Assembly (NCBI GenBank): GCA_013115135.1
Contig: JABANP010000225.1
Location: forward strand, 1 to 64,000
DNA length: 64,000 bases
Direction of reading: 5' to 3'
From: Perkinsus olseni
Lineage: Eukaryota; Perkinsozoa; Perkinsida; Perkinsidae
The translations under genes and the position numbers were made by a program. Of the stretch, positions 1 through 64,000 are shown in pieces. Positions within the stretch are counted from its first letter, which is position 1, and every line of letters begins with the position of its first letter. The notes below the pieces were generated by a model. The model saw only the letters and a list, made by a program, of their open reading frames with translations. It had not been told where the DNA came from and did not search any database.

Positions 1-3000
1 TATTGGGGTCTGTGATAATCCCTATTATCCTCTATGGAATTGAAAAGTTTGGCCCCACAGTCGGGCATCATGCTCAGCGCTGTGCGAGAGCCTCGTCAAC
101 CCGAATCAGATATACTCTATGCTGCGTGAGTTCGTAGAAACAGAAAGATACGACACGCGGCCAGTTACTGAGGGTAACTTTGAGGCCCGAAGCTCTGGCC
201 CGGATCCAGACACGTTCAGGTCAAGGCGTGCCGCCCATCGACTATGAGCGTATGATAGAAGATTTCTATGCTCATATCGAGGAACTGAAGAGAAGCGTGA
301 GGCTGGCAGTTCGTCTGTCATCTCTAGCGCATCACCCGCGAGAATCTTCGATCGATTCGTGAGCTCAGCGCGCTACTTCGTTAACCCCTGTCTACGTTGA
401 GGAACCTGAATTGACGGATTCTTCTCGCAAATTATTCTAGTGTCTATCAGAGCTCATCATTCGCAGATAACGAGGTTAGGCAACGAAGATGCCCGCCATT
501 CAAAGCTCAACCTATCCCAAGTCAGCTTGTCCGAGCGTAAAAGGTTCCTCTCGCTTATTTTACGATCGAATGGCTATTTCATTAGGATTAGAAGACCTGT
601 ACCAGCGGATCACAAAGTTGGAAGGTGGGTCTAAATTAGGTGGCACGAATGAGGCACTTTAACTGATCTCAATCGGAAGGAGTATCTTAGCTTGATCTCT
701 ATGGAAAGTAACTCAATAGATCTCTATTTTTCACCTCCATTTGTAGATAACGCCGGGTGGAGCATCGGTGATGTGAGAGCGAGTAGGTGGCAGCGCTCGT
801 CTTGCCGAGGTCCATGGCAGATCAGGTGCAATTGTCGATCGCATTCAAGTGACAGAAGCCGACGGCCATCGTGTGCAGGCGAAGATCAGCGAGGTATTCC
901 ACCGAGAGCTTGGATCGAGCTAAGATACACTTTTTGTCTCGCAGGAAGATGAAAGAATTGGCATCAAAATTCTCTTGAGCGAAGCGGAGAGTTCTAAGAA
1001 GATATCAGCGATTGAAGGTGAATTGCCAACCCCGGTTCTCGTGAAATCCCAAGTTGCACTGATCATTGAAATCTTCAAAAATTTTTCTTCAAACTGAAGA
1101 AATTTTGGTGAGTGAAGACTCTCGTCCAACTGAGTCATCCAAGGAAGACGTTGAAGTTTCACCCGTGTTGAGCAAAGTGTGAAACGCATAGCTCATAACG
1201 CAATGCGAGACGGATGATTTACGAGGCCGAAACGCGGGAAAGGACGAGGAATAGACCTGTCCCATCTGTAACGCGTTCATGAACCCACTGACGCCAGAGT
1301 CGTTGCCTTTCAGGAGAAGTCGTAAACATCCGTTCTATCCTCAATGAGCATGATGGTAGCATAGTGCCTTCAATCGGCGAGTACATCCCTCCTGCAGAGC
1401 GGCTCAGCGAAGTAGAGTATCGCATCGCTGAGCGAGATGGTCGGCAAGACTATAGCCCCGGGGACTTCACTAAGAACCAAGCCGAGCACTTTATCAATCG
1501 GGTTGGTTCATTCAACGGGCGAGCCTGCACGAATCACGCTCCATCAGTTATCCCAGTCAGTAGCGGAAGAGGTTCGAGAGGGGCGGCTGCGGCGAGACGA
1601 CTTTGAGGAACTGTCGGGGTTGACTAGCCCAGTAATTCACAATCAACAGGTATGTGATAGGCGAAGTCTCAGGCTCAGGAGTTAGTGCTACCTTGCGTTC
1701 GTGTATGATAGACAAGCTACGGAGATTTAGTTCTCCTTGCTCGCAGGGAATATTTGGGACTGAATATATTTCGACATGCATGGTTCAGACAGGAGATGAT
1801 TTATCGATCAGCGGCTACGCATGATGATCCCTCCCGCCCACTCGCCTTCGTTGAGGGATCATCAACGACGTTCGCCTTGATGACTAGGTCTGCCTCGTCT
1901 ACTCTCAACGTTACCGGTTACCGTCGATCGGGCGAGCACCGCCAATTCCATGGTCCGCCTCAGCCTGAAGCCTTCAGGCCGTCGAGAATAGTGGTGGCGC
2001 AGTGGCAAGCTCAACAGCGTCAATCTGGCATGCGGCTGCTGCTCGACGGCCAGGCCACAGCGTAGCAGCAAGCAGGGAGAAACGACAATCGCTGCCCCCT
2101 CAGAGAGAGAGGGGAAACGATTTACCATCACCCATAACAAACGATTACCCTCCAGCTGAATTAGCGTCACCCTCGGAGTAAGTGGTGCGGGACGCATTGT
2201 CGGGAATGTCGTCTTCGTCAGGCTCCCGCACGAAGCTGAAGTCGGAGTAAGCGGCAGTTCTGAGGTGACTCTTGGTGATCTCGTTGCTTCTTACTGTTCG
2301 ACTTGCAGGAAATGAAATATTGTATGATTTTGTATACATTTCTGTAGCATTCTCTTTGTCATTTACAACTAGATCGTGGGAGTGGCAGTTTCTTGCTACC
2401 TTACTCCTAGCAGTAGCTAGACTAGGTCGGTAACGCATAGAGCGTAGGCGTCATTGGTAATTGAGGAAGTGTAAGAGTGCGAGTAGTCGCTTCACTGAAG
2501 CGGCTTTTGATAGTCCTTATCAGCATAACTGCAGGGTACCATCAAGATGCTTTTTCATGATAATCAGGGGGCCTGTCAAAATACGGAGGACTTTCTTTAG
2601 GTAGTTCACAACGACGGGACAGCAGCATCTGCACTACTGTGAGCAATAACGAAGCAAGGTCCTCCTTGAATTGGTGTCGAGTTAGCCAGTCAATGGGCAC
2701 TCCCTCACAGACGTGGTCTTAGAGTGGAGAGAATGGCTCGAAATTTCTCCGGGAAGTGAAGTTTCTTCTTCGCGGAAGGAAAAATGAGACGATTCCTCTT
2801 AGTATCGGATACTAAGTATCCTAGGTCTGCCCCACCTTTGCCTGAGCGCTACTTTCTTTGCTCAATCACCTTGCCTGAGCTCATTCCTCTTGAGACAAGG
2901 TACATCGGTGCTAGTCCGACTAAGCCGTTTTCGGCTTCGTTCCAACGCCGGTGACCTTCAAACTCTCGCACACACGATGCCTCCGTGGGCCACCCTCGGA

Positions 3001-3340
3001 AGAAGGGACGCCCAACTAGGGCCTAACTTGTCCGATCGAAGGCCAGGATAATCATCACAGTGAGACGCACTCCTTCCCGTAGGGAGTTAGTTGTCGAAAA
3101 ATGCGAGTGGGGGTAAGTCCTTACTCGTATTCTTCGACCGCACTCAGAAGCTAAGCGACCCGGGGGTTGATCGCCTTCTGAGAGAATCTGAGAGCCCCGC
3201 AGCTCGGCTAAGCCGCTAAGACTGAACCGTCAGATGGGTGTAAAAATCACCCGAGCTCTCACTAAGAGCCTCTCAGACATCCCAAGCTTTAGGGATCAGT
3301 GCAGGATCCAATAGAAAGTTTCAATTAGAAACTGCTCTAA
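1..3340. other. No gene recognised; eroded repetitive DNA
   Basis: Only short open frames (under about 110 codons) occur, on both strands, and none shows a domain, splice structure or a second copy in the window. A few stretches (180-360, 1360-1690) read like worn coding sequence in shifting frames and may be remains of a retroelement, but I cannot name a family. An A-box-like run (GTGGCGCAGTGG) lies near 1993. Confidence 0.5.
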
Positions 3341-3344
3341 TCTT

Positions 3345-3850
3345 CGTAATCGCCCCGGACCAGGCCTCGCCAGTCGAAGTTCCCCCCTTTAATTGACAAC
3401 GCTACAAGTCGAAGTCGGGGGCAAGTTATCGACTGCTGAGAAATGCGAAGCCCCTGACCTATCGAGGCGGTCAACAAACTAATACAATGACGTGACTTAA
3501 CTTATGTCACTTCAGATGGCTGGCAGTTCCAGGCCATATCATAGTATAATGACTTACACTCCTACAAGTCGTAGTGGATTACTCTAGGCCGTCCAGACAA
3601 CCCATAGTAGTCATCGGTCACTGCTTCCTCACCTACCGGTGTCTACTATTCCTGACGACGTCTATCATGACCGCAATGAGGAATTAGTTGGTGGAGACAA
3701 TACTTGCGGTGCGCTCACGAGTCGTGAACGCACCGCAAGTATTATGAATCACGACCGGGGCGCATGAAGGATCACCTTAACCGTTCGTCCGACCTGACCT
3801 CGACTTGATGCTCATTTCTCCTCAATCGGGCCACTGGGGGGGATTCTGAC
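3345..3850. repeat. Repeat modules R1 and R2 joined directly
   Basis: R1 (about 3345-3560; marker GGCCTCGCCAGTC then TTAATTGACAAC) also occurs near 11095, 39590 and 46950. R2 (about 3590-3850; marker CATCGGTCACTGCTTCC) also occurs near 13945, 41425 and 48825. In the copies at 39.6-41.7 and 46.9-48.9 kb, R1 and R2 lie about 1.8 kb apart with a secreted-protein gene between them. Here they are joined with almost nothing between, so this is a version without the gene. Confidence 0.7.
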
Positions 3851-6050
3851 CGTCGGAATCATATTTTCCCTATTGTGATCGAGGAATATATTCCTCGTCA
3901 TTGACGAGTCGTCCACAACTGGGACACCTCGTGTCCCCGCGCAAGCAGGCTAGCGAAAGAACACAATGCTCGAACCGTCAGGTGTTCGACCAGCCGCCAA
4001 GCGCTCCCATTTTTTACCGAGGTCGTTGAGAGGAAATTTGTGCTTGCCGATCCGCGATTGCCATTTGCAGCATCGCTTTCGTATTTCGGCGTAGTTCGCC
4101 TGGTTGTTGCCGTCGTGGGGTCGTGTCGACCTTACCGACGATAGTAGAACGTCGCGCTACAACCCATCTCGGAGACGAGAAGTTTAACCAGCCCATCGCA
4201 TTTGGTGTGCCGTAGAGCTGAATTAGACCCTCTCCGCGAACAATGGTCACACATAGTCGAAAACTAAGTTCTCGAAGGTCAATCATTTCTCTCACGGCAT
4301 AGCGAAAGGCTAGGACGAAAAGCGCTGGAAGGAAGAAGCAGAGTTAGACTCTAACTGTTAGAGCATGATTGGACGAAAGGGCGAGGATGACAGGGCCGTG
4401 GGTATAGGAGTCCTATAATAGGACCCGTGAATCAATAAGATGTTGATGAATCCGCGCATGGCTGAAACAATCGTAGTCTTCTTCTTCTTATATAACTTGG
4501 TCGCGGTACGACCCGGTTGAGGGCCTTTTTGCCGCCAAAGTTGACCATTTATTATCAGACTAGACGGCCAAGCATCGAGGCCGTCCTGTCAACGGTGCAA
4601 TCTTTCGACTCCACAGAAACAATCGTAGTCAAAACCTGCAATGCATGGAACAGCGATCTTACATCGCTTAGGAACCCCCCTCACATCGTGTGCGAATGGA
4701 GGTTCCGCGCACACTGACGTCTCGCCACGGAAGTGCAAAACAGTCAAGACTTCGGTGGAGAGATTGAGCCGCAGCAGCTGATCGATATGGGAGACTGCTT
4801 ATACTCCGTACAACTGGGTGTGACGGTCTGTGCCACTGACTCAGTGACGGACGTGCGGTTCAAATGCGGACATGGGGATTTCAAACGACCAGGTTCGTGA
4901 CACTGCCAACAGAGTCTGTTGAACAGACCCTCGTGCTTGGGGATAGCTTGACATTCGGACCTGTCCGAGCCTTTCTCTTGTTCCTTCGCGCGACCAGCTC
5001 CTTCACGACCCTCGTTGCCCTTTCCGGCAGGTCAAGGAACCTCTGCAGCGCCAAGGGCTTCGGGCATGGTAGGTTCCAGCCTTGAGACTCTCAGGCGCTT
5101 CACCAACTCGAGGAGATCACTTGTACAGTGTGCCGACTTAAAAAGGGCTCACCCTTCATAAGCTTTTGGAGCGGACGAGTTGAGAGTTGTACGCCAAATT
5201 GGCGACGAAACCTCTCGTCGAGCTCTACATAACCCCGTTCTGAGCCGCGTCCTATTCGTAAGTTTCACCACGAATAAGAATAGAATGGTTTCGAACCAAG
5301 CGCGAAAAAATCGCGAAAATCTGTTGGCAGGATCACAGAGGTTATGTAGACGCTGTGAGGTGCCTATGAGAGGTGGGCTAATTAATGAGGGGTGGTACTC
5401 ACGCCTCCCTCAAAGCGGGTTGCCTTTGAGGGTATACACACCTCGAAGTTCGGGTTCGGGTTCATTTCAAGGACACATTAACGCTCCACGTTAATTAATG
5501 AGGGTGTGCTAATTAATGAGGGGTGGGCTAATTAATGAGGGTGGGCTAATTAATGAGGGGTGGGCTGGTCAATGAAGGGTAGGCCCTTTTTTCAGTCGGC
5601 ACCCTGTAGGTCTTCAGACTGAGCTTAGCTCAGTGAGCTATTCCTCGAGCACGAAAAAGAACCCGACAAAAAGCTGTTGAGTCTCTCAAGAAAGAATTCA
5701 TCACTGAAAGACGGCTCCTCGGAAGTGACACTCATCTCAGAGAATCGGAGAGTCTACGAGTCGTAGACTACGACGGAATCTCCGTCATGGTCCATGACTC
5801 ATGGAGACACACTGGCAAGGTACCCTCACATATGAGAAATCCCATCGACTCCATAACAGTGGGCTCGGTTCCAGACTGGTCCCCGAACGCTGTAGCGACT
5901 CATCACTAGTGAGTGGCGCTGACTCGAAGTAGCGTATGGGACCCGCAGTCCTAGTCTCGGATATCTCCAGCCCCAAGCTTTCTCCCGTTGCTCGAAAGTG
6001 CCTCTTACCGGCAGCTTGGATCAAAGTGTATTACGTATTCGAGGCAGGAC
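3851..6050. other. No gene recognised
   Basis: No open frame longer than about 105 codons and no recognisable domain. The only clear structure is the short tandem array at 5491-5582. Confidence 0.5.
5491..5582. repeat. 19-20-bp tandem repeat (TTAATGAGGG type)
   Basis: About five head-to-tail units of GGGCTAATTAATGAGGGGT with small length changes; an isolated related unit lies near 5378. The core TAATTA is palindromic. No function is evident. Confidence 0.8.
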
Positions 6051-6379
6051 ACATCAAACGTAGCGTGTAGTTCAAGCTTTGAAACTCCGTTTTGAGTGCT
6101 TTTCGGAAGATATCATCCTCGAGATCGGGAGTGCTGAGGAAGAATGACTTCCTAGATATGTACCATCTCTAACAATCTAACGATCCTTGTCAATTGTTGT
6201 TACTGTTAATGATCATGTCTCATTTGCCCTGCCAAATTTCGGATATCTATCAGAGCTCGGCCGTACCTGCGACACCGGTCGGACCGGTCCGGTCCGGCAC
6301 TGCGGCAAAACGGCGCCCTTACTGCCTTTCGCGCGGTACGGCTGCGCGCCATACCTTCCGGCCAGGAGTTCTGGTCACC

Positions 6380-6822
6380 TCCAGCAGGGAACTCGCTCAA
6401 CGCAAAAGCATCCAAAACCGTCGAGACTGTGGTGGTCAGATCGTACCGAATATGTCGTTGTATGCGACCGCCAATAAGGCTCTGCGAGCCTCTACCACAG
6501 AAGGCATGGATACGGAGGGCCTGCTCGAATGTCGAGAAATACGAAGACTACCTAATGAAGTGCTCGGCTGATCCAGGTCGTAACGGCTACACACGAATCG
6601 GAGTGACTCTAACAAGGCCTGTTGGGATAGCCAAAAGTATAAGAGAATCTTGTGTCATGCCCCTGCCAACATCTCCGAGCGGCAAAGCACACAGCCGGCC
6701 ACCCATCGGCTGGTTATATGCGCCGGAGAAATGAGTATAATGAAAAGTTGATAACGAAATCTGAAAAGCTTCACGACTGACCACCGATGGTATCGAGGTC
6801 ATCGAATGATGTCACGAAGTAC
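6380..6822. repeat. 3' flank shared by secreted-protein copies A and B
   Basis: This stretch resembles 12060-12511 (same order, many point differences and small indels), for example the shared run CGTAACGGCTACAC. It lies downstream of the minus-strand secreted gene. Copies C and D have a different downstream flank, so the family falls into two sub-groups by context. Confidence 0.7.
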
Positions 6823-7560
6823 TCAGAGCTTCTGAAGGAGCCGGCGAACACCCTCAACTGGTATGACTACCGTCACCCCAGTGGCGAAGGTCACCACTGA
6901 TAGATCGCGTCCCTTCTTCAGATTCAAGGTCGGACAAGTCCTCTTGATATCGTCGAGGTATCTGTCAAGAGCAGCTTGTTCAGTCGGGTCCACAACATAG
7001 TGCACGTAGGGGCGATCAGCGTGGTTGAACTTGAAGAGCTCGTAGTGAGAAGGACCTCCATCACACCAGACCTGCATGCGCACACCGCCGTCGGCGTATA
7101 TGTCGTAAACCACCTTGAGACGCGGAGCATCGGGAGACCTGTAGAGGTATATGCCTGGATTGATGCCGAACCCGACTCTAGTGAGCAAGACTGCTCGGTC
7201 TCGAAAGTTGACGGAGATGGAATCAGCGGTCTGATAATATAAGAAGGCCAAGTCGCCCTTGCGGAACTTTTTCCCGGGAAAGAGTAGTTCAATAGCCTGG
7301 TACCAGTGGTCAACACCCCCATAGGTGTTGCGGAAGTCCACTTCGTAGGTGTGTCCGGAGGTCTTGAGGAGGGGGTACAGACCATCAGCGAAGGCCGGCT
7401 TTCCATCCACCTTGAAGGCAATACCAACACGATGGTCTTCGTACACACTGAATGCCATATAGAACTCGTTCGAAGAGAAGGTGAATTTCCCGACATCCTG
7501 ACCCGTCACGCACATCAGCAGCTGAACAATCATCAGCCAAGGTTGAATGAGTTTCATCAT
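6823..7560 (-). CDS. Secreted protein of unknown function, copy A
   Basis: Predicted 245-residue protein in a single exon. I start it at the double Met at 7560 rather than at the upstream Met (7632), because this MMKLIQ start is shared with copies C and D and begins a clear signal peptide (charged MMKLIQ, hydrophobic WLMIVQLLMCV, then a likely cleavage after TGQ). No transmembrane segment follows. The mature part has conserved aromatic-rich stretches (YEDHRVG, GVDHWYQ, LLTRVGFGINPGIYLYRS) and only two cysteines (in VWCDGG and RTCP). I do not recognise a family. Five copies or fragments lie in this window inside repeated DNA, which suggests an amplified secreted family, perhaps parasite effectors; that role is inference. 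Confidence 0.75.
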   Translation of the reverse strand: MMKLIQPWLMIVQLLMCVTGQDVGKFTFSSNEFYMAFSVYEDHRVGIAFKVDGKPAFADGLYPLLKTSGHTYEVDFRNTYGGVDHWYQAIELLFPGKKFRKGDLAFLYYQTADSISVNFRDRAVLLTRVGFGINPGIYLYRSPDAPRLKVVYDIYADGGVRMQVWCDGGPSHYELFKFNHADRPYVHYVVDPTEQAALDRYLDDIKRTCPTLNLKKGRDLSVVTFATGVTVVIPVEGVRRLLQKL

Positions 7561-9859
7561 CGGGAAAGCTGTAACAACCGAACTATCTGCAGTATAACTC
7601 AGTGCAGTGCGGCTATTTGAGACGGGACTCAAAGAAATGCAAGATTGGTCTCGAGGGGAGTTGGAAGAAAACTGATCTCTTCGGGGGTTTAGGGTGAACG
7701 TATGTTCAATAGTATGACGAGGAACGCACGTGCTGGCTCAGACGAACGTACCACGAGCAAAGGCGCACGAAAGATCAAGGTGGGTACGCAGCAGCAATGG
7801 AGGTAGTTGTCACTATAGGGCATATCTATTAGAAAGCTCCTGTTGGGTGTGTGAGACTATGCTCCGACTTTGCGCAGACAGAGGGCCTTCGATAGTTGCC
7901 CTCACGTCCTGTTTCATATTTCATTCATGTGCATTAAAGCATAGCTGCTTGAGATGAGGGCAGCCCATACTATGGGCCAATAGCGCGATCTACAGTACGT
8001 ACGACCACGCACGAGCGTAAGGCTAGACGGCGCCACAATTGATAGCCGATCGCCAGCCGGGGTCCGATCGGCCGATCATGAATTATCGTTCACCCCCGGG
8101 GAATGATGAGGACACCAGCTACGCGCGGGAGACCTTCACGTGGGTCATTCTGAGAATGACATTCTGATCATGACTCATGATTCATAAGATAACTCGGGGG
8201 TGATTTTGAAACCACTCCACGCACATGCTTAGCCCGGCCTCCGACTTCCACGCGTATCGGCGGAGCGATCGTCAGCATGCTTATGAATAGCAAGTGATTC
8301 ACGAGTTTCCCGCAGCTCATTGGGGAGCACGGTGCTCCCCTTCCGGGCACCCGCACGTACCTGGTCTAAAACGGGCTAGGAAGTCCTGCGCTATGGAGAC
8401 AACATAGTGAGGACTATCAATGATAGTCTATCATAGTCGTTACTATACGGAACGACTTACACAGGCGACGAATTACAGTCGGACTATACGCTATGTAGCA
8501 CTCAGCTGTCAGACTATGAAATTGCCTTTTTCCCTACGGCATATCATTAGTCTTAGATAACTATCTGACATCATCCTACGTCACGTACTTGTGTGCATGA
8601 GTAGGGTCCTCGTAGTGCGTGGGCTAGAACCGTTCTAGTAGAACGTAGGTCAAGCTAGACTGCGCTATAGATTCGCATTATTGAGCTACGCCTTTGCAGG
8701 GTCAGAACTCAATAGTATTGAGTCAATACAACGAAAATACTATCCTTGAGGGGAAGCGCCAATAAACGTCGCGCTAGGCGGCCAACTACTATAGCTATTG
8801 TGTGAAAGGGACAGCCAATGGATACTATGAATTGTGATAAGAACAGTGCACCTTTCGAGTCTGGTTTTACCACTCTCTGAGATTCGTCTCAAATAGCTTC
8901 GCTATACAGAGTTCCAGTGCAGTAGTCAGGGCAGCTCTTTGCCGCCGTCGTCCTCGGACTTCCACTCTGGTGTCTTATCATGTTTATGGAGGTCGAGCAC
9001 AAATTTTGCGTCCCAAACTCTGATGTTCAACAAGTTTGCCATTTCTAACCTTCGCCCGCTCCTTGTTCTATCATGCTGCTTCCACTGGTGATCGTCAGAC
9101 AGTTCTCGTACAGCGGCCACGTGTCGAAAATAGTAAACCGCTTGGACTCTCTCAATAAGTCCACAATGGCATAACCTCTAGCCACTTATCCTTCGCCCGC
9201 CGGAACTACTAGTCCCTTATCGCTCAAGAACAGCTGGCGTCGCCAGCCTGGCGAGAATGCCCCTCCTGCCTTATGATCTCTAGCACCCCGCAGCTTGCGG
9301 GCCGCAGGTACTGGCTCTTTAATCTGTTGCGCTTGCTCCCTTCCACGAGCTCAGGATCTCTAGCCTGGCATCCTAGCCGCTCAAAGAAGCATGAATTTTG
9401 CCTCAGGGATGACCCCACATTCAGCCATCGGATGGCCGCCATCCTACCTTTACCACCTTCAGATTGGTGATGGCATATCCTCGCTCTCCTGCCTGGTGGA
9501 TCCGGCAGAGTCATCGCTCGTCGTATTCGTGAACCCATTGGGTTCAACCCAACTCTCAAGTCCCTCCTCTGCAAGGTCCAACTCCGACCACACCCATCAG
9601 TCCATATCCGTTCACCCAGCTGCTGTTGATCGCCTTCTGTGAACCGTTCCAGTCATGTATCCCTCGGTCTCCCAGATTAACTATTGAAAACACTAATCCA
9701 GACTTGTAGTGATAACGATATCAATGAGTTATTGACAATAACCACTATGATAGAGAATACCCACTCTACCACGATATATAACGACGTAGATGGTTGTTGG
9801 TAACCACCAATGTAAAACGTAATACAACCCTACTTAATGATTAATGATTGAACCTATAG
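7561..9859. other. No gene recognised
   Basis: Upstream of copy A the sequence resembles the 5' flanks of the other copies for a few hundred bases, then becomes unique. There are several short palindromes near 8400-8660 but no open frame with support. Confidence 0.5.
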
Positions 9860-9925
9860 CTAGCGTACTAGCGCCAGGATACTAGCGTACTAGCGCCAGG
9901 ATACTAGCGTACTAGCGTCAGGATA
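9860..9925. repeat. 22-bp tandem repeat, three copies
   Basis: Unit CTAGCGTACTAGCGCCAGG plus ATA, repeated three times almost exactly. Each unit contains CTAGCGTACTAGCG, itself a near-repeat of CTAGCG. Confidence 0.85.
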
Positions 9926-10590
9926 CGAGCGGCTCAAGTTGAGCCATCCACAGAGTTTCCGAGGACATCAGAATGGGGGAAAGGAGACAATCTACATTTG
10001 TCGAGACTTCATCATCGAGTCCTTTTGGGACGCGACACTGCCTCGTACTGCGATACATGTGGATCCGTGTTCTGCCCTACCGCCAGATTCCCTTCTAGAA
10101 GAACAACCTATCTTACCACCAACTCCTCCGAGGATCATTCCACCTCGCTCCAGAGGTAGCCCACTCGCCGGCCACTGGTCGCCGCTATACTGGCTGGAAC
10201 CGGAAAGCATCTATCGCCCTGGGACGTTAGCGTCCAGGCCCCTGGACCCCAGGGTGTACAAGTCCAGCGTGTCCAGCGGATACGCTATTGCTGCTCATGC
10301 AGATGCAAGAGATGCAACTGCCAGCCGATCGTGGTAGCTAGGTCCCCTTTGCGGTTTATGCATCTACTAAAACGCCATGCTCAACTGATTCTCTCACGAT
10401 CGGAACAACCCTGCTCACAGCATATACTGAACACGGCACTTCATTTTGCACCAAAAAGAGTTGAAGACCTGGCACGGAACCCGCACGGTTCTCCAACACT
10501 CTGTCACTACACCTTTTAAAATGCCTATTTCGCGATCAGTAAGATCAATTTCGCAGGGCGAGCGATCCCTCAGGTATTTCGCATTGAGAG
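9926..10590. other. No gene recognised
   Basis: Open frames on the two strands overlap as mirror images and have no family resemblance. No repeat copy was seen elsewhere in the window. Confidence 0.5.
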
Positions 10591-10980
10591 TTAACGCTAG
10601 GACGCGTTGCACGGGGCAAGTGCTAGCAGCGGAACCCATTGTTACGGAATAGTCCCGATGTTCCGCATCTAATGGGACCCGTAGGCCTGCGTACTCAAGT
10701 TCGTCGAGCCTGCTGCGCCGACTGCGATGATCATAGCAGCTCCGGATCCTTTCTTTTGCTCCATCCACAGTAGATGGTCCACTGTCCAACGGTTCAACTC
10801 CAGCCGCAGGAACCGCGAGCGGAGCACTTAAAATCCATTCCTAAGTGAAATATTTGAATTTTCGATTACGGATTCTCTGTTCGATTTCTTTCTATCTTTC
10901 TCCAACTGTTGCGGTGATGAACTCGCCACGTTTCATGCAGGCTATGTTGAACTGAGGGTCTCAACGAGACAAGAACGGGC
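10591..10980. repeat. Repeat block P (copy 1 of 3)
   Basis: Shared with 17041-17400 and 46510-46890. Markers are CCCATTGTTACGGAA, TGTTCCGCATCTAATGG and GATGGTCCACTGTCCAACGG. It ends at the phrase GGGTCTCAACGAGAC, where the copies then diverge or join module R1. Blocks P and R1 are adjacent here and at 46.5-47.2 kb. Confidence 0.8.
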
Positions 10981-11094
10981 ATGCCGAGCCCCCAGCAATT
11001 CTCTACAGGGAGGGGTCACGCTAGGAATGGGGGTCAGCTTACTTGGGGGTGGCAACTGGCTAAGCGGAGGAATTTTGACCCCCTGGGGTACCCC

Positions 11095-11320
11095 TGTGAA
11101 CGTCTTTGCCACCGACCGTAATCACCCCGGACCGGGCCTCGCCAGTCTATGTCTGCTCCTTTATTAATTGACAACCCCACAAGATGAAATCGGAGCCAGT
11201 AATCGACCGGTGAGAAATACGAGGCAGTGCCTCGGAGGCACCTGACCTATCGAGCCGTTCTACAACCTAATGCAATGTCTCAGAATGGCTGGGAGCCCCA
11301 GCCTGGGGCCGTCACGCACA
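11095..11320. repeat. Repeat module R1 (copy 2)
   Basis: Closely matches 39590-39775 and 46950-47160, more distantly 3345-3560. It is followed at once by a scrap of the secreted-protein gene, as if the gene between R1 and R2 had been deleted here. Confidence 0.75.
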
Positions 11321-11400
11321 TCAGCAGCTGAACAACAATCAGGTTGAATGAGTTTCATGATGAAACTTCCGTCTTTGAGGAAGCTGTGGCAACCGAACTG
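11311..11400 (-). pseudogene. 5' fragment of the secreted-protein family, copy E
   Basis: On the minus strand this reads the 5' leader, the start and roughly the first 17 codons (MKLIQ... up to the end of the signal peptide region), after which the similarity stops. A small deletion near 11341 shifts the frame inside the signal peptide. It is a relic, not a gene. Confidence 0.75.
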
Positions 11401-12024
11401 TCTATGCTGTCTGTGAGAAGGAGGCCAAAGGAGGTGATGTGACTATCGGTCGGAAACCCGGGGTTTCCCAGGCTCAACACTTGCGGGATTCAGACCCACA
11501 AGTGATGAGCCTGTACTCAAGCTCACGGGCCGGGCTTTCGACCTCTTAGTCCTCACCCCCCACTTCCGATGGACTGAGATATTAATCGAACGACTCCGGA
11601 AGCAACTCTTGAGGCGCATTTTTGAGTCGTGCGCTCTGAGCAATGGCGGAGCGAAAAAGGTTTCATAGTTCGTAGAGAGCGCATGGCTCGCGCCAATCTG
11701 TGAGGGATTGTTGGCATGGCATGGAGGTGAAGGATGCGGCTTAGAGGGGCAGCGGGAACGAAATCGAACATTCCACTTGGTTGAAGCTTCCCGTTTGCGA
11801 AGTTGAGTTTCCCAGGGCCCTGAAGAAGAAAGTCCAAAGGACCATCCACGAATATTCAAGGTTTTAACTTGGATTCGAAATTCCTCATTGCGGAACTGAG
11901 AGGTACATCGTGTGGGATCGAACTCACGATTCGTGAGTCACGAAGGTGCCGACTTCATCACGAAATTGAAAGTTCTATGTACGGAATCCGCCGACTCGGC
12001 GGATTTGATGGTTCTATTTACGAA
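11401..12024. other. No gene recognised; one B-box-like site
   Basis: Overlapping minus-strand frames (for example 11443-11859) show no family signature. A minus-strand tRNA B-box-like sequence (GGATCGAACT on the plus strand) lies at 11915-11924, without a full tRNA around it. Confidence 0.4.
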
Positions 12025-12511
12025 CTAGCTGTCGGAAAGGTGTAGTATGGAACAGTTCCGGTGGAACTCACTCAACTCGAAACCATCCAAAAGTGTCGAG
12101 AGATGTTGCAACCAGATCGTACCGACTGTGTCGCTGTAGCGGACCGCCAATAAGGCTGTGCGGAACTCAACCACAGAAGGCACGAATACGGAGGGCATAC
12201 TAATATGTCGAGAAATACGGAGACTACCTTGTGAAGTGCTTGGCTGATCCAGGCCGTAACGGCTACACTCGAATCGGAGTGACTCTAGCATGGCCTGCAC
12301 GAATAGCCAGGATATGAGAAAATACTGTGCCACGGCCCTGCCAAGACCTTCGAGCGGCAAAGCGCACAGCCGGCTACTCATTCGCTGGCTATATGTGCCT
12401 GAAAAGAATGGTTCATAGAAAAGTTGATAGTTTGATAACGAAACCTGAGAAGCATTACGACTGGGCACTGATGATATCGAGCTCATCGCTCTAGGCAATA
12501 TCACGAAGTAC

Positions 12512-13213
12512 TCAGAGCTTCTGGAGGACCTGGGGAGTGCCTGCAACTGGTATAATAAGCGTCGCACCAGTGGCGAAGGTTGCCCATGATAGATCGACCC
12601 CCTTCTTCAGATTCGTGGTCGGGCAATGCTCCTTGATAGCGTCGAGGTATTTCTCAAGAGCAGTCGAATCCACAACATAGTGCAGGTATGGAAGATCAAC
12701 GCTCTTGAACTTGAAAAGCTCGTAGTGGGTAGGATTCCCAACACACTCGACCTGCATGCGCACATCGCCGTCAGCGTATATATCGTAAATCACCTTTAGA
12801 TTCGGAGAATCAGGAGACCTGTAGAGATATAGGCCTGGGTTGATGCCGAACCCGACCCTGGTAAGCAATATGCCTCGGCCTCGGAAGTTGACGGAGACGG
12901 CATTAGCCGTCAGATAATATAGGAGGGTCAAGTCGCCCTTGAGGAACTTTTTCCTTGGGAGGCTTAGGTCAATATTCTGGTACCAGTAGTCGGCGCCTTC
13001 GAAGGTGTTGTTCAAATCAACCTCGTAGGTGCTACCGAGCTTCTTCAAGAGGTGGTAGGGACCGTCAGCGAAGGCCGGCTTATCATTCATTTTGAAGGTG
13101 AAACCAACACGATGGTCTTCGTACACACTGTAGGACATAGAGAACTCATCCAAAGAGAACTCGAATCTTCCGACATCTTGACCCGTCACGCACACCAGCA
13201 GCTGAACTATCAT
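12512..13213 (-). CDS. Secreted-protein family, copy B (start codon shifted)
   Basis: Predicted 233 residues, open throughout and clearly homologous to copies A and C (shared YEDHRVG, LLTRVGFGINPG, VYDIYADG-like run). The family start codon is mutated: where the other copies have ATG, this one has ATA (13235-13237), so the first usable Met is 8 residues later (13213). That leaves a short hydrophobic leader (MIVQLLVCVTGQ) without the charged MKLIQ part, so secretion may be weakened. It may be a dying gene or may still work with the shorter leader. It is the most diverged of the three open copies. Confidence 0.65.
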   Translation of the reverse strand: MIVQLLVCVTGQDVGRFEFSLDEFSMSYSVYEDHRVGFTFKMNDKPAFADGPYHLLKKLGSTYEVDLNNTFEGADYWYQNIDLSLPRKKFLKGDLTLLYYLTANAVSVNFRGRGILLTRVGFGINPGLYLYRSPDSPNLKVIYDIYADGDVRMQVECVGNPTHYELFKFKSVDLPYLHYVVDSTALEKYLDAIKEHCPTTNLKKGVDLSWATFATGATLIIPVAGTPQVLQKL

Positions 13214-13944
13214 CAGCGAACGTTGAATGAGTTTTATGAAGGTTAACTTGTTAAACTAGGTTAAATACCGATACGGATGGTCGCGTCGCTCCGCCATCGT
13301 AGTAGTTGGTGGCGTAGGCATGAAACCGTGAGGCGAGCGAGCTCCGACCACGTCCCACCTGCCGTGACCCAGTTAAGGCTAGACGGCGATGATTGATTTT
13401 CTCCCCATCCCACCACTCCCGGGAGCAAGTACCGAAGAGGGTGTAGACACGCACTGTCGGCAGACTCAGGCTCTGGGTCGCCGAATGTGTCTTGCCCTCG
13501 TCGGTGCTTCACGGGCCGGTTCGTACCGAACCGACCTACCAGACCCACGCGACCAGGAGTGGGATATTTAATCATAGGGGAAGTTTTGGGAACCGAACTA
13601 TCTATCAGAAACTCCCGTGAGGGGGTGTAGAACACAAGAGGCTCTGACAAGATACCGGAAACTATGATTCGAGCCTGCGGAATGAAAAGGCCGTAGGTAC
13701 TTGCCCTTACGCCCTTTCCTTGATAAGCATAGCAATAAAGTGAAGTATAGACTATATTTGACTGCAGATGTACTTCATGGTTGCTTAATATGAGACTGGA
13801 GAATCCGAGAGGAGCAAGAGCGCACCCCATAGCGCGATCTATGATACGTACATGCATGCACGAGTGTAAGGGGCCCTTCCTAAGGGTAGACAGCGCCACA
13901 CTTGACAGCAAATTGCCAGCCAGGGCCTAGTGGGCCACTCGGTA
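13214..13944. other. 5' flank of copy B; no further gene
   Basis: About 13560-13900 is recognisably related to the 5' flanks of copies C and D (the phrase ACACAAGAGGCTCTGAC and the following region). The minus-strand frame 13261-13911 only reads through this repeat and has no independent support. Confidence 0.5.
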
Positions 13945-14250
13945 CTATGCCCCTTCAGACAACCCTGAGTTGTCATCGGCCACTGCTTCCCGTCTGTCGA
14001 TGTCTACTATCCCTGGCGACGTCGATTATGGCCGTAACGAAGAATTAGTTAACGGAGACAATGCTTGTGGTGCGTTCACGACTGGGGCGCATCAAGGATC
14101 ACTTCGGCGGCTCGCCTGAATCCGGACTCTGGATCCCCGACTTGATGCTGGTTCTCCTTCAAACAAAAAGTGGGTGCTCAGATTCTGACTGTCAGAATCA
14201 TCTAAAAACAACTGTAATCGAGGAGTGCATCAGTTATCACGAGCCGTGAG
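13945..14250. repeat. Repeat module R2 (copy 2)
   Basis: Shares order and sequence with 3590-3850 and 41425-41760 (CATCGGCCACTGCTTCCCG, GGAGACAATGCTTGTGGTGC). It lies upstream of copy B in the same relation as R2 to copies C and D. Confidence 0.7.
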
Positions 14251-14388
14251 CCGCGGGTCATGGCTCAGCCATGATGGCTGACTTTCGTCCCCACTGAATG
14301 AGGCCCACTCAAAGGACAACGGTGGCGCCCAATCGAGAAATGAAATTCAGAGAATAGAACTCTTTCTAGTACGGCATAAAGCCTGTTA

Positions 14389-15504
14389 ATGACCGTTACA
14401 CCCCCGCTGGAGCGCATCATGCCAGCAGACTTGGAGCTTGGTACCATCGCAGCAACCAGGCTCGCTGCACTTGGGTGTGCTAAGGCCCTAGACCAATCTC
14501 TCTCGGTCAAGGGCCTGACTCTCTTTGAGGGTCGCGATGGTGGTGATATGGTGCAGCGCTGGAGGGGTTTGCCCACTCAACCTTGGCACCCCTGGGTCAC
14601 GACTACCATCTCGGAACGTGAGGAGGCCAAGAACTACGCGCTCGAGGCTCTCCAAACTAAGAATGCCATCTTCACGGATGGCTCGGTAGTCAAGGACGTC
14701 AAGACCGGCGCTGCTTTGGTCGTTTATCGTGAGGGCGTAGAGGTCTACTCCAATTTCTGGAAGCTCTCCCCTTACGCTACTATTACGGATTGCGAACTCC
14801 TAGGAGTTCTGGAAGCAGTCCGCTGGATTGTCTCGACAGCGGGTGACGAGGCCTGGGAGATCTTCACGGACTCTCAGGCGGTACTCAAGATCCTGTCGTC
14901 CCGATCATCCACGGCCCGGTGGGATAAGGCGAGACAGATCTATCTGTCATTGTCCGAAATCCCTGGTAGGGTATCCCTTCGATGGGTACCGGGGCACAGT
15001 TCCATCAGTGCCAACGAACGGGCCGATGAGCTGGCAGCCAAGGGTGCCTCCATGAGGGAAGTCTCTGCGGAGACGGAAATCAGTGTGAGGACTCTTCGGC
15101 GGTATCAAGGAGAAGTTGGCCGTCTGTCACTGCGCAAGTGGTGGTCAGACAAGAGAGCCAGCCTGGGCACTTCTGTCAACGACTTCTTTTACTGCGCTTC
15201 ACACGCTCGTTTGTGGATCCGCGGGGAAGTCACGGCAGCTAGCAGTGCCGTTGTATTCGGAAGGGCCCCAACCCCAGCCCATCTCTATAGATGCGGGGTG
15301 GTCAACTCGCCAGAGTGTGACTGTGGGGCGCCGGTGGGGAACACGCGGCACTACCTCCTCTCCTGTCCTCTCCTGGAGCAGGCTAGGAATAGGGTCAAAG
15401 GTGGTGTCCCCTACCATTTATATGATTTGAAGCGACGCAAGTCCTTCAATCAACTTTGTTCGGCCCTCATGCAGTCTCTCGATGCTCGCAGGGGCTTATT
15501 GTAG
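14389..15504 (+). CDS. LINE (non-LTR retrotransposon) ORF2 3' end: RNase H and C-terminal zinc motif
   Basis: 371 residues open from an ATG at 14389, but this is the tail of a longer ORF2. The RNase H fold is clear: FTDGS with Asp97, Glu136 in DCELLG, FTDSQAVL with Asp161, and VPGHSSI...ERADELA with His203 and Asp213, so all catalytic residues are present. After it comes a cysteine/histidine motif typical of LINE C-termini (YRCGV...CDCGAP...RHYLLSCPLL). Endonuclease and reverse transcriptase are absent, so the copy is 5'-truncated near 14385. LINEs with RNase H belong to the I-like groups. The frame is intact, suggesting a fairly young insertion. A 3' tail follows at 15573-15592. Confidence 0.85.
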   Translation: MTVTPPLERIMPADLELGTIAATRLAALGCAKALDQSLSVKGLTLFEGRDGGDMVQRWRGLPTQPWHPWVTTTISEREEAKNYALEALQTKNAIFTDGSVVKDVKTGAALVVYREGVEVYSNFWKLSPYATITDCELLGVLEAVRWIVSTAGDEAWEIFTDSQAVLKILSSRSSTARWDKARQIYLSLSEIPGRVSLRWVPGHSSISANERADELAAKGASMREVSAETEISVRTLRRYQGEVGRLSLRKWWSDKRASLGTSVNDFFYCASHARLWIRGEVTAASSAVVFGRAPTPAHLYRCGVVNSPECDCGAPVGNTRHYLLSCPLLEQARNRVKGGVPYHLYDLKRRKSFNQLCSALMQSLDARRGLL

Positions 15505-15595
15505 TGCCGGGTAGGCATAACTTTTGGTTTTCCGCCTCTGTTTTGTACGAGGCCCACCATTGAATATTTGCTGTAAAAAATAATAATAAATAGCA
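15505..15595 (+). other. LINE 3' UTR with TAA-type tail
   Basis: A short 3' UTR ends in GTAAAAAATAATAATAAATA (about 15571-15590), the simple-sequence tail expected at the 3' end of a LINE. The phrase ACCGTTACACCCCCGCTG occurs both at 14392 and at 15749, bracketing the LINE plus about 150 bp, but it does not abut the tail. Confidence 0.6.
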
Positions 15596-15904
15596 ACAGC
15601 TGGAGCAAGCGTCGGAGGACTGGCGACTGGGACGGTGACCGCGAGGATGGAGGAAGATGCAGATGAAGTCGGTCGAAGCCTTAGAGCAGGAAGACGTGAT
15701 GACTAATTCATGTATTGCTCGTTATTAAGGAACGTTTCAATCTGCAGACCGTTACACCCCCGCTGCAGCGCACAGCTTCAAGCCGGACCACTCGGAAACA
15801 CTGGCCTATCCTCTTCGTATACCCATACCCATTAGGAAAACCTCAAAGCGATACAATCAGTCTCCTGCCGGCGTCAGGTTGCCGCACATATTTGCGCACG
15901 CTAT

Positions 15905-16080
15905 TTTGTAGTGTACGAGTCGTGATACGACCAACTCGTGTACGAGTTGGTAGAGTATCAGTTTCATGTGTACGAGTACAACGTGTACGAGTTTCATGTG
16001 TACGAGTTTTATGCGTACGAAATGACGGCGTACGGATCCACGGGGTGTACGAGTATTTAGTGTACGAGCCGTGTACGGCG
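15905..16080. repeat. Degenerate GTGTACGAGT-type repeat
   Basis: About ten spaced copies of GTGTACGAG or near variants with irregular spacers. The same word in reverse orientation (CTCGTACAC) is clustered at 49190-49310 and sparsely at 49640-49760. Confidence 0.75.
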
Positions 16081-16469
16081 CGTCACGTTCAGTATTCGTC
16101 ACAGCTCGCGTCTCACAAGTTGTTGGTGGAAAGAGCTTCCGTGGGCTACGGACCGTGGCACAACACGCCTCTTCTCGAACGAGAGACAACTCGCTCTAAT
16201 CTCCTCTTTCACTCTCGTCGATACATCAGTGAGGTAACCTTACTGGAGAACGATCGGAAAACTGAGAAAACCGTTTTCTCAGTTCTCTGATTTTCATTCG
16301 TTGGTTATTGAAGGGCAAGGCTCTGCGATTTTGCTTCCTGGCGAAGACAGCAGCAGCTGGCGACAGAAGAGTTCTGAATATCACTATCGTGGAAATCGGC
16401 GTGACGACTGGTGCCCTGAGGGACCGTCTTTCAGAGATGTGGCGTTTATAACGGGCCATCGCTAGAGTT

Positions 16470-17400
16470 TCTGGAAACGGAAATTCCTGGAAATTTCAGG
16501 AAAAAGTGGAAAATATCGGAAATTTTCAACAACTCTAGCGCGCGACGAAAAAATTCCTGCGCCCTACGGGCGCTGAATCCCCTTTAACTTAAGTTCTACG
16601 GGCTGGAGCATTTCGGAGGTGTGCAATCTCTGTGTTAGATCGCGACGGAGTTATATCGCCACTCAACGGGTCTTTGAACAGGATACTATCCAACTCGAGG
16701 ACCCGCAGTCCGCTCATCAGCCAGGGATGAATCGAGAGGTGCTCCGTCACTAAGGTTCGAATCTTGGTAGAATAATTGCGCGCCTGCCGTTGCAGAAGTG
16801 GCGAGGCCACTATGGCGTGAATCCTTCGGTGTGAGGTGCCGCAGCGGCACTGCCGCCCGCAAAGTCGGATGCTCGAAGATTTCCTCCTGTCGAGAATGCT
16901 GAAATGGGATGTTGTTAAATCTACGGCTGGCGCGATAGTTCCAGCTAGTAACTAACATGATGACTCGCCAAGTCCGGCTAACAGAAAGCGGTAGTGTTCT
17001 GCGGTGATAGTCTGTCCCAGTAAAAATTTCCGCATTGGAGGATTTACGCTAGGGCGTTGCACAGGGCGAGTTCAGCTGTGAAACCCATTGTTACGGAATA
17101 ACCCCGATGTTCCGCATCTAATGGGACCCGTAGGCCCGCATACTCAAGTTCGTCGAGCCCGCTGCGCTAACTAGGATGATCATAGGAGCTCCGGATCCAT
17201 CCACAGTAGATGGTCCACTGTCCAACGGTTCAACTCCAGCTGCAGGAACCGCGAGCGGAGCACTTAGAACCGAAAAATTTCGGAACTTTCAGTTTCGGAA
17301 TTTCCTATCCGATTTCTTTCTATCTTGGTCCAACTGTTGCGGTGATGAACTCGCCACGTTTCATGTAGGCTATGCTGTACGAAGGGTCTCAACGAGGAAA
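16470..17400. repeat. Repeat blocks Q and P (copy 2)
   Basis: Matches 45940-46890 along its whole length (AAATTTTCAACAACTCTAGC at the left, GGGTCTCAACGAG at the right) with scattered point changes and indels. Left of the match is a purine-rich GGAAATTCC-type palindromic run (16480-16530). Q is absent from copy 1 at 10.6 kb. Confidence 0.8.
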
Positions 17401-17410
17401 ATTACCTAGA

Positions 17411-17530
17411 TCCAAGATACCCTTCGTAATCCAAGCTTTTCCCCTTAAACCAAGCTAATCTCACAGATCCAAGATTACGCACAACCTGGCGCGCCTATAC
17501 ACATTAAACCAAGCACGGCAAGCGAGCGAA
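17411..17530. repeat. GATCCAAG / TTAAACCAAG spaced repeat
   Basis: Words related to the 156-bp duplication at 39218-39529 (there TTGGTTTAATG and CTTGGATTAC) occur here on the opposite strand, with spacing changed. It includes AAGCGAGCGAAGCGAGCTT, an inverted repeat. Confidence 0.55.
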
Positions 17531-18700
17531 GCGAGCTTGGAGAGAAAACACAGCCAAGTGTCATTGCATGTAGCGATGGTCCTTCACTGGTGCAATACGC
17601 GGTGGGATTAGGACGGATGTACAGAGGTAGCTGTGATATTCTGACCCACTTTATGGGACTCAAGCTGGTCTATCGAGCATCAATCCGTAGGTAAGTGCGA
17701 TAGCTGCTGGTATGAATCATGCTGTGTTCACCGCCATCGATGTTCTTATCTGGTGAACCACAAGTGCTATCATAGTGATGTCTGATGCTCGGCAGAGGTT
17801 CACAAGTTCTGAACGATATGTTGATATGAAATTCGCTTTGTCGTTAATACGGTAAGGGCCGTACCGTACGTCGTACGGCGTACGGTATAGATTATTCTGT
17901 TGAGTCCGCCCCGACCATGGGGTCTGGAGCCACACTCTGGTGAACCTTTCAAGGTTCACATTTGTAATGTCTAAATAGCTGATTCCGTCCTGCTCTGATG
18001 AGGAACGACACCGAATCTAAGTGGCGGACGATAAGAAGATAGCAGACGAAAGATTGGATTCCAGATGGCGAAGCCCGGGCGTTGTTTTCTCAATCAGTTA
18101 GTCTTTCAACACTTTAGTGCTCGAGTACAGCTCTAGACTCACCCCTTCGACCTGTTCAACAGCCGCAACGTAGGGCCAGGGTGTTTTCGAGTTTTCAGGA
18201 GTTACGTTTTCGCTGTTTCCCTAAAACCGACAGCCTTCGTACACGATCGTACCCTCTTCGGCAAGCTTATCTAGTCGTCAGATGAGGTCTTCTGGCCGTG
18301 ATCTATTGACTGCAATGCGATCTAGACTGCAATCTATTGACAATGGAATTCATACGCCACTAGCAAGGAATGTGACAGGCATTCATGTGCTTAGGCTGGC
18401 AAACGGGGCGTGCGCTATTATCCTGCGCACTTTGCTGAGGGTACTTGAGGACCTTCGAGAGAGCAAGATACATGCGTGTGTTCATTCGGGGCACGTCCAT
18501 CGAGTGTCACTAAATTCTGTGTCCTAATCACTAAAAGTAGCGCGCGCCCAACTGATCGATATCTGCGCGCCGCGTTCCCCAGGCACGTGTTGCGTTTTGC
18601 TGTGCTCATAGCGCACATGGCCCATCGTATGCACCCAGCGAACACGTTACGCTCTCGGCATGGTGATGAAGGTGGCTCTCAGCAGAAAAACAAAAGAATT
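17531..18700. other. No gene recognised
   Basis: Overlapping frames on both strands with no domain signal. A short palindrome GTACCGTACGTCGTACGGCG lies near 17861. Confidence 0.5.
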
Positions 18701-18717
18701 GCCACCAGAAACCCGAA

Positions 18718-18838
18718 GGGTTACCCAAGGCAACCCGAAACCGGAAGGGTTACCCAAGGCAACCCGAAACCGGAAGGGTTACCCGAGGCAGCCAGAAACC
18801 CGAGGGCTCACCCAAGGCAACCAGAAACCGGAAGGGGC
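18718..18838. repeat. 29-bp tandem repeat, about four copies
   Basis: Unit built of GGGTTACCCAAGGCAACCCG plus AAACCGGAA. The first two units are nearly identical and the later ones more diverged. It stays open in two plus-strand frames (PRQPETGR-like), which is expected for a 29-bp unit and is not evidence for a protein. Confidence 0.8.
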
Positions 18839-18962
18839 AATGTGATCGGCTCCGGAGTCCGAAGGAATCGGCAGCAGTGGGAAAGCGCGCAGATATCGAT
18901 CAGTTGGATTATGCTCTTGTGTGAGCTGTTACAACACCCTCATCCCTTGTTGAGCCTCAGTC

Positions 18963-19848
18963 ATGGCACATGGTGGAGAACCCGGGCCTCTTCTCGAGTT
19001 CCTCGACCTTGGCTCTATTGAAGACCTTCAATATTTGACACTCGCCGACCTGGACGAGCAGTTCCGCGCCAAAAACGCATCGCCTGCTACCAAAGCCGGG
19101 ATGCGCCGCCTTTTCCACGCCCACTTCAAGGCCCCCCTGGTGTATCGGAGGCCCCTTATTCCTCCGCCAGCCCCTCTGACATCCCCCTCAGCCGCGACGG
19201 CCCATCTAGCCTGCTCACGACTGATGCCTGGAGCACTTCCAGCTCTGACCCCGCTCCTACTGTTTCCGCCACCAAGTTCCTCGACGTCGTGCGATGTATC
19301 ACACTCCCCAACAACACTGCCTACCGTGGTCGGACCGACGACCGTAGCATCACCGCTTACCTCAACAGTCTCTACCAGGAGGTCGTCCAAGCTGATTTGA
19401 CCCACCGTCAAGCTTGGCTTCTTCTTCTTCGTGCGTTCGACGAGCCTGCCAAGACCAGTCTCCGCCAGGCGGTTCAGGCATCCTGCGTGCCTCGTGGAGT
19501 GTGGATGAAGGACTTCTTATGGTTCGTGAAGGAGCTTCCTGGGCAGAACGTCAATATGGCGAGTCCAACTCTCACGACCGCATCGATGACAAGTTCGACG
19601 ACTTCAAGCAACGCTACGGCGAATCCGTCCATGCTCTCGCGGACCGCCTCGCTTTGCTCAAGTATGAGGCCGATTCCGTTGGCTACGCTGTTACCCCGTC
19701 TCAGCTCCTTCGCGTTTATCGTCGTTCTCTGTATCCCCGCCTTCGCACTCTCGCCTCCACTACCTACTGCGGTTGCGATACGGTCGACGCTCTTGTTCGC
19801 CAATTGCCCAAGGATCGACTCCCATATGATCTACCGCCAGAAGGATGA
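18963..19848 (+). pseudogene. Frameshifted retrotransposon gag remnant
   Basis: A gag-like coding stretch runs through three frames. It opens at 18963 (GEPGPLLEFLDL...LTLADLDEQFRAKNASP) and continues in a second frame from about 19140 (FLDVVRCITLP...YLNSLYQEVVQADLTHRQAWLLLLRAF). It resumes in a third frame from about 19490 (DDKFDDFKQRYGESVHALAD...YRRSLYPRLRTLAS) until the stop at 19848. At least two frame breaks. The pattern (helical, with tRQ-AW and Y-x-RSL-P stretches) fits a retrotransposon capsid region, but I cannot assign the family. The BEL/Pao-like element lies only 58 bp beyond it. Confidence 0.6.
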
Positions 19849-19906
19849 GGATGAGAGAATTCATTGAAGAGGACGTTAGGGATGAACTCTTTACTGGAGA
19901 GGATGG

Positions 19907-20089
19907 TGTGATAATCTGTGATTATCTGTTTCACCCAGCTTCGCTTCGCTGTTATTTGTGACCAGTTTGTGATAAGGATTTGGTATCTACAGCTTAGCGC
20001 TAGTGGAACCCAACATTAATTTTTTGTATAAGATAAGTCTTTTCCACAATCATATCTTGATTGCGTTTATTCCTTCGAGTTCAAGGACA
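19907..20089 (+). repeat. 5' LTR of the BEL/Pao-like element
   Basis: 183 bp, TG...CA ends, 182/183 identical to the 3' LTR. Contains the direct repeat TGTGATAATCTGTGATTATC at its start. Confidence 0.95.
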
Positions 20090-20115
20090 TTCTACCGGGA
20101 TCCTCTGTTGTAAAG

Positions 20116-22499
20116 ATGGTTATGCCTCGTGAACGTAATGAACGTGGACAGTTTATATCCTCTCGTCACAATGCTCCTGGCACTGTGTTACCTGCTGATA
20201 CACGAGATAGTGGTAATAATGATAGGAGGCAAGAAGAAGCTTCCCCTAGTCAGGAGGCAGGTCGTGCTGGAATGGAGAATGGTGGCCTTTTGGATGGTCC
20301 AACTTCAACGAGTCCATCGTTTACAAACCGCCCTGTGCTTCCACCGACCATTAAATCCGGTCTGGGGAATGATCCTAAGACTACTGCGCACTCTTCCCCA
20401 GGTTGGTATTCCCCTTCTGGATCTCCCTTGGGTCTCCGGAATTATTCCGGCCCGCTGGATCGACCCGAACTGGAGAAGATCGTTGGGGATGCAGTGAGTC
20501 GAGCAATGAATAACTTGGTATCTACCCTCGGTTTAACTGGTGGACAAGAACCTTCTGCGACTCAGACTCGAGCCGAACGCCAAAATTTGTCTAGAATCCG
20601 GTCTATCTCTACAAATGGTGGTTACCAACAGGTACGGTTCGAAACTGGCCGTAAGCCTGGAGCTAATCGTGGTGAGAGAGATGAGAATCTTGGCCAGGAT
20701 GCAGCTACTGACTATTATGATAGTGAGCTAGATGATAGTGACGAGGATGTGGATTTACCTTCTCCCGCTCCCCGTTTGACCCGTAAAAGAGTTACTCCTT
20801 CGTCCTTTCCAGCCAAGGCGACTGCAGCTTTGGCCCCGGCTTCTTATGCTATCAATGAGGATATTGATATCACGGATGCCAATAAGGTGGCTAAGGCATG
20901 GAAGTCTTCTGGTCAGTTCCCGAAAATTGATCTCTTCCGTGGTGATACTGATCCTCGTGGCATCCGTCAGTTTTTCTCGTTGGTTACCACTACTCAATCG
21001 TACCGGTTTGCTAATTCTGCTGAGCAGTATTTCTTTGTTTACCGGTGCCTTGATGGTAAACCTTCTCGTCTGGTGGATAAGCATATGAAACATTATCATG
21101 CTTCTCAGACATTTAGCGGCCTGCTCAAGGAGATGTGGAAGGTCTTATATGATGAGTATTCGTAGGGGTGGGCACAAAGTCCGGTCCGGCTGGTCCGGTT
21201 GGTCCGGTCCGGTCCGGTCCGGCTTGCCGGACCGGACCGGACTAATATGAGTCAGTCCGGTCGGTCCGGTTTGGCTAGGTCTGGGTTCGATCCCCGCGAC
21301 ATGCATTTTTCTCGCAACGTCGTCGTATGCCTGTTACATGTTGCTACAGCTCGGCCCGCCCATAGGAGTGGCTTAGAATTGCTTTGCGATGCAGTAGGGG
21401 CTCCAACTCGCATTCGCTGTCGTTTTTTGTCTCCGTAAGCCACCAGAACCGGACCGGGCCGGACCGGACCGGACCGGACTCGTTGTGGCGCACCGGACCG
21501 GAACGGACCGGACTACGCGATTTTAGTCCGGTGCCTACCCCTAAGTATTCGTCGTCTGGAGATTATTTCCAAGTGAGACGGCGCCTCATGGTCATCCGAA
21601 TGGCTTCTGGTGATTATAGCAATATTATCTCCAGATATGAGGATTTCTGTGATGAATTCATCAACTTGGCTGAGCAGCTTCTCGATGACGATGATCTAAG
21701 TGAGAAGGCTTATCGCAAGGAGATAGTTGGATATTTTCTGCATGGTTTAGATCCTGCTGTGACTAGAAGGATAGAGCGAGACTATGAGCCGGAAGAGCTG
21801 GAAGTGATATCTTTCAATACTCTGAAGCATAAGGCTCGTTCCATATGCAGATATCTGGCTTCTAAGACACCATCTACTTTAACCAGCTATGGTACGACCG
21901 CTGTGAATAACCAGGTTAATACTATTTCGACATCCGGTAGTACCGGAACTTCATCTGATTCCCCTTATGCTCGATCGGAATTGATGAAATTTCGGTGCCA
22001 ACGTTGTCGTTCTCAGGACCATCCTACTTATTCATGTCCTCTTACTGTAGCCCCAGGGCTAGATAGTGGAGAAAGATGTGATAAGTGTGGATTGTATCAC
22101 CCGACCGCTGAGGAGAAGATGAGGTGTAAGGCTCGTGACAGCTCTCAGCTGATATGTGTTAGATGTCGTAAGATAGGCCATCTAGCCAGAGCTTGCCCAG
22201 CCAACTTTGCGGATCCACTCCCTAAGGAGGAGAGAAACAAGATCTACCAGAATGCTAAAAATGGTAGGAATCTTTATGATGCAGCGAGAGCAACGCCTGA
22301 TGGCAAGGTCGCCGAGAAAGTGGCGCCAGCTGCTGGTAAATCCGCCGGCATGGCTGTGGTTGAGACGAAGCCTATACCGCAAGAAGGTGATACTCTTGAT
22401 GTTGGTCTATTGAGTGCGGCAGCTGTTCAAGGTTCTCACTTACTTCTAGATCTATTCCGGCCAAGGAGCTGGATAGTCTCTATAGAGCAGTGGAGCTAA
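20116..22499 (+). pseudogene. gag gene of the BEL/Pao-like element, split by a MITE
   Basis: Starts at ATG 20116, 27 bp after the LTR. The frame runs to 21162, is interrupted by a 381-bp hAT-type MITE plus one copy of its 8-bp duplication (21163-21551), and resumes in the same frame at 21552. Without the insert the protein would be about 664 residues. The N-terminal third is low-complexity and Ser/Pro/Asp-rich; a capsid-like region follows (FRGDTDPRGIRQFF...YRCLDGKPSRLV, then IISRYEDFCDEFINLAEQLL). Three zinc motifs lie near the end: CQRCRSQDHPTYSC, CDKCGLYHP with a later Cys, and a classical CCHC knuckle CVRCRKIGHLARAC (about 22157-22198). Its 3' end overlaps the next ORF by 10 bp in the -1 frame. 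Confidence 0.85.
21163..21543. mobile_element. hAT-type MITE inside gag, 381 bp
   Basis: Ends are TAGGGGTGGGCAC and GTGCCTACCCCTA (inverted, one mismatch), and the flanks carry the exact 8-bp duplication AGTATTCG (21155-21162, 21544-21551). TIR and duplication length are typical of hAT elements. The subterminal parts are GGTCCGGTCC-type repeats on the left and ACCGGACCGG-type on the right, able to pair along much of the element. The middle holds a tRNA B-box (GGTTCGATCC, 21284-21293) followed by a T run. It encodes no transposase, so it must be moved in trans. Confidence 0.92.
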
Positions 22500-24808
22500 T
22501 CAAGAAGGTCATGCTGGACTGCCCGAAGGTCGAGAAGGTGACATTCTTTACCGATTCGGAGATAACTATCCATCGATTGAGAGCCTGGTCCTCTGGAAAG
22601 TATCAGAGACTCGGCCTAGGTACCTTTGAGAAGAATCGCCTGCAGAAAATCAACGGGTTCTTGACGAGAAGAAGATTCACTGTGGAGCATATCATAGGTA
22701 GAGCGAATCCAGCTGATGCTGCGACACGCCCTGGCAAGGAGACGCTGACTAGCAAAGAGATAGACTATGGCCTCAAGAAGTCCAAGAGAAGAGGGAATCT
22801 ACGGTATGATCCTCAAGCTTATAAGTCGGTAGTCAACGCCTTCTCCGTAGCGACGGAACGAACGAGAGATGGAGAAGATTATGAGTTGGTGTTGCCCGGA
22901 GACTCTCAGCTTCGGTCGAAGTTAGTTCAATCTCAACTACGAGATCAATGGATCCAAGGTATGAAGATTAAGATCAAGGAGGGTGCGACTTTGAAAAGTC
23001 CTCAGACGAGAGGCCTTCAAGTAGATGAAGGAACCGGTTTGCTTGGTAAAAGAACGCTTTCTTGGAACGCCGCTGATGGTAAAAGGACGGTTGACTTAGG
23101 AGGACTACGATATACTATTCCTGACGCAGATACCTTGCTTCAGGATGAGACTATAGCTCGACTCCATATACACGGTGGCGTGCCGATGAACATCAGGAGA
23201 CTATGCTCTGAGTTCTACTTTAAGCATATGAAGGCCAAATGCAAAAAGTATGTTAACAACTGTGATGTGTGCGAGAAGCTGCGTGCAGACCGATCCTGTC
23301 GGAAGGCAACAGGTGCACTCCCTTCGTGGCAAGTGGGGTGGCTACCATGGGAATGTATATCGTTGGACTATGTAGGACCTTTGTGCCCTGGTGCTGAACT
23401 ACCGGTGCAAAAAGATGAGAATCCTTCGGGGTTTAGGTACTATTTGAGCTTCGTCGATGTAGCAACGAAGTATATGATCAACGTCCCAGTAAGGGATCGT
23501 TCTGTATCCTCTCTCATTGCCACAGTGAAGGAGGTGTTCTTGGAAAGAGAGCAAGTACCGAAGTGCTTGATCACCGACCGAGAGCAATCCTTTCTAAGTA
23601 AGGCCTTCCAGAGTTTTCTGCTCTCATTACCGTTCACCATTCACCATGTCACTGGAGCACCCTATCAGGGCCCTCACGCAGGTCACTATGAACGACTTCA
23701 TGCTGACATTACGAAGTTCCTACAAGGAGCGTTAGTTGCCGCGGGTGAGGACACTTATTGTTGGCATCGTCATCTTCAACATGCCACTCAGCTCCATAAC
23801 ACCCTCCCCTATGATGAATGTATTGATGTCTCTCCTGCGGAGCTATTCCGGGGATATGTGCCCAGAAAAGCTATGGACAACGCCACGGTAGAAGAGACCA
23901 TCGAGAAGTTACATATGGTTCCCCCTCAGGTGTCGCGAGCCATCCGGGACGTTGCTGAGCAACTGAAGGAGACTCGTGACATCAAGTTTCGGGAGTATAG
24001 AAGGCTATGGGAACTACGGCGAAGTGATGCGTTCGAGAAGGTGTTAGCTAATGTTCGACAACATCGTGATTTCGAGATTAATGATACTGTTTATAGATGG
24101 CGGCCCGCCCAGTCGAAGCTGAGTACGTGTTGGGATGGTCCGTGGAGGATCACGAAGCTACTTGGGAAGACAAGAGCTATACTATCCCTGGTAAAAGATC
24201 CTGTTGTACAAAGCTATGAATCGGTGATCAATTTGAAGATGGCAAAGTCGTGTGATGACTCACTGTCAGGCTTAGATGATGATGTGGACCACTGGGTAGA
24301 GTGTACTCGATGTGGTAAATGGAGACTGGTGACTCAGGAGGAGTGTGAGCGATTCAAGGATGAGGATGATGTTACATGTGAAGACATGCATTCATCCTGC
24401 GAATCTCCTTGTGATTGGGTGACTTTAGGGTATGATGATGTTGAGAAGACCTCCACGTTGGTGAATGAGTCTGAAGCATTGCCAGTTCCCATTAAGCAAG
24501 TTAAAAGCTCTATGAATGGATTTGGTTCCTTAGTGGTATTCTTGCTGCCTGGCGATGATTCTACAACTACTCTCACTCATTCCCTGGGAGTTATAGAGGA
24601 GGTAGACGAATCAAATTCTTCCTTTGTGCTGAACACTGGAGAAGATTTGATTCCTGTGAGTTTATGCCCTAATGTCATCTGTTATGTGTTTCAAGGGATT
24701 GCCGAGACCACCCCCCAGAAGTTTGTTCAACGACCTAGTGCTCTGATAAGAAGGACTTTGAGGGATGTTTACGGCTGTGAGTTCACCATTTTCTCCTTAG
24801 ATTTATGA
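22490..24808 (+). CDS. Truncated pol: RNase H end, integrase and CW-type zinc finger
   Basis: 772 residues, intact. It opens with the end of BEL/Pao-type RNase H (FTDSEITIHRL, NRLQKI, NPADAATRPGK). The integrase HHCC-like finger has LHIHGG and CDVCEKL. The catalytic core shows Asp in SLDYVGP, Asp in CLITDREQSF and Glu in GHYERLHADI, i.e. a complete DDE set. A basic/aromatic C-terminal part follows. A CW-type zinc finger starts at W602: WVECTRCGKWR with C605, C608 and W611, then C630 and C637 followed by ESP (the CxxP end). CW domains read methylated histone H3K4, so this module could steer integration to active chromatin; that is inference. The usual Trp before the third Cys is replaced. Reverse transcriptase is absent, so the protein could only act with help. 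Confidence 0.85.
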   Translation: MELIKKVMLDCPKVEKVTFFTDSEITIHRLRAWSSGKYQRLGLGTFEKNRLQKINGFLTRRRFTVEHIIGRANPADAATRPGKETLTSKEIDYGLKKSKRRGNLRYDPQAYKSVVNAFSVATERTRDGEDYELVLPGDSQLRSKLVQSQLRDQWIQGMKIKIKEGATLKSPQTRGLQVDEGTGLLGKRTLSWNAADGKRTVDLGGLRYTIPDADTLLQDETIARLHIHGGVPMNIRRLCSEFYFKHMKAKCKKYVNNCDVCEKLRADRSCRKATGALPSWQVGWLPWECISLDYVGPLCPGAELPVQKDENPSGFRYYLSFVDVATKYMINVPVRDRSVSSLIATVKEVFLEREQVPKCLITDREQSFLSKAFQSFLLSLPFTIHHVTGAPYQGPHAGHYERLHADITKFLQGALVAAGEDTYCWHRHLQHATQLHNTLPYDECIDVSPAELFRGYVPRKAMDNATVEETIEKLHMVPPQVSRAIRDVAEQLKETRDIKFREYRRLWELRRSDAFEKVLANVRQHRDFEINDTVYRWRPAQSKLSTCWDGPWRITKLLGKTRAILSLVKDPVVQSYESVINLKMAKSCDDSLSGLDDDVDHWVECTRCGKWRLVTQEECERFKDEDDVTCEDMHSSCESPCDWVTLGYDDVEKTSTLVNESEALPVPIKQVKSSMNGFGSLVVFLLPGDDSTTTLTHSLGVIEEVDESNSSFVLNTGEDLIPVSLCPNVICYVFQGIAETTPQKFVQRPSALIRRTLRDVYGCEFTIFSLDL

Positions 24809-24847
24809 AGTGTTTTCAGATAGCTTCGGGGCTTAGGGCCGGCGGAA

Positions 24848-25030
24848 TGTGATAATCTGTGATTATCTGTTTCACCCAGCTTCGCTTCGCTGTTATTTGT
24901 GACCAGTTTGTGATAAGGATTTGGTATCTACAGCTTAGCGCTAGTGGAACCCAACATTAATTTTTTGTATAAGATAAGTCTTTTCCACAATCATATCTTG
25001 ATTGCGTCTATTCCTTCGAGTTCAAGGACA
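24848..25030 (+). repeat. 3' LTR of the BEL/Pao-like element
   Basis: 183 bp, one base different from the 5' LTR. It is followed directly by ATGG, the probable target duplication. The gap between pol stop and LTR is only 39 bp. Confidence 0.95.
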
Positions 25031-25198
25031 ATGGAAAGAGTACTAAGTATCCGATTGGGTAGTGGCAGATGGATAGGGGTGGAAGCTCCGGCCTGGAGCG
25101 GGTCAACCTTACATCGTTATGCGGCATGAGTCTTTTTTCAAATTGTGCTTAGTGCATTAGTATGCGTTATTGTTTTGAGTTCATCGTGTGCACACTCT

Positions 25199-25571
25199 GA
25201 GTGCCCCCTTGGAGTGCGCCTTGCTCGTATCTAGAGTGCCCCCTTGGAGTGCGCCTTGCTCGTATCTAGAGTGCCCCCTTGGAGTGCGCCTTGCTCGTAT
25301 CTAGAGTGCCCCCTTGGAGTGCACCTTGCTCGTATCTAGAGTGCCCCCTTGGAGTGCACCTTGCTCGTATCTAGAGTGCCCCCTTGGAGTGCACCTTGCT
25401 CGTATCTAGAGTGCCCCCTTGGAGTGCACCTTGCTCGTATCTAGAGTGCCCCTTGGAGTGCACCTTGCTCGTATCTAGAGTGCCCCCTTGGAGTGCACCT
25501 TGCTCGTATCTAGAGTGCCCCCTTGGAGTGCACCTTGCTCGTATCTAGAGTGCCCCTTGGAATGCATCTTG
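25199..25571. repeat. 35-bp minisatellite, about 10.5 copies
   Basis: Unit GAGTGCCCCCTTGGAGTGCA followed by CCTTGCTCGTATCTA. The first three units carry GCG at the site where later units have GCA, so variants are clustered, and two units lack one C of the C-run. The array ends about 190 bp upstream of the coiled-coil gene. Confidence 0.95.
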
Positions 25572-25756
25572 TGTAGCTTCCACAGGACCCACCCCTTTTC
25601 CCCCTCCCGATCCCAGCCTATGCGTTTTTTTCAGGGATGGGTCCGATACCGTGGCATGCACCCTATGCGGGTTACAGACTGTTTGCTTTGCAGTATTGAC
25701 TTGCGTATTGCGTTGGAAATATGCTTGGGATGGTTACTCATGTTTCCTCCTCCCAT

Positions 25757-28486
25757 ATGACCCGAGGCAAACGACGTCGCGCTGTCGTTGAGCGGCATGT
25801 GAGGATCAAGCTGCTCTGTTGTTGCGGCTATGATGATAAGGTCGCTTGTTTTAGATAGAAGAGAGTGAACAGCAAAAACAACAAATACATGAGCTCCAGC
25901 TGACCGTAGCCAAGCTTGAAGAACAAATTAAATCATGTGCAGCCATAGAGGCCGAGGTGAGGCTCACCTGATGAGCTCCATGGATCGAAACCTCAGATAT
26001 CTACTGTCGTCTCCGTCCAGTATATTCGTACCTCTATACCGTGCTGACTCGAATTAGCAGTGTTCTAACTCTACGAATTGTTAAATTAAGTCGACTATAT
26101 ACTCCGTGTCTGCAGTCGTGATCGAGTCGAGCTGCACGACTCACTTGTTCCATGATTTTCAATCATTCATTTAGCATACGCATGCCTCGAATCTGAACTT
26201 TGGCAGATCATTTCTCTGAGCATCCACTGGTTTCAAATCTGTTATCCAGGTCGTAACTGACTATGAATCTGAAAAGCCCGAGTACCAGCCAGAGACCGGA
26301 ACTGCTTGCGAACAGGTCGAGAAGCTAGCCGGACAGGTGGATAGCTTGAATCAGAAGCTACAAGTGAGTGATGAAACCCTTTTTATGCATAGCTGTAGGC
26401 TGGCATTGTACTGCAGATGTCAGAGCACGAGTTGAAGAATGCTACCATCCAAGCAGCCGCAGAAAAGGAAAATCATGCTAAGGAATACAAGGTTGGTTGT
26501 GAATGGCTTTTCGTCCCTTAACTATCATCTAACAGACGTGTGAAGCGACAGCGCGCCGAGCTGAGGAGCAATTGGCAATCGCTACCGACGCTCTAAATAA
26601 GGCGGAACACCGGACCAGAAGACTTGACAAAGAGGTCATATCCTACGCCTCCTGAATATACTGCAGGCCATTCCATCATCATCTTGTGATACAATTCGCA
26701 TCAGCATCCGGCCGAACCTGCGGCCCGGCGAGCCGCATTGCCTCAGGTCCAAGGCCTTCGCAAGCAAGTGGAGGATCTGGATCGTGCCAGGAGTCAGTTG
26801 GCAGAATACAAAAGTCTACTAGACGATAGTGCTGTGGAGGTGTTGATAGCTCTACCCATCTTTGAAGTCTCAGTAGAGTAGTAGGCCATTTCTTCTTGTA
26901 TGTAGATGGCAGCACTGAAGCAAGAGTTGGAGGCGTTGAATAAGGTCAAGGTATTATTGTATACACTGGTGGTTTTATCCGGTATGGTTCGTCTATCAGG
27001 TTGAGCAGGCTTGTCGAATTGAAGCGATGTGTGAGGAGAAGAAGCAGTTGCAACAGGAGATCGAAGAGCGACAGCAAGCAGTAGAATATTCTGTCGCGGA
27101 ACCAATGATCTTTCGGCAGATCGACCAGTGCCACAGTTACTGTAGTACAGTATCTCCTGTCTAGGTTGCTATCGCAGAAGCTTCGAGGCATAATTCAGAG
27201 TTAGATCTTGAAGAAACGAGGAATGCAATCAAGGAGAAAGATATTCAGGTAGCCTATGTCGAGTTCTCAGTAACACTGTGGTCTATCATTCCCCCTGCGT
27301 GACATACTGGCTTCCCCAGATACGAGATTTGAAGTTCAAGTGTGAGCGAGACTCCGAAGCGAACAGGGGCTTGCAGGGGTAAGTTTGCGGTAGCTGACCT
27401 GATGTAGTTTCGGTAGCGGTAGACTGCCTCGCTATTCCTAACAGAATGGAATATTCCAGTCCGCACATGGCTGTGTTGTGCATAGGATTACAAAGCAGTT
27501 GGAGGAGAAAATAACAAGTCTACTGAGTGCGGACGTCATCCTCGCTGAGCTTCGTAAGGAGGCTGAGAAAGTGAATCAATCACAGGTAGGTTTAGGATTG
27601 AATGAGGGGCAATCCCGATGTGTTTCATGCGCATTATGAGTGGCGTGAATCAACAGTAATGGGATGTGTTATTTGTATATCACCAGGTACCGGAGATGAT
27701 GAGATCGAGTAGCGTGATTCAGAAACTTCACAAGGATGATAGTTCCACTCGATCTTCCGGTGAAACCGAGGTAATGGGACTGCATTTGGCCTTCACGGGA
27801 AGCCCCCTTCAGTTAGAGTTCACTGATAGCATGTGTTAATCTCATGACCCAACAAAGGTTAGGACCGGTCCATCAGCGAATATCTATCTCAGGTGTTGTC
27901 TCAACCTCTTCATCCGCTCGTTCCAGAGAGAAGTACGGCGTCAGATGATTCGTCTCTGCGTGAAATTACCGATTTCATGATGGGAGGCGGCGAGCCGCTC
28001 GGTACAGTAGGCGAGAGTCTAACTCACTCCCGTTCAACTCGCAAGTCAGCCGGCAGTTCTCGAGCTTCCAAAACATCTCTCGCAAAGAAAAGATCTACCG
28101 GGCCGGCCGTCACTGCCACCCGGAAGCGCATGGGTCGGAAGCAGAATAATGAGCATATTGAGGGCGTTCTTGTTGCCTCTCCCAACCACAGCGTGGGACT
28201 GAGAGTGACATCAACTTTACCTGGATGCGCCTCTGCTGTATACAGATTGAAAGTGAAGTCCACAACTGAAGTGGAGGGGAAATTGAACGAGAAGGGGGCC
28301 AATTTAATTCTGCTCGAGTCTGGCGTGCTTGAGCGGTGGATGAAGAGCCGTAATCGGGCCGCTCGGCTACAAATCGAGACGGCCGAGGCCGTCGAATACA
28401 TCAATATTCTATGTGATGTAGAGGTCATAGAACGTTGCGAGGCGGAGAGGCAGAGATCCAGAGGGTCTGGGGCACGGTCAATCTGA
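25757..28486 (+). CDS. Coiled-coil protein, 13 exons, function unknown
   Basis: My splice model gives 537 residues. Exons: 25757-25798, 25855-25956, 26250-26363, 26417-26491, 26536-26634, 26705-26839, 26906-26950, 27000-27080, 27165-27248, 27320-27378, 27486-27585, 27687-27770, 27893-28486. All introns are GT-AG and all but one lie between codons. The N-terminus is basic (MTRGKRRRAVVERH). Exons 2-11 encode an almost continuous heptad-rich coiled coil (EESEQQKQQIHELQLTVAKL, LKQELEALNKVK, EEKKQLQQEIEERQQA, ITKQLEEKITSLL). The last exon is Ser/Thr-rich, then basic (RKMGRKQ-like), then a folded-looking C-terminus (VYRLKVKSTTEVEGKL...VEYINILCDVEVIERCEAE). No family recognised. It sits 299 bp upstream of the MULE transposase gene on the same strand and could be a companion gene of that element or a host gene. 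Confidence 0.75.
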
Positions 28487-31454
28487 GTCGAGCTGGGTGG
28501 CACGCAGTGAATGCCACGTCATGAAGATCATCCCGTTTCAAATATGGTTTCCGCATAACTAGTTGTATTGCGTTTTCGGTCTTGTAAATATCATGTGGTT
28601 GAAAGAATGAAGCCACCTGCTTGCTGGGCCTCACTACTGTGGGACGTTACCTGCCCGGTGGTGTTAGATTCGAAGGTAAACAACGCGAACCTAGGTTACG
28701 GAATGTTAGTGCGTCGCGTTGCAGCGACATGGCTGCCCTGCGCGACTCCGTTCTCAGGCAGCTTCTCTATTCAAGGCACTGATAATGCCACCGAGACGCC
28801 AGTGGGAACAAGTTCGAGAGTTCGAAAGGTTTCAGCCTCGACCAGGAATCAATGTATTCGCGGACGCTATGATGCGGCTGCGCCTTGACCACCTCTACGT
28901 GAACGAGTTCAAAAACGAGGACAGAGGCGTTGCTCAGTACCGCTGCGTTGGCCATACTGGATGCCCACGCAAGTATAAGGTTTCGCGGACAGGAGATACT
29001 GTGAAAGTGGAGAAGTGTGGTATGCGCACTAGGATGCGAATCCTATCTTAGCACCTGTCAGCTTCTTAGGTGAGCATGAAGGACCAGTTCCGATTCGCAT
29101 GCGAGATCGACACCCTGCTCACATTGTCGACTTCATTATGCGAGAGGGGACCGTTTCACATGTGAATGCCTCGGCTATTCTCACCAACTTAGAAGTCTAT
29201 TTTCCTGAATATGCTGGGAGAATAACTCGCTACCAGGTATGGACTTCACACTATATTACAGCAACTATAATATAGTTACTATATGGGGGTTGTCTCTTCA
29301 TGCCAGCGCGATACAGATTAATCCTCGTGACTCTGACCGTATTCAGGTTCAAAGGCTATTGGACACGGCTCCGACTCGCTCGGGTGTTAACATGCCCAAC
29401 ATCAGCAATTATTACCAACTTGATGGCGAGTTTGCCCCTCACCGGTTGACGAACGCCATGGTCCAGTTTATCCGTGAGGGCCGGGACCTCCAGGAAGAGT
29501 TTGTCTATCATGGCGGACGCTGGGGGGAATCGCATTGGGCGGTAGTTTATGGCGGTGCAAGTAAGGCTGATGCTCTCAGCGACTCCCGAAATTCGTGCAT
29601 GAACTCCAGAAGTGGCAGGTATGTTGTCTTCGTTACTCTGGTATATCGAGCATATGCCTGATGGTTTTGCTCTGTACATGGACGTTCAGAACAAAATACT
29701 GCGAGACGGTCTGAAGGTCGCCTGGATTGGATCAACTCGAGTTTGGTAGACAATAACTTCGGAGTCGAGTCATTTCATGAACAGCGAGCTCAGGTATAAT
29801 CCTCTCAAGCGAGCATACAGCCACACTTTCGTTCCCTTCCTGTCTGCTATAATCGACGAAGAGTCAGCCGACGTATACAGGTTCATGTTGGAAAAGCTGG
29901 ATCTTCTAGTCCGAGTTCTGACATCGGGCGATCGCGACCTCAGAGACGTCGTGAACTTCTGCGTTCACGACGCTCACCAAGGGGCTCTTTCCGCATGCAG
30001 AGAGAAACTACCTGGTGTTCGGAATGGTGAAGCGATTATAATTGCATTCATCGCACAATTGAGCCTTTCGTATAGGTCGCTGTTATTATCACCTGTCAAA
30101 GAACATTAAAGACAACGCCTCCAAACTGGGAGCTGCGTGTCCTCTGGTAGAGAGCTTCCACTGCGAAAGCGGAGAATGGCCCTCAGTCAGGTGGAGAGAC
30201 ACAAGCACTGGCTCCATGCTAGCCCAACAGACAAGCTGTATGGCACTCTGTCTGAGGCATTGATTGCATCGGTACAGCCCTTGAGTGGAAGAGGTGCAGC
30301 GTACCTCCGTAACACGTTGAATGTGGATAAGTATGGGTATCCCAACATTACTCTGGACGACGAGGGTCTGGGTCTGCGTTGCACGCAAGTGAGCTTGTGA
30401 GCTTCTTTCGTAGCCTGGTGTTCCAAGCACCGATCTCGTTATTTATTCCACCCAGGTTCTGAACAATATTGTCGAAACTCTCAACAAGACAATGGCGAAA
30501 ATAGTCGGGAGGAAAAGGCTCGGAATTTCCGCGTTTGCGGCGCTCATAAAGGACGTAAGAAGATGCTCGTAGCATTGTGTATAGGTGGATGAAAGGACTC
30601 TGAATTTCGACACAGCGTGTGATGCGATTAGGTTATCAACAGTATAAAACGCTCCAGCCCACAGCACTTCGTCCGGAGGCCAATGACCATTAATGAGGGA
30701 GCTTACAGTCACGACTGTAAACTCCGTGGCACGAAGCTGCAAAGCAGGGGCTGCGTACATGAGGTAGCGACCGCTTACCAAACGTCTCAAGATGCTAGAC
30801 CTAGAGAATCGTGTATCCCCTGATCCTTAACAGGTGACAAATATTGTCAGAGAGCTGAGCGATGGAGACACAAAGGCAAGGTATTTCGCAATTGAGAACC
30901 ACAGGCTGCAGGGAAGACTGAGGTCTTCGACGATGGACGAGGCTTTAGGTGTATATCTCCGCGCGATCATCCTAGATGAAGTTGACGAGCGTGAGTCATT
31001 CGCTTGCATGCCGTAAGAAGCAGAAGCCGGTTGTTGCATGTCAGGGCTGCAGCCAGTGTTGGCATAAAGGGCGTGCTATTTTTCCTTCCGGAAATTTCCG
31101 GCAGGAAATTTGCAAGAAAAATAGAACGCGGAAAAATACGGAAAAATAGCGCGTTTTCACGCCTTTTCTTTCCGCCGCAATTCTTCGGCCTTCGACCACT
31201 GTTTATTAGGTTTAGACGAGAAAATTTTGGACCGCTACGCTAAATACACCTCACAACCAGCTTCGTGTGTGTTCGTCAACCGATCTTGACGGTCAAGACT
31301 TGACCCACGAGTCTCTGGGAAGGCAAAGGAGTCCTACGCAACTCTAGTGACGAGAGTCTCGTCCTTGATTGGTGATATCGGTATGTTGCGTTGCAGATTA
31401 AGAATGTGATGGGAATCAATTCCGTTTAAGGAAATACTTAGATCCCAATATCTC

Positions 31455-34400
31455 ATGAAGCCTCATCGATTTCGTCGCGGCAAACGACACTTTGAGGACG
31501 AGGAGGAGTGTTCCAGGGTCGAAGAGTACCACAGGCGGACGGTGATGGCGGCCATCTCTTTGGGGCACAGCATCAACTCAGTTTGTAAAGGGAGTTTCAA
31601 AACTTCGTGAACAACTTTGAACTTTTGAAATTTCTCAACGACCGACCGTACGAAACTGAAACTTTGTGAGCTTATTGTCAATATCGTGAGGAACGAACAT
31701 GGCGAAAGTGGCATTTCCGTTCGTGCTCTCCAAGGCGTGACCGCCAGAAGAGCTCATCACGTCAGAAGGGCCGTGGAACACTGAAATTTTTTCTCCTTCG
31801 AACTGATCATGTCTAGGGGTTTCCGAGTCCGCTGATTAACGTGAGATAAGTTTCCAGTCTCGTTTCTCACCCCAATGCCTCTCAATCAACTCAAGCCGAG
31901 CGCATCCCCACCAGCGTGAGATGAAACCGACAGGACACGGCATGCTCATTGGTCTCAAAAAAGAGAGTCTTCACCGGATGATGACAATGATGATGATGCG
32001 ATCGAAGAATCTTCGATCTTCGACGAAGATTCGCCCCGGGTCTTCCACTCGGTGACCAATCTGCGCGGATTCTCCCGCCTTGCAGCCTGCCAGATGTGCA
32101 CTTCAACGGACAGCGAAGAATCTTCCGAGGACGAATCTTCGTCGAAGATCGAAGATTCTTCGATCGCATCATCATCATTGTCATCATCCGATGAAGACTC
32201 TCTTTTGGGACCAATGAGCATGCCATGTCCTGTCGGTTTCATCTCACGCTGGTGGGGATGCGCTTGGCTTGAGTTGATTGAGAGGCATTGGGGTGAGAAA
32301 CGAGACTGGAAACTTATCTCACGTTAATCAGCGGACTCGGAAACCCCTAGACATGATCAATTCGAAGGAGAAAAAATTTCAGTGTTCCACGGCCCTTCTG
32401 ACGTGATGAGCTCTTCTGGCGGTCACGCCTTGGAGAGCACGAACGGAAATGCCACTTTCGCCATGTTCGTTCCTCACGATATTGACAATAAGCTCACAAA
32501 GTTTCAGTTTCGTACGGTCGGTCGTTGAGAAATTTCAAAAGTTCAAAGTTGTTCACGAAGTTTTGAAACTCCCTTTAGTAAAGAGGTGCACTGGGCGCTG
32601 GCTGCTTTGGTCGGAGAGAATGCTTTACCCCGTTACAAGCTGACGAGAGGATATGCTCGATTGACCCGAGACAGGATAGTGGAGAGTGAAAAAACGGCGT
32701 GTCTCGGGGAGATCGTGTCGGCTTGCGCTGACATGGGGTCGGGGGTGTTCGTGCTATACGATAGCTGGCTGGGACCTGCCAACATTGGCAAAATCCTCGC
32801 CGTTGGCGTGACCTACATAGAGCGAGCTCCGTACCCAAATCAGCATTCTGTTCTCTACACCACGGTCCCTTGGAGGGGCAGGGCTATGGACCCTTTGGAA
32901 TCTGAGAACACGGTCACTGTAGCCGTTATGATCTTGAAAACTGTTCTCGAGCTCATGGAAGGTGAGTCATCCGAATTGGGCGGGCGATTTGAGCATTCGG
33001 GAGGTTTATTTCCGCGGAAATGAAGATCCAGTAACGGTTCCATGAAGCCGAGCCGATCCTGGCACAACTCTTTCGTCTTCATCAGCCAGACAGTGCTGTG
33101 CTGCTACGGGCTTCAATAATTGGAGCCTTTCAGCCGTACACCGTTCGTTCGTCTGACAAACTTTGTCATCCAATAATTGAGGAAGTTCGGCTTTGAATCC
33201 TTTCAGCCGGTGTGGATGTTCTGTCTTGCATCACTGATAACACGAACTCGGTGATAAGCGGTAGCTCAATAGCCGCGGATCTCATAAGGGATGGTGAAGG
33301 TAATAAATGTTGGTTCTTGCAGCTCTAGCCGTTGATTACTTTCAATGTCTTGATGAGCGTGGATCCCGCCAGCGAGGCCGGGACCTCTTTAGAGCGGCGT
33401 CGCGCCGCCGTCGCGGCATAGTGATTACCGAGTTTTAGCAAAAAAGGTCCTTTAAACTCTAGAAGCCTCAGAATGAAAATAGTGACCTTAAAAGTTCCGG
33501 GCGCTCTGAACCACATTTTCAGATGCAATACGGAGCTATATTGAAGAGCATGAGTCGAAGAGATCTGTAGAGTCATCTGGGGCTCTCGATAATACATCTG
33601 AGGCGGAAAGCGTCAGCGACCCTGGGCAGGAGTTGCTCGACGTTGACGGTTACCCCCGAGTGGCCCCAGAGTTCACCCCGCTTCAAATAGGATGCCATGT
33701 CCACCAGCATGCTTTGCTGTGCAAGTCCTTGATGCATAGTGGCGGCCAGTTCGAGTGGATCTCCGAGATGGCTAGGTCGGCCAGAAGATTCATAAAAATA
33801 CAATTCGTGGGCAAAATCTATCGGTCTGCGCCCATCAGAGGCCTCGAAATCTTAGAGATTTCTGAGGTCAGATGGGCCTCAGCGATTGCTGCGGCCCGTA
33901 GCCTCTCGCAGAATTGGGAAAAACTGCGGCAATTGATAAGAACGATCGAAGAGCTGCCGGGACGTGGAGTCAAGTAGGTTACTGTTGAGTGGTTCTCTTT
34001 ATCTTTTGTGTTCAGCGTCAACCCTGCCATCGTCGATACATGCCGGGAGGTCTCCTCATTTGTCAACAAGCCCGGAATGCAGCGCAAAGTGGGGAAGCTC
34101 GTGGATGAACTATGGGGTCTAAGGGAACTGTCCGATAAGCTGCAGAAAAGCTCCACTACACTGTTCGATGCCACCAGACTCATATCCTCGGTATACTCTG
34201 TATTCTCGCGGAGCTTGTCATTTACTCCCGAAACGAAAAAAATAATCACGGAGAGGTACGTCAACCTATGAAAGAAGGCAATAGTTCGTCAGCTTTTAGG
34301 CAGACGAAATGTTTGAAAGGAAGGGAGTGGATTCTCATGTTCGATCATTTGTCGGAGCGCGAAAACCAGAAGGAGGCCTTGCAGGGGGCAATCCAAGCTG

Positions 34401-35363
34401 TGCGAGCCTTCAGCGATGATTACGGGCTAGTAAATCTTGAGGACTCTCTGGGATTCATGAAGCAGTTTTTCTTCGAGGAAGGTGATTGCCATCCACGATT
34501 AATGAGTGTTCTCCCAGTTCACCCAGGTGAGCCAGGGAGGATGGCCAGCAAATGCATCACGGCGCAGGAGTACTGGCGGTATTTCCGGCCGTGCTGTAGC
34601 GTCGCGAGCTTCATGTTTACGTGCGTCACGTCTCCCAGCGGCACTCAAGATTTGGAAAGATGCTTCAGCAGTACCAATTTTGTATATCAGTGAGAATCTA
34701 GAAGGCTTGCTTTGTGCGAAAATCCTGTCCTCAGAATCAATCGAGACCCCGACTCACTGATATCGGACACTTTCCTCCGGCAGAGGACTCGCAGAATAGT
34801 CTCGGCAGCACAACTTCCTGGCTTTCGGAGAAACTCCGTAACGAGTTTACTCGCTTTTCACGCGTTTTTCTGACTCGCGTGACTCGCTTCCCGACTTTCT
34901 GCTTTTTCAGGAGTCCGGGTTGATCAAGGTGGCCCGTGAAGCATCGGCTAACCAGCGTAGCGGAGCCACAGCTGCACCAATGACAACACAGCCTGCCGCT
35001 CGGGAAGTCGTATCGCAATCCTCAAGCCAAGCAGAGCCGGATAGTTGCGATGTTCCCGCGTGTTCCGCTCTCTCCCGGCGAGTAACTCATTCGTTTCTGC
35101 AACACCGCGGAGAGAATGGTGTGACCGTGATACACCGAGAGCGAGACAGTCTTCGGCTGAGCAAACTCGGTCGTATAAAGTTATGTGCGAGGCGGTCGAG
35201 AAATGCGAAGCCACTTTATGCAATATACTACGAAGGGGTTGAAGGTGCGGAGCTGAAGTCTAAAAAATATGATGTGAAGACTCTTCAGCACATGACCAAG
35301 GTGGATGAGCTTAGGTTCCCTGACTTGGGAACGTTCAAACCTTCTCCGGAGAATTCATCATGA
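31455..35363 (+). pseudogene. hAT transposase, 8 exons, exon 1 split by a foldback element
   Basis: Model: 31455-31585 continued at 32579-32961, 33207-33299, 33523-33973, 34016-34255, 34300-34689, 34735-34837, 34911-35363; 747 residues without the insert. Signatures in order: an N-terminal helical region (SLGHSINSVCKE, NALPRYKLTRG), the first catalytic Asp region (VFVLYDSWLGPANIGKILAV), the second (ITDNTNSV), the CxxH pair (GCHVHQHALLC), the RW block (SEVRWASAI), and a C-terminal dimerisation motif (SPSGTQDLERCFSSTNFV). A basic extension follows (to 35363). No BED finger precedes the core, unlike many hAT transposases. Exon 1 is interrupted at 31585 by the ~1-kb foldback, so this copy cannot make the full protein unless the insert is removed; splicing it as GT...AG would lose one base and shift the frame. 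Confidence 0.82.
31591..32577. mobile_element. Foldback (long inverted repeat) element, about 1 kb
   Basis: Two arms of about 445 bp (31586-32033 and 32132-32577) are near-perfect inverted copies, separated by a ~98-bp unrelated centre. Arm ends are TAAAGGGAGTTTC and GAAACTCCCTTTA. The target exon reads GTTTGTAAAGAGG; GTAAAG is present on both sides (31585-31590, 32578-32583), so the duplication is 6 bp, or the element includes TAAAG and the duplication is minimal. The inner arms contain GAAGAATCTTCGATCTTCG-type nested palindromes and CATCATCATC-rich stretches. No transposase inside. Mirror-image open frames on the two strands simply reflect the arms. Confidence 0.92.
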
Positions 35364-36131
35364 GAGTTCACAAGTTCTTGAAGGTGAGAAGTTCCCAGTG
35401 GGAGCCATTGCTTGTACATCATGTTCTAATTAAGCACTTTCACTTAGAAGCAATCTATGCTTTTGTTTACGTAGTGGGCTGAAAGGGTAGGTTCGAAGTT
35501 ATCGCCGGGCTTTGACGAAGATCAACTTGACACAGTTCCGTGAAAACCAGAACTCATCAACTCGACACAGAACTCGGTGCAAGAGAGAAGGACATTACAG
35601 TTGCATCGTCACATTGAGTCACGCAAGTGACTTCTAAAGCGAGTTACATTTTCAACCGTCCATTTACGACCGCACTCCGCGACTGCGCAGTGATGATAGA
35701 CTCTTTGGGTAATGGGATCGCGACGTTTGACGAAATAAGGCCTCGGGTCGAATGGGTCGAGGGATTTGCGGCCCATTAACAGTAAAATAATCAGAAGCTG
35801 AATCGAACTGAGACGCCCAGTCGCCTCGAGTCTATAATACGATGCCCATCTCTCGAAACTTCGAATCCGAGTGGAGTTAATTTAATTTGCGCAACAGGAA
35901 TTGCCTGTCAGGCAACGGGATAACTAGGTGGCATCGGGGAAACTATTCACGCTGGCGCTGCCAGCGCGATCGCCACGATGATAAGTTTCGACCGCCAACC
36001 GACAGTTTCTCTGACGGTTAGTAACCGTTACGACCCGAGAGGCAGCACCGTTCTGCTGGACTCGTTGTCTCTCACAAATAGGCTCTCCTTCAGCACTGTT
36101 CTCCCGCAGAACTTCTCCGCCTCCTGACACT
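35364..36131. other. hAT interior, no gene seen
   Basis: Between the transposase stop and the zinc-finger gene. The minus-strand frame 35924-36169 has no family resemblance. Several 6-8-bp palindromes are present. Confidence 0.5.
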
Positions 36132-36377
36132 ATGGACCAACAGAATGACCAGGTCGGCATCGAGATCATAATTCACGACAGGCACGGTCAACGCGAGCAG
36201 GTCTACAGGTAACTCTCTCCTTGTGATCTGAGGGGTTCTTGATTGCTCAGATGCACCCGGTGCAACGTTGTGTGGCGTGTGCGTAATTTAGCAAGGTTCC
36301 GAGCCCACGCATCGGCCCGTCATGGGACACCGCACGCCACCGTGCTCCCCCAAGCCCTCCCCAGACACCAAGAGTAA
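36132..36377 (+). CDS. Small two-exon BED/C2H2-like zinc-finger protein inside the hAT
   Basis: Model: exon 1 36132-36208, intron 36209-36250 (GTAACT...TGCTCAG), exon 2 36251-36377; 67 residues. After an acidic start (MDQQNDQVGIEIIIHDRHGQ) comes CTRCNVVW...RFRAHASARHG: Cys27-x2-Cys30-x14-His45-x4-His50, the spacing of a BED-type finger, formed only after splicing. hAT transposases normally carry a BED finger at their own N-terminus; here the transposase lacks one. I infer a split arrangement in which DNA binding is supplied by a separate small protein. It could also be an alternative exon set of the transposase gene. Confidence 0.6.
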
Positions 36378-37700
36378 AGTTCAGTTAGTGAACCACTATC
36401 ATTATGATAGTATGATAGTATGATAGTAGAATGTTCCATGCAGGAACGCTTCGACTTGCGTTGGAGTGGCCCTTACTCGCTCTTGCGGAATCAGATTGCA
36501 CGAAAATTGCGTGAACTGCGCAGAATCTGCGCCGCAGATTGCCTTGGGACTCCCGAGTTGGGAGTCACAAGTTGGCCTGTTGGGTTGCGTTGCGTTGTCT
36601 CTCATCTCTCGCTCGTCGGAACCTTCACGGGTCTCTACGCGTCAACGTCGCGTGAGGGTGGCTGGGGTTCCCCGGTACGAAGTAAAGATCGAACCTGCCA
36701 AACCCATATGTCCCCCTTGTTGGCGGCTCGGCCGATTGGCGGCCAATCATTGGCCAAGCCCTTACGTAGTGCACATCCTCGCACCATCTAATCATCTAGG
36801 TTTCTGCAATCATAGTTGTCGGTCTCGGGTGACCCGAGTCGGGTGTACTTGATCCTCTTTTCACATTTCTTCTGAAGTCTTCCAGGAAGACTCTTCCTTC
36901 CAACTCTTCTCACCTAGTAAACTCGACGACGGGCATTCGGGAATTTCTCAACGTTACACAGATGTTCTGTGACAGATCTGTGACATGTGTCACACATGAT
37001 GCGTGAGAGAAAAGAAGTTACGATCATAAGTTATGATTCATAATCAGACACATTACGATCACTTGATCGATATCAGGCTGAGCCTCAGCCGCTGAGGGTT
37101 CACTGTATCATACACATATTGTGTAACACAATTATATTCGGACAGCCATAACGACCAGATCTCAAGTCGAACCTGAGTCACCAGAAGAATCATCCGATGC
37201 CTATTATATGCATATAACTGTTATATTATAACACTTTAGCTAGCAGATAGCTCAAAGTTGTGAGGATCACATGTGAAACATGCTCGAAGTGTCTGCCAGC
37301 GCCTGGTATCTAACGGCGGCTTCTGTCATCCGCATAGCCGCTCGACAAGAGACGCTTGTTGAGTCAACAGTGTTGACTTAATCTCTTGTACCTACTGACA
37401 GTGACCATTGATCACTTATGCCGGGAATTGAGGTTCGAGTTGAAGACAATCGAAGCTTTTGATTTAAACGAGCTGTTGCCGATATTGAGAGAGTATCGAT
37501 TTATAAACGGAGCCTCCGCTGCTTCTCGGGCGCTTTCTGGACAACATCGCTGGCGAAGCCCCGCCGGGGTACGCATAAAGTAGGTCCGGATCAAGCGGAA
37601 AGAATTTTTCATAAAACGCGTTATTTTTCCGCTATTTTTCCTAATTTTCCACGGAAAATTACCGGGAAGAAAATTAATCTATTTTTCCACGTTTATGCCA
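36378..37700. other. hAT 3' part: microsatellite, palindromes, one unexplained frame
   Basis: A TATGATAG microsatellite lies at 36401-36428. From 36960 to 37260 the DNA is AT-rich with several palindromes (for example CACAGATGTTCTGTGACAG near 36958). A plus-strand frame 37386-37583 (IDHLCRELRFELKTIEAF...) is open but unmatched. The last 100 bp (37600-37700) are the subterminal repeat, made of TATTTTTCC and GGAAAA words. Confidence 0.5.
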
Positions 37701-39217
37701 ATACTGGCTGCAGCTGCGCGAAGTGATGAGAAATTACTACTGTTTTTATCTAGTGACCGCGATGGGTTTCGGAGAGCCGGGGAATGACCACAGCGTTGAT
37801 GAACCCTCATGCACAGTAACGTGTAATTGTAAGGAGAGCCGAGATTGGGCTTTTTGTGGACATGGTTATGCAGTGGAGATCCTCCTAGGGAAATCTCCAA
37901 GGTAAGCTGACTATAGTACGACCCCACAAAGACCTTGTGATTCTACCATCCGCTACCATCAAACATTTTGACGGTCCAATTTTTGCCCCTCGCATAGTGT
38001 CGGCTGTCTTCATAGGTACATTCCAGAACAACGGAGGCTACCCGGCGTTCGTCGAGGACGCCCCACCGAGCGACGCATTCCACCACTTGCGAGGCACAAC
38101 TCGGCAGTGTCAGCTCCTGGTAAATTGCCCTCTCTCTCCGGCGTATCCCGCATGGTAACGGCCATTCCGAATTACTACAAACTCATTGACAGATGTGCCC
38201 GAAGGAGAAAATGAAGATGATGCTCCCGGCGACCAAGACCTGGACAGTAAGACGCTGTCCTGCTCGACGAGTAGTGCTCGCATTACTGTATTACTGTCAG
38301 TATTACTCGAAACGGAGATCAGCAGTCTTGAAGAATCGGATGAATCAGGAAAGGCGTCTGATGATGATGCTGATAATGGACGAGAAGGTGGGCTGGGTAC
38401 CATCCGCTACGTGATAATATCACGTACAATATATGATATTATCATATGTTGTCACAATACGTGTGCGCTCTGACGAGTTAAAGAGTACTCACTGATCAAG
38501 ACCTGCTTCAGTTCACAGTGATGAAAAAAGATCGATAAGTGCTTATTGTCCTTTTTTAGGTGTGGACGACTCCAAGTGCTCCGTTCGGTCCCAGGCAACT
38601 GAAGTTTACTCAGCACATAACAAAAGTAGCGTGGCACCGACCCAGGGGAATGGTGGCTCGGAATCATCTGAATCACAACTGGATGATGCTGACAGTACCA
38701 CGTGGAGCCGTAACGCTGTGTCTAACCAGAGAGTCGTCAACGAACATTCCACCGATGATGCGTCGCCGGCATCTGACCAGGATGATGCTGACAGTACCAC
38801 GTGGAGCCGTAACGCTGTGTCTAACCAGAGAGTCGTCAACGAACATTCCACCGATGATGCGTCGCCGGCATCTGACCAGGATGATGCTGACAGTACCACG
38901 TGGAGCCGTAACGCTCTGTCTAACCAAGGGGTTGTCAACGAGCATTCCGTCGAGGCTGCATGGTCAGTATCAAACCAGGATGACGCGGATAATACCTCAT
39001 GGAGTAGAAATTGTTCGATGTAAATATTTAAATCATGTTTCTTTTCACATCCACCCGCTGTTGCTGTTATCAGTAATAAATGCTGGGTCGTGGGCAGTAG
39101 GGAGGGAGGCTCTAGACTAGAGCCTTGTGCCTAGTGACTAGCCTAGGACTAGAGCCTCTAGTGAGTATCTGCTAGTGAGTATCTGCTAGTAAGTATCATT
39201 CTTCCTTGTCTCGCTGC

Positions 39218-39529
39218 AATGATTCAGCGTATAACTAACTCAAGCTCGCTTCGCTTGGAATAAGGTAAGTTACATTTCGTCGTTCACGTCTTGTCTTGGT
39301 TTAATGGACGTTGCTTGGATTACAGCATTTTCCTTGGATTACCCCGCAATGCTTGGATTACAGTGGTCAACCCAATGATTCAGCGTATAACTAACTCAAG
39401 CTCGCTTCGCTTGGAATAAGGTAAGTTACATTTCGTCGTTCACGTCTTGTCTTGGTTTAATGGACGTTGCTTGGATTACAGCATTTTCCTTGGATTACCC
39501 CGCAATGCTTGGATTACAGTGGTCAACCT
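39218..39529. repeat. 156-bp direct duplication
   Basis: Two adjacent copies (39218-39373, 39374-39529), essentially identical. Each contains CTCGCTTCGCTTGGAATAAG and two CTTGGATTAC words, related to 17411-17530. It ends where block P's last phrase (CTCAACGAGACATGAACGAG) and R1 begin. Confidence 0.9.
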
Positions 39530-39589
39530 CTCAACGAGACATGAACGAGCATGAGTCGTGCTGCATGACGAGCCCCCATCAATTCTCTA

Positions 39590-39775
39590 GAGCCCGGACC
39601 GGGCCTCGCCAGTCTATGTCTGGTCCTTCATTAATTGACAACCCCACAAGATGAAATCGGAGCCAGTAACCGACTGGTGAGAAATACGAGGCACCTGACC
39701 TATCGAGCCGTTCTACAACCTAATGCAATGCCTCAATGGCTGTAATGGCTGGGACCGTCAGGCCGTACCATAGTA
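39590..39775. repeat. Repeat module R1 (copy 3)
   Basis: Nearly identical to 46950-47160. It stands 5' (plus strand) of a downstream flank and secreted gene copy C, the same order as at 46.9-48.5 kb. Confidence 0.8.
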
Positions 39776-40336
39776 CAATGATCCATGCCGCTAGAATAAT
39801 CACCGGGCGGCAGGGCACTGTGCCTTAGGCACATAACGAACCCCTTCGGGCCCCCGTCGGCCAGAAGAGGGATTGGCCGAATCACGCTTTCGGCCGCCTT
39901 CACAATAGAAGAGTGGTAATATGAACACGCTACTGATGACAGATGAAGGATGTCACTTAAGAGTCAGCTGTCACGCGGTGTAACCAGAGTCTCCTGGGTT
40001 TCGATCTGGCAGATCCGATCTGCCTCTCTCCAGCTAAGACGATGGTCACAGCCCGCGTGGCTCAATAACGCAGTGACTACAGAAGGACTATTGTCACCCG
40101 GATCCGAGCGTCTGAGAGAGTCGAAAAAATGAAATAATAATGATACTCTGTGCCGCAATCAGCATTCATCCAATAAAAAAGCACACTTGAAACCTCGTCC
40201 GTTCTGTAACGGGGCTCAGTTCCAACCGTGTACTCTGAATAGAAAGAGGAGTCTCGGAACACCGAGATGGGCAGGTTCGCGCGATGCGAGTGTGTAGCCA
40301 TGAACATGCCGTTGGGGAGTGGATCTCATGAAGTAC

Positions 40337-41074
40337 TCAGAGCTTCTCGAGGAGCTGTCGAGCGCCTTCAACGGGTATGACAACCGTCACACCTGTGGCG
40401 AAGGTCACGGACGCAAGATCGCGCCCCTTCTTGAGGTTCAAAGCGGGACAAGACTTCTCGACATCATCGAGGTATCTGTCAAGAGCAGCTTGTTCAGTCG
40501 GGTCCACAACATAGTGCACGTAGGGGCGATCAGCGCGGTTGAACTTGAAGATCTCGTAGTGAGAAGGACCTCCATCACACCAGACCTGCATGCGCACACC
40601 GCCGTCGGCGTATATGTCGTAAACCACCTTGAGACGCGGAGCATCGGGAGACCTGTAGAGGTATATGCCTGGATTGATGCCGAACCCGACCCTAGTGAGC
40701 AAGATTCCTCGGTCTCGGAAGTTGACGGCGATGGAATCAGCGGTCTGGTAATATAAGAAGGCCAAGTCGCCCTTGCGGAACTTTTTTCCTGGAAAGAGTA
40801 GGTCAATGTTGTCGTACCAGTAGTCGACTCCTTTGAAGGTGTTGCGGAAGTCAACCTCGTAGGTGTTACCGGGCCTCTTAAGGAGGTGGTACAGACCGTC
40901 AGCGAAGGCCGGCTTACCATCCACTCTGAAGGTGATACCAACACGATGGTCTTCGTACACACTGAATGCCATATAGAACTCGTTCGAAGAGAACTCGAAC
41001 CTTCCGACATCTTGAGCCATCACGCACATCAGCAGCTGAACAACCATCAGCCAAGGTTGAATGAGTTTCATCAT
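40337..41074 (-). CDS. Secreted protein of unknown function, copy C
   Basis: 245 residues from the double Met at 41074, single exon, intact. The signal peptide (MMKLIQPWLMVVQLLMCVMAQ) and the mature protein closely match copy A. Differences from A cluster in residues 20-120 and the C-terminal 40; the middle block (LLTRVGFGINPG through CDGGPSHYE) is identical. At DNA level 40470-40700 and 6955-7185 differ at only a few positions, while flanking parts differ much more, which suggests gene conversion or a recent common donor. No known domain. It is bracketed by R1 downstream and R2 upstream. Confidence 0.8.
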   Translation of the reverse strand: MMKLIQPWLMVVQLLMCVMAQDVGRFEFSSNEFYMAFSVYEDHRVGITFRVDGKPAFADGLYHLLKRPGNTYEVDFRNTFKGVDYWYDNIDLLFPGKKFRKGDLAFLYYQTADSIAVNFRDRGILLTRVGFGINPGIYLYRSPDAPRLKVVYDIYADGGVRMQVWCDGGPSHYEIFKFNRADRPYVHYVVDPTEQAALDRYLDDVEKSCPALNLKKGRDLASVTFATGVTVVIPVEGARQLLEKL

Positions 41075-41424
41075 TGGGGAAGTTCTGGCAACCGAACTAT
41101 CTATCAAAAAGCTCCTGTTAGCGAGTGTAGAGCACAAGAGGCTCTGACGAGGTGCTGGAAACTGTAATTCGACCCTGCGGGATCAAAAGGACATTGCTGG
41201 CTACCCCCAGGCACTGTGTCATTTTTTGTTCATTTACGTTACAGGACAGTGAAGTACAGTAGCTCGAGGGACTCAGGCTGAAAGAGCTGGGAAGAACGAA
41301 GGCGCACCCCACAGGCGATCTATAATACGTTACGTATTATACGTATGTGCACGCACGAGACAGCGCCTTTATTGACAGCAGATTGCCAGCCTGGGTCCCG
41401 TCGGCCGGTCAGACAGACCGGACT

Positions 41425-41760
41425 ATGCCCCCTTCAGACGACCCTGAATGTCGCTGGTCCTTAATTCCCCATCCAGCGACGTCAAATATCTGTCGGCGTC
41501 GATTATAACCCCATCCCAGGATTAAACGACGGAGACACTCTCTACGTGACACGTAGTACGTGTCCAGCGGTGTCTACAAGACAGCGCTTGTGGTTTGCTC
41601 ATGACGGGGCGCTTGAAGAATCACTTCAGCCGTTCGTCCGGAACCTCGACTTGATGCTGATTCTCGCCCGATCATCGAGCCTGTGGTCAGGATTATATGC
41701 CCCATCTCAGATGGGCCATCTGCCGTTGAGAAGTCGACCAGTCCATTGCATGCCATGAGC
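41425..41760. repeat. Repeat module R2 (copy 3)
   Basis: Aligns with 13945-14250, 3590-3850 and the shorter 48825-48937. Contains the phrase CGACGGAGACACTC where the copy at 48.9 kb breaks off. Confidence 0.7.
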
Positions 41761-42229
41761 CGTGAAGCGTGACACACGTTTCGGCTCACTGAGTGAGGCT
41801 CACTCAGACATAGTGATTCAGTGCCAAATTGGCACAGTCAAAGCTGACTCCCAACAGCTGCACGTAACAGTGCACATACAACTATCACAATCGAAATGCG
41901 GTATTGATAACAGGCGCGCTTCGTGGCACGAAGTTCGTGCGGAGAAATGTGGCGAGTGCACCATGTACAGCCTGTACAGCTCCGGCTGTGCAGTACAGCA
42001 CCATGTACAGAGGGAGCTTCAATTACTCAGTGCAAGGCCCAACTTGAATTGCGTCGTCCGACGACTTAAAGACGAGACCGGTCAGCTCACGCTGATTATC
42101 AATGTTATCATCGATTGATAATTATGCGGAAGCATTGGCAAGGCTGGGGAAGCAATGGCAACTCACATCTGATATGGAGCGGTTGTTCCCGTCCACGCTG
42201 CGTGGACGAGGGGATTCCCCTCGAGAGTG

Positions 42230-42345
42230 CTCTGGGGTTTCACTATTTTGGCCTGGGCTTTATTAAATTGCACTGGGGCTTCACTAATTGGGCCTGGGCT
42301 TTATTAAATTGCTCTGGGGTTTTACTAATTTGCTCTGGAAAAGGT
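42230..42345. repeat. Partial copy of the GGGCTTTATTAAATTGC repeat array
   Basis: About six ~18-bp units (GGCCTGGGCTTTATTAAATT, CTCTGGGGTTTTACTAATTT types) ending CTCTGGAAAAGGTG. The same units form both arms of the MITE at 51440-52081, so this is probably one arm of a related element. Confidence 0.65.
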
Positions 42346-42928
42346 GCACTAGCGCTAGGGGACAGGATTGTGTGAGTGCCCACACAATAGCATGAGTTCA
42401 CTCCAACTCAGTGCAAATCCGCTAGACATAGTGAAGCTCCGATGGTATGGAATGAAACTTCAATTTCGTATTGTTTCAAATTGAATCTTTCAATCCGTGC
42501 GCTTCAATTTCGGACAGTACCAAGCTGGTTAACGCGTGGTACGCAGCACGACGCGATGCGTACCACGTGCTCGAGGCGAAGTCTTGAAGGCTGGTACCAC
42601 CAGCTCGGACATGAATGTCTCTAAATTATTGTCCTCGCACTTGCCTAAGTTGGATTGACTACTGTGAATCGCAAGTACAGTCTTCAGCCCACTGAAGCGA
42701 GCATATGTTAGACAGAGACAGAGAACGATTTTCTCGGGGCAGTGTCCCCGTTGCCTGTTCTCTTCGTATACCCATATTCTGCAGGTATGGATGAAGCCAC
42801 ATACCGTCGGTGAAGCCGGCCGTGTAGGGACATTCGACACTAAGGTGCAGCAGTGTTGAATCAGCTGCACAACTAGTGATGAGATCGAAGACTGTCTCAT
42901 AGATGATCCGCTTCCCTCTCGTGTTGGG

Positions 42929-43111
42929 ATGCGTATCTCTGTTGCTACTGGTGTCTCGGCTGGTGTTCGACGTACCCGCCGTTACTGGTCCTCCGGTAGG
43001 GTCTGTGGCGTGCGCAAGTCTGGCGCCCTAGATATCCTATGGGACGCTGCCGAAACGGCTGGCTGTGAAACTGTCCGAGTTGATGAGACTGAATTTAAAG
43101 TGTTGCGATGA
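42929..43111 (+). CDS. Unidentified coding fragment in the X-only segment
   Basis: 60 codons from the Met at 42929, and open in frame for about 19 codons further upstream (from 42873, DEIEDCLIDDPLPSRVG-like). The composition looks like real protein (RRYWSSGRVCGVRKSGALDI, then CETVRVDETEFKVLR and a stop). It probably represents the 3' end of a longer gene carried in with the ~340-bp segment absent from block Y. No family recognised. Confidence 0.35.
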   Translation: MRISVATGVSAGVRRTRRYWSSGRVCGVRKSGALDILWDAAETAGCETVRVDETEFKVLR

Positions 43112-43141
43112 GTTGCATGCTAAGTATTATTCCGTATATAA

Positions 43142-43197
43142 TCCGTAGCCATCTTGGCTCAAGACCTTAGTTGGGCTATTGCGTTTCCCCAATTAGG
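43142..43197 (+). ncRNA. Spliced-leader-like exon followed by a hairpin
   Basis: 43142-43163 begins TCCGTAGCC and ends TTGGCTCAAG: as far as I recall, the conserved 22-nt spliced-leader exon of dinoflagellates and Perkinsus. It is followed by a 10-bp stem (43166-43175 pairing with 43188-43197, two G-T pairs, 12-nt loop). A real SL RNA gene should have GT right after the exon; here AC follows. So this may be a decayed or variant SL RNA gene, or a spliced-leader sequence copied from an mRNA. A TATATAA run precedes it directly. Confidence 0.6.
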
Positions 43198-44347
43198 ATC
43201 CAACATAGCGCTAGTACAAGACCCCGTTTCTGCCTTCGTGTACTCGAGTTGAGTTGGCTCATTTACGTTCGGCGTGTCAGGATTACTCGCGTAGTGAACC
43301 CGACCCGAAGATGTACTGCAACTCAGAAGCAACCACACGTATAGATAATACCCAGGATGACTCGAGTCACCTAGCTATACGATACGTCGACAATCCACGT
43401 CCGACAACTTAGTTGGACAACTACGTCTGATTACGAAGTTACGAACGTAATCGATCTAGCGAAGCATAGCTTGAAGCACCCGCCCTGCACTACACAAGTG
43501 CACAATTGTGCAGCGCTGTCCCGATTCCGGCCGAAACCCCACTTCACACCGTCACAGGGGGAAGACGGTGCGTCCCTGCGTGGGTCACGCCGCCAGGAAC
43601 CCCTCTTCGATTTATGATACAACTTTTATCCACCCTCCCTGAACCCTGCAAAACCGAGAGGGTGGGTGAGCTCGTCACATCCCAAAGTATGGGGCGGGCT
43701 CGACGTGTCTAGTGCCATTACCATGGCGAGGCGTTTGGGTCGAATACTCGGCGCTCATGGACTCGCAAGTCCGTGATCGCTTGGATTTCGGCTGACAGCC
43801 GATGGCTGTGCCAGTTTTAGGATACCTCCTCACGGAACTGCCCTCGCCTTAGGTTCCGGCACTAGTACGCCCCACTCCACCTCCCCACACTAAGAGGTTT
43901 CACCATGAATAAATCATCAAAGCGATACAATTAGTTTCCTGCCGCACATACAGTCGCGTACAACAGTAGACCCTCGTGTAGGTAGTCCGAGATTCCCTGT
44001 TTACATGAGAAGTTTCGGCCGGGAAAAGTTGAAGCTTGTCCCGAGCGGTTACGCTTATCTGCGCCTCGAGCATGGAGCCAGAGCAATATGCCGTAGCTGC
44101 AAGGTATCTCATCCTTCATCGTATCAGAATTATCGGCAACAATGGCTCCCAATTCACAGCAAACAGGAGTATTAAACTATGCTTATACTCGGAGTACAAC
44201 CGCAGTGATTCGTATCCTTGCTCTAACTTTCATGCTAACTGCTATTCCTCTCATGACACCGGGTGCGGTATAAACCCGCGTCCCATACTACACGACCTAA
44301 CTAGTAATGGTGGTTGGTATAACTTCAATGGAGATACCGATTAGGCG

Positions 44348-44656
44348 ATGCGTGACTACCCTATTACTAATGACAAGGAATTACCTACAACCTCCCAAAC
44401 AGGGTACTCGACCGGTTACAAGCATCAGCAGACATCCCCACATGAAGGTCGTTCGTTTAACTACTGGTGGTACACACCGGAGCGAAGAACCGTCCTCAGC
44501 TCAGTCCGGTTCTTCCATCGGCAGTCTAACACGTCACCCGAAGCACCGTGGAATCTCGACCAAACAACGGCACACGCTGAGATTGCTAAAGCTCTTCCGC
44601 GTGGCGAGATCAATGAGGACAAGGCGAACGCCAACCCCATTCGCGGAGTAGTCTAG
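44348..44656 (+). CDS. Hypothetical 102-residue protein in block X
   Basis: Open from ATG 44348. The same frame upstream (44036-44344) is also open and is separated only by a TAG stop; in block Y the equivalent upstream part has additional stops. The protein is rich in Tyr, Asn, Thr and Ser (SFNYWWYTPERRTVLSSVRF). The sister frame in Y (52746-53054) differs at only a few residues. Either a small gene or the surviving 3' part of a longer broken one; family unknown. Confidence 0.35.
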   Translation: MRDYPITNDKELPTTSQTGYSTGYKHQQTSPHEGRSFNYWWYTPERRTVLSSVRFFHRQSNTSPEAPWNLDQTTAHAEIAKALPRGEINEDKANANPIRGVV

Positions 44657-45068
44657 GCTGCCAGTAGAGACGCTGCCTGCAGTGGAAGCTGGCGCACCTG
44701 CGTGGAACGGTTCCACTGGAACCCAGCTAGAGAGAACTCGCAGAAGTTCTGCGGCGGAACTTCAGCCTTGAAAATAAGCGAGATTTGAGTGGACGCTTAG
44801 GAAGCGACAACGACGTTTGAAGTGCTGCCTAACGTCGTCCCTCCAACTAATGTCGTGGGGAAAATCCTGGGCAAACGTGAGGCTACTACGAACTGTCTGA
44901 CTTTCTATTCCCAAGTCACGTGACTGACTAAGTGCGTCGGATGCGCTGCATCCACATGCCGAAGGCATGTGGTTCGCGCGAGTGATAAGAACACTACCTC
45001 TACAATGAATGCTCAGCAACGTGACTCACGTTACGTGAGAAGCTTATCCAAGAAGGAGGCTGCTTCGT

Positions 45069-45660
45069 TGAAGGGCGGAAACTTGAATGTAAGGGTATTG
45101 TTATGGTTAGAGTATGTTTGACTTGCGGCCGAGCTCAGAGGAAAACTCTGGTGACCAGGACTCGGTCCAGGATTCGGACAAACGAGGCTACCACGAACCG
45201 TCCGACCTCTCATTCTCAAGCTCACGTTCGGCACGTGCATCGGATGCATCTCGCATCCGTAGTTTGGAATGATCTCGAACCATCACCATAACTGGTGAAA
45301 CAACTGCCAAAGGGCGCAGAAGTTTGCCCTGCCAGCGACTGGCACTCCTCCGTGAAGCCACTACCAAATCACGACGGTGAAGACGATCTGTTCCCATGAT
45401 AGCACCCTGGTTCCTCGCTGATAGTTGACACATCATGCCAAGTTGGCAAGCCACGTCGATGGAAATGGTTCTACGCCACCGATAAGTACACAGTGTACAC
45501 TCTCCTCTACAATGAATGCTTAGCAAAACGTGACCTCAATGCTACGTGCGCAGTTTCTCGATCCCAGAGCAGGCAGTGTTTATCTGTCGGAAGGGCGGAA
45601 ACTCTAAACAGCAGTATTGTTACGGGTTAGAGTATGTTTGGCTTTGTGGCCGGAGCCCAT
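45069..45660. repeat. Internal duplication of a GAAGGGCGGAAAC module
   Basis: The stretch GAAGGGCGGAAACTTGAATG...TTAGAGTATGTTTG at 45069 recurs in diverged form at 45588 (GGAAGGGCGGAAACTCTAAA). The intervening DNA also has matching phrases (TCTACAATGAATGCT at 44999 and 45505). 45120-45930 has no gene with support. Confidence 0.6.
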
Positions 45661-45939
45661 GCGCAACCGTAGAACTAAAGTAGAAGATAGGGTACGTGTT
45701 CGTTGCGTAGATAAGCATCCCTTTACGGCTTTGCGGAATGTCCTGTCGAAGATTGGTCGATGTCCTGGAAGTCTTGCCACTGCGAGAGTAGGCTCGCCAT
45801 TCCCTTCCCGTGGTGATAATTCAGGGCCGTAGTCAGACCAATGAGCCAGCAACGTGAAGTCAATATGACGATTATTATGGCGATGGGCTTCGCCCAGTCA
45901 GTAGTCTGTTACCGTTGATTGGTAATATACTAAATTTAT

Positions 45940-46890
45940 TTCCCGTTATCGGAAATTCCTCGAAATTTCAGGGTGCAGCGGAAAATATCGAAAATTTTCA
46001 ACAACTCTAGCGCACGCCGAAAGAATTCAGCCCCTACGGGCGCTGAACCCCCATTAGCCCAAGCCCTACGGGCGAGCATCGGAGGTGTGCAATTTCTGTG
46101 TTAGATCGCGATCGAGCTATATCGCCACCAACGGGTCTTTCGAACAGGATACTATTCAACCGAGGACCCGCAGTCCGCCCATCCGCGGGGATGAACCGAG
46201 AGGTGCTCCGTCACCAAGATCTCGAATCGTGCAGAATCATCAGTACGCGCCTGCCAAGTCTGCAGCTTTGTGAGCGAGGCCACTCATGGCGTGAATCCTT
46301 CCGGTGTGAGGTGCCGCAGCAGCACTGCCGCCCGCATAAGATCGGGTGCTCGAAGATTTTCTCCTGTCGAGAATGCTGAAATGGGATGTTGTTAAATCTA
46401 CGGCTGGCGCGATAGTCTCCAGCTGGTAACTAACATGATGACTTGCCAAGTCCGGCTAACAGAAAGCGGTAGTGTTCTGCGGTGATAGTCTGTCCCAGTA
46501 AAAATTTCCGCATTGGAGAATTTTGCGCTAGGACGTTGCACAGCGGCGAGTTTAGCAGTGAAACCCATTGTTACGGAAACAGTCCTGATGTTCCGCATCT
46601 AATGGTACCCGTAGTCCCGCATACTCACGTTCGTCGAGCCCGCAGCGCCGACTCAGGAGGTTCGTAGGAGCTCCGGATCCTCTTTCGGTCCATCCACAGT
46701 GGATGGTCCATGTCCAACGGTTCAACTCCACCCGCAGGAACCGCGAGCGGAGCTTTAGAACCGAAAAATTTCGGAACTTCTCGTTTTGGAATTTTCTGTC
46801 CGATTTCTTTCCATCTATCTTGGATCCAACTGATGCGGTGTGATGAACCCGCCACGTTTCCATGTAGTGCTATGCTGTACGAAGGGTCTC
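45940..46890. repeat. Repeat blocks Q and P (copy 3)
   Basis: Aligns with 16470-17400 throughout. Unlike that copy it runs straight into R1, downstream flank and secreted-gene copy D, giving the longest version of the composite unit (about 45.9-48.9 kb). Confidence 0.85.
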
Positions 46891-46949
46891 AACGAGACAT
46901 GAACGAGCATGAGTCGTGCCGCATGACCAGCCCCCATCAATCTTCTGGA

Positions 46950-47160
46950 GCCCCGGACCGGGCCTCGCCAGTCTATGTCTGCGTCCTTCATTAATTGACA
47001 ACCCACAAAGACGAAATCGGAGACAGTAATCGACTGGCGTAGAAATACGAGGCACCTGACCTATCGAGCTGTCCTACAGCCTAATGCAATGCTCTCAGAA
47101 TGGCTAGCCCCAGCCTGGGGATCAGTCAGGCGGGCCTGACTCCAGGCCGTACCATGGTAT
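46950..47160. repeat. Repeat module R1 (copy 4)
   Basis: Near-identical to 39590-39775 with small indels. Confidence 0.8.
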
Positions 47161-47719
47161 AAATCGATCCCTGCCGCTAGAATAATCTCCGGCGGCAGGG
47201 CACCGTGCCTTAGGCACACTAACGAACTCCCCTTCGGGCCCCCGTCGGCCAGAAGAGGGAGGGACTGAATCACGCCTTCGGCCGCCTTCACGATAGAAGA
47301 GTGGTAATATGAACCCGCTGCAGATGACAGATGAAGGATGTCACTCAGAGTCAGCTGTCACGCGGTGCGACTCAGAGTCTCCTGGGTTTCGATCTGGCAG
47401 ACCCAATCTGCCCTCTCTCCAGGTAAGACAATGGTCACGGCCCTCGTGGCTCAATCACGCAGTGACTACAGAGGGATTATTGTCGCCTCGTATCCGAGCG
47501 TCTGAGAGAGTCGAAAAATGAAATGATAATGATACTCTGTGCCGCGGTAAGCATTTATCCGATATAAAGCACACTTGAACCACGTCCGTTCTGTAACGGG
47601 GCTCAGTTCCAACCGTGCACCCTGAATAGACAGAGAGTCTCGGAAAACCGAGATGGGCAGATTTGTGCGATGCGACTGTCGCCATGAACGTGCAGTTAGG
47701 AGTAGAACTCATGAAGTAC

Positions 47720-48467
47720 TCAGAGCCGCTCGAGGAGCTGTAGAGCGCCTTCAACGGGAATGACAACCGTCACACCTGTGGCGAAGGTCATGGACGCAAG
47801 ATCGCGCCCCTTCTTGAGGTTCAAAGCGGGACAAGACTTTTGACATCGGTCGAGGTATCTGTCAAAGAGCAGCTTGTTCAGTCGGGTCCACAAACATAGT
47901 GCACGTAGGTGGACCATCAGCGCGCTTGAACTTGAAGCGCCTCGTAGTGATAAGGACCCTCCATCACACCAGACCTGCATGCGCACACCGCCGTCCGCGT
48001 ATATATCGTAAACCCCTTTGAGACTCTGGAGCACCAGGAGACCTGTAGAGATATAGGCCTGGGTTGAGGCCGAGCCCGACCCTAGTGAGCAAGACTCCTC
48101 GGTCTCGAAGCTGACGGTGATGGAATCAGCGGTCTGATAATATAGGAAGACCAAGTCATCTTTGCGGAACTCTTTCCTGGAAAGAGTGGTTGAATACCCC
48201 GGTACCAGTAGTCGACCCTTCCTTTATAGGTGTTGCGGAAGTCAACCCCGTAGGTGTTACCGGGCCTCTTAAGGAGGGGGTACAGACCGTCAGCGGAGGC
48301 CGGCTTACCATCCACCTCTGAAGGCAATACCAACACGATGGTCTTCTACACACAGTGAATGCCATATGGAACTCGTTCGAAGAGAAGGCGAACCTTCCGA
48401 CATCTTGAGCCGTCACGCACATCAGCAGTTGAACAATCATCATCGAAAGTTGAATGAGTTTCATCAT
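47720..48467 (-). pseudogene. Secreted-protein family, copy D (frameshifted)
   Basis: Starts at the family double Met (48467) with an intact signal peptide, then loses frame near 48350, where a base is missing compared with copy C. Further indels near 48180-48330 and 47840-47950 spread the homology over all three frames. The promoter-side and downstream flanks match copy C closely, so the gene has decayed faster than its flanks or has simply collected indels. Confidence 0.85.
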
Positions 48468-48824
48468 TGGGGAAGTTCTGACAACCGAACTATCTATCAG
48501 AAAGCTCCTGTTAGGCGATGTAGAGCACAAGAGGCTCTGACGAGATGCTGGAAACTCGTGATTCGACCCTGCGGGATTAGGCCATTGGTGGCTACCCCCA
48601 GGCGCTGTGTCATTTTTGCTCATTTCGTTACAGTAAAGTGAAATATAGTTGCTTGAGGGACTCACAATGAGGCTGAAAGAGCTGAGAAGGACGAAGGTGC
48701 ACCCCATAGCGCGATCTATAATACGTTACGTATTATACGTATGTGCACGCAGGAGACAGCGCCTCTATTGACAGCAGATTGCCAGCCTGGTCCCGCCGGC
48801 CGGTCAGACAGACCGGACTATGCC

Positions 48825-48937
48825 CCTTCAGACGACCCTAAGTAATCGCTGGTCCCTCACCCCTATCCAGCGACGTCAACTATCTTTGTCGGCGTCGATG
48901 ATAACCCCAACCCAGGATTATTCGACGGAGACACTCC
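48825..48937. repeat. Repeat module R2, truncated copy 4
   Basis: Follows copy C's R2 until GACGGAGACACTCC, then similarity ends abruptly at about 48937, marking a breakpoint. Confidence 0.7.
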
Positions 48938-50714
48938 AGTGCGTATGATGATCATACGCGGCGACCCAGCACGTGGTTGCACAAAATCAGAGCATCGCGT
49001 ACGAGGGCTGTCCCGACTTCGTTGATTTGAGATAGAGAAAATTTTCGCTCCCTCCCGACCCAGAGGCCGGTATTTCCGTGATTTGAAATTCCAAACGCCG
49101 TTTGGCAAACGGAACTTCCCGAATTCCGCGAACTCCAAATGGGAAGGACGCACGCTGAAGAAGGTTGGAGCCTTATCGCTTCACTCCCCAATACGTACAC
49201 GTAATACTCGTACACGTAATACTCTGGGTACACGTAATACTCGTACACATAATACTGTACACATAATACTCGTACACATAGTACTCTCTATACATAAAAC
49301 CCAGCGCTCGTACACTATGCTGCTCAGTCGCAAAATGGCCACGCAGACCAGACAAACAGACTGGTAGACTTTTTTCAGTCGGAAAAGGCCATTGACACCG
49401 TATGAATTACGACTTCAACACTGAAAATCGATTGAATCGTTCAGGACTCTTGAAATATTGCAGTTTGGAATCTGTTTGAGCTCCAACTGTGCGGAAAATG
49501 TCTCTGCGCCAATATGCGCTCCACCGGCTGGCACTGTACTGTGGATCCTCACCGATCTAAATGCCGTACTCTAACACAGTAAGTTAGTAACACTTGATTC
49601 ACCGACGGTGAATCACCGTATGCCTTAGTAAGAGCCTCTTACACATTCAATTCGTACACTTCCAACTCGCACACTTTCAACTGGTCTACGCTTTAACTGG
49701 TACACCTATAATTCGTACATCCTCGTACACCGCAAAAGCGGTTCACATACAGTTCGTGCACAAACAACCCATACACCGCCGTTTCGCTCACACCACAATC
49801 TTCAACCCCTGCACTTCAACCTGTTCCAGGCCGCACATTCGTGCGCGAGGTGCAGGCGCTCCGCGGATTCCATGCAAGTCTTTACTTTGAAATTCCTGCG
49901 TTTGCTTCCTCCGGTTCATTCGCCGCTCAGTATGCAGTGCGCTTACTGCATACTATGGGCATGCATACCATGCTCGGCAGCATGCATTACTAAGTGATAG
50001 TACCACCATCCCTGGCCTGGAGACTAGCGCCACACTTCACCGAGGGTCTGGCATACCCAGTGCATGCCTTATTCTTCACTCTCTGGCTCCGCTCTTTCCT
50101 TTCATCGCGCCCCCCCTGTGAACCTTTCTCGCCCATCGAAGTGTGGTCGCCTCGCATAGACTTCGAGTTGAGCTCGATTAACTCCTCGAAGCGCTCGAGG
50201 ATTGTAGCGTGAGAAAGAAGTCTTACCTCCTAGTCGGAAGCCATGTTTTTCAAACCACGACAAAACCACAATCGAAGGGTGAATAAGTGGTAAGGCCACG
50301 TGCTTAGCTTGCCGTAGGGCTCAACACAGCTTGGTGTCGTCTCCGGGCACATGAGGGAGGGCGTCACGGTTTAGCCCACGTCGAACCCTGCAGAATCTGC
50401 AGTGCAGATTCAACTCAGAAAGAAGTTCACGTGTATCGGGGTGATGCTAGTCACTAGGGCCGTGCTCGGTCGGTGGTTGTATGATTGTGTTTTTCTGCTC
50501 TATCGGGCCGTTGGGTCTGGAAAACGGATCCTAGATTATAGCTCCGATGACATTACACAACATTATTGTTTTTCCGAGTCGGGGTTGAGTAGGGGCACGA
50601 TGTGCGCCGAACGCTGTAAGCTGAGAATGATTCTCCAGTCGCACAGTAGCAGGATAGAAGCCTCGATCAACATGAAAAAACAGTAGTCTACTGTGGTGTC
50701 TCTAAGAGACAAAT
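48938..50714. other. No gene recognised; CTCGTACAC repeats
   Basis: Dense CTCGTACACGTAATA-type repeats at 49190-49310 and sparser TCGTACAC words at 49640-49760. The remaining open frames have no support. Confidence 0.55.
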
Positions 50715-51439
50715 ACCACTAGCGCTAGGGGCAAGTGGATCGTGTCTTACACAATAGCATGAGTGCACTACGTGAATGAAACGCCCATTTCCAATCCATG
50801 CGCTTCAATTTCGGACAGCACCAGGCAGGTTAACGCGTTGTACGCCTCGCGTGCTTGAGGGCATCGAGTTGAGGGCGGAAGTCTAAGACTTCAAGTCTTG
50901 AAGGCTGGTACCACCAGTTCGGACATGAATGCTTCGAAACTATTGTTCTCGTACTTGCCTAAGCTGGATTGACTACTGGGAATCTCAAGCACAATCTTCA
51001 GCTCACTGGAAGCGAGCAGATGTTAGACGGAGACAGAGAACGATTTTTCCGGGGCAGTGTTCTCGTTGCTTATTCTCTTCGCTTACCCATATTCTGCAGG
51101 TGTGGACGAAGTCACATACCGTCGGTGAAAGCCGGCCGTGTGGGGACATTCGACACTAAGGTGCAGCAGTGGTACATCAGCTGCACACTGTGCAGTGCGC
51201 AGCCAGCGCCAGTACAAAACCATGTTTCTGCCTCTCGTGTACTCGAGCTGAGCTGCCCACTATTGATCACTCCTTAGGGAAGATTTCGCTGCGCCTCCTG
51301 CGTGTCGTCACGCGCCCCTTCTGCTCTTTATGCATAAAACTTTTATCCACTTTCCAAACTCCCTAGCAGCCCTGCGAATCCGAGGAATGTGGATGAGCCT
51401 CGTCACCAGCAGGCGTATGGGAGCGCCTCGACGTGTCTA

Positions 51440-52081
51440 CACCCATTTCCAGACCTACTTAGTAAAACCCCAGACCAAATTAGTAAAACCCCAGAGCAAT
51501 TTTAATAAAACCCCAGAGCAAATTAGTAAAACCCCAGAGCAATTCAATAAAGCCCAGGCTAAAGTAGTAAAACCCAAAGCAATTTAGTCGGCACGCGAGA
51601 CTCATCCGTCCCTCCTCCCGGCCCGGGAACTCCGGCTCATGAGTGGCGGGAGAGGCGGTGGAGCGAAGGCAGGGTACTTCCTGCCGTGCTGTGTGAAGTT
51701 GCTTCAAAAAGGGGTTGAAGAGGTTACTATGCAACTTTGTATTCAACTTGCAACTTTGCTTCAATCACGCCCAAACATTGTACCCTTGTTGCTCAGCTAT
51801 GTGAGGCATGCCAGTCGGAGCCCCAATTCGAATGTTTAACGATTAAACTTTAACCCGCGATCGGTGGAATAACGAGGGCCTACTTCATGTAGGCTGACGT
51901 TGTGAGTTTTCCGTACTTGTTAGTGATTTTGTTGGGCTCTACTAAATTGGTCTTTCATAAAATCAAATTGCTTTGGGGTTTTACTGTGCTGGGCTTTCAG
52001 TGAGGTGCTTTGGGTTTTACTAATTTGCTCCTGGGCTTTTATTAAATTGCTGTGTTTTACTAAGTAGGTCTGGAAATGGTG
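51440..52081. mobile_element. TA-flanked MITE, 642 bp, in block Y
   Basis: Ends CACCCATTTCCAGACCTACT and, inverted, CACCATTTCCAGACCTACTT; flanked by TA on both sides (51438-51439, 52082-52083). Block X has the uninterrupted site (43710-43711). Each arm is built of ~18-bp units (TTAGTAAAACCCCAGAGCAA on the left, the reverse on the right), so the element folds into a long imperfect hairpin. TA duplication suggests a Tc1/mariner-type helper. The centre (51590-51920) holds no recognisable gene. Confidence 0.9.
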
Positions 52082-52745
52082 TAGTGCCATTACCATGGCG
52101 AGGTGTTTGGATCGAATACTCGGCGCTCATGGACTCGCAAGTCCGTGATCGCTCGGATTTCGGCTGACAGCCGATGGCTGTGCCAGCTTTGGGATACCTC
52201 CTCACGGAACTGCCCTCACCTTAGGTTCCGGCACTAGTACGCTCCACTCCACCTCCCCACAATCAGAGGTTTCACCATGAAGAAATCATCAAAGCGATAC
52301 ATTTAGTCTCCTGCCGCACAGACACTTGCGTACCGCAGTAGACTCTAGTGTAGGTAGTCTGAGATTACCTGTTCAGTGAACAGTGTTCACATGAGAAGTC
52401 TCGGCCGGCAAAAGTTGAAGCTTGTCCCGAGCGGTTACGCTTATCTTCGCCTCGAGCATGGACCCAGAGCAATATGCCGTAGCTGCGAGATATCTCATCC
52501 TTCATCGTCTCAGCATCATCGGCAACAATGACTCCCAATTCACAGCAAACAGGAGTATTAAACTATGCTTGTACTCGGAGTACAACCGCAGTGGTTCCTA
52601 TCCTCGCTCCAACTTTCATGCTAACTGCTACTCCTCTCATGACAATGGGTGCAGTAGCTACTATTAACCCGCGTCCCATACTACACGACCTAACTATGCG
52701 AGTAATGGTGGTTGATATAACTTCAATGGAGATGCCGATTAGGCG

Positions 52746-53054
52746 ATGCGTGACTACCCTATTACTAATGACAAGGAATTACCTACAACCTCCCAAACAG
52801 GGTACTCGACCGGTTACAAGCATCAGCAGACATCCCCACATGAAGGCCGTTCGTTCAACTACTGGTGGTACACACCGGAGGGAAGAACCGTCCTCAGCTC
52901 AGTCCGGTTCTTCCATCGGCAGTCTAACACGTCACCCGAAGCACCGTGGAATCTCGACCAAACAACTGCACACGCTCAGATTGCTAAAGCTCTTCCGCGT
53001 GGCGAGATCAATGAGGACAAGGCGAACGCCAACCCCATTCGCGGAGTAGTCTAG
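52746..53054 (+). CDS. Hypothetical 102-residue protein in block Y
   Basis: Sister of 44348-44656 with few differences (for example PEGRT for PERRT, AQIAK for AEIAK), of which about half are silent. The upstream in-frame TAG (52740-52742) is conserved. No known domain; may be a relic that is still open because the duplication is recent. Confidence 0.35.
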   Translation: MRDYPITNDKELPTTSQTGYSTGYKHQQTSPHEGRSFNYWWYTPEGRTVLSSVRFFHRQSNTSPEAPWNLDQTTAHAQIAKALPRGEINEDKANANPIRGVV

Positions 53055-53724
53055 GCTGCCAGTAAAGACGCTGCCTGCAGTGGAAGCTGGCGCACCTGCG
53101 TGGAACCCAGCTAGAGAGAACTCGCAGAAGTTCTGCGGCGGAACTTCAGCCTTGAAAATAAGCGAGATTTGAGTGGACGCTTAGGAAGCGACAACGACGT
53201 TTGAAGTGCTGCCTAACGTCATCCCTCCAACTAACGTCGTGGGGAAAATCCTGGGCAAACGTGAGGCTACTACGAACTGTCTGACTTTCTATTCCCAAGT
53301 CACGTGTCTGACAAAGTGCATCGGATGCGCTGCATCCACATGCCGATGGCATGTGGTTCGCGCCAGTGATAAGAACACTACCTCTACAATGAATGCTCAG
53401 CAACGTGACTCACGTTACGTGAGAAGCTTATCCTAGAAGGAGGCTGCTTCGTTGAAGGGCGGAAACTTGAATGTAAGGGTATTGTTTTGGTTAGAGTATG
53501 TTTGACTTGCGGCCGAGCTCATGCTAATCGTAGAAGAGTATTAACGTGTTATCAAAGACTCATTGCTTCGATGCTCTATTAGTCCAGAAAGGTACGCCCA
53601 GAAAGTTCCAAGGTACGCCCAGAAAGCTCCCAGCCAGGTATGCCCATCTTTCTGGTTTTATTTGTCTTCGAGCTTCTACCTCGAGCCGATCTTCAATCTA
53701 TATTAGAACATAGAATCTATATTA

Positions 53725-53997
53725 TTGACTGAGAGATTTGCGCTCGTTCCAAGTCTCTCTTCCGATCTCAATGCGCTGGTGGGCTCTACTGAGGTATGTC
53801 TGATCTCCTTCTATATTCCCCCACGGTCTGGCAATATGGACTCCCTTCGGCAACTGAGTGAACGCTTTCTTCACAATGACAAAGTTGTACTTGGAGGGGA
53901 CTGCAATGGTTATCATGATGCCTGGGGGATTTTGCATCCGGAACGTCTGAATGAAGCTGCTATCCGTATTGCCAATACGGTATTGGTAAATTGGTGA
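53725..53997 (+). pseudogene. LINE endonuclease fragment
   Basis: 90 codons matching the second half of an apurinic-type endonuclease domain of non-LTR retrotransposons: VCLISFYIPPRSG, then KVVLGGDCNGYHDAWG and NEAAIRIANTVLVNW. The GGD-N-H-xxWG block contains the catalytic Asp, Asn and His. The frame breaks at 53997; a continuation (RADLSVTLVDTKLR-like) follows in another frame. It may come from the same LINE type as the RNase H tail at 14.4 kb. Confidence 0.75.
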
Positions 53998-54614
53998 TGG
54001 AGGGAGAAAACTCGCGCCGATCTTGTCTGTCACTCTCGTCGATACCAAACTGCGGAACGCATTTTTCCGAAAACCGCGCAAGCCGTATTCTCAGTTCTTC
54101 GCTCTTCCTTCTCCGTTGTCGCGACGGGAAATTCGTTAAGCGGCTATCACTACCGGTTTCCACTTTCAGGGGAGGATATGACGATAACGAATTTTCTCCC
54201 AGAGGAGAGTAACGAGTGTTTGAGAGCGCTGAAGAAGGTTGGAGCTTTTCACGCTTCTCACTCCTCAGCGAATCTTAGGAGCTTGACTGAGTTCCAACCA
54301 TCGAGGCTGGTATTTATAAAACCTCATGTACAGTACGTTGTACAGTTGTGACGTTCGACCACTTGGGCCTTTAGGGATATGACGATTGCAACTTGCAACT
54401 TGCATATCGAAGTACATAGCCAGAGAAGTTCAGAACTGGGTATATCGTGTATAGTTCACTTTTGTGGATATATCGCGACTGGACACATTAACGTGAAGCC
54501 AACAGCATAACGTAGATGGAAAATCGTACCAATGCTCGATGGAAAAATCAATCTTTCGGACCAACCTTCTCGGGATGGTCACCTACATGAAAAAATTACC
54601 GCTGCGCTACGAAA
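53998..54614. other. No gene recognised
   Basis: The first ~120 bp resemble 16190-16300 (shared TCACTCTCGTCGATAC and CTCAGTTCT words), pointing to a shared repeat. The rest is unique and AT-richer. Confidence 0.5.
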
Positions 54615-55043
54615 TTATGAGGACTTCTTACTCGTTTTTTGCTGCTGTTGGGACCGACGACGCCTGTTGTCGAGGAAATCGTCGGCAGTCTCGTCAACGT
54701 GACCGAGAGCAGATAGATGCTCAACGCGCTCAGCGAAATACCGAAATCTGACAAATGAAATTCCGCGATAAAAATTGCTAGGATCAATAAACTGCGGACC
54801 GTGAAGAGCGTATTCCCTCACTTCACAATAGCTGAGGGTGTGCGTATGCTCTTGCACAGCCCGATTGGGACGATCCAGAACAGATACGAGAAGTTCTCCT
54901 CGACAACTCGTCGAGTCGCTCGGTCCCGTTATGTTCACAAAGGGGTTCGCACTCGCCCAGTCAAAGGAGACGGTTCGCGGATCCTCACCGATCGAAGTTG
55001 TCTTGCAGTTTAACGGCAACCGCGGTTGGTCGGAATGTGACAT
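54615..55043 (-). CDS. Hypothetical protein, 142 residues
   Basis: Minus-strand frame open from Met at 55043; it also continues upstream to a Met at 55118 (then a 43-46-bp stretch with GT...CCAG could be an intron). Composition is protein-like (VSFDWASANPFVNITGPSD, HTHTLSYCEVREYALHGPQF, VEHLSALGHVDETADDFL) with a basic Gln-rich end (RRRRSQQQQKTSKKSS). It begins 9-84 bp after the ApaG gene stop on the same strand. I do not recognise the family; it might be a separate gene or an alternative 3' end of the ApaG gene. Confidence 0.5.
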   Translation of the reverse strand: MSHSDQPRLPLNCKTTSIGEDPRTVSFDWASANPFVNITGPSDSTSCRGELLVSVLDRPNRAVQEHTHTLSYCEVREYALHGPQFIDPSNFYRGISFVRFRYFAERVEHLSALGHVDETADDFLDNRRRRSQQQQKTSKKSS

Positions 55044-55126
55044 CTGGTAAAGATACGGAAAAGATATCTTTAGCTTGATCCTTGTACCTGACGAAATCAC
55101 TAAAAGTTGAGAAAGCATCGCTCCGC

Positions 55127-57170
55127 CTACTTCCGGTAGCGCACATCTAAACGCTCTCGTTTGAGCTCTTCTGTACTCGAGCTGGAGTCACTGTCGTCGG
55201 CGGTCTGAGGGCATCCAAAGGTCCCCGGTTCGAACCTCCCTTTCGGCATTATTCACTTCGGAGCTGCCTTCTTTCTCCTTCCTCCCGCTGGCAATTTCCA
55301 GCGCTCCCGTGAAGGTACCAGTCTGAACGAAACGAGTGGTAGTCGGAAGGTCGCAGGTTCGAACCCCACGGTCGTCACCTCAGTCGTTGGTATTCTGACC
55401 CCACTATGAAAAGTGAAAGATTCTCCTGGACGAACGAGAGGCTGAAATAATGATGAAAATCAGCATACAAAACTTCGCTCCGCTAACAAAAAAATCACTA
55501 TCAGCCAGAATTTTGAGGGCACGGTGAATCGCTGGTCTCACGACTGGAAGGTTGAGATGGTTTTCAGCGGAGGAAAAGATATGATCGAAGGATCTAAAAT
55601 TTTCAATCCCCTGCCCTTCTCGAAAACTCGATACGGCCGGTTCTACCATAGCAAATTTCTCGCGCGCCACAAAATAAGTTTCTCACCGTCAAGCCGACCA
55701 CGCCCATGGCCTCTTCGCTGCCCGGGTTGATATCAGCGAAGATCTGAAAACCGGGGAGATGTGGAATGTCCGTGTTAAATCCACACTGCCATCGAAAATT
55801 TGGAAATTTCGGAAAAATGGGGAAAATTGTCGATTCATTTTGTCTCTGCGCAGCCTTCAGCGGCGTTGACATACTTGGGCACAGAGAGCCGTGACGCTTG
55901 ACGTCCGTATAGCGCAAAGATATTTTCTTCCGGCCAGGTGTGTTCATCCGATCAGTACCAGGGCTGTAGTCCAGCCGACCACAGGTCGCCTTGGCCTTTG
56001 TGGTCACCGACGGTTAGTCCGCCTCTTCGCGAAGACGTTAGTGGAACAACCCGACTTGAAGAGGCAGTACCAAGGATACCATCCCCGGCCTGTGAATTTC
56101 GATTCGGCAAGAAATTAGTCTAATTCGCTTCGGTTGAAGAGAGTGAAACAGCAGATTGAGGAATGCACTGCTGACCCCGTCTCGGGTGTTGTGTCCTGAA
56201 TCAGTTGGCCGGTAAGGTCCAGTTCATGTGAAGACTCGTTAACTCTCAACGGGACATACGATTTCGGTTGGCTGAGTTGTAGGGAAGAGCAATGAAGGGA
56301 TAAAACTCACACCAGTGAGGAAAGCCAACGGTCGCTCGAAGCGGCGAGAGCAGAGTTTTAGATCTAACGAAAGCAAGGCGAACTGTTGCATAAAATTTTG
56401 CTGGTCTGCCCGACCACCCTTCCTCCTCACGTGGTCATCAGCGTCCCGAAAAGTGTAATTTCGGCCAAGTATTCGATACTCGTTATTCTGATGGAGATTG
56501 TGTATGGTTATGCGATATGTGTATACCTGAAGGGAAAATGTCGTCGCCGAGGATCGAACCCGGGATCTATCACGTAGGTCCGCTTGGACGGATCGGCAGG
56601 CTGAGGGGCGTCTTGGCAATAACCGGTAGCCACCTGATAAAGATACTCCTGGATCGATCACGTGATCGATTTGACCTGTATCATTAATCCAGCTTGTGGA
56701 TCGACGCGTTGGAAGTTACTCGCGTTTAACACAGATTGTTCGGATACGTATCTGACAGCCACCTGTGCATGCGTGCTAATCGAATCATATCTTAGTAACC
56801 TACTTGACGGTTTCAAAAAGAGTGTCTTCCTCTTCTCGAGGAGCCACAACAACCTTGTTGTCATCTTCGCAGAGCAGCGGTCTGAAAGATGATAATCCAA
56901 AGGCCCCGGGTTCTATTCCCACGCATGACATACCGTAACAATCGATCTTTTAGGCGACCGATTGAAAGCCCCGAGACCCTTGCTGGGCGGCTGTCGGAAT
57001 CACAACCACTCGGGATTGACTTCGATACCAGCTGAAGGGAATCTTTGAGGTCGACTCAGGGAGTATCTTTGGCCATCGTGTTCTGCCAGCTCGAAAGATA
57101 CTACATGGAATTTGAGAGCCTTTTCGGCTGTATACGCCAACTCGGATACTCGAACAACGTTGGTAGTCAT
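55127..57170 (-). CDS. ApaG-domain protein, 10 exons
   Basis: Model (minus strand): 57170-57102, 57031-56934, 56881-56804, 56751-56676, 56633-56574, 56526-56431, 55743-55687, 55441-55379, 55322-55257, 55204-55127; 246 residues, all GT-AG. The C-terminal half is an ApaG (DUF525) domain: YVYTYRITIHN, YRILGRNYTFRDADD, then GVVGLT, PLVRPGESFTFHSGVRIPTTE and TGTFTGALEI. This matches the family pattern of a Y-x-I-x-I-x-N strand, a GVVG loop, a PG-x-x-F-x-Y/F-x-SG strand and a TGxMxGxY-like end. In eukaryotes ApaG occurs in FBXO3 and POLDIP2, where it mediates protein contacts. The N-terminal ~110 residues are unassigned and the tail is acidic (TADDSDSSSS) then basic. Four introns carry tRNA-like sequence. 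It is divergent from the helicase gene. Confidence 0.82.
55205..55256 (-). other. tRNA-like intron (ApaG intron 9, 52 bp)
   Basis: Contains the B-box GGTTCGAACC (55227-55236). On the plus strand it reads GGTCTGAGGGCATCCAAAGG then CCCCGGTTCGAACC, like the 3' half of a tRNA. It has the same length and layout as ApaG intron 2 (shared CCTTTGGAT...TCAG, followed in both by exon ACCGC). Confidence 0.8.
55323..55378 (-). other. tRNA-like intron (ApaG intron 8, 56 bp)
   Basis: Holds GGTTCGAACC (55356-55365) in the context GGTCGCAGGTTCGAACCCC on the plus strand; helicase intron 11 has the same GGTCGCAGGTTCGA on its antisense strand. Confidence 0.8.
56527..56573 (-). other. tRNA-like intron (ApaG intron 5, 47 bp)
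   Basis: In gene orientation it contains CGGGTTCGATCCTCGGCGAC then ATTTTCCC: T-arm, acceptor-like stem and T run, the same order as in helicase intron 10 and J-protein intron 2. The segment is also open in frame, so retention cannot be excluded. Confidence 0.65.
56882..56933 (-). other. tRNA-like intron (ApaG intron 2, 52 bp)
   Basis: B-box variant GGTTCTATTC (56909-56918, plus strand, antisense to the gene). Same length as intron 9 and shares CCTTTGGAT and the acceptor context. Confidence 0.75.
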
Positions 57171-58107
57171 TGAATATCCTGAAAGAGAATCTTGAGGTCG
57201 AGCGTGCAAGATACAAAATGGGTCAAGCCGTCGACCTCGCCCCCAGAAGTCGATTTGACAGGGGTAGTTCGTCTGCAACAGTTGTCGGCCATCCATCAGA
57301 TTGACGATCTTCCCACCTGAGAGTATCTTATCAACCTAGTTAGCCACGAAAAGAAGTCGAGTAGAGGTGATAGAAGTATCTTATCGACCTAGTAAGATAC
57401 GAAATGGGTCGAATAGGAGAACAAGTAGTATCTTATCAGCTCAGTGAGATGTAAAAGTGGTCGAGACGAGTATCTTATCGCCCTAGGAAGATGTGAAATT
57501 CATCGGAATAACGCGATAGAAATATCTAATCGACCTAGTAAGATACAAAATAGGTCAACTAGAAGCATTTTCTCCCAACTTACTCTTCCTCATTTGCCTC
57601 AGCAACATCACCGTCAACGACCTTCTTATCGACCGAGGACCCTTCGCCGTCAACTCCGTCATAAAAGTCACTTAAACCATGCAACCTCTTTCACACCATC
57701 CATCCTGCGCCAAATCGATCATCAGGGCTCGCGCTTTTCTACCGCTGCGTCAGTCTGGCACGTAGACGCCGTTGGTGACCGTCCGGCGTTGCTTTTCATT
57801 TAATAAGCCCTTCAGGTGACCCCTCGGGGGTTGGATGATTTCTAGTGTCCTTCTCGCACTGGAATCGGAGTATTTGTGGGGAAGGAGTGGTATGGGAATA
57901 TTCTGTTGCTTTGGGAAGGCTGAGGGAATATTAACTGGGTGAGATTGAAAATATCCGAGGTTGAAGCTTGCTCGATACGCTACATCAAGATACTTATAAT
58001 AATTATTAGAGGAGAGGTTCCCTCTTCTGTCCTCTGTCCAATGTTCTCTATTTTACACTTTCTTCATCAATAATAGTTACTTCTTCTTTCCCTGTCTATT
58101 TCCCACC
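57171..58107. promoter_or_regulatory. Divergent intergenic region with hairpin repeats
   Basis: Lies between the start codons of the ApaG (minus) and helicase (plus) genes and so must hold both promoters. From 57176 to 57556 there are six or seven copies of a ~40-bp unit with a palindromic core such as GTATCTTATCGACC...TAAGATAC (57376-57400), followed by AAATGGGTCGA. From about 57560 to 57830 there is an open plus-strand stretch without family signal. No TATA box or other named promoter element could be fixed. Confidence 0.6.
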
Positions 58108-61130
<3,023 letters not shown>

Positions 61131-61561
61131 GTTATTCTATGATTGCCTCGGATCAACCTAAGATTCGCCGTCTCTTCTGCTCGGCCATCGATACTGTTTG
61201 TTTCTTCCCTCTACTGTAATTTACATCATCACCATCACGTCTATAAATTACCACTGGATCGTTGACGATTAGTTTCTCTCGCAAGTTGGCATAAGCGTAT
61301 CTTAGGTCGAAGCTGGCATGCGGCAGAATTATACCGATTGTCATCACTACGTCAGAAATTATTCCTCTCACACTCAGCGCTGAAATTCCTCAGCGCCCGC
61401 AGCCGGAAGATTTTTCTCCACCCAAGGATACTCCAATTTTGGGGTGAGAAGTATTTCCGCTGTATCTATACAGTTGGTATTGAATGTTGTGTTGGGGGTA
61501 TCCTAGGTTGAAGCTAGTAAGATACAGAATAGGTTAAGTTTGGGTTCTCCCATTTGTCGAT
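61131..61561. promoter_or_regulatory. Intergenic region between helicase and TMA7-like gene
   Basis: Contains two more hairpin-repeat units: one at 61297-61320 and a full one at 61498-61536 (ATCCTAGGTTGAAGCTAGTA then AGATACAGAATAGGTTAAG), the latter ending about 25 bp before the TMA7 start codon. That unit matches 58482-58520 inside the helicase gene. Confidence 0.6.
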
Positions 61562-62048
61562 ATGAGTCGTCATATTCAAGGCGGAAAGGCTAAGCCGCTC
61601 AAGGCTCCCAAGTCGGGCAAGCACGATGACGCCGATACTATCGCCATGAAGAAGCAGATGGTAGGCCTTTCTCATACCACATTTTTCGTAACTCTCGGTG
61701 ATCTTGGATGATATCTCGTCAACACGACGTATCTCCTTCCTTAACATTTCCGTTATGACAGCGGTTCTGGTGGTTCTCTCCGTCGCTTTTCTTTGGAATA
61801 AAAACTAGCGTCTTTCGTGTTCGTTTTGGTCATCTTATACTAGTAATAATGATCCAGGTTTGGTCTTCGAATTTTTGTCGTCAAATTTTTCGAATGAAAA
61901 GAGGTCCTCCCCTGTGTTCGGGTTTTCTTCAATTCTTCGCGGAAATATTTCTTGTTGTTATCAATACTTTGTTTTTCAGAATGAAAAGAAGGCCGCCGAG
62001 AAGGCCGCCGCGAAGGCGTTGATGGCGAAGAAGAAGAGTATTAAATAA
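61562..62048 (+). CDS. TMA7: TMA7-like small ribosome-associated protein
   Basis: Two exons, 61562-61660 and 61980-62048; 55 residues. The first exon gives MSRHIQGGKAKPLKAPKSGK and an acidic stretch; the second gives NEKKAAEKAAAKALMAKKK. This follows the TMA7 family layout (GGK-x-KPLKxPK start, acidic middle, Lys/Ala helix with a basic end). The usual length is about 64 residues, so this one lacks part of the Gly-rich tail. TMA7 associates with ribosomes in yeast and its role in translation is not well defined. The intron (61661-61979) is T-rich and ends TTTTTCAG. Confidence 0.85.
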
Positions 62049-62167
62049 GAAGAAGATTATTCACTCTCACTGACTGATAGCATTTCCAAAAATTCCTTTT
62101 TTCCCGTTGGGTTGTCAATCGGGTTACCGTCACTGCGCCACGAAATTGCTCTTCAGCGTTCTCATGT

Positions 62168-64000
62168 ATGTCATCATCGTCACCGGCAGAGTTTAAGGAT
62201 TTTTATGAAGTTTTGGGGATTTGCCCTACGGCCACTGATGCCGAGATAAAGACAGCGTAGTAATGGGAAGAGGGCGTTGAGGAAATTCAAGATTTCAAGA
62301 TTTGGCGAGATGCTGGTATGGAAATACTTCGCAGTTGGAGGTTTGAGTTTCAATTACCATTGAACTTTTGAGAGATGGTGAGAAAGTAGAAATTATCAAC
62401 TCGCTGTTATGTTCTCGAGAGATTTCTCACCGGGACGCGAGGAAAGTGCGCGAAGAGGTCATTCCAGTACGTCGTTAGGTGGCGGCCTAGTAGAGGCAGA
62501 GAAGTGCTTTCGATTCGAGTAGAATGACAAAGTACAAGATTCAATTTTCTATTGACATAATACTTGAAGGAAGGGTAGAGGGTAGAGAAAATTTTTTTAA
62601 ATTTCGGTAATGTTGTAGATGTTTTTTGAGAAAATTCTCGTCTTGTAGAGGAAAGAAAGTGTTGCGAAGAGAGGGTATGGGAACCGAAGCAAGGTGGGAA
62701 GTACTCGAAAGGAGGACGGCTGGGGGTTGAGAAAAAATCATTTTTCCCTTTCTCGATAATTCCCGTCGTTGTTGTCCGTAATAATTGCTCCCGGGAAATT
62801 CCCGAAAATTTGTATACAACTTCCCCACTTTCGATGAGAGGGTAACATCGAATCTTGCGATCTGAATGAAGGCTGCAAAATGTGAATCGTTGGCGTGAGT
62901 GAGTTCAACGCCGAGAATAAGGCTTCATTAGACTAGCACCTAGGATGCACCTTTTCCTGGGGGATATGTTCTACCCGTTCTTCTCATCGGTAGATCGTTG
63001 GCTGTCTTTTTTTACTCACAGAGCGAAAGTATTTGAAAATTTGCCGTATGATTGAGGGCATCTCAGTTGAAGTGTATAAATAAAACCTAGTAATAATAAA
63101 ATCTAAGTATAACATAGTGTTGTAAATATTAATGCAGGACTGAGAGTTGTTGGGGATCTCTCCTCGAGGACTTTCGTACCGGTTGATAACGTGCGTCCGG
63201 CAATTAAAGTGTTAAGAATAGGTAAAGATTTTTTATATTTAATAAATCTTAATTTTTTACTATAAAATTTGGAATCTTGAATGTTATCAGTTTGAAACTA
63301 TTGATAGGCACCTGTATGTTCCAGTTCGTGAGGTTATCATAATAGCACCATGGGAACTCTTTCTCCCTCTTTTTTGGGTGCGCCTCAAGCCATCTTCGAC
63401 GCTGAGTATTGGAGGATTCTAACTCGAGAATTGTGGGATTTACGGTATGCGAGGGCTTTTTTTAGGTATCGAGAGACGATTAAATTATGGCATCCTGATA
63501 AGCATAAAGGGGACGGCAGAGAGGAGGCCTTGGGGAAGAGTCAGATGATTAATGAAGCTTATGCGGTACTGAGGATAGGGCGCGGGTTCGATCCTCGCCA
63601 GCGGCGTTTTTCCGGAATATATTGCTGTCTGTGAGGTACTGAGGGATCCAGACAAGCGGCAGAAGTTTGATATCGAGTTGCTGAAAAATCGGCGTGCCCG
63701 CGCGGATGTAAAAAAGGGGGCCGGGAATTTCGTGGCGCAGTGACGGTTGCTAGGCTGCCAAAGAGGAAGGAAATAACTGCTATCGGGCGTCAAAGTTCGA
63801 TGAAGCGGTTCAACACTACAGTCGGGCTATCGAGTTGGACAACACTAATCATGTATACTATAGGTGGGTGGAAATCGATCAGCTGGGCGCGCGCTAAATT
63901 CATGAGGTTAGTAATCGGTCTACAGCGTATGCTGCACTGGCGAAGTGGGGTGAAAGTCGGGAGGATGCTGAGAAATGCGTAAGTGAGAGCAAGATTGCAA
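62168..64000 (+). CDS. J-domain plus TPR co-chaperone, 3' end outside the window
   Basis: Exons: 62168-62256, 63466-63565, 63636-63707, 63754-63863, 63912 to beyond 64000. The J-domain begins almost at the N-terminus (EFKDFYEVLGICPTATDAEI), crosses a 1.2-kb intron inside the A-Y codon pair, and has the HPD motif (LWHPDKHKGD) needed to stimulate Hsp70, then NEAYAVLRDPDKRQKF. After a short linker comes a TPR unit (EEGNNCYRASKFDEAVQHYS, RAIELDNTNHVYYSNRSTAY, WGESREDAEKC) with the Asn-Arg-Ser of Hsp70/Hsp90-binding TPRs. Intron 2 is flanked by a 10-bp direct repeat. A Met at 63350 would extend exon 2 upstream but would destroy the J-domain start, so I reject it. Confidence 0.85.
63566..63635 (+). 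other. tRNA-like intron with target duplication (J-protein intron 2, 70 bp)
   Basis: Contains GGGCGCGGGTTCGATCCTCG (B-box 63585-63594) then CAGCGGCGTTTTTCC. The 10-bp sequence GGTACTGAGG occurs at 63565-63574 and again at 63635-63644. The first copy supplies the GT donor; the base before the second copy's GT completes the AG acceptor. Removing the intron leaves the conserved AVLRDP reading intact. Confidence 0.92.
63708..63753 (+). other. J-protein intron 3 with A-box-like sequence (46 bp)
   Basis: Carries AATTTCGTGGCGCAGTGACG, related to helicase intron 1 and ApaG intron 7 and resembling a tRNA A-box. Confidence 0.65.
63864..63911 (+). other. J-protein intron 4 (48 bp), copy of the helicase intron 7 type
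   Basis: GAAATCGATCAGCTGGGCGC then GCGCTAAATTCATGA; see 60019-60067. It interrupts the TPR between the second base and third base of a Ser codon. Confidence 0.8.

Follow-up and report, generated by a model that had tools for sequence, protein, structure and literature searches.

A dispersed repeat family resembling tRNA 3' halves in short introns of Perkinsus olseni: a putative tRNA-derived introner

Results

We examined a 64-kb stretch of Perkinsus olseni DNA (hereafter the window) in which introns of an ApaG-domain gene, an RNA helicase gene and a J-protein gene contain tRNA-like sequence. In the ApaG-domain gene, which lies on the minus strand, a 52-bp intron (55205..55256) consists mostly of the element in antisense orientation, with its T-arm at 55227-55236 of the plus strand, and a 47-bp intron (56527..56573) consists mostly of the sense element, GTGATAGATCCCGGGTTCGATCC...TTTTCCCTTCAG. 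The public protein P0241 continues over both the first (GSSE|TADD) and the second (KRTY|VYTYR). Two further antisense copies lie in longer introns of this gene, one of ~364 bp (55323..55686; T-arm at 55356-55365) and one of ~702 bp (56881..57582; copy near 56891-56930), whose limits are those of the P0241 exon ends with unrefined junctions. The DDX5/DBP2-type RNA helicase gene (58108..61130, plus strand) has 13 exons and 12 introns, and its spliced product matches a public P. olseni protein with 100% identity over 532 aa. Intron 10 (47 bp; 60673..60719) carries the sense element, GTAGGTCGCGGGTTCGATTC...GTTTTTCGGTGGTCAG, within motif VI (HRIG|RTGRAG), and intron 11 (96 bp; 60830..60925) the antisense element, with its T-arm at 60849-60858 on the minus strand. 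In the J-protein gene, also on the plus strand, a 70-bp intron (63566..63635) holds the sense element within the DnaJ domain (NEAYA|VLRDP), and the spliced peptide matches Pfam DnaJ over the junction. Public P. olseni proteins, which may be computed gene models, continue over four of the five short introns of the window.

An earlier note on this DNA had placed a tRNA-like segment in seven introns of 47-96 bp. The segment is present in all seven and scores 19-27 bits (in order of position 27.1, 21.2, 25.6, 19.2, 22.4, 26.7 and 19.2 bits) against a profile built from ten real tRNA 3' halves, all from the P. olseni genome; in the reversed window, none of 127,920 positions scores as high as any of the seven. 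The size range holds for five introns, which consist mainly of the segment (ApaG 47 and 52 bp, helicase 47 and 96 bp, J-protein 70 bp), and not for the ~702- and ~364-bp ApaG introns. The order T-arm, acceptor-like stretch and T-run that had been described for three sense copies is seen in all three, and the unit does occur in both orientations.

These segments are members of a family of dispersed repeats whose sequence corresponds to a tRNA 3' half followed by a T-run, in agreement with the earlier description of the element as a copy of both. The family consensus, GGCAATCGAAAGGTCCCGGGTTCGATCCCCGCGCCCGGCATTTTT, spans the 3' anticodon arm, variable loop, T-arm, 3' acceptor strand, A73 and T-run, so that the similarity to tRNA extends beyond the B-box. 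The core AGGTCNNNGGTTCGANNC occurs 1,137 times genome-wide as compared with 5 times for the reversed pattern (~230-fold), and the genome-wide pattern count is 1,682 against 97 reversed (17-fold). At 16 bits or more, the 3'-half profile finds 83 places and none in reverse, up to 7 of the 83 being the tRNA genes used for training. Within the window, GGTTCGANNC has 12 matches against 2.7 expected, a number that none of 100 shuffles reached; the 12 correspond to 10 distinct places, since two are palindromic and counted on both strands. An origin of these matches by chance or base composition, for which we found no support, is refuted by the two genome-wide excesses together with the empty reversed-window control, and its probability is negligible.

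The copies are not intact tRNA genes: within the window ARAGORN detects no tRNA, and the Rfam tRNA model gives no match at thresholds up to E = 10. An A-box and B-box at tRNA spacing are not characteristic of the element: an A-box-like match is found in 12 of 96 copies, about five of the 12 being tRNA genes, against 1.9% by chance. The search for a full-length source with an A-box was likewise negative, the upstream AGTGGT pattern giving 10 matches and TTGGT 1 (controls 0); eight of the 10 AGTGGT matches are one repeat with an internal tRNA-like stretch, in three inspected copies of which ARAGORN finds no tRNA. Covariation of T-stem pairs is absent among the 96 copies, of which about five are tRNA genes. 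The copies therefore look decayed rather than freshly derived from intact tRNAs; by the same result, an origin from many intact tRNAs is disfavoured and an RNA structure under selection is rejected.

The lack of covariation, unlike what intact tRNA donors would give, also speaks against the explanation that the B-box has a function of its own (for example TFIIIC binding), or that tRNA halves were captured singly in DNA break repair, with no mobile family involved. The T-arm core is indeed the best-kept part, though our search selects for it, and the acceptor stretch varies as if it came from multiple sources. However, a T-run straight after A73 and the common starts GTAATC or GTAGGTC recur across copies, as expected of a family. 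Although the scarcity of flanking repeats would favour it, we consider this explanation improbable.

We then consider how the copies are bounded. The J-protein intron is flanked by a direct repeat, GGTACTGAGG, whose left copy (63565..63574, plus strand) supplies the donor GT and whose right copy (63635..63644, plus strand) starts where the acceptor AG ends, at 63635. This 10-bp repeat is the best among 100 copies, and among swapped flank pairs 0.1% reach a score of at least 10. A target-site-like repeat is confined to this intron and its duplicate among the 100 copies, which show no general excess of flanking repeats, and in 21 introns read by hand (24, less six with less clear flanks, plus three others) the excess has p = 0.11; a general target-site duplication is therefore rejected.

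Units running from GT to CAG over 33-69 bases were found in two sub-types, with 32 and 48 instances as compared with none in the controls of either. Other acceptors are missed in both searches because CAG was required. From the set of 32, 23 were kept by eye as non-near-duplicates; within the set of 48, two rows fall on tRNA genes (C17, C945), two places account for six rows with alternative ends (C439), and another five rows (C25, C187, C473) are near-identical to one another. Among 95 copies, GTR donors peak at -17 (11 against a background of 3.0, SD 1.7), antisense donors at +26/+27 (7 and 8 against 2.2, SD 1.4) and antisense acceptors at -20 (9 against 2.4, SD 1.4). Donor positions on the sense side gather at -17/-20/-10 and clustering is also seen at the antisense ends, whereas sense acceptors are not in excess (109 YAG at +22 to +59 against 116 expected, in the same 95 copies). 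Sense copies have as donor either GTAATC, on the anticodon-loop side, or GTAGGTC, in the variable loop, and their T-run sits where a polypyrimidine tract is expected; in antisense copies, the reversed CATTATTAC-like end provides the donor and the opposite end the acceptor.

A codon-based intron model told elements and random positions apart only weakly at score 14 (26% as compared with 12% of 110) and scarcely at higher scores. Because this automatic modelling also gave several wrong introns, we delimited and translated 24 introns by hand. These lie in unrelated genes at many non-homologous positions, and introns of 47-62 bp that consist mostly of the element occur in conserved genes. Ten spliced peptides, including two that each span a pair of element introns, were submitted to Pfam, and in eight of the ten a domain match runs over the junction. 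Judged from the public protein models and protein domains that continue over the junctions, the segments are predicted to be spliced out in the cell.

We compared introns that carry the element with their counterparts in paralogues. A malic-enzyme gene has such an intron where two paralogues lack it; at only 54-57% identity, the comparison gives no direction of change. At the codon position of helicase intron 10, a 53-bp intron of the paralogue C33 shows no recognisable similarity to tRNA, and paralogues C279 and C194 have an intron 3 nt away. The element introns recur in C55 and C274, both near duplicates; intron 10 measures 65 bp in C55 and 47 bp in the window, the difference being an 18-nt deletion. 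A paralogue search with a TPP-enzyme gene returned its own locus only. The core exists in more than 1,000 copies; presence and absence of an intron is seen only between diverged paralogues.

Several of these comparisons would suit a different history, in which a tRNA-derived, SINE-like repeat entered pre-existing introns, which deletions then shortened to the common size of 45-60 bp until the repeat formed most of what was left, so that no introns were made. The unlike intron of C33, the 18-nt deletion between the two versions of intron 10, the two ApaG copies within long introns and the absence of general target-site repeats all agree with it. Yet donors at fixed offsets, in both orientations, and GT-to-CAG units recurring at many places are not expected from the trimming of old introns, and the malic-enzyme intron is missing from two paralogues. 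We regard this history as unlikely, though it deserves serious weight.

Discussion

Our results suggest that the family is probably an old and decayed tRNA-derived introner, that is, a mobile element predicted to have inserted in exons and to be spliced out. Under this interpretation, a tRNA-half element copied by a SINE-like, Pol III-type route would insert into an exon, the insertion itself forming a new intron; the spliceosome would remove it, and the copies would later decay into ordinary introns. Evidence for an introner comprises the core and profile excess, the GT...CAG units, the clustered donors and antisense acceptors, the proteins and Pfam domains that run over junctions, the malic-enzyme absence and the J-protein repeat. 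Evidence against it comprises the lack of a general flanking repeat and of a sense-acceptor excess, the weak separation by the codon model, the unlike intron of C33 and the T-stem pairs without covariation. Of the introner reading in the earlier note, the family, the tRNA match and the element as most of some introns stand as observations, and the creation of introns by insertion is what we infer from them.

A more specific version, which we put forward tentatively and with some doubt, is that a Pol III-type tRNA-half element served as an intron factory in Perkinsus, an introner copied from RNA that made introns in both orientations. A GT of the anticodon or variable loop would provide the 5' splice site and the Pol III terminator T-run the polypyrimidine tract, and upon backwards insertion the reversed terminator end would act as donor. 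If this holds, insertion may be tolerated because a tRNA half already has donor-like and T-rich stretches.

Among known repeats, SINEs usually retain both boxes at their 5' end. The family shares with tRNA-derived SINEs the tRNA-like sequence, B-box, T-run and many dispersed copies; unlike them, most copies are missing the half with the A-box, since an A-box-like match was seen in 12 of the 96 and about five of these are tRNA genes, and neither a helper-related tail nor a general target-site duplication was found.

We found no tRNA-derived introner in the published literature searched. In a survey of introners of diverse eukaryotes (Gozashti et al. 2022, PMC9860276), the signatures recognised are of the DNA-transposon type, 49 of 130 families showing target-site duplications and 72 of 177 inverted repeats; the terms 'tRNA', 'SINE' and 'Perkins' have no occurrence in its main text. 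As in those introners, dispersed similar sequences here form whole introns in unrelated genes, with their own splice sites, but the body is a tRNA 3' half and no general target-site duplication was found in 100 copies. The introner elements of Amoebophrya, a fairly close relative of Perkinsus, are described as mostly non-canonical, with inverted repeats of 8-20 nt and direct repeats of 3-5 nt (Farhat et al. 2021, PMC7789003); 'tRNA' appears twice in that paper, one passage concerning tRNA synthetases. Repeated introns and some short direct repeats at the exon border are common to both, whereas the Perkinsus introns are GT-AG with a tRNA-like body. In the AGGT scheme of intron gain by transposon insertion, as outlined in a review, duplicated target copies supply donor GT and acceptor AG (PMC3443670). 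The J-protein intron fits this AG|GT arrangement, the left repeat giving the donor GT and the right the acceptor AG, but besides its duplicates no clear repeat accompanies the other copies among the 100.

The bulk origin of new introns is still an open problem. If true, a family built on a tRNA body would connect intron gain with Pol III transcripts and with copying at the RNA level. With more than 1,000 core copies at hand and proteins from three Perkinsus species present in public databases, genome comparison offers a test of gain and loss. P. olseni is itself a parasite of shellfish. In the intron-factory reading, the element would stand alongside several further families of short repeats, found in introns of the genes that carry it.

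The tRNA-like elements form a dispersed family

The earlier note had described seven tRNA-like segments within introns, four in an ApaG-domain gene, two in introns 10 and 11 of a helicase gene and one in a J-protein gene. All seven were present in the window and scored 19-27 bits with a profile built only from tRNAs, a score reached by none of 127,920 control positions, and genome-wide counts showed the phenomenon to be much larger in extent than the note had stated. Sites from the window and from 20 retrieved 10-kb loci picked for containing matches (264 kb in all) were aligned. A conserved block surrounds GGTTCGA, spanning about -18 to +26 and preceded by near-random sequence; the consensus corresponds to a tRNA 3' half with a trailing TTTTT. 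At a threshold of at least 14 bits, the family profile found 102 places in these 264 kb versus 0 in the reversed control. The independent tRNA-only profile, trained on only ten tRNAs from the same genome, recovered these places as well: it found 83 scoring at least 16 bits, a count that includes up to seven of the training tRNAs, versus 0 in reversed sequence.

Across the 61.5-Mb assembly that holds the window contig (968 contigs), exact GGTTCGATCC occurred 1,682 times versus 97 in the control, and AGGTCNNNGGTTCGANNC 1,137 times versus 5. In 114 kb picked without regard to matches there were 22 copies, three of them tRNA genes and one, in locus L035, a duplicate of the J-protein copy; scaling from this small sample suggests thousands of copies genome-wide, as a rough figure. 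Separately, a GGTCCGGTCCGG-rich stretch at 21217-21293 of the window is terminated by an eighth tRNA-like copy, which scored 12.3 bits (3 of 127,920 control positions score as high).

Element-containing segments resemble introns

The DDX5/DBP2-type helicase gene (58108-61130, forward strand) was modeled with 12 introns and open exons. Its spliced product shows 100% identity across 532 residues with a protein recorded under the name Perkinsus olseni. The element lies in sense orientation in intron 10 (47 bp), which splits motif VI, and antisense in intron 11 (96 bp). Over both junctions the joined peptide aligned to human DDX17 free of gaps, and proteins of P. olseni, P. chesapeaki and P. marinus were continuous over both sites, which is no proof of these introns in the other species. 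In the ApaG-domain gene, whose Pfam match is weak (E = 0.0026, short of the family cut-off), the public 305-aa protein P0241 was continuous over the 47-bp sense and 52-bp antisense introns. Element introns of 47-62 bp were also located in genes for two SNF2-type ATPases, a metallophosphatase, a histidine-kinase-type ATPase, an L7Ae-type protein, a malic enzyme and a TPP enzyme (two introns, one sense and one antisense). A Pfam match spanned the junction in 8 of 10 spliced peptides; the malic-enzyme match ends five residues before the junction, and a Pfam search with the spliced peptide of locus L029 gave no match. The element segments look like introns.

Splice-site offsets were counted in 95 copies, five tRNA genes being excluded. 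Sense GTR donors peaked at -17 (11 copies; background 3.0, SD 1.7) and, less strongly, at -20 (8) and -10 (7). Antisense donors were most frequent at +26/+27 (7 and 8 copies; background 2.2); for antisense acceptors the peak lay at -20 (9 copies; background 2.4). No excess of sense acceptors was found among these copies (109 versus 116 expected). GTAATC...CAG and GTAGGTC...CAG units numbered 32 and 48, counts that include some duplicates, alternative ends and tRNA genes, versus 0 in controls. A codon-based intron model, itself poor, accepted 26% of 110 elements versus 12% of 1,000 random positions at a score of 14, and 4% versus 2% at 18.

A tRNA-derived introner family, as the earlier note had proposed, is the best-supported explanation; within it, cellular splicing, mobility, the generation of introns and the route of copying are inferred. 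In published papers, mostly open access, on introners, intron gain, Perkinsus introns and repeats, and SINEs, no description of tRNA-derived introners was found among the titles and abstracts listed, nor in passages of PMC7789003, PMC9860276 and PMC3443670.

Duplicates and paralogues

Window positions 58155-62937 (58155 being the edge of the fetched sequence) and 63192-64000 are duplicated in contig C55 at 91.6% and 93.0% identity, and contig C274 duplicates parts of the same regions; element introns are retained in both. The C55 copy of helicase intron 10 measures 65 bp and contains both GTAGGTTG and GTAATCGAAAGGTC; the copies in the window and C274 measure 47 bp. Paralogue C33 has an intron at the same position, in which inspection by eye did not find tRNA-like sequence, and the C279 and C194 paralogues have one 3 nt away. 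The motif VI intron reads ATTG|GT in the window contig and C33 and GGAC|GT in C279 and C194, one codon apart, reflecting either intron sliding or two separate gains. Distant DEAD-box paralogues (e.g. C201, C85, C177) are continuous over the intron-10 site, and the malic-enzyme intron of C6 is absent from both C68 paralogues. The J-protein intron carries a 10-bp direct repeat with AG|GT positioned as in the transposon scheme; a flanking repeat of this kind was not found in general among the element copies tested.

Candidate sources and other intronic repeats

Among the ten isoacceptors recovered, a subset of all tRNAs, Arg(UCU) was closest to the GTAATC type, narrowly (agreeing at 23 of 31 positions, against 22 for Pro and Thr), and the family profile scored Pro(CGG) highest (36.5 bits; Arg 31.3). 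Genes for tRNA-Arg(UCU) were seen in all ten top loci (L001-L010) at scattered positions, some adjoined by altered copies. A repeat containing the tRNA-like stretch AGTGGTATGGAGGTTAAGGTAACGGGTTATCAATCCAAAGGTCGCGGGTTCGATCC was seen in L043, L044 and L045 (contigs C25, C334 and C482; three inspected of eight pattern matches), and is a possible source of the family.

Five of the 12 helicase introns (1, 5, 7, 8 and 9; 58192-60469) each contain a 13-mer that exactly matches a dispersed short repeat other than the tRNA-like element (AATTTCGTGGCGC, TATCTTAGGTTGA, GGGCGCGCGCTAA, AGGAAATGCAAGA, CTTCGCTGTGCGC), with further occurrences at 63726-63738 and 63885-63897. These 13-mers occur in 6-18 separate places in 314 kb, as raw counts uncorrected for chance; near matches are present in introns 2 and 12. 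The helicase introns may have originated from several introner-like families. The short repeat AATTTCGTGGCGCAGTGAC is arranged head to tail in tandem, at 36-base spacing, at positions 7052-7200 of locus L024.
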